From Gemmatimonas sp. (GTDB lineage Bacteria; Gemmatimonadota; Gemmatimonadetes; Longimicrobiales; Longimicrobiaceae), in the NCBI GenBank assembly GCA_009380025.1, contig WHSP01000024.1:330-39202 (forward strand): DNA of 38,873 bases, read 5' to 3'. The notes beneath the pieces are model-generated. The model was not told the DNA's origin, did no database searches, and saw only the letters and a list, made by a program, of their open reading frames with translations. Of the stretch, positions 1 to 38,873 are shown piece after piece. The first letter of the stretch is position 1. Each line of letters starts with the position of its first letter. Position numbers and translations under genes: made by a program.

Positions 1-684
1 TGCGACTCGACGGGTCGTGCTGGCCGGCCTGGCGTACGGGGCAGTTTCACTCGCCGGGCTGCCATTGACCAGTGGATACGTAGCGAAAGGACAAATGAAG
101 GCGCTGTCACGCTACCGGGGGCGTTGGAGAGCATGCTCCACCTGTTCTTGCCCCTCACTGCGGCAGCCACCACGCTACTCATGCTCCGGTTCCTCACGGT
201 CGTCGCGGTCGCGCCAGGGAAGAGTCAGGCAAGGCCATTGACCGTGGGGCTATGGGGCCCTTGGCTCGGGCTTCTGGCCGTAGCTGCGATTCTGGCCTGG
301 CGACTCCCGGCGCCAGACTTCAGCTTGACCACCGACCTCGTTCCGATCGTCCTCGGTGCTCTGGGTTATGGCCTCTTGGTCCTTGCGTTCCGTCACTGGC
401 CGCGGTTCGAGTCGAGCCCGATCATCCCCCCCGGTGACATTATCGGGCCCATCGAACGCACGGTGGAAGGCCTTTCCGACGCCCTTCTCGTTCGCGATCG
501 CCTGCTCCATCAGCGTCTGATTCCGACTATCGCCAGCCACTGGTACCGGCTGTATTCCGAGACTGATCCAGACGACCGTTTCCTGCGCGCCGAGTTCGCC
601 CTGACTCGCTGGACCGTTGGGTTCTTCCTGGCCTTGCTTATCGGGTTCGCCATCTTCGGGATCTTCTTCCTGGCGGTGCGATGA
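1..684 (+). pseudogene. MrpD/NuoN-like proton-conducting antiporter subunit, C-terminal part, frameshifted
   Basis: This is the C-terminal part of a proton-translocating membrane subunit of the MrpD/MnhD or NuoM/NuoN type, cut by the window start. From base 2 one frame reads VLAGLAYGAVSLAGLPLTSG followed by YVAKGQ, the late transmembrane motif of this family. From about base 100 the homology moves to another frame, which has a TTG at 124 and reads ESMLHLFLPLTAAATTLLML and onward to the stop at 684. Joining them needs one base to be missing near 95-110. The second part has hydrophobic segments near 137-205, 250-300, 340-390 and 615-680. The gene overlaps mnhE by 4 nt, so this is a Mrp-type Na+/H+ antiporter operon. 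Family is fairly sure; whether the frameshift is real or a sequence error is open. Confidence 0.75.
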
Positions 685-1178
685 GTACCGTCGATGTGCG
701 AGCGTTCCTCATCCGAGTCGCCTGGTCAGGACTGCTCTGGATCATCCTCACCGGCGGCCGAACTGAGGATTGGATGCTCGGCGTGCTGGTCGTGATGGCT
801 TCCGCCTACGCGAGCCTCCGCATCCTTCTCCCCTCGGTCTTCTTGCTGTCGCCTGTGGGAATGATACGCTTCATCGCCGTTTTCCTGGCGTACTCCTTTC
901 GGGGAGGTATCGACGTGGCCATTCGTGCCAGCCGGCGTTTCCCCGATATCGAGCCCGGATTCGTCCACTACACGACGGTTCTGCCGTTCGGAGCTTCCCG
1001 GACGTTCTTTGTCGCGGTCATCGGGTTGCTGCCGGGCTCGCTCACCGCGCGCCTCGAGGACGATCGATTGCAGGTGCACCTCCTCAATCGGCATGCGGAC
1101 GTCACGCCGCAACTCAGGTCTCTGGAAGAACGGATCGCCGACATGTTCCGCGACATCATCGACCAAGCGGAAGTGTAA
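681..1178 (+). CDS. mnhE: Na+/H+ antiporter subunit E (MnhE/MrpE)
   Basis: This 165-residue membrane protein matches subunit E of the multisubunit Mrp/Mnh cation/proton antiporter in length and layout. Two or three N-terminal hydrophobic segments (about residues 10-27, 33-50 and 56-75) precede a cytoplasmic C-terminal domain. That domain has the typical run of conserved aromatic and Gly residues followed by the [12 protein letters not shown] stretch and an HLLNRH segment near residues 110-138. The ATG overlaps the stop of the preceding antiporter subunit (ATGA), indicating translational coupling. The usual next genes, mnhF and mnhG, do not follow; 1179-1460 has no convincing gene. Mrp complexes exchange Na+ for H+ across the inner membrane; only two subunits are seen here, so the full complex lies to the left or elsewhere. 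Confidence 0.88.
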   Translation: MSTVDVRAFLIRVAWSGLLWIILTGGRTEDWMLGVLVVMASAYASLRILLPSVFLLSPVGMIRFIAVFLAYSFRGGIDVAIRASRRFPDIEPGFVHYTTVLPFGASRTFFVAVIGLLPGSLTARLEDDRLQVHLLNRHADVTPQLRSLEERIADMFRDIIDQAEV

Positions 1179-1460
1179 TGCTCGGGCCGAACCCTCGGAG
1201 GGAGCGCGGTACGCTGCCGCCGCGTCGGCACGTCCAACGATTCCGATCGAGGCGATTGTTTCGTCCTGCCGAAAGTCGCTGTCAGTCAGGGTGAAGGGGC
1301 GCCCGGTCTGGAACTGCATCCCGACGGGCTCGAGACCCGCCCGAACGGTCACTGCAGGCTCGAGGCGATCCATCTTGCCCAGCGCCGTTCAGGTCCCTTA
1401 ATTGGGTATCTTGCACGCCCGAGGAAGTCCCTCCAATCCCCTTCCGCCGGAGATCCATCC
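1179..1460. other. Intergenic stretch without a convincing gene
   Basis: I see no supported gene in these 282 bases. All open frames here are shadows without family resemblance or a ribosome binding site. A weak sigma-70-like promoter for the next gene may lie at 1375-1404 (TTGCCC, 18-nt spacer, TAATTG), about 57 nt before the lipoprotein ATG. A second AT-rich hexamer, TATCTT, lies at 1407-1412. Neither is strong. Confidence 0.3.
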
Positions 1461-1850
1461 ATGAGATTCTCTCATCTCACTCTTGCGTCGATGCTGCTCG
1501 GCGTGATCGTCGCTTGCGCCGCCACCACGACGGGTGGGGGTGACAACCCCAACGTGCTCACCTATGAAGAGCTGCAGTCCGTGACCTCCTCGAACTCGGC
1601 GTATGAGGCGATTCGCCTCGTACGGCCGCAGTGGCTGCGGTCGCGGGGTGTCTCCAGCTTCAGTGGCGAGGCCGATCCCATCGTTGTTTATGTCGATAAC
1701 GTTCGGTATGGCGAGGCCGAGGCGCTGCAGTCCATGAGCCTCCCGACCGTGGAATCGATCGAGCGGATCGACGCGACGTCGGCGACGCAGCGGTGGGGGA
1801 CGGGCCACGCGGGGGGAGTGCTGGCGGTCACGACGCGACGAGGTGGTTAG
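1461..1850 (+). CDS. Small lipoprotein with TonB-receptor plug-like domain
   Basis: The 129-residue product starts with a signal sequence and a lipobox-like end (VIVAC, Cys19), so it is probably a lipoprotein. The mature part contains the pattern VYVDNVRYGEAEAL, then SLPTVESIERIDATSAT and finally GVLAVTTRRG. This matches the end of a TonB-dependent receptor plug domain (variable loop, I-E-R-I-[DE], then the closing G-V-[IL]-x-V-T-T strand). The beta-barrel is absent, so it is not a receptor itself. Stand-alone plug-like lipoproteins of this size occur in Gemmatimonadota and Bacteroidota-like genomes, with no settled role. It stands alone, followed directly by a perfect inverted repeat. Its length and the ATG are convincing; function is unknown. 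Confidence 0.72.
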   Translation: MRFSHLTLASMLLGVIVACAATTTGGGDNPNVLTYEELQSVTSSNSAYEAIRLVRPQWLRSRGVSSFSGEADPIVVYVDNVRYGEAEALQSMSLPTVESIERIDATSATQRWGTGHAGGVLAVTTRRGG

Positions 1851-1857
1851 GAGGGTT

Positions 1858-1912
1858 ATTGGCGATCAGCGATCCGACACCCGCCAGACCGGCTGGATCG
1901 CTGATCGCCAAT
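1858..1912. repeat. Perfect 18-bp inverted repeat, 19-nt loop
   Basis: The arms at 1858-1875 (ATTGGCGATCAGCGATCC) and 1895-1912 are exact reverse complements. The repeat begins 8 nt after the stop of the lipoprotein gene. A transcript would form a very stable hairpin, so it could end transcription, but no T-run follows. It may instead be a mobile palindromic unit. Confidence 0.85.
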
Positions 1913-2065
1913 CTCGATCCGCTTCGGTCTAGTCATTCCCCGGCCAGCCGGTTACACTACAACTACGGCGCCGGGTATGATGAGCGGGCCGATGAGGGTC
2001 GGCATTCTCTCGCAACTGCGGTGGCCCGCAACCCGGAGAATTGCAACGGCTGTCGAGGAGGATTC

Positions 2066-2284
2066 ATGAGAAAGCCAATCAGCAAGCACGGATTGCGTCG
2101 TGCACTCGAGCGCGTACACGACGAAGGACATTTTGAGTACCGAGCCCCAGTGGGCACAGTGGTGGATAAGATCTGGCACGAGCTCGAGAGGAAGAGCTAC
2201 GATGCCGCTCGAAAGAAGCCGATCACGCGGGAAACGGTTCGTCTGTCATCCCCTCCCGAATTCGAGCGGGAGGGAAGAAGCTAG
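2066..2284 (+). CDS. Small basic protein of unknown function
   Basis: I do not recognise this 72-residue protein. The ATG is preceded by a good ribosome binding site (GAGGAGG at 2055-2061, 4-nt spacing), which decides the start. The N-terminal half reads KPISKHGLRRALERVHDEG, followed by a short stretch with RAPVGTVVDKIWHELERK and a charged tail. It is rich in Arg, Lys and Glu, has no signal peptide or membrane segment, and could be a small helical cytoplasmic or nucleic-acid-binding protein. It ends 21 nt before the TTG of the sensor kinase. The ribosome binding site and lack of a competing frame support it as a real gene; no function can be claimed. Confidence 0.5.
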   Translation: MRKPISKHGLRRALERVHDEGHFEYRAPVGTVVDKIWHELERKSYDAARKKPITRETVRLSSPPEFEREGRS

Positions 2285-2305
2285 CGCACGTCGGCGCAGG
2301 AAAAT

Positions 2306-3550
2306 TTGTCGCATCGAAATCCGGAGCGGAGGGAGCGTAGGAAACCCGGGAGCTCCCTCCGCACCGAGTTCCTGTTCTACCTGGCCTTCCTCGCGGCAGC
2401 GGCGCTGCTGCTCGCCCTCTTCACCGCGCGCGTTCTCGACCGATCAGTCTCCACGGCACTCGCGCCTGCGGGGGTCGTGGTTGGCGTGGTGGTCGTCTTC
2501 GTGCTGCTCGTCGACAACCTACTGAAGCGATGGATGTTGAAGCCGCTCGACCGGATCGGGCAGAGCGCCGAGGCGATCGCGTCGGGTGACTACGAGCTGC
2601 GAGTGCCGGAGGAAGGACCGGCGGAAATCGCATCTGTGGCCAGGGTTCTCAACCTGCTCACCGATCAGCTCCTCCAGAACCAGGGCAGACTAGCGGAGAA
2701 CGTTCGATCACTGGACGAGACGAACCAACGTCTGACGGACGCACATCGGGAGCTCGTTCAGTCGGAGAAGCTCGCATCGCTCGGGCAGCTTGCGGCAGGC
2801 GTGGCGCACGAAATCGGGAATCCGCTGGGCGCCATGCTCGGCTACATCTCCCTTCTCAAGCGCCGTGGAGGGGAGACGGAGATTCTGGAGGGCCTCGATC
2901 GGGAAGCCCGACGGATCGACAGGATCGTTCGAGGTCTACTCGACTACGCCCGCCCGACGAGCTCGCATCGCGAGCCCCTGGATGTGAATGGCTCCGTCTA
3001 CCGCGTACTCGAGCTGCTTCGGGGACAGGGATGGCTCGCCGAGGTCGACGTTCGGCTCGACTTCGGTCCTGACCTCCCCCCCGTCATGGGCGATCCACAC
3101 CGACTGGATCAGGTGTTCGTCAACCTGCTCCGGAACGCTGAGACTGCGATGGAAGGCAAAGGCAAGGTGACGATCATGACGCGGGTCGAGCGCTACTCAC
3201 CCGACCGCCCTGCCCCCGTGCGCCGGGCTGACGATCCGCCCGGCGTAAACTACTCGCACCTCCGAAGAGCGCTCGGTGGATCGGTTCGCGCTGCTCCGAC
3301 ACTCGAGCGAAATCGGGAAGTCGTACGTATCGTCGTCATCGATTCGGGGCCGGGCATTCCGGACGATCGGCTCGGATCTGTATTCGATCCGTTCTTCACG
3401 ACCAAGCGGCTAGGAGAGGGGACCGGGCTTGGGCTAGCGATCGTAGCCGGGACGGTCGCCGACCTTGGCGGACGGGTCGAGGTATCGTCGTCTCAAGCAG
3501 GAGGCGCCACCTTCAACGTGTGGCTTCCGACAGTAGTGAAGGCGGAATGA
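2306..3550 (+). CDS. Membrane sensor histidine kinase (PilS/NtrB-like)
   Basis: A 414-residue inner-membrane two-component kinase. Two hydrophobic segments (about residues 22-43 and 51-72) are joined by a very short loop, so there is almost no periplasmic sensor domain. A HAMP linker (about 73-126) and a coiled coil follow. The HisKA box ASLGQLAAGVAHEIGNPLG carries the phospho-acceptor His168. The ATPase domain has the N box (NLLRNAETAM), G1 (DSGPGIPD), F (FDPFFTTK) and G2 (GEGTGLGLAI) motifs in order. The start is a TTG with a GCAGG-like site upstream; no ATG fits better. It overlaps the sigma-54 response regulator by ATGA, and minor-pilin genes follow, so control of pilus genes (PilS-like) is the likely role. 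That link is inference; an NtrB/AtoS-type role is the alternative. Confidence 0.9.
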   Translation: MSHRNPERRERRKPGSSLRTEFLFYLAFLAAAALLLALFTARVLDRSVSTALAPAGVVVGVVVVFVLLVDNLLKRWMLKPLDRIGQSAEAIASGDYELRVPEEGPAEIASVARVLNLLTDQLLQNQGRLAENVRSLDETNQRLTDAHRELVQSEKLASLGQLAAGVAHEIGNPLGAMLGYISLLKRRGGETEILEGLDREARRIDRIVRGLLDYARPTSSHREPLDVNGSVYRVLELLRGQGWLAEVDVRLDFGPDLPPVMGDPHRLDQVFVNLLRNAETAMEGKGKVTIMTRVERYSPDRPAPVRRADDPPGVNYSHLRRALGGSVRAAPTLERNREVVRIVVIDSGPGIPDDRLGSVFDPFFTTKRLGEGTGLGLAIVAGTVADLGGRVEVSSSQAGGATFNVWLPTVVKAE

Positions 3551-4908
3551 ACGCACCCCGGGTGCTGGTGATCGACGATGAGGCGGGGCTTCGCCACACG
3601 CTGGAGCTCATCCTTCGTGATGAAGGCTGCGAGGTACTGACTGCCCCCGATGGCGAGGATGGGTTCCGGATCGCCATGGCGGACACACCGGAACTGATTC
3701 TTTGCGACATCCGGATGCCTCGTCTCGACGGTCTGGGCTTCATCGATCGATACCGACAGGAGGGTGGCAAGGCCCTTATCATCCTGATGAGCGCGTACGG
3801 TACGATCGACACCGCCATCGAAGGCATGCGGCGCGGTGCCTACGACTATATTTCCAAGCCCTTCGACGCCGACCAGGTGATCCTGTCGCTTCGCAAAGCC
3901 CAGGAACGCGAGGCCCTGCGTCGGGAGGTCCGGCGGTTGAGGGCGCAGATCGATGGCGAGCAGGGCTTCGAGGCGGTCATCGGGCAGGCCCCCTCCTTCC
4001 GGGAGGTGCTCGGCGTCGCGAGCCGTGTGGCCGCCTATCCCACGACCGTACTCCTCACGGGCGAGAGCGGAACGGGCAAGGAGGCCGTGGCCAGGGCGAT
4101 TCACAAGAGCTCGCCTCGGGCCTCCAACCCTTTCGTAGCCATCAACTGCGGCGCCATTCCCGAGAACCTCCTCGAGAGCGAGCTCTTTGGTCACGAGAAG
4201 GGTGCGTTCACCGGGGCCGAACGAGCCCGTGAGGGTCTCTTCAGCGAAGCCGACGGTGGAACGCTGTTCCTCGACGAGATCGGGGAGCTGCCGCAGTCGC
4301 TTCAGGTGAAGTTGCTCCGGGTACTTCAGGAGCGCCGCGTCCGGCCTGTGGGCGGGTCCCGAGAACGGGAGGTGGACGTTCGGGTCATTGCCGCCACCGC
4401 CCGGGATCTGGCCGACGAGGTGGCCACCAACCGCTTCCGAGAAGACCTCTACTACCGGGTCAACGTCGTCCACCTGCACCTGCCGCCACTGCGAACGCGC
4501 CGCGAGGACATCCCTCTCCTGGCCCAGTACTTTCTCCGGCGGAATGCCGAAAGGCTCGGCGTCTCCGCCGGTCCGATCGAGCCGGAGGTCATGTCCCTCC
4601 TCGTGCGCTACACCTGGCCGGGCAACGTGCGGGAGCTCGAGAACGTCCTCGAGCGTGCTCTCGTCCTCTCCGGCGGCGAGATCGCCTCGGGGCATCTGCC
4701 CGAGCACGTGCAAACGGCTACCTCACCCTTCCGCATCGCCAGCGACGGCGACGACTTGTCCGTCAAGCGACGTCTGCCCGCTCTCGAACGGGAGCTCATC
4801 GCCCGGGCCCTCGGCCGTACCGAGGGCAATCGGACCCGAGCCGCCGAGCTCCTCGAGCTCTCCACGCGCGCCCTCACCTACAAGATCCAGGAGTACGAAC
4901 TGGACTGA
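3547..4908 (+). CDS. Sigma-54-dependent response regulator (PilR/NtrC family)
   Basis: A 453-residue transcription activator. The receiver domain occupies residues 1-120 with acceptor Asp54 in LILCDIRMP and Lys in the SKPFD loop. The AAA+ domain shows Walker A GESGTGKE (172-179), the sigma-54 contact loop GAFTGA (219-224) and Walker B TLFLDEIGE (Asp243-Glu244). The last 45 residues are a Fis-type helix-turn-helix (EGNRTRAAELLELS). All residues needed for phosphorylation, ATP hydrolysis and sigma-54 remodelling are present. I chose the ATG at 3547, which overlaps the kinase stop as ATGA; a GTG at 3520 would add nine residues with no gain. The kinase upstream is its probable partner. The prepilin-like genes 60 nt downstream are natural targets, though I found no good -24/-12 site in front of them. 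Confidence 0.92.
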   Translation: MNAPRVLVIDDEAGLRHTLELILRDEGCEVLTAPDGEDGFRIAMADTPELILCDIRMPRLDGLGFIDRYRQEGGKALIILMSAYGTIDTAIEGMRRGAYDYISKPFDADQVILSLRKAQEREALRREVRRLRAQIDGEQGFEAVIGQAPSFREVLGVASRVAAYPTTVLLTGESGTGKEAVARAIHKSSPRASNPFVAINCGAIPENLLESELFGHEKGAFTGAERAREGLFSEADGGTLFLDEIGELPQSLQVKLLRVLQERRVRPVGGSREREVDVRVIAATARDLADEVATNRFREDLYYRVNVVHLHLPPLRTRREDIPLLAQYFLRRNAERLGVSAGPIEPEVMSLLVRYTWPGNVRELENVLERALVLSGGEIASGHLPEHVQTATSPFRIASDGDDLSVKRRLPALERELIARALGRTEGNRTRAAELLELSTRALTYKIQEYELD

Positions 4909-4968
4909 GCACCCCTTCTTTTGCCGTCCCGCCTCTCTCCTTCCTCTCACTCTCTCGGTACGACAACC

Positions 4969-5436
4969 ATGGCTCGCCACGCCCCTTCATCATCCGAGGG
5001 CTTCACACTCGTGGAGCTCATCATCGCCCTGCTCATCGCCGGCATTCTCGCCGCTCTCGCCATCCCGAGGATGCAGGGAACCGTACAAGAAATCCGTGCG
5101 CGCAGCACGCTGAACCAGCTCAGCTCGGAGCTCTACTGGGCGCGAATGCTGGCTGTCGAAGGCGGAGCTACCGTTCGCCTCGTCCTGCACTCGGACGGCG
5201 ATTGTGTGCGATCAGTCAGCACCTTTCGAGACGAGCCGGACGGCGGTCGGCGGGAGCTCACCAGGGCGACGGTTGGCTCCGTCGGTCCGTGCCTCCGCCA
5301 CAACGGCGACTCCTCTCTCGTGTTCGACGGGCGCGGGATGCTTCGGCCACCCGCCCGCACCTTCTCCATCGAGAATGGCCGCGTCACGGAACGGCTGATC
5401 CTGTCCATCGCGGGTCGACTCCGCCGGACCCGTTGA
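4969..5436 (+). CDS. GspH/FimT-family minor pilin
   Basis: A 155-residue type IV pilin-like protein. It has a short leader ending in Gly and the prepilin peptidase/methylation motif GFTLVELIIALLIAGILAAL (residues 11-30). A globular part follows, with the GspH/FimT pattern of helix, SELYWARMLAVEGG and beta strands. Two cysteines, in GDCVRS and GPCLRH, may form a disulphide as in FimT/FimU. The ATG at 4969 gives the usual short leader; a TTG at 4921 would make it unusually long. It is the first of four prepilin-like genes (4969-8153) and is expected to be processed by PilD and placed at the pilus tip complex with the next three. Confidence 0.87.
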   Translation: MARHAPSSSEGFTLVELIIALLIAGILAALAIPRMQGTVQEIRARSTLNQLSSELYWARMLAVEGGATVRLVLHSDGDCVRSVSTFRDEPDGGRRELTRATVGSVGPCLRHNGDSSLVFDGRGMLRPPARTFSIENGRVTERLILSIAGRLRRTR

Positions 5437-5615
5437 GCAATTCGACTCGCTGACCACCGATCGCAACCGTCGTGAATTGCGTGGATTCGTGCAAGATGCG
5501 GCAGCGATTGCTGCGTCAACTCGTGGCGTCCGCACGTAAGTCGTTGCAAAACATCATGGACATTGACGGGCACGAAGGTTTCAGAGCCTCGCAGGACGAT
5601 CTGACGGAGGTCACC

Positions 5616-6035
5616 ATGGCGACTGGTGGATTGCGCAGTGAAGACGGGTTCTCGCTGGTCGAGGTGGTCGTGGCGATGGTCGTGCTCGCGGTCGGTTTGC
5701 TTGCTCTGGAGTCGGTGGGCCTAGCCGCGGCTCGGTCGATCGCGCTGGCCGACCGACAGAGCGGCCACGCGATCCTCGCGAGCGATTCGCTCGAGGCGGC
5801 CCTGTATCAGCTTCGCAGCGGGGTCATCCCCGTCCAGTTCTGTCGCCGCGATCTGCCTTTCGGCGATCACCTGTCCCGCCTCGTCGACCTCACAGATCCA
5901 CTCCTCGGCCGGGTTACCGTTCGGGCGATCCCGGACCCTGCCGCGAACGATCCACGTTTGAGGGAACTTGAGATCTCGTCTTCCCTGTATCTCCCCACTG
6001 GGTTGTCCGGCCCTCCCGCGGGCGCTCCGTGCTGA
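5616..6035 (+). CDS. PilV-like minor pilin
   Basis: A 139-residue prepilin-like protein with the leader cleavage motif GFSLVEVVVAMVVLAVGLLA at residues 11-30. This variant, with VEVxVAMVVLAVGLL, is typical of PilV/GspI minor pilins. The ATG follows GGAGG at 5606-5610 with 5-nt spacing. The globular part is short. The gene ends inside the start region of the next gene (68-nt overlap in another frame), so the two are translationally linked. It probably belongs to the tip-initiation complex with the GspH-like, PilW-like and PilX-like proteins around it. The 179 nt before it hold no clear promoter. Confidence 0.82.
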   Translation: MATGGLRSEDGFSLVEVVVAMVVLAVGLLALESVGLAAARSIALADRQSGHAILASDSLEAALYQLRSGVIPVQFCRRDLPFGDHLSRLVDLTDPLLGRVTVRAIPDPAANDPRLRELEISSSLYLPTGLSGPPAGAPC

Positions 6036-6879
6036 CCAGAAGGGGTTCACCCTGGTTGAGCTGATGGTCGCGATGGCGGTTGCCGCGGTCATCGTCACGG
6101 CGCTCTTCCAGTTCATTACGGCGGAAGGGCGGTTCTTCGAGCTCCAGAGCGCCCACCAGGAAGTACAGCAGAATACGCGCGTAGTGGTCGAGCTGATCGG
6201 TAGCGAGCTGAGATCGCTACCGCCCGGGGAGAGCCTGGTACGGGCCGCGGCCGACTCGTTGACCATCCGGACGGCAAAGGTCTGGGGAGTCGTCTGTGCC
6301 CTCGGCGGCGCTACCACGCTGGACGTCGTGATGCCAGCGGTCCCGGGGCTCAACTTTACCCAGAACTCGGGTTCGGGCCTGGTGGTCAACCTCGGGACGG
6401 AAGAATTGCCTGTCTGGAGCGACCCAGTTCTCGTGACGGCGATCGGCGAGCCGCTGGACGAATGCGCTGGAGAGAGGCTTTCGGCTCAGGCTGAGCGGAG
6501 GACCTTCTCGGTTGGGTCGATGCCTCGCAAGGACACTCTGTCCATCGGCGTCGGGAACACACTCTACCTGTACGAGCAGGTCACTTATCGGGCCCACAGG
6601 TCGGAAGGAGTGCCGGGAATGTGGATCCAACGCCGCATCGGCGACTTGCCAGCGAGTACCAACCAGCCGATGGCTGGCCCAGTCGACGAATCGGCAGGGC
6701 TACGCTTTCAATACTTTGCCGGAGCGACGCCGCTCGCGACACCGATTCTAGAGTCCTCGGCCCGGTCTGCCGTAACGCACATTCTCCTGGCGGTGGAGGC
6801 GGTGAGCCAGACGACTTTCGGTGCGGAAGAAGTCGCCAGGTCCGATACGGTCGTCGCCATCCTGCGCAACCGGAGGTGA
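5968..6879 (+). CDS. PilW-like minor pilin
   Basis: A prepilin of about 303 residues. The motif KGFTLVELMVAMAVAAVIVT follows a leader of about 25 residues. The body contains a long helix (EVQQNTRVVVELIGSELRSL) and several beta-rich stretches, as in PilW/GspJ. The start is uncertain: the TTG at 5968 overlaps pilV by 68 nt, and no ATG or GTG lies in frame between it and the prepilin motif, while a rare CTG at 5998 is possible. Translation by re-initiation after the pilV stop at 6035 cannot apply unless the leader is lost. It lies between PilV-like and PilX-like genes, matching the fimU-pilV-pilW-pilX order of Pseudomonas-type clusters. Confidence 0.82.
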   Translation: MRSRLPCISPLGCPALPRALRADQKGFTLVELMVAMAVAAVIVTALFQFITAEGRFFELQSAHQEVQQNTRVVVELIGSELRSLPPGESLVRAAADSLTIRTAKVWGVVCALGGATTLDVVMPAVPGLNFTQNSGSGLVVNLGTEELPVWSDPVLVTAIGEPLDECAGERLSAQAERRTFSVGSMPRKDTLSIGVGNTLYLYEQVTYRAHRSEGVPGMWIQRRIGDLPASTNQPMAGPVDESAGLRFQYFAGATPLATPILESSARSAVTHILLAVEAVSQTTFGAEEVARSDTVVAILRNRR

Positions 6880-6881
6880 GG

Positions 6882-8153
6882 ATGGTCACGCGAAGACGGG
6901 AAGGGGGGAAGGTGGGATCTCGTTCCGTCCGCGACTCCACGACTCCGCGTGAGACCGAGGGGCTGGACGAGCGAGGCGTTGCGCTGCCGCTTGCGCTCTT
7001 CGGGCTGCTGATCGTAACGCTTCTGGTAACGTCGGGGCTGTCGACCGCCACGACGGAGTTGGCCCTCAGTAGAGCGCATCAGAACGGCGTCTTGGGACTC
7101 TATACAGCCGATGCGGTGGTGGAGGAGTTCGTTGCAAGCCGCGCAGCGACGACGGAGGACCCCGGGGGAAGTCTGGCCAGTGGTACGTTTCCGATCGAGA
7201 TCGAGGGGATGAATTATTCGGTGAGGGTTGCTGAACTGCACCGAGGCGCGCCGAGATCGCTCTCCGATGGCTCGTTCGAGCGCGGAGCGACGTACGCGGT
7301 GGTCGCTGTCCCGGAGGGCAGAGCCGGGCGGAGCGTCGGAGCGATGGTCGACGCGATCCGGACGGCGCCGAAGATCTCATTCGACGTCGAAGCGGGCCTG
7401 ACCGTCGGCGCGAACGCCACGGTTGGCGGCGGCGGCACGGTCAGTGACGGGTCCAACTCCGGAGCGGCCTGCGATAGTGCGTCGGCCTCTGCGGCGATCC
7501 ATCACCCCGGCGGCACCACATTCACCCTGGAGGGAGGCACGCTCGAGATCGTCGGCTCAGTCATGGAGGACGAGCGCGACGCGGCCGAGCTGATGGGTGA
7601 CATCCTCCACGAATACAGGGTCGAGGAGCTGGCACGGTACGCCGAGATCCGATTCGGTCCAATGTACTCTCGGGACTCCTTCAGTAGCGCGTTCGGGCCT
7701 CGTTTCAATGCGATCGATGCGGCCTATCGGTGGGGTTGTCCGTCTCAATTGATTTCCACCTGCCCGAGAGAACAGAAGGTCCCCTACACGTCAGTGGCGA
7801 TCGATGCGAACGGTGGCACCGTCGAAATCTCGGGTGGCCATGGACAGGGCTTTCTCGTGATCCGAAATGGCGACCTGAACATCGGAGGCGACTTCAGCTA
7901 CGGCGGCGTCATTGTGGTCGAAGGTTCACTCCGAATCGCCTCGACTCCTCGCCTCGAGGGAGCCGTAATCGCGTTAGGCGACGACGCGGTGATCGCTCCG
8001 AGCGACAATGCTCCGACGGATGGCGGGTCGGTGATCCGGTTCAACCGTTGTCTGATCGCGGAAGCGCAGCGCAAGCTGACTATCGATTCCCTCGATCGAA
8101 CCCCCCAGGCAATTCCCAGCCCGACCTACGCCTGGTATGAAGTGGTGCGCTGA
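6882..8153 (+). CDS. PilX-like pilus assembly protein with repetitive C-terminal part
   Basis: The 423-residue product starts after a strong site (GGAGG at 6872-6876). A basic leader precedes the hydrophobic stretch GVALPLALFGLLIVTLLVTS (about 29-48). The sequence then reads TELALSRAHQNGVLGLYTAD, the pattern of PilX-type proteins, where the membrane helix begins Gly-Xaa-Ala-Leu instead of GFTL. The body is much longer than Pseudomonas PilX (about 196 residues). It contains Gly-rich strand repeats between about residues 300 and 370 (GGTVEISGGHGQGFLVIRNG and on) that resemble a bactofilin-like or solenoid beta fold. It is coupled to pilW with two nucleotides between stop and start. A role in the pilus tip complex is inferred from context. 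Confidence 0.72.
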   Translation: MVTRRREGGKVGSRSVRDSTTPRETEGLDERGVALPLALFGLLIVTLLVTSGLSTATTELALSRAHQNGVLGLYTADAVVEEFVASRAATTEDPGGSLASGTFPIEIEGMNYSVRVAELHRGAPRSLSDGSFERGATYAVVAVPEGRAGRSVGAMVDAIRTAPKISFDVEAGLTVGANATVGGGGTVSDGSNSGAACDSASASAAIHHPGGTTFTLEGGTLEIVGSVMEDERDAAELMGDILHEYRVEELARYAEIRFGPMYSRDSFSSAFGPRFNAIDAAYRWGCPSQLISTCPREQKVPYTSVAIDANGGTVEISGGHGQGFLVIRNGDLNIGGDFSYGGVIVVEGSLRIASTPRLEGAVIALGDDAVIAPSDNAPTDGGSVIRFNRCLIAEAQRKLTIDSLDRTPQAIPSPTYAWYEVVR

Positions 8154-8267
8154 CCACGCGATGATCTCAACGACCTGTGGTTGGCTCGGAGCGTACCAAT
8201 CGCGTAGCCGGCGCTTTTGTTTCACGCGAGCGGATCCGAGAACTGGCCACAGACGCAGGGCTGGATG

Positions 8268-9308
8268 ATGGGCATTTTCCCTCGAGCCAGGCATACCGTC
8301 GGTCTGGACATCGGGAGTCGCCTCGTCAAGGTCGCCGCGGTCGATCATTCGGGCGACGAGCCGCGGCTGGTTCGGATCGCGGCCCTTCCATTGGCCTCCG
8401 ACGCGATCGTCGAGGGAGAGATCATGGATCTTCCGCTCGTCACCAAAACCATCGGGGACGTCATCGGAATGCTTGGGATGAGGCCGCAATTCGTCGTGAC
8501 GGCGATCGGCGGGCGCGACGTGATCGTGAAGAGAATTCAAATGGAGCGCATGCCGGAAATGGAGGTTCGGGAGGTGATCCGCTGGGAGGCGCAGCGGTAC
8601 GTGCCCTTCGATATGGAGAGCGTACTGCTCGACTTCCAGGTGCTCGATCCGGAGGCCGAGGGTCTCCAAATGAGCGTCCTGCTCGTCGCAGCGAAGCGGG
8701 ACCTCGTGGAGCAACGGCTGAAGCTGCTGAAGGATGCGGGCCTGGGCCCGGCCGTTGTGGACGTCGATGCATTCGCGCTCTTCAATGCCTTCGAGCACAA
8801 CTATGCCTCTGCGTCTGCCGGGAGCGGCATCCTCGTGAATGTGGGACATGAGACGACAACCGTGGTCGTGCACGATCAGGGGGCCCCGACCACGACGCGC
8901 GACATCCCGTTCGGGGCGAAACAAGTGCGTGCCGATCTACGCCGGCTTCACGGTCTCTCGAGCGAGGTGGCGGAGGAAGTCGTCCGGGGGGAACGGTCCG
9001 GGGGAGCCGAAATGAATGAACTGCTCTACGAGCGCGGCGTCGAGCTCGCTCAGGCCATCGAACGGGCAATTGCGCTTCCACCGCGAGACGGAAGCGGTGG
9101 GCTACAACGAGTCAGCCTTTCCGGCGGCGGAGGGCGAATGCCTCACATCTTGAAGGCGATCGGTGATCGAATTCGGGTTCGCGTTGAGATGTCGAATCCC
9201 TTTCAGCGTCTTCAGACGGTGCCGGGGGCTGTTGCGGACTTGCCGGGCGATGATTCGGCCGCCCTCTGGATGCTGCCCGTGGGCCTCGCGCTCCGGGCAC
9301 CCGTCTGA
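8268..9308 (+). CDS. pilM: Type IV pilus assembly ATPase-like protein PilM
   Basis: A 346-residue cytoplasmic actin-like protein. VGLDIGSRLVKVAAV near the N-terminus is the phosphate-1 motif of the FtsA/PilM fold. The middle carries the PilM signatures VIRWEAQRYVPFDMESVLLD and VDVDAFALFNAFE. The phosphate-2 strand is GILVNVGHETTTVVV and the adenosine motif is SLSGGGGRMP. PilM binds the N-terminal tail of PilN on the inner face of the membrane. I prefer the second of two adjacent ATGs (8268) because AGGG at 8257-8260 is then 7 nt away; 8265 adds one Met. It is the first gene of the tight pilMNOPQ run, 114 nt after the pilX stop. Those 114 nt have no convincing sigma-54 site. Confidence 0.92.
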   Translation: MGIFPRARHTVGLDIGSRLVKVAAVDHSGDEPRLVRIAALPLASDAIVEGEIMDLPLVTKTIGDVIGMLGMRPQFVVTAIGGRDVIVKRIQMERMPEMEVREVIRWEAQRYVPFDMESVLLDFQVLDPEAEGLQMSVLLVAAKRDLVEQRLKLLKDAGLGPAVVDVDAFALFNAFEHNYASASAGSGILVNVGHETTTVVVHDQGAPTTTRDIPFGAKQVRADLRRLHGLSSEVAEEVVRGERSGGAEMNELLYERGVELAQAIERAIALPPRDGSGGLQRVSLSGGGGRMPHILKAIGDRIRVRVEMSNPFQRLQTVPGAVADLPGDDSAALWMLPVGLALRAPV

Positions 9309-9317
9309 TCCCGACGG

Positions 9318-9974
9318 GTGCTGATCGAGATCGATCTGGCGCGCCGGAGCGCGCCAGCGAAGCGGAAGTCAAGGTGGCTGCCGACGTCGAAGGCGCTGGC
9401 TTCCCACGCCTTCGGTGGCCGTGCGACTTGGACGATCGCAGTGTCAGTCGCCGTCCTTCTAACCGGGCTGACTGGTGCAGGCTATTGGCGGATGGGCACG
9501 CGTCAGCAGTTGCTGGAAGCGCGGGTCAGCCAGGGGGTGGTCGATTCGGTTCGGTACGCCGAAGCCATCGCGTTGATTCGCTCTCTCGAGTCGCGAGAGG
9601 ATTCGATCAAACATAGAGTGGCCGTGGTTCGTGGCGTCGACATTCGGCGTTTCGTGTGGCCTCACCTGCTCGACGAGATAAGTGTTGCCGTGCCTCCATA
9701 CACCTGGATCACCGACCTCAGCCCCCGCGAGCCCACTGATTCTCTTGCGACCGGTCCCGAGTTCACGATCCAGGGCAACGTCGGGTCAACGCCTGCTCTC
9801 ACCCGGTTCATGAAAAACCTCGAGGGTTCGCCATTCATCGAAAACGTGAACCTGATCGCCACCGAACAGGTCGTCCTCGATGGCAGGGCCATTCAGCGGT
9901 TCAGCCTGGGAGCGCGATATCAAGAGCCGCCGACGGGTGTGATCGAGGCGGTCCCCATCGGCTGGGTCAACTGA
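9318..9974 (+). CDS. pilN: Type IV pilus inner-membrane protein PilN
   Basis: A 218-residue bitopic membrane protein. The N-terminus MLIEIDLARR corresponds to the conserved IN(D)LLP-like tail that docks into PilM. One transmembrane helix lies at about 37-56, followed by a coiled coil (about 60-95) and an alpha/beta domain of the Fimbrial_PilN type (FVWPHLLDEISVAVPPYTWI then FTIQGNVGSTPALTRFMKNL). The start is a GTG at 9318, nine nt after the pilM stop. It ends with the TGATG overlap to pilO. PilN and PilO form the heterodimer that links the cytoplasmic and periplasmic parts of the machine. Confidence 0.9.
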   Translation: MLIEIDLARRSAPAKRKSRWLPTSKALASHAFGGRATWTIAVSVAVLLTGLTGAGYWRMGTRQQLLEARVSQGVVDSVRYAEAIALIRSLESREDSIKHRVAVVRGVDIRRFVWPHLLDEISVAVPPYTWITDLSPREPTDSLATGPEFTIQGNVGSTPALTRFMKNLEGSPFIENVNLIATEQVVLDGRAIQRFSLGARYQEPPTGVIEAVPIGWVN

Positions 9975-10567
9975 TGGGGCCGTCGACCGCGTCGCGAAAC
10001 TGGCAGCGGATCCTGCTCGGCATCCTGCTCTTCGGTGGGCCCGGCTATCTCGGCTATACGTATGTCTACGTTCCGAAAGAGCGTGCGCTGACCGAGCTGG
10101 AGAGCCGAGTCAGCAACCTCGAGGCTCAGAACGGTGCCGCACGCGTCGTGTCTCGAGCGGCCGGCGAGCGAGACATCCGACGACGGATCGCCGCGGTCAG
10201 CGAGCTGCTGGCACGGGTCGAGGATCTGGTTCCTACGTCGGAAGAGCTGCCCGACCTGCTCGACGCAATTGCGACCGAGGCGCGACGAACAGGGGTGGAT
10301 CTCGCCCTGATCCAACCGGTTGGCGAGCTCGCTGAGGAGTTCTATGTCCGTCGAACCTACGACCTCGCGGCGCTGGGCGACTTCCATTCCATCGGCGACT
10401 TCCTCACGCGAATCGGTTCACTTCCACGAATCGTTACGCCCAGCAATCTCCAACTGAGGGTGCGCGAGGCAGCCGTTGCCGCTGGAGGGCCGAAGCTCGA
10501 GGCGAGGTTCATCATCGAGACGTATATGCTGCCCGATACCTTGACAACCCGGGAGGTGGCTTCGTGA
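9974..10567 (+). CDS. pilO: Type IV pilus inner-membrane protein PilO
   Basis: A 197-residue PilO family protein. A short cytoplasmic N-terminus precedes one membrane helix (about residues 12-30). A coiled coil (about 36-90) and a ferredoxin-like periplasmic domain follow, containing the family pattern LPDLLDAIATEARRTGVDL and the ALGDFHSIGDFLTRIGSLPR segment. The ATG overlaps the pilN stop by one base and the 3' end overlaps pilP by GTGA. It pairs with PilN and contacts PilP. Slightly shorter at the N-terminus than the Pseudomonas protein. Confidence 0.9.
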   Translation: MGPSTASRNWQRILLGILLFGGPGYLGYTYVYVPKERALTELESRVSNLEAQNGAARVVSRAAGERDIRRRIAAVSELLARVEDLVPTSEELPDLLDAIATEARRTGVDLALIQPVGELAEEFYVRRTYDLAALGDFHSIGDFLTRIGSLPRIVTPSNLQLRVREAAVAAGGPKLEARFIIETYMLPDTLTTREVAS

Positions 10568-11019
10568 CCGCGACCCGCCTGGTGCCCGCCATTGGCGTAT
10601 GGATCGCCTTCCTCCCGTTCGGATTCGTCGAAGCGCAGGACGCAATGACTCCCGATTCCCTCCCGAACGCCCCGGCGTCTGCCGCCGATCTCGGTTATGA
10701 GCGGGAGGTCTTCCGCTATTCGCAGGGGAACCGACCCGATCCGTTTCGATCGTTGCTCCTCGATGGCGACCTGGGCATCCGCCTGGAAGAGTTGACGCTG
10801 AAGGGGACTGTTTACCACCCGGATCCATCCCTGTCCGTCGCAATCATCACACGGGAAGGCACCGATCGGCAGATCAAGGCTCGAGTCGGCGAGCCCGTTG
10901 GGGGCCTTCGCGTGCTTGCGATCTATCCGGATCGCGTCGACATCGTGATCGAGGAGTTGGGAGTCGCCCAGCGAGAGACCTTGCACCTCGTCAGGCCAGA
11001 ACGGGAGCGGATTCGATGA
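10564..11019 (+). CDS. pilP: Type IV pilus protein PilP
   Basis: A 151-residue protein. The N-terminus is a secretion signal that ends near VEAQD. No lipobox Cys is present, unlike Pseudomonas PilP. The signature FRYSQGNRPDPFRSLL, followed by LEELTLKGTVYHPD, matches the PilP beta-sandwich domain, which binds the PilQ secretin and the PilNO dimer. The start is GTG at 10564, overlapping the pilO stop. The 3' end overlaps pilQ by ATGA. Family assignment rests on these motifs and on the gene order. Confidence 0.88.
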   Translation: MTATRLVPAIGVWIAFLPFGFVEAQDAMTPDSLPNAPASAADLGYEREVFRYSQGNRPDPFRSLLLDGDLGIRLEELTLKGTVYHPDPSLSVAIITREGTDRQIKARVGEPVGGLRVLAIYPDRVDIVIEELGVAQRETLHLVRPERERIR

Positions 11020-12431
11020 GGCCTCCCGGGCCCGTGGCCTTGGTCCTGGCGATCCTGAGCGTGATTGCCGTTCCGGCCAGTGGGCAGGTCGGGTTCGAGC
11101 CGTTCACGACCGATTCAACGTTGAACGCGGATTCGCCAGCACCTGTGGCGTCTCAGCCCTCTCCGTCGTCGTTTGTAGGGATACAGGGGCAACCGCGCAT
11201 CACGGTGACGTTCGAGGAGGTTGAGATTCGGGACGTTCTCGCCAGCTTCTCGGAGTTCACCGGTCGGTCGATCGTTCCTGGCGCCGGCGTCACGGGCCAA
11301 GTGACCGCGACAATCCGCGACCAGCCCTGGGACGTGGTGCTGGAGACGATCCTTCGCGCCTACGGTCTCGCCTTCCAGGAATCGTCGAGCGGCATCATCC
11401 AGGTCGACGCAATCGAACGTCTCCAGGAGCGGCAGACTCAGGAGCCTCTCGTTACACAGACCTATCGGATCAACTACGTGCCGGTCGAAGAGATCGCGGC
11501 GAGCCTCGAACCAATGGGCTCGGAACGGGGTCGGCTTTCCGTCAACCCTTCCACGAACACGCTCATCGTCACCGACGTCCAATCGGTACTCGATGGCATG
11601 AGCCAGATCCTCGAGCAGCTGGACGTTCGAACCCCACAGGTATCCATCCAGGCGAAGATCATCTTCGTGAATCGAACGGACGTCGAGGAGCTGGGTGTCA
11701 CGTACGACCTGAGAGATTCGCGAAGTATCAGGCCCGAAGGTCTGCTCGCGCCGTCGGCCGATGAGGACGCAGGTGGCCCCGTATCGGGCATCGTTTCCCT
11801 GAGCGGCAACTCGATTTCGGCTCTGGGGAATGCGAGTGTTCGAGTTCAGCAGCCTCAGCTCGAGGCGATCCTGTCGCTCATTCTCGGCCGACATTCGCTG
11901 GGCACGTTCATAGACGCCCTGCAGGCCGAAGAGCTGTCCGACGTGCAAGCGGCCCCGCTGATCACCACACTGGACAATCAGGTCGCGGAGATCTGGGTAG
12001 GCGAGCGTACTCCGATACGAGTAGTCGACGTCGGGGTAGCGGGGGCCGAACCTGGGGGTGCGGGGGCACCACGCGCGACCGCCGAGCTCGTCGAGACAGG
12101 AATACGGCTTCGGGTCACGCCTCACATCACGGCGGACCGTCGGATCCTATTGCAGCTCCACGCCGAGCGGTCGAGTGCACAGCTCGCGGCCACCGATATC
12201 GGCGTTGTCTTCCAGCAGCAACAGGGGGCCACACGCCTGATGGTCGAAGACGGCGAAACGGCGGTGATCGGCGGGCTGACCGTCAACGAAGTGGTCTCGA
12301 CGCGCACGGGCATTCCGTTCCTGATGGACCTCCCGCTCATCGGGCCGATCTTCCGCACCTCCCGTGACCGCGAACAGAAGAGGGACTTGCTGATCATGGT
12401 TACGCCGACGATTGTCGAGGAGCAGGCTTGA
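11016..12431 (+). CDS. pilQ: Type IV pilus secretin PilQ, short form
   Basis: The 471-residue outer-membrane secretin begins with a signal peptide cleaved near SGQVG. A secretin/TonB short N-terminal domain follows (about 62-128, ITVTFEEVEIRDVLASFSEF). Next is one N1-type domain (about 145-205, ending ILEQLDVRTPQVSIQAKI) and a complete secretin barrel domain. The barrel contains the conserved LSDVQAAPLITTLDNQVA strand and the VEDGETAVIGGL and GIPFLMDLPLIGPIFRT signatures near the end. The N-terminal AMIN domains found in Pseudomonas PilQ (about 700 residues) are missing. The gene ends the pilMNOPQ unit. A short imperfect hairpin overlaps its stop codon (about 12416-12445). Confidence 0.93.
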   Translation: MRPPGPVALVLAILSVIAVPASGQVGFEPFTTDSTLNADSPAPVASQPSPSSFVGIQGQPRITVTFEEVEIRDVLASFSEFTGRSIVPGAGVTGQVTATIRDQPWDVVLETILRAYGLAFQESSSGIIQVDAIERLQERQTQEPLVTQTYRINYVPVEEIAASLEPMGSERGRLSVNPSTNTLIVTDVQSVLDGMSQILEQLDVRTPQVSIQAKIIFVNRTDVEELGVTYDLRDSRSIRPEGLLAPSADEDAGGPVSGIVSLSGNSISALGNASVRVQQPQLEAILSLILGRHSLGTFIDALQAEELSDVQAAPLITTLDNQVAEIWVGERTPIRVVDVGVAGAEPGGAGAPRATAELVETGIRLRVTPHITADRRILLQLHAERSSAQLAATDIGVVFQQQQGATRLMVEDGETAVIGGLTVNEVVSTRTGIPFLMDLPLIGPIFRTSRDREQKRDLLIMVTPTIVEEQA

Positions 12432-12497
12432 GTCTCCTCCGACGCCTTCCCTTTCGGCAGGACCGTCAGTATCTTCGCTCGGCAACGCAAGCGGCCG

Positions 12498-12540
12498 TTG
12501 ATTAACCTAACCGAAACAGCAACTACGATTTACCTATAAG
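12498..12540 (+). promoter_or_regulatory. Possible promoter upstream of aroC
   Basis: This is the only clearly A+T-rich stretch between pilQ and aroC. It holds TTGATT at 12498-12503, TACGAT at 12524-12529 and TATAAG at 12535-12540. The first pair has a 20-nt spacer, which is too long for a good sigma-70 promoter, and the last hexamer lacks a good -35 partner. Its position, 134 nt before the aroC ATG, is the main support. Confidence 0.3.
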
Positions 12541-12588
12541 GCGCAGAGGACCTTCGCCAAGGATGTAGTTCTCTTCGTTCTCTGCGCC
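12540..12588. repeat. Inverted repeat of the intergenic ctctgcgcc type
   Basis: The arms GGCGCAGAG (12540-12548) and CTCTGCGCC (12580-12588) are exact reverse complements, with 31 nt between them. The right arm continues into GCTGCGTGAAAT. This resembles the dispersed TCACGCGGAGG...GCGGAG family seen again at 24847-24866. It probably represents a degenerate copy of that element. Confidence 0.45.
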
Positions 12589-12673
12589 GCTGCGTGAAAT
12601 CAGTTTTGGAATGCTTCGGATTGGTCCCGCAGCCTGGCGTGCTAACCGATGTTTTTTTCTTGAGTGGTACGCA

Positions 12674-13858
12674 ATGTTCCGATTCAGCACTGCGGGTGAG
12701 TCTCACGGGCCCGTGCTCATCTCACTCATCGAAGGAGTCCCCGCCGGACTTCCCGTTGTCGCCGAGCAGATCGATCGCGAGCTCCGGCGGAGGCAGGGTG
12801 GCTATGGACGGGGTGGGCGCATGCGGATCGAATCGGATCGCGCGGACATTCGCTCGGGCGTTCGTCACGGTGAGACCCTGGGGTCCCCGATCGCACTCCA
12901 GATCCGTAACCGGGACTGGGAGAACTGGACGCTCGCGATGTCTGCCGCTCCGCTCGAAGGTGACGTAGACGAGGAGGACCTGCGACCGGTCTACTTGCCA
13001 AGGCCCGGACACGCGGACCTGGTGGGGGTACTCAAGTACGACCGGTACGATGCGCGGGATATCTTGGAGCGCGCCAGCGCGAGGGAGACGGCGGCCCGGG
13101 TTGCGGCGGGCTCGATCGCCAAGCGGCTCCTCGAGGAGATAGGAGTCCGAATCGGAAGCCACATCGTGATGTTGGGCGGGATCGAGGCGAAGCTCCCGGA
13201 CGTAGTGCCGGAGGATCTGAATGCCTCGTCGGATGCTTCGCCCGTGCGGTGTCTCGATCCGGAGGCCGAGGGTCGAATGATCGAGGCGATCGATGACGCG
13301 AAGAGGAACGGTGACACGCTGGGCGGAGTGTTCGAGGTGGTGGTCCGTGGCCTGCCGATCGGGCTCGGGTCGCACGTTTCGTGGGACCGGAAGCTCGACG
13401 GCCGGCTCGCCGGAGCGGTAATGTCGATCCAGGCGATCAAGGGAGTCGAAATCGGCATGGGGTTCGAGTCGGGCGCCCGTCCCGGATCACGTGTGCACGA
13501 CGAGATCGTGGTGGACGACTCCGGCTACGGCCGTGCGGGGAACGCGGCGGGCGGGCTCGAAGGGGGAATCACGACCGGTCTACCCGTCGTGGTTCGTGCC
13601 GCGATGAAGCCGATTTCGACACTGATGCGGCCCCTCCGCACCATCGACATACGAACCGGAGAACGGGGTGACGCAGTGCGTGAGCGGTCCGATGTTTGCG
13701 CCCTCCCGGCTGCCGGCGTCGTCGGTGAGGCGATGGTTGCGATCGTCCTCGCCAGCGCCGTCCTCGAGAAGTTTGGTGGAGACTCACTCGGCGAGCTGCG
13801 GCGGAACTTCGAGGCCTACCGATCATACCTCTCGACGCGGGTCAGCCCGTCGAGCTGA
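12674..13858 (+). CDS. aroC: Chorismate synthase
   Basis: A 394-residue enzyme that converts 5-enolpyruvylshikimate-3-phosphate to chorismate with reduced FMN. The N-terminus FRFSTAGESHGP is the first chorismate synthase signature. GGYGRGGRMRIESDRADIRSGV and RASARETAARVAAGSIAKRLL carry the phosphate and FMN contacts. The third signature, RTIDIRTGERGDA with the preceding KPISTLMRPL, lies near 315-340. Length is in the usual 360-400 range. The ATG at 12674 begins directly at the conserved N-terminus. A run of seven T residues lies just upstream, and no strong ribosome binding site is visible. aroK follows immediately, so two shikimate steps are coupled. Confidence 0.96.
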   Translation: MFRFSTAGESHGPVLISLIEGVPAGLPVVAEQIDRELRRRQGGYGRGGRMRIESDRADIRSGVRHGETLGSPIALQIRNRDWENWTLAMSAAPLEGDVDEEDLRPVYLPRPGHADLVGVLKYDRYDARDILERASARETAARVAAGSIAKRLLEEIGVRIGSHIVMLGGIEAKLPDVVPEDLNASSDASPVRCLDPEAEGRMIEAIDDAKRNGDTLGGVFEVVVRGLPIGLGSHVSWDRKLDGRLAGAVMSIQAIKGVEIGMGFESGARPGSRVHDEIVVDDSGYGRAGNAAGGLEGGITTGLPVVVRAAMKPISTLMRPLRTIDIRTGERGDAVRERSDVCALPAAGVVGEAMVAIVLASAVLEKFGGDSLGELRRNFEAYRSYLSTRVSPSS

Positions 13859-13871
13859 CGAGGGCCGCATT

Positions 13872-14462
13872 CTGGACAAGCGCTCATCGCCGAAGGCCGG
13901 CAGCGGCCCTCACGAGCTCAGGTGGCGCCGCATCGTACTCGTCGGCTTCATGACGTCGGGCAAGACACAGGTCGGCAGAACGCTCGCGCGTCGACTCCGC
14001 TGGAGGCACGTCGACCTGGATCGAGAGATCGAACGAAGGACGGGGCAGAGAATCTCGGAGATCTTCGCCGCCCAGGGAGAGGCTGCCTTCCGAAGCCTCG
14101 AGGTCCAGGCCTCCGGAATCTTCCTTTCGGGGGATCGGATCGTGGTTTCCCCCGGCGGAGGGTGGATCACCAATCCCGGGGTGTTCGAGAGCCTGCCGCC
14201 CGAAACGCTCACCGTGTGGTTGAAGGTCTCGCCTGCGGAAGTCCTGCGTCGCCTCGCGCGTTCCCAAGCCCGGTCGGTGCGGCCGCTCCTGCGGCAGCCT
14301 GATCCGGCACGCGTCGAAGAGCTCCTCGCCGTTCGCGAGGCGTTGTATGCACGAGCGGCGATCGAGCTGGACACCGACCATCGCTCGGTCACGGATGTCG
14401 TGACCGAACTCTTTGAACGGATCCGGGCCAATGGCCACGGATCGAGCAGACCCGAACTGTAA
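13872..14462 (+). CDS. aroK: Shikimate kinase
   Basis: The enzyme phosphorylates shikimate with ATP. Walker A is [11 protein letters not shown]. The DxD pair (VDLDREIE) and the GEAAFRSLE and VSPGGGW segments match the shikimate-binding arginines and glycines. The lid region is RSVRPLL and the adenine loop lies near LYARAA. The start is unclear. The only ATG in frame (13950) falls inside Walker A and would remove the first strand. No ATG, GTG or TTG lies between the aroC stop and that point. Candidates are CTG 13872 or ATT 13869 after GAGGG (196-197 residues), or TTG 13773/GTG 13776 inside aroC, which would add about 33 residues. It ends two bases before topA. Confidence 0.88.
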
Positions 14463-14464
14463 GT

Positions 14465-17104
14465 ATGGCTCCGAAGAAGGGGGCACCCCTGGTCGTCGTC
14501 GAATCGCCAACGAAGGCGAAGACCCTGCGCGGATTCCTGCCGCAGGGGTACCGAATCGCGGCCTCAATGGGGCACGTTCGTGATCTTCCAGAATCCGCAT
14601 CGGAGATCCCCGCCAAGGTCAGAGGCGAGGAGTGGGCGAGGCTCGGTGTCAACGTGACCGCCGACTTCCAGCCTCTCTACGTCGTGCCGGGACCGAAGAA
14701 GAAGGTGGTTTCCGAACTTCGCTCGCTACTGAAGGAAGCCAGTGAGCTGATCCTGGCGACGGACGAAGACCGCGAAGGCGAGAGCATCGGCTGGCATCTC
14801 GTGCAGGTCCTCGAGCCGCGGGTTCCCGTCTCCCGGATCGTCTTCCACGAGATCACCCCCGAGGCAATCCGCGAGGCACTCCAGCATCCACGTCAGGTCA
14901 ACGAAAACCTGGTCCGAGCACAGGAGACTCGACGCATTCTGGATCGCCTGGTCGGATATTCCGTCTCCCCTCTGCTGTGGAAGAAGATCTCGAGCGGGCT
15001 CTCGGCCGGCAGGGTGCAGTCAGTGGCGGTCCGGCTGCTGGTCCAGCGGGAACGGGACAGACGCGCCTTCAGGTCCGGGTCGTACTGGGACCTCAAAGCG
15101 CTCCTCGCGACGACCGACGAGTCGGAGAGCGCCTTTTCCGCGCAGCTCCTGACTGTAGGCGGAAAGCGGGTCGCCACGGGTCGGGACTTCGACGAATCGA
15201 CGGGACGATTGATCGAGGGCCGCGATGTGGTGCTGCTGGACGAGACGGCAGCCGGTGACCTTCGGGCTCGGGTCGAGGATTCCGAGTGGAAGGTAAGGGA
15301 GACGGAGCAGAAGCCGACGGTCCGCCGGCCAGCGCCCCCGTTCACGACCTCGACGTTGCAGCAGGAGGCCAATCGCAAGCTGCGACTCTCGGCCCGTGAC
15401 ACGATGAGAATCGCGCAGCGGTTGTACGAGGAGGGTTGCATCACCTACATGCGCACCGACTCGGTGAACCTCTCGCAGCAGGCGATCGACGCGGCGCGGG
15501 GCCGGATCCGGACGCAGTACGGCGAGGAGTACCTCAATGAAAAGCCGAGGCAGTACACGACCAAGTCGAAGGGTGCACAGGAGGCCCACGAGGCGATTCG
15601 CCCTGCGGGTACCGAGATGAAGACGGTCGAAGAGCTGGGTCTCAGCGGCCGCGAGGCCGCGGTCTACGAACTGATCTGGAAGCGCACCGTTGCTAGCCAG
15701 ATGGCCGAGGCGCGAGTCACCCAGATCTCCGCAATCATCAGCGCCGAGGACGCAACCTTCCGTGCCTCCGGCAAGCGGATCGAATTTCCCGGTTTCTTCC
15801 GAGCCTACGTCGAGGGGTCGGACGACCCGGAGGCGGCCCTCGAAGACCGTGAGGAGCCGCTCCCGGACCTGAGTGAGGGCGATCTGCTCGCCCTTCGGGA
15901 GCTCGAGGCCCTTGGCCACGAGACCCAGCCGCCGGCTCGCTTCACCGAGGCGTCCCTGGTCAAGACGTTGGAGAGCGAGGGAATCGGACGGCCGAGCACC
16001 TACGCAACGATCATCAGCACCGTCATCGACCGCGGCTACGTCGGCCGACAGGGCAACCAGCTCGTGCCGACGTTCACGGCTTTCGCCGTCACCGAGCTTC
16101 TGGAACGTCACTTCCCGTCTCTTGTCGACACGCGCTTCACGGCACGGATGGAAGAGGAACTCGACGAGATTGCGGATGGGCAGGCCGAGTGGCTGCCCTA
16201 TCTCCGGCATTTCTTCCTGGGTCCCGACGGTCTCGAGAGCCAGGTCGCCGAGGGCGAGACGAAGATCGACCCGCGCGATGCCTCCACGATCCGTCTCCAG
16301 GATCTGCCCGCAACAGTCCGGATCGGCAAGTTCGGCCCGTTTGTGGAGTATGCTCAGGGCGGCGAGACCGTGACTGCGTCCCTTCCCGAGGGCATCGCCC
16401 CGGCCGACCTGAGCTCAGACGAGGTGCTCCGCCTCGTGAAAGCCAAGGCGGAGGGGCCCGACGTCCTCGGCCACGACCCCGAGACCGGGCTTGCTATCCT
16501 GCTGCTCACTGGCCGTTTCGGTCCCTATGTGCAGCTCGGTGAGTCGGGGGACGATGGCAAGAAACCGAAACGGGCGTCACTTCCGAAGGGCGTGCAGCCC
16601 GAAGAGATGACCCACGAGATGGCAGTGAAGCTGCTTTCGCTGCCGAGAACGCTGGGTAACCACCCCGAGACGGGCAAGGACGTCCAAGCCGGGATCGGGC
16701 GGTTCGGCCCATACGTAGTGCACGAAAAGGACTTCCGATCGCTGACGCCGGAGGACGACGTTTATACGGTCGGCTTCGAGCGAGCCCTCGATCTGCTGAC
16801 CCAGCCGAAGCGCGGCACGCGATCGAACGAGCCGATCCGTGAAATCGGCCCGCACCCGGCCGACTCGGAGCCGATCCTCCTCTATGCTGGCCGCTATGGC
16901 CCATACGTAAAGCACGGAGGAATCAACGCCTCCCTCCCCAAGGGCGCCGATCCGGAGACCCTCTCGGTCGATGCGGCCGTTACCCTGCTCGCAGGTCGCG
17001 AGGGCGCGAAACGGAACGGCGGGCGGAAGAAGGCGACGCCGCGAGGGCGGAGTGGCGGGGCACGAAAGAGCAAGGCCAGTAGTAAGGGTCGCAGCAAGAA
17101 GTAA
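14465..17104 (+). CDS. topA: DNA topoisomerase I
   Basis: An 879-residue type IA topoisomerase that relaxes negative supercoils. The TOPRIM domain begins [16 protein letters not shown] and contains [17 protein letters not shown] (Asp-x-Asp plus Glu). The catalytic tyrosine is Tyr328 in [10 protein letters not shown], and the HEAIRPAG strand-binding motif follows. The C-terminal part lacks the Cys4 zinc fingers of E. coli TopA. Instead it has four GxFGPY repeats (about residues 619, 682, 745 and 808) of the topoisomerase C-terminal repeat type, then a Lys/Arg-rich tail of about 35 residues. This architecture is like that of actinobacterial TopA. The ATG is two bases after aroK and the stop abuts the trmFO ATG. 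Confidence 0.96.
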
Positions 17105-18445
17105 ATGGCGAACCTAACCGTTGTCGGGGGCGGACTGTCGGGGTCAGAGGCGGCCTTCCAGCTCGCCGAGCGGGGCCACCAGGTCACGTTGCACGAGATG
17201 CGGCCGTTCCGCGGTACCCCGGCCCATCAGACTGATTTCCTCGGTGAGGTCGTCTGCACGAATTCGTTCAAGTCGGTCGATCCGACGAACGCACACGGCC
17301 TCCTCAAGACGGAGATGCGTGCCCTCGGCTCGATCCTGCTGCGTATCGCCGAGGAGGCCCGCGTGCCAGGCGGAAGCGCGCTCGTGGTGGACCGGCATGA
17401 CTTCGCTCGCCGGATGACCTCGGCCATCGAGTCGCACCCGCAAATACGGGTCGTCCGGGAGGAGGTTGCCGAGCTACCTTCGGCGCCCTCGATCATTGCG
17501 ACGGGCCCGCTCACCTCGGACGCCCTCTCCATCCGGATCCAGGAAACGCTCGGCGAGGCAGGGCTGGCGTTCTTCGACGCGATCGCCCCCATCGTCTCAG
17601 ACGATTCGCTGGATCACGAGAGCATGTTCGCCGCCTCACGCTGGGGGAAGGGGGAAGGGGACGATTACCTCAACGCCCCGATGAACGCCGAGCAGTACAC
17701 TGCTTTCATCGAGACGCTACGCGGCGCTCAAAGCCACGAGGGGTATGACTGGGACGCCGTTCCCTATTTCGAGGGTTGTCTTCCGGTCGAGGTCATGGCC
17801 GAGCGTGGGGAGGACACTCTGCGCTTCGGTCCAATGAAGCCGATCGGGCTGCGAGTGCCACAGTGGGGCGGGACGCGCGCGCACGCGGTCGTCCAACTCC
17901 GGCGCGAGGACAAAGCGGGACAGATGTGGAACCTCGTGGGCTTTCAGACCCGATTGAAGATCGGGGAACAGCGACGTGTGTTCCGCATGATTCCCGGGCT
18001 CGAGAACGCCGAGTTCCTACGATGGGGGTCCATCCACCGCAATACCTATCTCAACTTCCCGGCGCGACTCACGCGCCACGGGTCGTTGCCTGACCGCCCG
18101 GACCTGATCTTCGCTGGCCAGCTCACAGGTGTGGAGGGCTACACCGAGTCGACGGCTGTCGGCATCCTCGCAGCCGTCAACCTCGATCGCATCGCCAGGG
18201 GGCTCGAGCCGACCGTGCCGCCCCCGACGACGATGCTCGGTGGATTGATGCGATACCTCGCGGAGTCCGACCCACGGCACTTCCAGCCGATGAACTCGAA
18301 CTTCGGGCTTCTCGATCCCCTCGACGAACCGGTCCGCAACAAGCAGCGGAAACGCGAACTGCTTTCCAGTCGGGGTCAGGACGACTTCACCGCCTGGATG
18401 GAATCGAACGGGATCATATCGGCGGACGCCGTTCCTGTCCTGTGA
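17105..18445 (+). CDS. trmFO: tRNA (uracil-5-)-methyltransferase, folate/FAD-dependent (TrmFO)
   Basis: A 446-residue flavoenzyme that makes ribothymidine at tRNA position 54, using methylenetetrahydrofolate. The FAD dinucleotide fold is VVGGGLSGSEAAFQLAERG at the N-terminus. The catalytic cysteines expected from Bacillus TrmFO are present as Cys51 (VVCTNSFKS) and Cys225 (FEGCLPVEVMAERG). The C-terminal FAD contact is FAGQLTGVEGYTESTAVG. The ATG immediately follows the topA TAA. The topA-trmFO-xerC-hslV-hslU order is the same as in Bacillus, which supports the assignment. The 3' end overlaps xerC by GTGA. Confidence 0.96.
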   Translation: MANLTVVGGGLSGSEAAFQLAERGHQVTLHEMRPFRGTPAHQTDFLGEVVCTNSFKSVDPTNAHGLLKTEMRALGSILLRIAEEARVPGGSALVVDRHDFARRMTSAIESHPQIRVVREEVAELPSAPSIIATGPLTSDALSIRIQETLGEAGLAFFDAIAPIVSDDSLDHESMFAASRWGKGEGDDYLNAPMNAEQYTAFIETLRGAQSHEGYDWDAVPYFEGCLPVEVMAERGEDTLRFGPMKPIGLRVPQWGGTRAHAVVQLRREDKAGQMWNLVGFQTRLKIGEQRRVFRMIPGLENAEFLRWGSIHRNTYLNFPARLTRHGSLPDRPDLIFAGQLTGVEGYTESTAVGILAAVNLDRIARGLEPTVPPPTTMLGGLMRYLAESDPRHFQPMNSNFGLLDPLDEPVRNKQRKRELLSSRGQDDFTAWMESNGIISADAVPVL

Positions 18446-19422
18446 ATGGGCCCGAAGGACCGGACCCGGCCGGTAGCGGTTCCAAAGCGACCCCTGCCAA
18501 CGAAAGGTCCCGAGATCTCACTCGGTTTCTCTCTCACCTGAAGGATGAGCGTCAGCTCTCGCCGCGCACCGTCGCCGCATACCAAGGAGACCTCGACAAG
18601 TTGGAGGAATTCCTCGGTCACTATTTTGGCGATCCGGACTGGGGTTGGAACGGCGTCGATCGGCTGGCGATCCGTTCGTACATGGGGGAGTGTATCGACC
18701 GCCGCGGGTTGTCGAAGCGATCCGTCGCCCGAAAGCTCTCGGCGGCACGGGCGCTGTTTCGGTTCCTCCACCTCGAGGATCTCGTCGAGTCCAACCCGGC
18801 CCGAACGGTTCGGGTGCCCAGGATCGATAGGAACCTGCCGGGATTCCTCACTCGACAGCAGGTCGATGCTCTCTTTCGGGCCGCCGAAGCCCACGCACTT
18901 GCCGGGGGCTTCCACGGCATCCGGAACCATGCGATCCTCGAGCTCCTGTACTCGAGCGGTCTGCGCCTCTCCGAACTGCAGAAGCTCGACCGTACCGACC
19001 TCGACCTGGTTTCGGATCGGGTACGGGTGATGGGCAAGGGCCGGAAGGAGCGCATCGTACCGGTCGGTGGAGCCGCGGTGCGAGCCCTGCGCCGCTACGA
19101 ACCGCGTCGGGAAGAGCTCATCACGGCGAGTAGCGCAGCCGACCGCCGCGCTCTCTTCCTCGCGCAGACCGGGAAGCGACTCTCGGCCCGTCAGATCCAG
19201 AAGATCGTCGGAGGTCTTCTGGATGCGGTCGGCGAAGATGCTGGCCTTTCGACGCATTCTCTCCGACACAGCTTCGCTACCCACCTGATCGACGCCGGCG
19301 CGGACCTGCTCGCGGTAAAGGAACTTCTCGGCCACTCGAGTATCTCCACTACGACCGTCTACACGCACACGTCGACCGAGCGGCTGATGAAGGTGTATCG
19401 GCAGGCACATCCGCGGGCGTAG
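18442..19422 (+). CDS. xerC: Tyrosine recombinase XerC
   Basis: A 326-residue tyrosine site-specific recombinase that resolves chromosome dimers with XerD at dif. An N-terminal core-binding SAM-like domain spans about residues 25-115. The catalytic set is complete: Arg175 (SSGLRLSEL), Lys199 (GKGRKER), His272 and Arg275 ([11 protein letters not shown]), His298 (LLGHSSI) and Tyr307 (TTTVYTH). The GTG start overlaps the trmFO stop. The N-terminus has about 20 extra residues compared with short XerC proteins. The operon position between trmFO and hslV is that of Bacillus codV, so XerC is preferred over XerD or a phage integrase. Confidence 0.93.
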
Positions 19423-19437
19423 GATCAGCGGCGGCTT

Positions 19438-19465
19438 TTGCCCGTTCGCCTCCGCCACCTACATT
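19438..19465 (+). promoter_or_regulatory. Possible promoter for hslVU
   Basis: TTGCCC (19438-19443), a 16-nt spacer and TACATT (19460-19465) lie in the 85-nt gap between xerC and hslV. This would give a leader of about 35 nt before the GTG. The -10 hexamer is the same as in the candidate purEK promoter (24417-24445). Confidence 0.35.
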
Positions 19466-19507
19466 CCCCGTTTCGATCTCGACACTCGACGATCTGGAAA
19501 AGCAAAC

Positions 19508-20044
19508 GTGAGAGAATTCCACGCGACCACCATTCTCGCCGTTCACAAGGACGGCAAGGTCGCACTCGGCGGCGACGGTCAGGTGACGATGGGCGAAACA
19601 GTCGTGAAGGCGAGCGCCCAGAAGGTAAGGAAGATACGGGATGGGAGGGTGCTCGCCGGCTTTGCCGGGTCGGTCGCCGATGCCTTCACCCTGTTCGAGA
19701 AGTTCGAGGAGAAGCTCGAGCGATATCCGGGCAACCTGTCCCGCGCCGCGGTCGAGCTCGCCAAGGATTGGCGATCGGATCGCGTCTTGCGCCGCCTCGA
19801 GGCGCTTCTCGCCGTTGCGGATCGCGACAACATGTACATCCTTTCGGGCAACGGCGACGTCATTCAGCCGGACGATGAGATCATCGGGATCGGTTCAGGT
19901 GGTTCGTACGCCCTCGCAGCGGCGCGGGCACTGAAGGATCACACGGAGCTGAATGCAGCGGAGGTCGTCCGCTTCGGGTTGGAGATTGCCGGCGACATCT
20001 GCGTCTACACGAACCGGAACATCACCGTCCTGGAACTGGATTGA
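19508..20044 (+). CDS. hslV: ATP-dependent protease peptidase subunit HslV (ClpQ)
   Basis: A 178-residue N-terminal-nucleophile peptidase of the HslUV proteasome-like protease. After removal of a short leader (MREFHA) the mature protein begins [20 protein letters not shown], with the catalytic Thr7. Conserved segments [30 protein letters not shown] and [16 protein letters not shown] fit HslV along its whole length, including the Gly-rich sodium or cation site near the end. The start is a GTG at 19508. hslU starts eight bases later and supplies the unfoldase. Confidence 0.95.
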
Positions 20045-20051
20045 GGGGTTG

Positions 20052-21578
20052 ATGGCGAGCACGCCGAAGGACGAGGTCGCGGCCGAGCGTGAGAGCCCGG
20101 GCCCTGAGGAGGAGCCGTGGCTCGAGCAGTTGACCCCGCGACAGATTGTCCGCGAGCTGGACAAGTACATCGTGGGGCAGGACGACGCCAAGAAGGCAGT
20201 CGCCATCGCGCTACGGAATCGCTGGCGGCGCCAGAGGGTGCCGGACGAGCTACGCGAAGAGATCCTGCCCAACAACATCATCATGATCGGCCCGACGGGT
20301 GTCGGGAAGACGGAGATCGCCCGCCGGCTGGCCCGTCTCGCGGGAGCGCCGTTCGTCAAGGTCGAGGCATCGAAGTTCACCGAAGTGGGCTACGTGGGGC
20401 GCGATGTCGAATCGATGATCCGCGACCTGGTCGATGTGGCGATCAACCTGGTACGCAACGAACGTGAGGAGGAAGTTCAGGATGTCGCCGAGCAGCGGGT
20501 CGAGGAGCGGCTACTGGACCTGCTCCTTCCACCGCTCGACGAGGAGAAGGGACCGGAGTCCAAGGCTGAACCGGACGCTGCGGTTCGAGGCTTCGTCGTG
20601 AGCGCGACCGGCTCGGTTCAGGATCATCGTTCCGAAGAGCCTTCGCCCGACGAAAAGGCCGAGGATCAGGAAGAGAGGAAGAGGCTTCGCGAACGCCGTG
20701 AGCGAACCCGGGAGAAGCTCCGCTCCCTGCTTCGGGATGAGAAGCTCGAGGAACGCGAGGTGGAGGTGGACGTCCAGCAAACAGCGACCCTCGACAACAT
20801 GATGCTCCCCATCGGGGGCATGGAGGGAATGGACTTCAACTTCTCCGAGATGCTCCAGGATCTGCTGCCGAAGCGCACGAAGCGACGGCAGGTAACGATC
20901 TCTGAGGCTCGGCGCATCCTCCTCCAGGACGAGCTCGACAAGTTGATCAACATGGACGAGGTGATCGGCGAGGCGCTCGACCGCGCCGAAGAGAGCGGGA
21001 TCGTGTTCCTTGATGAGATCGACAAGATCGCCGGCGAGCGTGGGGCGAGCGGCCCCGACGTGTCGAGGGAGGGAGTTCAGCGGGACCTGCTGCCGATCGT
21101 CGAGGGCTCGACGGTGCAAACGAAGTACGGGATGATCCGGACGGATCACGTCCTCTTCGTCGCCGCCGGCGCCTTCCACGTGTCCAAGCCCTCGGACCTG
21201 ATTCCCGAGCTCCAGGGTCGTTTTCCGATTCGCGTCGAGCTCAACAACCTGACCGAGGAGGACTTCGTCCGAATCCTTCAGGAGCCGAAGAACGCCCTCC
21301 TGACCCAGTATCAGGCGCTTGTCGCCGCGGAAGGGGCATCCTTGAGCTTTACGGATGACGGGGTCCGGGAGATCGCCTCCACCGCCGCCAGCCTCAACAA
21401 CCGGATGGAGAATATCGGAGCTCGGCGGCTGCACACGGTCCTCACGACCCTGCTCGAACAAGTGCTCTTCGACCTCCCGGACGAAGGCATCGGCGAAACG
21501 GTCGTCGACGGGGAACGCGTCCGTCAGCGGCTGAAGACCATCGTCGAAGATGAGGACCTGAGAAGGTTTATCCTGTAG
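20052..21578 (+). CDS. hslU: ATP-dependent protease ATPase subunit HslU (ClpY)
   Basis: A 508-residue AAA+ unfoldase partner of HslV. The N-terminus [20 protein letters not shown] is typical. Walker A is GPTGVGKT (80-87) and the pore loop is GYVGRD. Walker B is [16 protein letters not shown] charged insertion (I domain, roughly 135-290) is long and rich in Glu, Arg and Asp. Sensor and arginine-finger regions are seen as [11 protein letters not shown] and [10 protein letters not shown]. The C-terminus EDLRRFIL is the tail that docks between HslV subunits. Start is the ATG at 20052 after GAGGGG. About 25 extra residues precede the conserved N-terminus. Confidence 0.96.
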
Positions 21579-21766
21579 GGGAGCAGCGCAACCGGGACCC
21601 GGCACCCATCAGCCCGGGAAATCTCGGGGACACCCTGGGAGCGCGGACGTCCTCGCCCGCCGGCCGTCGGCGGTGGTCCCGGTCGAAGCGCGTTCCAAGG
21701 AAGCGACTCGGGGAGAGTGGGGTCGTGGGCGGGGCCACAGTGAGGCGGCGGGAAAATGATGGAAGG

Positions 21767-21792
21767 CGAGCGGCAGCGGTTGAGGCCGCTCG
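21767..21792. terminator. Hairpin between convergent genes
   Basis: An 8-bp stem (CGAGCGGC at 21767-21774, GCCGCTCG at 21785-21792) with a 10-nt loop lies between hslU and the convergent gene that ends at 21811. There is no T-run on either strand. A bidirectional terminator is plausible but weak. The rest of 21579-21810 contains nothing I can identify. Confidence 0.3.
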
Positions 21793-21810
21793 TCGTGCGT
21801 TGCCGGCGGG

Positions 21811-22293
21811 TTACTCCGGGAAGTGGACGGCGTGCGCCGATTCCTCCGTGGGAAGCTGACCGGTGATCAGCTCAATGATCGCTGTCATCTCGGATCCCAT
21901 CTCGTCGAGCCGTGACAACACGCTGTACGTGTGGGCATAGTCGAAGTACAGGGAAACAGCCTCCTCGTGGCCGGGATGGAACTCAAGGACCTTGCCGTCC
22001 ATCCGCGTGTGCAGCTCCCGGCAGATCGCGGCAACAGCCTTTCGCACCCAGCGCTGTTCGGCGAGCGTCTCGATGTTGAGGGGACTCGTCAAACGAGGTC
22101 GCAACTGCGCAACACTAGCAGTCGACTCGGCAGGTGCCGCGACGGCTCCCGACGTGGTGACCTGGCTATGGTCGAGAAGCAATTCGGCGCCCGTGGCGAG
22201 CGCCTGTAGCTCTTCGTAGTTGCAGCTCAGAAACACCGGTGCCTCCTCCCAGACGACGGTTCGATCGCCGGAGCCAAGCAAGCGGCGCGCCAT
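21811..22293 (-). CDS. Hypothetical protein, 160 residues
   Basis: I do not recognise this protein. It begins MARRLLGSGDRTVVWEEAPV, has a middle part rich in Ala, Ser and Thr, and ends in a more ordered segment. That segment reads RKAVAAICRELHTRMDGKVL, then EFHPGHEEAVSLYFDYAHTY, and on to LITGQLPTEES. Two helical regions seem likely in the second half (about 78-105 and 110-150); no membrane segment or signal is seen. The aromatic and His-rich stretch around residue 105-120 is the best candidate for conserved function. It is convergent to hslU and 400 nt from purK, with no partner. Codon use appears like that of its neighbours, and competing frames look poorer. Confidence 0.55.
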   Translation of the reverse strand: MARRLLGSGDRTVVWEEAPVFLSCNYEELQALATGAELLLDHSQVTTSGAVAAPAESTASVAQLRPRLTSPLNIETLAEQRWVRKAVAAICRELHTRMDGKVLEFHPGHEEAVSLYFDYAHTYSVLSRLDEMGSEMTAIIELITGQLPTEESAHAVHFPE

Positions 22294-22520
22294 GGGGCCA
22301 ATCCTGGGTACCGACGAATCATCCGCAGCATTGCGCCGCTCGGCGAGGCATTTCGTGCCTACGCCGGCTTGGGTGGCAGTTCCGGATTTCCACCTACACT
22401 GCCACTCGTCGGGCAGCCCCGGAACCGGAAGAATGTGATGGCATTGGGTTCACTCTCCAAGTACAGTTCGAGGAGGGGCTTGGTTCCACCGTCGCCGTCT
22501 GTCCGCCCCACCCCAGGGGT

Positions 22521-22646
22521 TCACGCGAAGGCGCCGAAAGCGCGAAGTCGCAACGTAGTGGGGAACAGCGCGTTGGTCTCGGAGGGATCCTATCGGAGGT
22601 TCAAAGAAATACTCCGTCTCTTCGCGCGCTTCGGGTCTTCGCGTGA
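22521..22646. repeat. Dispersed palindromic intergenic element (MITE-like)
   Basis: The 27-nt end at 22521-22547 begins TCACGCGAAG and closes GCGCGAAG. The end at 22620-22646 is its reverse complement at 21 of 27 positions, including the outer ten. Each end is itself built of repeated GCGAAG units. About 72 nt separate the ends. A related single copy lies at 24919-24944. The remainder of the 399-nt gap 22294-22692 holds no gene I can support. Confidence 0.7.
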
Positions 22647-22692
22647 GACGCAACACAGCCGGCCCTCACTCGAACCCAAGGTTCACACCGGA

Positions 22693-23862
22693 TCATCCCG
22701 AGTCCGAGGGCCCAGAGATAAGAATTTCCCGTGCTCGTGCGACCCGTTCGAATGCGTCGGTGGCACCATCGCCGAGTGCCGTGAGATGGCCCATCTTGCG
22801 GCCGATTCGCGCCTCGGCTTTGCCGTAGAGGTGGAGCGCGACGGACGAATCGCCCAAGGCCTCGACCAGCGCCGGAACTCCCCGGCCAGTCCCGATGTCA
22901 TCCCCGAGCAGGTTGGCCATCGCAGCAGGGCGGATCAGTCGAGCGTCGCCGAGCGGGAGCCCGCAGATCGCTCGCAGTTGCTGCTCGAACTGCGAAACGG
23001 CGCATGCCTCCCAGGTATAGTGACCGGAGTTGTGCGGCCGAGGTGCGATCTCGTTCACGAGAATGTGGTGGTCCCGCGTGACGAAGAGCTCGACGGCGAG
23101 CACGCCAACGACATCCAGGCCGGTCATCACCGCTGCACCGACCTCCACACACCGTCGTATGACGTCGTCAGGGATCCTCGCCGGAACGATCGTGAAGTCG
23201 AGGATGCCACGGCGATGGACGTTCTCGCCGATCGGGAAGCTGACGATGTCGCCACGGACCGACCGCGCCGAAACCACCGACGCTTCGAGAGCGAAATCGA
23301 CCCACCCTTCGAGGATCAGCTCCGCATCGCCTCCGCCCAGCTCGGCGAAGGCGTCGAGGGTCCCTTCGCTCTGGTGGATGACTCGCTGGCCCTTGCCATC
23401 GTATCCGCCATATGTGGTCTTGAGTACGGCTGGGAGCCCGAGGGCGATCACCGCCTCCTCGAGGTCGGCTCGCGATCGCACGGCCCGGAACGACGCGGTC
23501 TCCAGCCCGAAGCGCTGCGCCGCCTCCTTCTCTAGGATTCGGTTCTGCGCGATCTCGAGGACGTGCGGACCGGGACGGACGGGCACTCGCTCGGCCAAAG
23601 CCCGAACAGCCGCGAGATCGGCGTTCTCCCACTCGAGCGTGACGACGTCGGAGCGGCTCGCCAACTCCCGGGCGGCTTCGAGGTCGGTCAGGGGAGCGAC
23701 GATGTGCCCGTTGGCGATCTGGCCGGCCGGAGCCCTTTCGTCCGGATCGAGGACGACGGTGTCGTAGCCCATCCGCCTAGCCTCCAACACGAACATCCGC
23801 CCCAGCTGCCCTCCGCCGACGATCCCAATGGTCGATCCGGGCAGGATTGGGGAATCCCTCAC
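22693..23862 (-). CDS. purK: 5-(carboxyamino)imidazole ribonucleotide synthase PurK
   Basis: A 389-residue ATP-grasp enzyme of purine synthesis that carboxylates AIR with bicarbonate and ATP. The N-terminus [20 protein letters not shown] is the pre-ATP-grasp fold. The ATP-grasp part shows [31 protein letters not shown] and the PurK-specific [20 protein letters not shown]. The metal and substrate end is [15 protein letters not shown]. Start is a GTG at 23862 that overlaps the purE stop as GTGA. purE and purK therefore form a two-gene operon for the two-step bacterial AIR carboxylation. Confidence 0.96.
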
Positions 23863-24350
23863 GGCGCTTCGAGAGGGTCACTGACCGCTCTTTCCGCCAT
23901 CGTGCGACGGTACTCACGCAACCGCTCCCGAAGAGCTGGCTCGCTCGTGCCAAGGATCTCAGCCGCGAGCAGGCCGGCATTCACGGCGCCGGCCACGCCG
24001 ATGGCGACCGTCGCAACTGGAACCCCTCGCGGCATTTGCACAATCGAAAGGAGCGAATCGAGGCCGCTGAGTGACGAGGATCGCACGGGCACGCCGATCA
24101 CCGGCAGGACCGTCTTCGCCGCGACCATCCCGGGCAGGTGCGCCGCTCCGCCTGCCCCAGCAATGATGACCCGGAGGCCCCTGGTCTCGGCGCCTTCCGC
24201 GTACGCGAACATTCGATCGGGCGTGCGGTGCGCCGAGACGATCTCCATCTCGTACTCGACCCCTAGCTCCTTCAGGATCTTCGCCGCCTCCACCATTGTT
24301 TCGTGGTCGGAGCGGCTTCCCATGATGATCCCGACTTTCGGCTCGCTCAC
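23859..24350 (-). CDS. purE: N5-carboxyaminoimidazole ribonucleotide mutase PurE
   Basis: A 163-residue class-I PurE that moves the carboxyl group of N5-CAIR to give CAIR. Signature segments are [14 protein letters not shown] (phosphate loop), [12 protein letters not shown] with the catalytic His, and [17 protein letters not shown]. Length fits the family. I chose the GTG at 24350, which begins [11 protein letters not shown] and has GGAAGG upstream. A TTG at 24377 would add nine residues with no ribosome binding site. The 3' end overlaps purK. The candidate promoter at 24417-24445 on the same strand would give a leader of about 60 nt. Confidence 0.95.
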
Positions 24351-24416
24351 CTGAGGCGCCCTTCCTTTTCGATTCAAAGCGATGACATCGCCAGAGTTGT
24401 CTCCCGAAGGGGCGCA

Positions 24417-24445
24417 AATGTAGAACCGGCCCTCTGTGCCTGCAA
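24417..24445 (-). promoter_or_regulatory. Promoter for purE-purK
   Basis: Read on the minus strand: TTGCAG (24440-24445), a 17-nt spacer, and TACATT (24417-24422). Spacing is ideal and both hexamers match sigma-70 at four positions. It lies in the divergent gap shared with the MazG-like gene. Confidence 0.5.
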
Positions 24446-24450
24446 TCCGG

Positions 24451-24479
24451 TTGTCGGCGGCTTCTGGCCGCGCTAGCTT
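24451..24479 (+). promoter_or_regulatory. Possible promoter for the MazG-like gene
   Basis: TTGTCG (24451-24456), a 17-nt spacer and TAGCTT (24474-24479) lie back to back with the purEK promoter. It would start transcription about 40 nt before the ATG at 24525. The -10 match is poor, so this is only a candidate. Confidence 0.3.
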
Positions 24480-24524
24480 CGGGCCGCCGGTGCCACGACA
24501 CCCCAGACTTCAGCGAGGACGGCG

Positions 24525-24842
24525 ATGGACCTCCGCACGATCCAGCGCGACGTCGACGCCTACATCTCCCAGTTCAGAGAGGGCTACTTCCCACCCCTCG
24601 TCAACCTGGCCCGCCTCACCGAGGAAGTCGGCGAGCTTGCACGGGAGATCAACCACCGATTCGGGCCGAAGACGAAGAAGGTGGACGAGCCGGAGGGAGA
24701 CATCGCCCTCGAGCTGGCGGACATCCTTTTCGTCCTCGTCGTCCTCGCAAACCAGATGCAAATCGATCTGGATGCGGCTATGGCGCGGACGATGGAGAAG
24801 TATCGAGTTCGGGATGAGGGGAGGTGGGAGAGGAAGGAGTAG
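24525..24842 (+). CDS. MazG-like nucleotide pyrophosphohydrolase
   Basis: A 105-residue protein of the all-alpha NTP pyrophosphatase (MazG/dUTPase-like) superfamily. The metal-binding pattern is visible as RLTEEVGELAREI (E-E-x-x-E) in the first half and ELADILFVLVVLANQMQIDL (E-x-x-D) in the second, with a phosphate-contact Lys region between (GPKTKK). Length fits the single-domain forms. Such enzymes hydrolyse noncanonical or excess NTPs to NMP and pyrophosphate; the substrate cannot be read from sequence. The ATG follows GCGAGGA. It is divergent from purE and alone in its unit. Confidence 0.85.
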   Translation: MDLRTIQRDVDAYISQFREGYFPPLVNLARLTEEVGELAREINHRFGPKTKKVDEPEGDIALELADILFVLVVLANQMQIDLDAAMARTMEKYRVRDEGRWERKE

Positions 24843-24846
24843 GGGG

Positions 24847-24944
24847 CTCACGCGGAGGGTGCGGAGTAGACTCCCGTCGATTCCGGCGGCTCTGCCGGCC
24901 GTGTCGGGTTCGCGAGGGTCACGCGAAGGCGCGAAGCCGCGAAG
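24847..24944. repeat. Two copies of GCGAAG/GCGGAG-type intergenic repeat
   Basis: TCACGCGGAGG followed by GTGCGGAG starts at 24848, and TCACGCGAAGGC followed by GCGAAG units lies at 24919-24944. Both resemble the ends of the element at 22521-22646. They sit in the 317-nt gap between the MazG-like gene and queG. That gap otherwise contains only the palindrome at 25022-25049 and no gene. Confidence 0.55.
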
Positions 24945-25021
24945 GGAGGACCGCTGTGAAAAAACGGCTGTGTGATCCGACACGATGACTGAATATGCCG
25001 ACGTAGCGTGATCATCCCACT

Positions 25022-25049
25022 CGTCATTCCCGCGAAGGCGGGAATCCAG
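25022..25049. repeat. TCATTCCCGCGAAGGCGGGAAT dispersed palindrome
   Basis: The hairpin ATTCCCGC-GAAG-GCGGGAAT is flanked by CGTC and CCAG. It matches the copy at 31218-31246 almost base for base. The sequence is of a widespread bacterial intergenic repeat type similar to Neisseria dRS3-like sequences. It lies 110 nt upstream of queG. Confidence 0.8.
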
Positions 25050-25159
25050 TTGCTTGGTCCCCACCTTTAGCACGAACGACGACAAATAGCACGCAGACCC
25101 TACCTACCACCGACATAGGTTCGTCGAAACGACGTGCCGTCTGCTGGGTAAAACGCAGC

Positions 25160-26389
25160 ATGGCTACCGCTACTTTCACCGGCCTCGAGCCTCTGACCGA
25201 GCGAATCCGCGACCGAGCGCGGGAGCTCGGCTTCGAGCATGTCGGGGTCGCTCCCCTCGGGCCCAGTGAGCATGCGGAAGCGTACTGCCGATGGGTCGAT
25301 GCCGGCTTCGCGGGGGAGATGCGCTACCTGACGCGGGAAGATGCGGCCCGGAAGCGAGCGGATCCGGATCTCGTCGTTCCGGGGGCGCGGTCGGCGATCG
25401 TGGTGGCGAAGAACTATTTCCCGGGCGGCAATCCGGCTGGTGACGAGACGCCGGCCGATCGTGCGATCTTCGCCCGCTACGCCCGTGGGCACGACTACCA
25501 CGAGCTGCTGAAGCCGCGGTTGATCGAGCTGCAGGACTGGATCGCGGCGGAGCTGGTCCCTTTGGGCGGCCGGGCGTACGTCGACACGGGTCCGGTGCTC
25601 GAGCGGGAGTTGGCAGTCCGTGCGGGCCTGGGATGGTTTGGGAAGAACACAATGTTGATCCGCCCGACGGTCGGATCGTACCTCTTCCTTGGTGCAATCC
25701 TCGTCGACGTCGAGCTCTCCTACGACGAGCCGTTCACCGAAGACCGGTGTGGCACCTGCGAGAACTGTCTGACGCACTGTCCGACCGCGGCGCTCCTTGG
25801 CATCGCCGACGATGGTGCGCCAGTGATGGACGCTCGCCGCTGCATCTCCTACCTCACGATCGAGCTGAAGGGACCGATCCCGCGCGAGCTACGCCCTTTG
25901 ATCGGCAACCGCGTCTACGGTTGCGACATCTGCCAGGAGGTCTGCCCGCACAACAACCCGAAGTTCGTGCAACTCGCCTCTGAGTCGGCGTTTCGCCCTC
26001 GGCCAGGGGCGCACGGGGCCGAGCTGATCGAGATCATGGGGATCGACCAGGTCGAGTTCTCGCGAAGGTTCAAAGGGTCGCCGGTCAAACGGACGAAGCG
26101 GCGAGGGTTGTTGCGCAATGTCGCCGTGGCCCTGGGCAACTGGGGCTCATCCGACGCGGTGCCGGCACTGGTCGCCGCCCTGCAGGACCACGAGCCGCTG
26201 ATCCGCGAACACGCGGCATGGGCGCTCGGCCAGATCGCTTCTCGCCAGGGATGTCCGTCAGATGGTGTCTCCGCCTCCGTGGCGGCAATCGAAGGCCAGC
26301 TCGCGGCCGAGGAGAACGAATCCGTGCGGGAAGAGCTGTCGTTGGCCCTGGACGAGATCTCGGGTAACGGGACATCCCAGCCAGCGTGA
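25160..26389 (+). CDS. queG: Epoxyqueuosine reductase QueG
   Basis: A 409-residue cobalamin- and iron-sulphur-dependent enzyme for the last step of queuosine formation in tRNA. The substrate region includes Asp142 in YVDTGPVLERELAVRAGLGWFGKNTM, where the aspartate is the catalytic candidate. Two [4Fe-4S] sites are complete: Cys197, 200, 203 and 207 (CGTCENCLTHCP), and Cys228 with Cys255, 258 and 262 (GCDICQEVCPHN). A C-terminal HEAT-like part (about 305-400, RNVAVALGNWGSSDAVPALV and WALGQIASRQG) contacts the tRNA. ATG at 25160; no strong ribosome binding site is seen. It stands alone in a separate transcription unit. Confidence 0.95.
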   Translation: MATATFTGLEPLTERIRDRARELGFEHVGVAPLGPSEHAEAYCRWVDAGFAGEMRYLTREDAARKRADPDLVVPGARSAIVVAKNYFPGGNPAGDETPADRAIFARYARGHDYHELLKPRLIELQDWIAAELVPLGGRAYVDTGPVLERELAVRAGLGWFGKNTMLIRPTVGSYLFLGAILVDVELSYDEPFTEDRCGTCENCLTHCPTAALLGIADDGAPVMDARRCISYLTIELKGPIPRELRPLIGNRVYGCDICQEVCPHNNPKFVQLASESAFRPRPGAHGAELIEIMGIDQVEFSRRFKGSPVKRTKRRGLLRNVAVALGNWGSSDAVPALVAALQDHEPLIREHAAWALGQIASRQGCPSDGVSASVAAIEGQLAAEENESVREELSLALDEISGNGTSQPA

Positions 26390-26501
26390 TGCCTGGTGGG
26401 AATTCTACGCCGCTCCAAACGCGCCGGCCTTCGGCGGTCTGAAACGCCCACCCGGTGGTGCATCGAGCGCGTCGCGGTCCCCGACCGGAGGGCGCCAGCG
26501 T

Positions 26502-26552
26502 TCCAATCCTTTGAAGTGAGTCCGGCCCGCATAGCCGGCGGCAAGCGCGTTT
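26502..26552 (+). pseudogene. Remnant of a ParE/RelE-type toxin gene end
   Basis: Fifty-one bases here match the last 51 bases of the toxin gene at 28061-28111 at 39 positions. Translated, QSFEVSPARIAGGKRV corresponds to RSFEASAARITGGNRV at the toxin C-terminus. The stop codon is lost and upstream similarity fades, so only the tail of an older copy is left. It lies in the 279-nt gap between queG and the next module, in which I see no other gene. Confidence 0.6.
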
Positions 26553-26634
26553 GGCTGCAGGCTACCCGCCGCTCGAATCTACGGGCGTCAGCTGACGCAC
26601 ATCGTTCGGCTGGACACGCCCAGGTTTCCAGCGA

Positions 26635-26663
26635 TTGGCGATCGCCCTGCTCAAAGCTATTTT
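26635..26663 (+). promoter_or_regulatory. Promoter of the DUF4258-like/DUF2283 pair, possibly leaderless
   Basis: TTGGCG (26635-26640), a 17-nt spacer and TATTTT (26658-26663) form a good sigma-70-like promoter. The expected start of transcription, 26669-26671, coincides with the ATG of the next gene, and no ribosome binding site is visible, so the message may be leaderless. Confidence 0.5.
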
Positions 26664-26668
26664 TCGGT

Positions 26669-26911
26669 ATGTCCGAATATGAATTCACCGAGTACTTCGA
26701 GAAGGAGGTGCTACGGAAACGCCAATACTTGCGGCGGGATTGGTGTATTCGGGTCATCGAGCATCCTGTTCATAGTGAGCCTCAAGACAATAACCGGTGG
26801 CGATTCTGGGCTCCCATCGCGGAACTCGATGGGCGATATCTCAGGGTTGTTACTCTCGACGATCGGAAGACGATTCACAACGCTTTCCCGGACCGGGGTT
26901 TTAAACCATGA
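26669..26911 (+). CDS. Small DUF4258-like protein, possible toxin component
   Basis: An 80-residue protein with segments RRDWCIRVIEHPVHSEPQDN, RWRFWAPIAELDGRYLRVVT and KTIHNAFPDRGFKP. This H-P-x...R-x-W...LRVVT...H-N-A-F-x-D pattern is shared by many small proteins encoded directly before DUF2283 proteins and resembles DUF4258. The pair is usually regarded as a putative toxin-antitoxin or stress module without proven activity. A conserved His and Arg set could form an RNase-like site; that is inference. Its ATG lies at the expected transcription start of the promoter at 26635-26663. It overlaps the next gene by ATGA, so translation is coupled. Confidence 0.7.
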   Translation: MSEYEFTEYFEKEVLRKRQYLRRDWCIRVIEHPVHSEPQDNNRWRFWAPIAELDGRYLRVVTLDDRKTIHNAFPDRGFKP

Positions 26912-27126
26912 AGCTGTCGTACTATCCTCGCACCGACTCTCTCTATATCGACCTCTCGGAGCACACGAGTACTGAGAGTCGCGAGATTTCAGAGGGCATC
27001 GTGCTGGACTATGATGTTGATGGGAACCTCGTGGGCATCGACATCGACAACGCCAGCGGCAAAGTCCAGCTGGACACCATCACCCTGAGCGGCATTCGCG
27101 GCGATGTCCAGCGTCGCGCAGGCTAG
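26908..27126 (+). CDS. DUF2283 (YuzE-like) protein
   Basis: A 72-residue protein of the DUF2283/YuzE family. The family pattern is complete: MKLSYYPRTDSLYIDLSE, then SREISEGIVLDYDVDGNLVG, then IDIDNASGKV. It is a small beta-rich acidic fold. It overlaps the preceding gene as ATGA, which is the standard arrangement for this pair, and probably acts as the partner or antidote if the module is a toxin-antitoxin system. Direct evidence for this function is lacking. A GC-rich inverted repeat (GCGGCCGCT at 27149-27157 with AGCGGCCGG about 25 nt later) follows and may end transcription. Confidence 0.85.
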   Translation: MKLSYYPRTDSLYIDLSEHTSTESREISEGIVLDYDVDGNLVGIDIDNASGKVQLDTITLSGIRGDVQRRAG

Positions 27127-27240
27127 CGAGCAACTGGAGCCGGCCCGGGCGGCCGCTACTGACGACTTCCGGGTTTCGACGAGCGGCCGGCCAGGTACAC
27201 CCGCTGCTGGAAATCCGATCGCCTCAGGAGGTGATGCCCT

Positions 27241-27369
27241 TTGAAGGCTGAAATCAAGGAATTCAACGCGGTGCGGCTCATGCGCGAGATCCGAGAACAG
27301 CTGGCTCGGGAACTCCAGGGCAAGAGCTTCGACGCAATCCAGCGCTATATCCCCGAGCGCGTCCGGTAA
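27241..27369 (+). CDS. 42-residue protein, probable orphan antitoxin
   Basis: A short gene that length filters would miss. The start is TTG at 27241. It is preceded by AGGAGGTG at 27226-27233, a full match to the 16S anti-Shine-Dalgarno complement, with 7-nt spacing. This is the best ribosome binding site in the window. The product starts MKAEIKEFNAVRLMREIREQ and ends FDAIQRYIPERVR. It is helical and highly charged. It resembles short antitoxin-like proteins with the start M-x-x-x-I-K-x-F-[ND]-x-V-x-x-[MK] found in front of RelE or PIN toxins, but I cannot name a family. No toxin frame follows in 27370-27618, so it may be an orphan. Confidence 0.55.
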   Translation: MKAEIKEFNAVRLMREIREQLARELQGKSFDAIQRYIPERVR

Positions 27370-27618
27370 CCCGAAGGATCCTCGCGTTCCGGGGGCGCCT
27401 AAGCACGGCGATTGCGGGAGGTCCTCGGCTGATCACCGAGTACATCGACGTACCGTTTCCCGGCGTCACGCGAACTCCCTCCTCCTGCATCCGTGCGTCG
27501 TTCCCTTCACGCCGGAGCTCGTGGGGGTCCGCTTCGTATGGGCTATATTCTGGAGAGGACGCTCTGCGCCTCGTTGATTGGGGCTCAGCGCAGGTTGTCG
27601 TCGCGAAAGCAAGGGAAC

Positions 27619-27807
27619 ATGGTCTCAATCAAGGACGAGGTGGCGGCCCTACTCGAGAGGCTTCCCGACGACTGCACGATCGAGGACGTGCAGTATCACC
27701 TGTACGTTCTTGAAAAGGTGCGGCGTGGATTGGAGCGCGCCGAGTCGGAGGGTGCGGTGTCGCAAGAGGAGGTGGAAGCCAGATTGAGCCGGTGGCTCAC
27801 CGAGTAA
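27619..27807 (+). CDS. Antitoxin of a ParE/RelE-type module
   Basis: A 62-residue acidic protein: VAALLERLPDDCTIEDVQYH, then LYVLEKVRRGLERAESEGAV, then a tail with QEEVEARLSRWL. This matches the family of short antitoxins with the L-P-[DE]-[DE]-[CA]-[TS]-[IL]-[ED]-[DE]-[IV]-x-Y-x-[LI]-[YE] pattern that pair with RelE/ParE superfamily toxins. The C-terminal half is a long helix that would wrap the toxin. ATG at 27619 is preceded by AAGGGA. The 3' end overlaps the toxin GTG by 16 nt. A TATATT hexamer at 27544-27549 may be its -10 element, but the -35 is poor. Confidence 0.78.
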   Translation: MVSIKDEVAALLERLPDDCTIEDVQYHLYVLEKVRRGLERAESEGAVSQEEVEARLSRWLTE

Positions 27808-28113
27808 TCTGGTCTCCCGGCGCGCTCGAAGATGTAGAGGCAATCGCAACCTTCATCGCCCGCGACTCCCCCCGAATATGCGGCTGCGGTGATTGGAAGG
27901 ATCATCGGCGCCGCTCGTCAGCTTGGCGAGTTTCCGAACTCAGGCCCCGCAGCGCCGGAATTCCACGAGCCGAAGATTCGACACTTGGTGCTTCCTCCGT
28001 ACCGCGTCCTCTATCGTGTGGGCGAGGGAATGGTCACGGTCGCCGCAGTTGTTCATACCTCCCGATCCTTCGAGGCGAGTGCGGCTCGCATTACCGGTGG
28101 CAATCGCGTCTGA
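27792..28113 (+). pseudogene. ParE/RelE-superfamily toxin, broken by a frameshift in a C run
   Basis: The first part, from GTG at 27792, reads VAHRVIWSPGALEDVEAIAT and FIARDSP. The second part, in the next frame, reads EYAAAVIGRIIGAARQLGEF through PEIRHLVLPPYRVLYRV-like sequence and ends RSFEASAARITGGNRV at 28113. Removing one C from the six-C run at 27868-27873 restores one frame of 106 residues that fits the ParE family throughout: N-terminal strand and helix hairpin, then the [FY]R[VL]xY strand. ParE toxins act on gyrase and RelE toxins on ribosomes, and sequence alone does not separate them here. As read, the toxin is inactive while the antitoxin is intact. A homopolymer sequencing error is equally likely. 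Confidence 0.8.
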
Positions 28114-28260
28114 CCCCAGGCGCAGCGCCACCTGAGTCCGCGCGGGCTAGCCGCTAGCCAGCGGTTCTGAACGATGAGATTGCAGGTGGCGATTCTGGGC
28201 ACATGTAGTGGGACTCGATCGCTAATAGGGCGGGATGGGACGGGTAGGCGACAACATGCA

Positions 28261-29661
28261 TTACTCCTCTCGCAGAGCCTCCATCGGCTGGATGCGTAGC
28301 CCCCGCCGCGCCGGTCCGGCCGCCGCGAGCAATCCTACCGTCAGCATTAGCACAGCCACCCCGACTAGAAGGACCGCCGCCTGCCGGCCCGTTAGGCCGA
28401 CCTTGAATAGGAGCGCGGCACCGAGCAGGGAGCCGACGAGTCCTCCGAGACTGAGTTGCCAAGCGGCGCGAGAGAAGATGCTTGCCAAGAGACGGAAGGG
28501 ATGGGCTCCGAGTGCGGTGCGGATGCCGATTTCCCTGCGGCGCCGGGTGACGGCGAGTGACATGAGGGCATGGATGCCCGCAGCGGAGAGGAGCAGGACG
28601 GTGCTGAGGGCGAGCACGAGGACGGTGGCGATTGTGGCGAGGAGGCGGGGGTTTCGAAGGGTGGCAAGGTTGGTCACCGAGACTAGCCGGAGGTTCGGAT
28701 CCAGCGTTGCCGTGATCTGACGAAGTCGCGGAGCGAAGTCGTCCGCCTCGCCCGCGCGTACGCGGACCAGCAGCTCGGCTATCGGGACCTGGCCCGGCCT
28801 AACGGCAGAATACACGACGGGCGGTGCCCACTCCCGGTCGAAGTAGCTCGCCTGAAGATCCTCGACTACGCCCACGATTTCGTGCCAGGGTCCCGGGTCG
28901 CCCTGTTCGGCGTCCGCACCAGCTTCGGACTCGGGCAGGACGCGGACGCGCCGGCCAATGGCGTTGTCGCCGTCTAGCACCGTGCGCACGAACGCTTCGT
29001 TCACGATGAAGCCACCGCCAGGCTCGTCGGCATCCGATGCGCCGAATGGGCGCCCTGCGAGGATGCGTGCACCAAAGACCTCGAAGTAGTCGGAGGCAAT
29101 GCTCATCGAGACTGCCGATCGCCGATCCAGCAGTCCCTCTATTCCTTCGACCTCGATGGGTAGATCTAGGTCGGAGCGTTGACCGAAGGTCACTCCGGCA
29201 ACTGCTGGCTCTGCCTCGAGCCGTTGCTCGAGCTCAGGGACCCGGACCGCCAAGCGGGCGGTGGTCTCGCGGCGATGGTCGGCGCCGTCCATTCCTGGCT
29301 GGATCGGGACCGCGACCCCCACCGTCGCGGTCAAGAACTCGTCCGCAGGGAACGTGGCACGGACCGCGGCCCTGCGAACATTGTCGAGCCCTAGATACAC
29401 GGCAGTGGGGAGGACGGTAACCGCGACGGCTACTTGCGTCACGATCAGGATGGTCCACACTCGACCAAGCCGCATACTCGCGCCGCTCCCGAGCCGTCGG
29501 AGGTCGGCATTGAGTCTACGCCCGGTCGACTTCAGCCCTGGCACGACGCCGACGATGACGGCGGACAGGATCGCGAGCCCCATCGCGAATGCGATCGACC
29601 GTGGCTGGAGTCCGTAGTTCTCCATAGAGTTCGCTTCAGAGTTCAAGGTCGGAAGGGGCAT
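28261..29661 (-). CDS. MacB/FtsX-type ABC permease lacking its N-terminal half (ADOP family)
   Basis: About 466 residues corresponding to the second half of an acidobacterial-type duplicated orphan permease. After a short unique N-terminus comes a membrane helix (FAMGLAILSAVIVGVVPGL). The linker LKSTGRRLNADLRRLG leads to a second helix (LGRVWTILIVTQVAVAVTVL). A periplasmic MacB-like domain follows (FPADEFLTATVGV... to ...VVYSAVRPGQ). Three C-terminal helices and the terminal IQPMEALREE complete the FtsX core (RRREIGIRTALGAHPFRLL). Whole ADOP proteins have about 800-900 residues with an additional periplasmic domain and helix in front, which are absent here. No ATPase gene is near. Either it is a 5'-truncated relic or a shortened form. 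Starts at 29661 and 29625 are possible. Confidence 0.72.
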   Translation of the reverse strand: MPLPTLNSEANSMENYGLQPRSIAFAMGLAILSAVIVGVVPGLKSTGRRLNADLRRLGSGASMRLGRVWTILIVTQVAVAVTVLPTAVYLGLDNVRRAAVRATFPADEFLTATVGVAVPIQPGMDGADHRRETTARLAVRVPELEQRLEAEPAVAGVTFGQRSDLDLPIEVEGIEGLLDRRSAVSMSIASDYFEVFGARILAGRPFGASDADEPGGGFIVNEAFVRTVLDGDNAIGRRVRVLPESEAGADAEQGDPGPWHEIVGVVEDLQASYFDREWAPPVVYSAVRPGQVPIAELLVRVRAGEADDFAPRLRQITATLDPNLRLVSVTNLATLRNPRLLATIATVLVLALSTVLLLSAAGIHALMSLAVTRRRREIGIRTALGAHPFRLLASIFSRAAWQLSLGGLVGSLLGAALLFKVGLTGRQAAVLLVGVAVLMLTVGLLAAAGPARRGLRIQPMEALREE

Positions 29662-29670
29662 CGTCCCGAA

Positions 29671-29699
29671 AGTATCACGAGTGAACGGCGCAGCGTCAA
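29671..29699 (-). promoter_or_regulatory. Promoter in front of the truncated permease
   Basis: On the minus strand, TTGACG (29694-29699), a 17-nt spacer and GATACT (29671-29676). This is the best-matching promoter in the window apart from the one at 32826. Transcription would begin near 29664, only a few bases before the ATG at 29661, so the message would be nearly leaderless or start at the ATG at 29625. Confidence 0.55.
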
Positions 29700-29720
29700 C
29701 GGTGTTATGAGCACTGTGTG

Positions 29721-29728
29721 TTGTATAC
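29721..29728. promoter_or_regulatory. TTGTATAC site, inverse of the TATACAA heptamer
   Basis: TTGTATA is the reverse complement of the heptamer repeated at the aminotransferase/PQQ divergent promoters. It lies 108 nt before the lipoprotein ATG and 60 nt behind the permease start. If the heptamer is an operator, this would be a fourth site. Confidence 0.35.
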
Positions 29729-29835
29729 GTCCACAGTATGCCGTGCCGGGTCCCGCGCGTCCAGTCCTCCGCCTTGGAGGATGCCACGGAACGCGGCAGC
29801 GAAACCGACTGTGACTGAACGGAGGGAGTTGCCGA

Positions 29836-30288
29836 ATGAAGAAACCGCAGTCGGTTCTGGTCGTCCTGGTGTTGGCGATGACCGGGTGCTACCAGTACGC
29901 ACCGATTCGTCCATCGGACACTCCTCCAGGAGTGCGGGTGCGGGCGTGGATTACGCCGGAGCAGGCGGAGACGATGCGACTGCGGGAGGTGTTGCCCGCC
30001 TCGGACGAGCGCGTAGAGGGGAGTGTCGTGTCGGCTTCGTCGTCGGCGGTGGAGCTGCTGGTACCGGTGGCGTCGCCGGAAGAGGGGATCGCCGGACCGG
30101 CAGGTCCCCGGCAGCGGCTCGTCATTCCGGTCGAGGGCATCGTTCAGCTCGAGGTTCGATCGCTGAACCGGCGTCGAACCGCGTTGCTCGTTCTGACGGG
30201 AGCGGCGCTATTCGTCGGGATCTTGTGGACGCAGGGTTCCGGCTGGTTCGGGGGAAGCACCGAACCGGTGCCGATCGACAAAATCTGA
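29836..30288 (+). CDS. Small lipoprotein of unknown function
   Basis: A 150-residue lipoprotein. The signal ends in the clear lipobox LAMTGC (Cys18). The mature part contains VRVRAWITPEQAETMRLREV and beta-rich stretches VEGSVVSASSSAVELLVPV, RQRLVIPVEGIVQLEVRSLN. It ends with a hydrophobic helix (ALLVLTGAALFVGILW, about 114-131) followed by a short Gly-rich tail. The ATG is preceded by GGAGGG. Proteins with this layout are common in Gemmatimonadota, but no function is known. It stands between the permease relic and the GntR gene on the same strand as the latter, with 130 nt between them. Confidence 0.75.
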   Translation: MKKPQSVLVVLVLAMTGCYQYAPIRPSDTPPGVRVRAWITPEQAETMRLREVLPASDERVEGSVVSASSSAVELLVPVASPEEGIAGPAGPRQRLVIPVEGIVQLEVRSLNRRRTALLVLTGAALFVGILWTQGSGWFGGSTEPVPIDKI

Positions 30289-30418
30289 GCGTGGGTCACG
30301 CATGACGTTTCCAGTCGAAAACAGCTGGGGTCTTGCGAATCGCGATGAAATTGCCCATTGAGGCGGTGCGCTCGGCTGGACGGTCAGGCATCCGCACCCA
30401 TGGGGGAGCTCGACTCTA

Positions 30419-31132
30419 ATGGCGAATCACCCGTTGGACGAAGAGGGGCCGAAGTGGCCGCAGATTCAAGCGACGACGCTGTCGGACCACGTGTACCAGA
30501 TCATCCGGAACCGGATTCTCCACCGGGATCTGCGGCCGGGAACGTTCATCCGGGAGCAGGAGGTGAGCGACGCGACAGGGGTGAGCCGAACGCCAGTCCG
30601 TGAAGCGCTGAATCGACTGGCGACGCAGGAGTTTCTCGAACGGGTTCCACACCGGGGCTTCCGGGTCCCGAACAACCCGTGGGAGACCCTGCTGGACGTC
30701 TATCCGATCGTCACCGCGCTCGAGGTGCTGGCGGGTTCGCTGGCCCTGGAGCACCTGGAGGAAGCGGACGTCGATCGGCTACGCGACCTCAACCAGCAGA
30801 TGCGTGAGGCTGCCGAAAGTGGCGACGAGAAGCTGCTGGCCGAGCTCAACAACGCCTTCCATCACGTCCTATCGGAGCGCAGCAGCAACCAGAGGCTGTG
30901 CGAGCTCCTCGACCAGCTTCGCGCTCAGGTCTTCCTGTTGGACATCTGGTACTACTCGGTACCGGAGCACATCGACGAGTCGATCGACGATCACACCAAG
31001 CTCATTACAGCGATCGAGATGGGCGACCGCGAGGAAGTCCTGGCCGCTCTCCGGACGAACTATGCGAGGGGTCAGCGAGCACTCGAGAAAGAGATGAACG
31101 CCCCGGTTGAGACGGGCGGTGAACGCCGATGA
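30419..31132 (+). CDS. GntR family regulator, FCD (FadR-like) subfamily
   Basis: A 237-residue transcription factor. An N-terminal winged helix (about residues 20-85) shows TLSDHVYQIIRNRILHRDLR, then IREQEVSDATGVSRTPVREA (recognition helix) and PHRGFRVP (wing). The C-terminal FCD effector domain is all helical and contains the metal-binding pattern expected for this group, with Asp in LDVYPIVTALEVLAG, His in NAFHHVLSERS and His in IDDHTKLITAIEMGD. FCD regulators usually respond to small carboxylic acids or sugar acids. The gene is convergent to the aminotransferase and near the PQQ genes, whose promoters carry TATACAA heptamers. Control of these is a testable inference. Confidence 0.9.
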   Translation: MANHPLDEEGPKWPQIQATTLSDHVYQIIRNRILHRDLRPGTFIREQEVSDATGVSRTPVREALNRLATQEFLERVPHRGFRVPNNPWETLLDVYPIVTALEVLAGSLALEHLEEADVDRLRDLNQQMREAAESGDEKLLAELNNAFHHVLSERSSNQRLCELLDQLRAQVFLLDIWYYSVPEHIDESIDDHTKLITAIEMGDREEVLAALRTNYARGQRALEKEMNAPVETGGERR

Positions 31133-31182
31133 CAGAACCGCAGCGGCATATTCGTGGTCATTCCCGCGCGCTACGTCGTTCG

Positions 31183-31224
31183 CCCGCTCGCCACTTCTTC
31201 ACTCCCGCTCGCCACTTCGTCATT
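31183..31224. repeat. 21-bp tandem duplication
   Basis: Two consecutive 21-nt units (31183-31203 and 31204-31224) both begin CCCGCTCGCCACTTC. They differ at two positions (T/G and C/T). They merge directly into the palindromic repeat at 31218-31246. Only two units are present, so this is not a CRISPR array. Confidence 0.75.
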
Positions 31225-31246
31225 CCCGCGAAAAGCGGGAATCCAG
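31218..31246. repeat. ATTCCCGC-GCGGGAAT dispersed palindrome, second copy
   Basis: CGTCATTCCCGCG-AAAA-GCGGGAATCCAG is nearly identical to the copy at 25022-25049. A broken copy (TCATTCCCGCG) lies at 31158-31168. The block sits between two convergent genes, GntR ending at 31132 and the aminotransferase ending at 31306, where its hairpin could also stop transcription. Confidence 0.8.
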
Positions 31247-31305
31247 CCGCTGGCTCCGCCGACGCGGGGATGAAGACGAAGAGGCACCGAGACTGGATCC
31301 TTAAC

Positions 31306-32631
31306 TCAGGCAGCCGCAGAGGCGATCTTGCATGCGCGGCCGAGGCGCTCGATCGCCTCCTCGACTTCGGTTTCGGTGATCAGCATCGAGGGGGCGAGCC
31401 GGACGACGTTCCCGTGTAGCCCCGCGACGCCAACGAGAACGCCGGCCTCCTTCGTGGCCTCCAGGTACGCCTGAGCGCGTGCCGGCGCCGGTTCCTTCGT
31501 GACCGAATCCTCGACCAGCTCTAGCGCCAGCATCAAGCCCATCCCCCGGACCTCGCCGATCCACTCGTACTGTTCCTGCAGCGCGTTCAGACCCCTTCTC
31601 AACTGAACACCACGCTCGGCGCAACGCACGTCGACATTCTCCCGCACCATAACCTCGAGCGTCGCCTCCGCCGCGGCCATCGCGATCGGGTTTCCCCCGA
31701 AGGTCGAAATCGACTTCGCCGTCCACGCCTCCGCAATCTCCTCCCGGGCCATCGTCGCCCCGACCGGGAACCCGTTCGCGATCCCCTTGGCCATGTACAT
31801 GATGTCCGGCTCGACTTCCCAGTGGTCGATTCCCCACCAGCGACCCGTTCGCCCGAACCCGGTTTGCACTTCATCGCTGATGAACAAGCCGCCGTACTTC
31901 CGCACGATCTCCGCGGCCCTGCGATAGTAGCCGCGAGGCGGCACGATGTACCCGCCGACCCCCAGGATCGGCTCCGCCAGGAAGGCCGCGGGCCGTCCGT
32001 TCGTACACGTGACGATCACCTCCTCCACGTCCCGCGCGAAGATCTCGCCCGCCTCCTCCTCGTCCATGCCCGCCAACTCGCTCCGATACAGGTAGGGCGC
32101 CCGCGCGTGATGGAGCCCGGCAATGGAGCTCGCCAGTGGACGCCAGCTCGCGTGCGCTGTCAGGTTCGTCGCGAGATACGTCCGCCCATGGTAGCAGTGA
32201 CGCAGAGCGACGATCTCACTCCGACCGGTATACAGACACGCGGCCATCACCGCCGTCTCCATGGCCTCGGATCCACTGTTCGTGAAGTACGACCTCGTCA
32301 GCCCAGTCGGTGCCAACTCGGCCAGCCGCTCGGCGACCCTCACCTGTCCCTCCGTCACGTACAGCGTCGACGTGTGTCCGAGTTCATTGAGCTGGTCCTG
32401 AACCCGTGCGTTCACCTCCGGATGACAGTGCCCGAGCGCCAGGGTCAGGATGCCGCTGAAACAATCGAGGTACTCCTGACCTTCCGCGTCCCGAACCCAG
32501 ACGCCGCTCCCCTCCTCGAGCACCAACGGCTCGCCGTAGTACGGAGAAACACTCGGAAATAGAAACTTCTTGTGCCGGGCACGCACTTCGCCCGAACGCA
32601 CGGCGGACGGATCGATATCGACCAGGCTCAT
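31306..32631 (-). CDS. Class-III PLP-dependent aminotransferase (AGXT2/GABA-transaminase-like)
   Basis: A 441-residue aminotransferase. The PLP lysine is Lys282 in MYMAKGIANGFP, the pyridine-nitrogen aspartate is in ISDEVQTGFGRTG, and the phosphate-binding segment is TNSGSEAMETAVMAA. The YHGRTYLATN and EPILGVGGYIVPPRGYY segments place it with alanine-glyoxylate aminotransferase 2, 4-aminobutyrate and putrescine aminotransferases; the substrate cannot be fixed by eye. The ATG at 32631 follows GGAGG with 6-nt spacing, which favours it over the TTG at 32634. The promoter with -10 TATACT (32718-32723) overlaps a TATACAA heptamer. It is divergent to the PQQ dehydrogenases and convergent to the GntR gene, suggesting a shared amine or amino-acid catabolic pathway. 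Confidence 0.9.
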   Translation of the reverse strand: MSLVDIDPSAVRSGEVRARHKKFLFPSVSPYYGEPLVLEEGSGVWVRDAEGQEYLDCFSGILTLALGHCHPEVNARVQDQLNELGHTSTLYVTEGQVRVAERLAELAPTGLTRSYFTNSGSEAMETAVMAACLYTGRSEIVALRHCYHGRTYLATNLTAHASWRPLASSIAGLHHARAPYLYRSELAGMDEEEAGEIFARDVEEVIVTCTNGRPAAFLAEPILGVGGYIVPPRGYYRRAAEIVRKYGGLFISDEVQTGFGRTGRWWGIDHWEVEPDIMYMAKGIANGFPVGATMAREEIAEAWTAKSISTFGGNPIAMAAAEATLEVMVRENVDVRCAERGVQLRRGLNALQEQYEWIGEVRGMGLMLALELVEDSVTKEPAPARAQAYLEATKEAGVLVGVAGLHGNVVRLAPSMLITETEVEEAIERLGRACKIASAAA

Positions 32632-32717
32632 CAATGGCCTCCAGAGGGTAGGGGTCGCGAACAGCCCATGTACGGGCGGGAGGAGGGAAGGGGGCCGCCC
32701 GGACCGTTATCGTATGA

Positions 32718-32727
32718 AGTATACAAA
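32718..32727 (-). promoter_or_regulatory. -10 element and TATACAA site of the aminotransferase promoter
   Basis: TATACT on the minus strand (32718-32723) is a strong -10 element, with transcription expected near 32711, about 80 nt before the ATG. No good -35 is present at 16-18 nt, as expected for an activator-dependent or tightly regulated promoter. The heptamer TATACAA on the plus strand (32720-32726) overlaps it. Confidence 0.5.
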
Positions 32728-32825
32728 CCTACCCGCCCCCGTCGGGACCGTCAATGCCGGACTCGAACCGGGAGCCCGACGCTGCGAACGACCCTGAGTC
32801 TCGGCACGGCAGCCATCGAGGAGTC

Positions 32826-32863
32826 TTGACGGGCGCGCCCAGCTGCACATATACAATATACAA
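32826..32863 (+). promoter_or_regulatory. Promoter and tandem TATACAA operator of the PQQ dehydrogenase genes
   Basis: TTGACG (32826-32831), an 18-nt spacer and TATACA (32850-32855) form a strong sigma-70-like promoter. The heptamer TATACAA occurs twice without gap (32850-32856 and 32857-32863), covering the -10 and the start point. A repressor bound there would block RNA polymerase. The leader to the GTG is about 100 nt. The rest of the 329-nt divergent gap holds nothing else I can support. Confidence 0.6.
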
Positions 32864-32963
32864 TGCCGTAGGCTGCCGGGGCGCGGATTGGCGCCTCCAG
32901 GGTCGCTTTTGCCAGCCGGCATGGGCGTAGAGCACGGAGGTTCCTGGCAAAGAGGAGGGAAAC

Positions 32964-34816
32964 GTGGGGCCCAACGTACGAATCGGCGCATCCGGTGCAT
33001 GGATACTGCTCGGCCTGAGCATGGTCCCGCAAGCGGCCGCGCAGCAGGAGGGCGGCGGAGGATGGAGCTACTTCGGGGGCGACCGTTCGTTCACCCGGTA
33101 TGCGCCGGTCGGGCAGATCGACGCGGGGAATGTGGCGGACGTCCGGGTGCTCTGGCGGCGTCCGGGGGTGGACGCGGAGTTCCTGGCGGAATATCCAGAG
33201 ACGGAGCTCGGGGAGAACTTCCGATCGACGCCGATCTACGTAGACGGCTTGTTGTACGCTTTCGGGTCGAGCACGCGCGGAGTCGAGTACTGGAGTGGCG
33301 GCTCGCGGGGTCGGATATTCGCCGTTCGCAGCGAGTACCTGTATGCGCTGGATGCGGAGACGGGCGTGGAGATCGCGAACTTCGGAGACTCAGGGCGGGT
33401 GAATCTGTCTCCAGAGGGTGGGCGGTTCAACTGGTCGTCGGGGCCGCTGGTGGTGGGGGAGGTGATTGTCATCGCGGGAAACGTGGACGGGGCAGGGGAT
33501 GGAGGGATGACCTGGCGCGGCAGCGTTTCGGAGGACGTGCGGGGTTTCGACGTCGAGACAGGCGAACTCCTGTGGACGTTCCATGTGGTTCCCCGCGAAG
33601 GCGAGTTCGGGATTCACACCTGGGAGAACGAGGCGTGGCGGGAATCGGGGGATCTGGGCTCATGGTGTTGTCTGAGCGCCGATCCGGAGCTGGGATACGT
33701 CTACGTTCCGTTGACCGCACCGACGGCCGCTTACTTCGGGGGCCATCGACCCGGCGACAACCTCTTCTCGAACACGCTGGTCGCCCTGGACGCGCAGACG
33801 GGAGAGCGGGTCTGGCACTTCCAGATGGTTCATCACGATCTCTGGGAGTACGACGTCGTGGGCCCTGCGACTCTGGGGGACATCGTCGTTGATGGCCGTA
33901 CAGTCGCAGCCGTCATGCAGCCGGCGAAGACGGGGTGGGTGTACGTGTTCGACCGTGCGACAGGTGAGCCGGTCTGGCCGATCGTCGAGAGGCCGGTGCC
34001 CCCCTCGACCGTTCCGGGCGAGCAGGCCTCGCCGACCCAGCCGTTCCCGACGCGACCCGCCCCCTTCGCGCGCCAGCGCGTCACGGTGGAGGATCTGATC
34101 GATTACACGCCCGAGCTGGAGCGTCGCTCGCTCGCCATCGCCGACTCGTTCGTGCTGGGCAACCTGTTCACGCCCCCGTCCATCGTGAGTCCGGACGACG
34201 AGGAGGGGAAGAAGGGCACCTACTCGCTTCCGGGGTCGTGGGGTGCGGGGAACTGGAACACGGGCGCGTTCGATCCGGAGACCGGAATGTACTACGCCGT
34301 CTCGCACACGTACCCGCGAGTGTACCGGATCGAGACGGCCGAAGCCCCCGAAGCCGAGATGGAGTACTGGAGCCCGAACCGCGAGGCTCCAGGCATCGAG
34401 GGCCTGCCGATCGTGAAGCCTCCCTGGGGGCAGATCACCGCGATCGACATGAACACGGGCAACACGTCTGGACCGCTGCGAACGGCCCCGGTCCGCAGGA
34501 TCACCCACTCCTGCGCGACCTCGACCTCCCCGACCTCGGCGTGCCGAGCCGCGCCGCACCGCTCCTCACGCAGACGCTGCTCTTCCTCAGCGAGGGGAAC
34601 GACGCCACGGGGAGCCCGGCGATGGCGAAGCCCCCGACAGGTCGGCAGTTCCGGGCGTACGACAAGGCAACCGGTAAAGTCGTGTGGTCGATCGACCTGG
34701 AGGCGGGGACCACCGGCGCCCCCGTGTCGTTCATGCACGAAGGCAAACAGTACATCGTGGTTGCGATCGGCGACGGGGACCATCCCCCGGAGTGGGTCGC
34801 GCTGGGTCTGCCCTGA
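32964..34816 (+). pseudogene. PQQ-dependent dehydrogenase, first tandem copy, single-base frameshift
   Basis: A periplasmic quinoprotein dehydrogenase of about 617 residues once corrected. GTG start after AGGAGG; signal peptide ending near AAAQQ. Propeller repeats include W-x-x-x-G-G-D (WSYFGGD), LYALDAETGVEI, VRGFDVETGELLWTF and LVALDAQTGERVWHFQMVHH, then DLWEYDVVGPATL. These are the family's tryptophan docking motifs. The vicinal Cys pair in GSWCCLSAD is notable. No CxxCH haem motif is present. At 34460/34461 the frame breaks. The sequence GGC-AACACGTCTGG would read GEHVW with one extra G, exactly as the second copy's GEHLW, and the rest (DLDLPDLGV to GDGDHPPEWVALGLP) continues in the other frame to 34816. 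Substrate (alcohol, sugar or amine) is unknown. Confidence 0.85.
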
Positions 34817-34853
34817 GACGATTCGTTCCGAGAGAGATCAGAGAGGAACTTCG

Positions 34854-36787
34854 ATGCTTCTTCCGCGAGTTGCAGGCTACTTCACCGTGCTCGGAGTCAC
34901 GGGCATCCTGGCGTCATCGCTCAATGCCCAGGACAGCCAGTGGAGCTATTTCGGGGGTGACGAGGCGTTCACCCGCTACTCGGCCGCCGACCAGATCGAC
35001 GCCGACAATGTCGATCGACTCGAGGTCGCATGGCGGCGCTCGGCCGTTGACCCGGAGCTTGCCGCCGGCTTCCCGGACCGTCAGTTCTCGGCCTACCTCC
35101 TCTCCACGCCGATCCTGTACGACGGCGCACTCTTCACCCAGGACGCGCTCGGGCTCGTCCAGTCGGTTCATCCCGGTACCGGTGAAACGATTTGGAGCAG
35201 TCTCCCTGGGACCGCTCGGAGGAGGAGGTCTTCGGCCGGAGCGCCCGCGGGGTCGATTTCTGGAGTGACGGTTCGAGCACCCGGATTCTCTCCGCTCGTG
35301 GCGAGTACCTCTACGCGTTGGACGCCGCCACCGGTGCGCCCATCGAGGGGTTCGGAGACGGTGGCCGGGTCTTCCTTCGGGGCGACGATCCGGATGCGCG
35401 TCCCTTCGCCGCCGCCGCCGGTCTCATCGTCGTCGACGATGTCGTGGTGATCGGCGGAATCTGGGGCGGGGCAGGGGATCGCTCACCGGTTCGGGAGAGG
35501 GATCCGGGCAACCTGCGCGGCTTCGATGTCCAGACGGGCGACCTCGTTTGGACCTTTCACGTGACGCCACGCCCCGGAGAGGTCGGCATCGAGACCTGGG
35601 AATCGGACGCCTGGGAGTACGCAGGCGACATGGGGTCGTGGTGTTGCCTCAGCGCAGACCTCGAGCTCGGGCATGTGTACGCCCCGCTCTCCGCACCAAC
35701 CGGGTTCTTCGGCGGCCACCGGCCGGGAGACAACCTCTTCTCCAATAGCGTCGTCGCGCTCGATGCCGAGACTGGCGACCGCGTCTGGCACTACCAGATG
35801 ATTCACCACGGCATTTGGGAGTACGAGAACATGGGGCCGCCGATTCTCGGCGATATCACCGTGGACGGGGAGCGCATCGCGGCGCTCATGCAGCCGAACA
35901 AGAACGCGTTCCTCTTCGTTCTCGATCGTCGCACGGGAGACCCGGTCTGGCCGATCGTCGAGCGGCCGGTTCCGCCGTCGACGGTTCCTGGCGAACTGGT
36001 GTCGCCCACCCAGCCGTTTCCCACTCGACCAGCGCCCTTCGACCGCCAGGGGATGAGCGAGGATGACCTCATCGACTTCACCCCCGAGATGCACTCCGAA
36101 GCACTCGCGTTCTTCGAGCAGCACGTGACCGGGCCGCTCTACACTCCGCCCTCGATCGTGAGCAGCGAGCCGGGCGGGACGAAAGGGACCCTCAGCGCAC
36201 CCGGCTCATGGGGCTCGGCGAACTGGAATACCGGTGCCTTCGACCCGGAGACGGGGATCTACTACGCCGTCTCGCACACCCTTCCCGGGGTCGATGGAAT
36301 CGTTCCCGCGACGGATCCGGAGGCCACCTTCGAATACGTCCGCGAAGGGTCCTCGCCGATCTGGCTTCCGAGCGGGCTGCCGGTGACGAAGCCTCCCTAC
36401 GGCCGGATCACCGCGATCGACGTGAACACCGGCGAGCATCTCTGGATGGTGCCTAACGGCGACGGCATGAACGATCTTCCCCTCCTCGCCGAGCTCGATC
36501 TTCCTCCCCTCGGAACCGCTGGGCGGCCGACCGCGCTCGTCACGGCGACGCTCCTCTTCCTCGGCGAAGGAAGCGATGCGATCTCGGGTACGTCGGGCGT
36601 CGGGATGTGGGGGACGACCTTCCGGGCGTACGACAAGGCGACCGGCGAGGTCGTGTGGGAGACCGAGCTCGACTCCGGCACGACGACTGGACCGATGACC
36701 TACATGTACGAGGGGAAGCAGTACGTCGTGGTCGCGATCGGTGGGTCGGAGCATCCACCCGAGTGGGTGGCGCTTGCGCTGCCTTAG
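34854..36787 (+). pseudogene. PQQ-dependent dehydrogenase, second tandem copy, single-base frameshift
   Basis: A paralogue of the preceding gene, 37 nt downstream, about 644 residues once corrected. ATG after GAGAGGAA; signal peptide ending near LNAQD. WSYFGGDEAFTRYSAADQID matches the first copy. The break lies at 35194-35197: TTTGG-AGCAG would read IWEQSPWDRS with one more G. From there the other frame runs intact to 36787, with LYALDAATGAPIEGFGDGGR, GSWCCLSADLELG, FFGGHRPGDNLFSNSVVALD and HHGIWEYENMGPP. It keeps the Cys-Cys pair and lacks haem c. The two copies align well across their whole length, so this is an old tandem duplication. It probably feeds electrons from a periplasmic oxidation into the respiratory chain. 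Confidence 0.85.
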
Positions 36788-36819
36788 AGGATCGAGCAGG
36801 AGGCCTGGCCGGGGAGGGG

Positions 36820-37623
36820 TCAGCAGGACAGCCCGAACGGCGTGTCCGGCATCACTGACGTCCGTCCGGTCCGGGCGCGGCTAATCATCCAACCCGCCGT
36901 GTACACCTTCACTCCGGACCGCCCGTACAGCTCGACCAGTGCGACGGCATCGATCGGGAGGATGTCCAGCTCCGGGATGGGAGCGATCGACTTCCGTCCG
37001 TCGATGCAGACGGTCAGGGTTCGGGTTGGGAAGGGGTTCTGAAAGGTCGGCGCGCGCCCGCGCGGGCACATCTGCGACGGGTCCGAGTCGCACGGGAACA
37101 TCCTCGGGATCCTCTGGCGAACCAGGTCGAAGACACTACCGATCGGAGCGAATCGGTCCAACCACGCCCGATCGAAGGCCCGCATGGCGCCTGGATAGAA
37201 GTTCCTCCTTCGGTAGAGGTTCCGTTGCAGGACTTCAATAGCCTGCTCGGCCATGACGGTCACCCCCTGGAGCTCGACGGCGGCGGGTTCGAGGAGGAGG
37301 ACGGAAACGCGAGAAAGCGATTCCTGCGGGAGTTCGAAGCGCTGCGCGACGTAGCCGATTCGTTCCACCTGTAGCGAGAGATTCTCGTCGGTCGGGAGCT
37401 CAATGGTGAACGAACCGAGCGCGTCGGTGAGCACCGTGCTGGAGGAATCGGTGGAGAGCACTCGGGCGCTCTCGACGGGCTGACGGGTGGAGGCGTCTTC
37501 GACCCGGCCCTGCAGGACTCCTTCTCGCGCATTTGGTTCTTTCTTCGGTTTCCGGGGCCACGAGAAGAGTACAAGGACCGTACCTCCCAAGTCGAGAGGC
37601 GTGGCATACGACGACCGGGTCAC
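36820..37623 (-). CDS. Carboxypeptidase-regulatory-like protein with plug-like C-terminal part
   Basis: A 267-residue protein. Residues about 35-120 form a carboxypeptidase D regulatory-like (transthyretin-like) beta domain: LQGRVEDASTRQPVESARVL, TDALGSFTIELP and VERIGYVAQRFELP. The C-terminal half carries LDRFAPIGSVFDLVRQRIPR and LPIDAVALVELYGRSGVKVY, a pattern close to a TonB-receptor plug, and four cysteines that may form disulphides in the periplasm. The GTG start is used; a hydrophobic stretch near residues 12-22 is a poor signal peptide, so the true start or export route is unsure. It lies 11 nt after the HEAT-like gene and is probably co-transcribed with it. Function is unknown; such proteins are numerous in Gemmatimonadota. 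Confidence 0.7.
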   Translation of the reverse strand: MTRSSYATPLDLGGTVLVLFSWPRKPKKEPNAREGVLQGRVEDASTRQPVESARVLSTDSSSTVLTDALGSFTIELPTDENLSLQVERIGYVAQRFELPQESLSRVSVLLLEPAAVELQGVTVMAEQAIEVLQRNLYRRRNFYPGAMRAFDRAWLDRFAPIGSVFDLVRQRIPRMFPCDSDPSQMCPRGRAPTFQNPFPTRTLTVCIDGRKSIAPIPELDILPIDAVALVELYGRSGVKVYTAGWMISRARTGRTSVMPDTPFGLSC

Positions 37624-37634
37624 GCAGTTCTTCT

Positions 37635-38438
37635 CTACTTACGGCGATTGTGTTTGCGCGCCGCGCGGGCGGCCTTCCGCTTTGCCTTCGCTGTGGGCTT
37701 CCGCGGCGCTGCCGCTCGCGTCACCGGTCGGGGCTCGGGCCCAGGAAGCTCTGGCCAGAAGTCAGGTCGTCGAGGTGGAGTTTGCCGTTCACTCGAGAGG
37801 CCCAGCTCGATCTGGACATCTTCCCAGTCGCCGCAAATGAGTTCGTCGACCCGGTCCGCCTGAAATGCTTCCTCCATCAGCGGGGCCGACTCGGTCGCGC
37901 CGAGATCCAGGAGGTAGCTGACGAGGAAGCCGTTCAACCACTCGCTGTTGCGATACCATTTTGAGAGCTGGTGCGACAAGGCGGATACCACCTCATCGCG
38001 TTGGTCTGGCTCCGCAACCGCGATCTCCTGCATCGCGTGACTGACCGTGATGCGCGCCGATATGTCGCGCTCTGAATCGTTGAGGAACGACACCAGCGCG
38101 GGCAGGATCGACGATCCGAACATTGTGAAGACGCCGGGAAGCTCCTCATTGACCCAGTCATTGTCTGGGTGAGCATCGAGCATCTCGAGGAGCGGCTTCG
38201 CCGCGGACGCGGCTCGCAGCTGCCCGAGCGCTCGCCAGGCGTGGATCGGGCCGAAGACCTCCGGCGCGTCGCTCGGTGCCGTGCGCAGTTTATCGTCGAG
38301 ACTCATACGGATGAGCTCCGGCGTGTCCTCGGGAGAGATACCGAGGGCGGTGTAGTCGAGCCAGTCGGCGCGGGGTGTTCGGGGCGGATCGAGCGATAGC
38401 AGCTGCGCAACCGGGTGGGAGTACGAGGAATTCGTCAC
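37635..38438 (-). CDS. HEAT-like repeat protein with basic C-terminal tail
   Basis: A 267-residue, mainly helical protein. Paired helices recur as HAWRALGQLRAASAAKPLLE, FGSSILPALVSFLNDSERDI, ITVSHAMQEIAVAEPDQRDE and LVSYLLDLGATESAPLMEEA, the rhythm of HEAT or PBS-lyase-like repeats. The region near EELICGDWEDVQIELGL resembles the end of proteins of this sort in many phyla. The last 45 residues are basic (PRKPTAKAKRKAARAARKHN), as in tails that bind nucleic acid. No signal or membrane segment is present. GTG start at 38438. The product is likely cytoplasmic and binds a protein or RNA partner; no specific function can be named. Confidence 0.7.
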   Translation of the reverse strand: MTNSSYSHPVAQLLSLDPPRTPRADWLDYTALGISPEDTPELIRMSLDDKLRTAPSDAPEVFGPIHAWRALGQLRAASAAKPLLEMLDAHPDNDWVNEELPGVFTMFGSSILPALVSFLNDSERDISARITVSHAMQEIAVAEPDQRDEVVSALSHQLSKWYRNSEWLNGFLVSYLLDLGATESAPLMEEAFQADRVDELICGDWEDVQIELGLSSERQTPPRRPDFWPELPGPEPRPVTRAAAPRKPTAKAKRKAARAARKHNRRK

Positions 38439-38526
38439 GTCGTCCGAAGGCAGAGATTCAGTCGCTGTAGGATGGGTTCAAACCGAGAAACGACACCAAG
38501 TGGCGAACGTATGTCTCGGAGTCGCG

Positions 38527-38873
38527 CTACGTGCGAATCGCGCGGTAGGCAACGCGTGAAAGTCTGCGCTCAGAAGCGAGGCGTGCCGCCAGCTCCAGGA
38601 AGCTTTGCTGGCCTTCGAAGGTCTCCGCTCCCTCGATCCTCTGGAGGTCGTCGGCGCGAGCCGCCCTCGCATCATGCCAGCGACGGGCCGATCGCGCCAT
38701 GTTTCGAGTTCGGTCCACGACATTGGTCGCCTCGAAGCCCGCCTCGAGGAGCAGCTGTTCGTCCAACCCAGGCGGGACGAAGAGGAAGAAGCCGATCGAG
38801 GCACGGACCGCGATTTCGGCATTCGTCAACGCCCCCGTGACGACGATCGGGTCGGTGAACACGAGCCTGCCAC
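38527..38873 (-). CDS. SAM-dependent methyltransferase, C-terminal part (cut by window edge)
   Basis: The reading frame is open to the window end and finishes at 38527. The visible part starts GRLVFTDPIVVTGALTNAEI and continues FLFVPPGLDEQLLLEAGFEA, then NMARSARRWHDARAARADDL. This order (strand with F-T-D, variable loop, P-P-G-x-x-x-x-L-L-x-x-A-G-F strand, helix with A-x-x-W-H-x-A-R) matches the C-terminal half of class-I methyltransferases, where LLxxAGF precedes the last strand. The SAM-binding half lies outside the window. Substrate unknown. It is 88 nt upstream of the HEAT-like gene on the same strand. Confidence 0.7.
   Translation of the reverse strand, partial: GRLVFTDPIVVTGALTNAEIAVRASIGFFLFVPPGLDEQLLLEAGFEATNVVDRTRNMARSARRWHDARAARADDLQRIEGAETFEGQQSFLELAARLASERRLSRVAYRAIRT

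Follow-up and report, generated by a model that had tools for sequence, protein, structure and literature searches.

Organisation of the locus

The window, by which we mean the whole stretch of 38,873 nucleotides analysed here, carries a gene for a GntR-type regulator that is convergent with a class III aminotransferase gene, as the preliminary description of this DNA had claimed. A 330-bp intergenic region separates the aminotransferase gene from two genes for PQQ-type quinoprotein dehydrogenases that are transcribed divergently from it (Table 1). Both the GntR winged helix-turn-helix domain (PF00392) and the C-terminal FCD domain (PF07729) of the regulator are above cut-off, as expected of the FadR/FCD subfamily. 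None of the named NCBIfam GntR regulators (PhnR, LldR, PdhR, NanR and others) scored above its curated cut-off, the best being PhnR with 86.5 vs 271.5. Elsewhere in the window an ORF for an ADOP-type FtsX permease (28261-29787, minus strand) matches only the C-terminal positions 352-803 of the 803-position family model and looks 5'-truncated.

Table 1. Genes and putative regulatory sites of the locus, with positions in the window
Feature	Position	Strand	Evidence or remark
Fourth TATACAA copy, TTGTATACGT on the + strand	29721..29727	-	doubtful site
FCD-type GntR regulator, 237 aa, proposed repressor	30419..31132	+	Pfam GntR 4.1e-18, FCD 3.8e-24
Class III aminotransferase, proposed target	31306..32634	-	Pfam Aminotran_3 1.6e-101
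Predicted operator site 1, ATCGTATGAAGTATACAAA	32709..32727	+	contains TATACAA at 32720; relatives-only PWM 21.3
Predicted operator site 2, ATTGTATATTGTATATGTG on the - strand	32846..32864	-	tandem TATACAATATACAA; relatives-only PWM 17.5
First PQQ-type quinoprotein dehydrogenase, possible target of site 2	32964..34813	+	Pfam PQQ 2.9e-130; frameshift near 34460
Second PQQ-type dehydrogenase, possibly co-transcribed	34920..36787	+	Pfam PQQ 4.3e-138; frameshift near 35200

The heptamer TATACAA occurs in the window at 32720-32726, 32850-32856 and 32857-32863 on the plus strand and at 29721-29727 on the minus strand, with no fifth copy, which reproduces exactly the positions given in the preliminary description. 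Shuffled versions of the window lead one to expect 0.10 copies, and four or more were reached in none of 100 shuffles. The genome-wide count, which had been proposed as a check, is 45 copies in 5.02 Mb, so that the presence of three copies in one intergenic region of 330 bp is far above chance; the tandem TATACAATATACAA has a single occurrence in the genome. The minus-strand copy lies 109 bp ahead of a small lipoprotein-like gene that precedes gntR, scores 10.4 with a 17-bp PWM and ranks below fourth place in the window when scored with the relatives-only PWM; it is a weak match and may be incidental.

A 19-bp site with three boxes

On scanning the loci of relatives, TATACAA was found to be one part of a 19-bp site with the consensus ATTGTAGATTGTATACAAT, which contains three boxes, namely TTGTA, a second TTGTA 7 bp on and then an inverted TACAA. 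The earlier proposal that the heptamer is a GntR operator is supported by footprinting in relatives as far as the operator is concerned, whereas the unit turns out to be the 19-bp site and not the heptamer. At consensus positions 9-18 the TTGTA/TACAA boxes stand with the 2-nt GT-AC spacing of an AT-rich TKGT/ACMA operator of the FadR subfamily.

Two such sites are present in the intergenic region. Site 1 lies about 85 bp ahead of the start codon of the aminotransferase gene and is the best match to ATTGTAT-N5-ATACAAT in the whole genome, being the sole place with only 2 mismatches. Site 2 precedes the first PQQ dehydrogenase gene by about 100 bp. The PWM used for the window and its own genome was trained on the sites of other genomes only, and in 5 Mb of Markov sequence about one hit is expected at a score of at least 20 and about five at 17 or more. 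Among the relatives, near-perfect long palindromes are seen in G423, G317, G222 (ATTGTATCAAGTATACAAT), and locus L075 is also near-palindromic over 19 bp; direct repeats with a weak inverted third box are seen in G091 and G042. Site 1 is of the long near-palindromic kind and site 2 of the direct-repeat kind.

Gene neighbourhood in relatives

Close orthologs of the regulator are rare, being detected at E <= 1e-40 in 9 of 154 genomes of the order and in 14 of 395 genomes sampled from the phylum. Where found, their usual neighbour is an ortholog of the window aminotransferase, and the two are usually accompanied by mmsA and a sodium symporter gene. The aminotransferase orthologs are about 59-66% identical and stand directly behind mmsA in many relatives, where mmsA encodes a CoA-acylating methylmalonate-semialdehyde dehydrogenase (TIGR01722, 599.7 bits vs a cut-off of 448.5). 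The sodium:solute symporter gene follows mmsA and the aminotransferase gene in G003 and lies two genes further in G021. The local regulon envisaged in the preliminary description is supported for the aminotransferase, but its conserved partners are mmsA and the symporter rather than the quinoproteins.

An S58 peptidase is present in five loci, and this family of peptidases includes β-aminopeptidases. In one family (L070, L117, L119, L069 and L118) the GntR/mmsA/aminotransferase loci carry the S58 peptidase together with a TonB-dependent receptor-like gene, a combination suggesting that beta-peptides or similar compounds are taken up and cleaved. Linkage to prpC/prpB of the methylcitrate cycle, as in PrpR-type systems, was not seen; the scanned neighbours were the aminotransferase, MMSDH, symporter, S58 peptidase and TonB receptor. 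Given mmsA, the aminotransferase, the symporter and the S58 peptidase as neighbours, the pathway is likely that of β-amino-acid degradation, with β-alanine or 3-aminoisobutyrate as the presumed substrate.

Co-occurrence of the site with the regulator

The site is found upstream of mmsA in all nine GntR-linked mmsA loci, whereas 14 of the 15 mmsA-aminotransferase loci from genomes with no detected GntR ortholog score nothing above 8.7. In the exception, G059, the site is perfect and the contig stops 61 bp past the match to the aminotransferase, at the place that gntR occupies in the genus-mate G054. Several of the carriers are mutually related and the nulls are compositional, and it is with this proviso that co-occurrence of site and regulator (9/9 vs 0/14) gives a Fisher value of 1.2e-6, or 7.6e-6 with G059 counted as a non-carrier. 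With leave-one-out PWMs, the top match of the locus fell upstream of mmsA or of the GntR-mmsA divergon in 7 out of 7 mmsA-linked training loci. Three carriers (G185, G113 and G239) have sites elsewhere in the locus, and two (G031 and G232) have no recognisable site. A match to ATTGTAT-N5-ATACAAT with at most three mismatches is present at the GntR locus in 9 of 14 carrier genomes, for genome totals of only 0 to 21 each. No site is found directly upstream of the aminotransferase gene in relatives, as is understandable since the gene stands behind mmsA and the site lies upstream of mmsA.

Since the sites of relatives were first spotted by their likeness to TATACAA, the PWM is not fully independent, and more independent evidence comes from a de novo dyad test and from two loci outside the training set. 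A motif-free dyad search over whole loci was dominated by conserved coding patterns, with TTGTA-N7-TACAA only 18th, and was therefore rerun on promoter regions. In the promoter regions of 14 loci TGTAT-N2-TGTAT ranked first of 26,624 dyads (9 of 14 loci vs 0.12 expected), followed in second place by TTGTA-N7-TACAA (6 of 14 vs 0.06 expected). The two loci outside training come from MAGs titled Acidobacteriota and were found by the regulator alone; they score 25.0 and 25.7 just upstream of gntR, and in one of them the symporter gene is divergent from gntR-mmsA-aminotransferase.

In the genome studied here, the mmsA-symporter operon is unlinked to gntR and carries a full operator of its own (contig C93, L159:4087-4105; PWM 23.1), counts of the regulon in this genome being partial beyond the pattern searches. 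A small NTF2-like gene stands ahead of this operon, and the regulon is split in comparison with relatives. Another match, on C66 with a score of 18.2, falls within the coding sequence of nuo and was discounted.

The footprinting that had been suggested as a check thus gave a consistent outcome, in that the extended motif is kept at orthologous GntR/mmsA/aminotransferase loci and is absent where the regulator is absent. What was computed directly is the presence of the sites, how far they are conserved and how they co-occur with the regulator. Because the matching genes in many relatives carry the same 19-base site and relatives without the regulator lack it, the TATACAA words are read as probable halves of two operators. 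It is very probable on these sequence comparisons that sites 1 and 2 are operators of the adjacent FCD-GntR protein, which would bind them directly, repress (rather than activate) beta-amino-acid catabolism and be released by a metabolite.

Alternative readings of the sites

The copies had also been described as overlapping the -10 elements of both promoters. On the PQQ side this is plausible, as TTGACG (32826-32831) stands 18 nt before TATACA; on the aminotransferase side, however, the nearest TTGACG is about 25 nt from TATACT, and a strict sigma-70 promoter scan found none. We give hardly any credence to the idea that the copies are merely -10 elements, whose likeness would follow from the scarcity of AT-rich hexamers in a genome of high GC content: the TTGACG-TATACA pair ahead of the PQQ gene speaks for it, but the empty scan, the conservation over 19 bp with a fixed 7-bp phasing and the lack of such a site in the promoters of orthologous operons without the regulator all speak against it. 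Another regulator of the same subfamily could also be the main ligand of these operators, since the genome has six FCD-GntR genes. For the paralog on C72 (46% identical to the window GntR), a site with a score of 19.6 lies between the regulator gene and an aminotransferase gene belonging to that locus, and the closely related word TTGTATACAA is found in only three places in the genome, two flanking the C437 GntR and one on C47, a contig with a third GntR. Yet a paralog on C98 (63% identical) has no site at its locus, the window gntR is the copy linked to the aminotransferase, and relatives that have a single close ortholog carry the site together with it, which makes binding mainly by the C98 or C72 paralog quite unlikely. 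The exact TTGTATACAA palindromes lie at C437:21036 before its gntR, at C437:22036 before a SusC-type TonB receptor gene and at C47:11250, and FCD-GntR paralogs with TTGTATACAA-like sites nearby are seen on contigs C437, C47, C72 and C2 of this genome, G000 (loci L065, L064, L063 and L066).

The role of site 2 is a finer question within the preferred reading of the two sites as operators of the window GntR. The preliminary description had placed the PQQ genes in the regulon; site 2 does stand ahead of the first of them, but the link is seen only here and is absent in relatives, whose PQQ homologs lack a site in the 3-4.6 kb scanned. Each of the two genes also contains one reading-frame change (34457-34463 and 35195-35207, by tblastn with the protein of a relative), due either to assembly error or to gene decay, and a good third box is missing from site 2. 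These features would fit a variant, compatible with the best explanation, in which only site 1 controls genes, site 2 is either vestigial or an auxiliary aminotransferase site, and the regulon does not include the PQQ genes. We consider it a tenable but less favoured possibility, as site 2 shares 15 of its first 16 bases with the mmsA-promoter site of another family (G054/G059), is located where the PQQ promoter is expected, and because, where a FadR-type divergon has two sites, each of them mostly serves a single operon (PMC4494728). That the regulator also controls the PQQ genes, for which site 2 is the evidence, is put forward as a somewhat probable extension.

Comparison with known GntR systems

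Operators of the FadR subfamily are AT-rich TKGT/ACMA palindromes with a spacing of 2 or 3 nt, and they frequently have an additional, weaker box at 7-12 nt from the centre (PMC4494728). The sites described here resemble them in their AT-richness, in the TTGT/ACAA boxes, in their location in divergons or upstream of catabolic genes and in the additional half-site, and in the GTATAC core the spacing is 2 nt, as listed for GntR, HpxS, HypR, MdcY, PrpR and UxuR (PMC4494728). They differ in that the best-conserved element is the 7-bp-phased TTGTA-N2-TTGTA together with an inverted third box, while the short palindrome is often imperfect. The site thus fits the description of the subfamily, although its extra box is a direct one and unusually strong.

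For P. aeruginosa PrpR (PA0797), a GntR-type repressor with the operator ATTGTCGACAAT, release by a metabolite has been proposed (PMC9765439). Like the present regulator it is an FCD-GntR protein; it acts on a catabolic operon of propionyl-CoA metabolism through a TTGTC/GACAA box, and TTGTCGACAA is found inside the sites of G113 and G239. In contrast to the role proposed here, PrpR controls the methylcitrate cycle and not mmsA and the aminotransferase, and its operator is a simple palindrome of 12 bp (PMC9765439). Tandem short boxes are also known from the GntR-family proteins NanR (TGGTATAW repeats), FarR and NagQ (listed in PMC4494728), although word and pathway differ and the repeats here are joined to an inverted box. 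The nearest solved sequences, E. coli McbR (4p9f, E 6e-19) and PDB 7xp0 (E 1.6e-24), are distant and were compared by full-length protein sequence only. A literature search found no paper that pairs TTGTATACAA or ATTGTATACAAT with GntR, and no GntR repressor of beta-alanine or malonate-semialdehyde metabolism.

Proposed regulon and its significance

The ancestral regulon would have comprised the class III aminotransferase, the CoA-acylating (methyl)malonate-semialdehyde dehydrogenase (mmsA) and the sodium:solute symporter. In this genome the operon appears to have been split, the aminotransferase gene remaining beside gntR under site 1 and mmsA with the symporter gene coming to lie elsewhere under a site of its own, while the quinoprotein genes divergent from the aminotransferase presumably ended up beside site 2, where co-regulation is probable. 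On the simplest reading, which is repression, dimers of the regulator would occupy the array of boxes beside the promoter, and binding of a pathway metabolite to the FCD domain, a ligand we suppose by analogy with the proposal for PrpR, would cause the dimers to leave the DNA.

As such, the system would be an ordinary repressor whose site has a slightly unusual layout. Somewhat more tentatively, it may represent an undescribed FCD-GntR regulon for the degradation of β-amino acids that occurs in more than one environmental lineage, has a three-box operator led by a 7-bp-phased direct repeat rather than a palindrome, and has captured a quinoprotein dehydrogenase pair in this lineage. Starting from a heptamer noticed by eye in the bare sequence, cross-genome footprinting led to a proposed regulon, and a FadR-type site may be readable as a direct repeat joined to an inverted box. 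For a regulator so far uncharacterised, from bacteria that have received little study, the analysis provides a testable operator, a regulon and a likely class of substrate.
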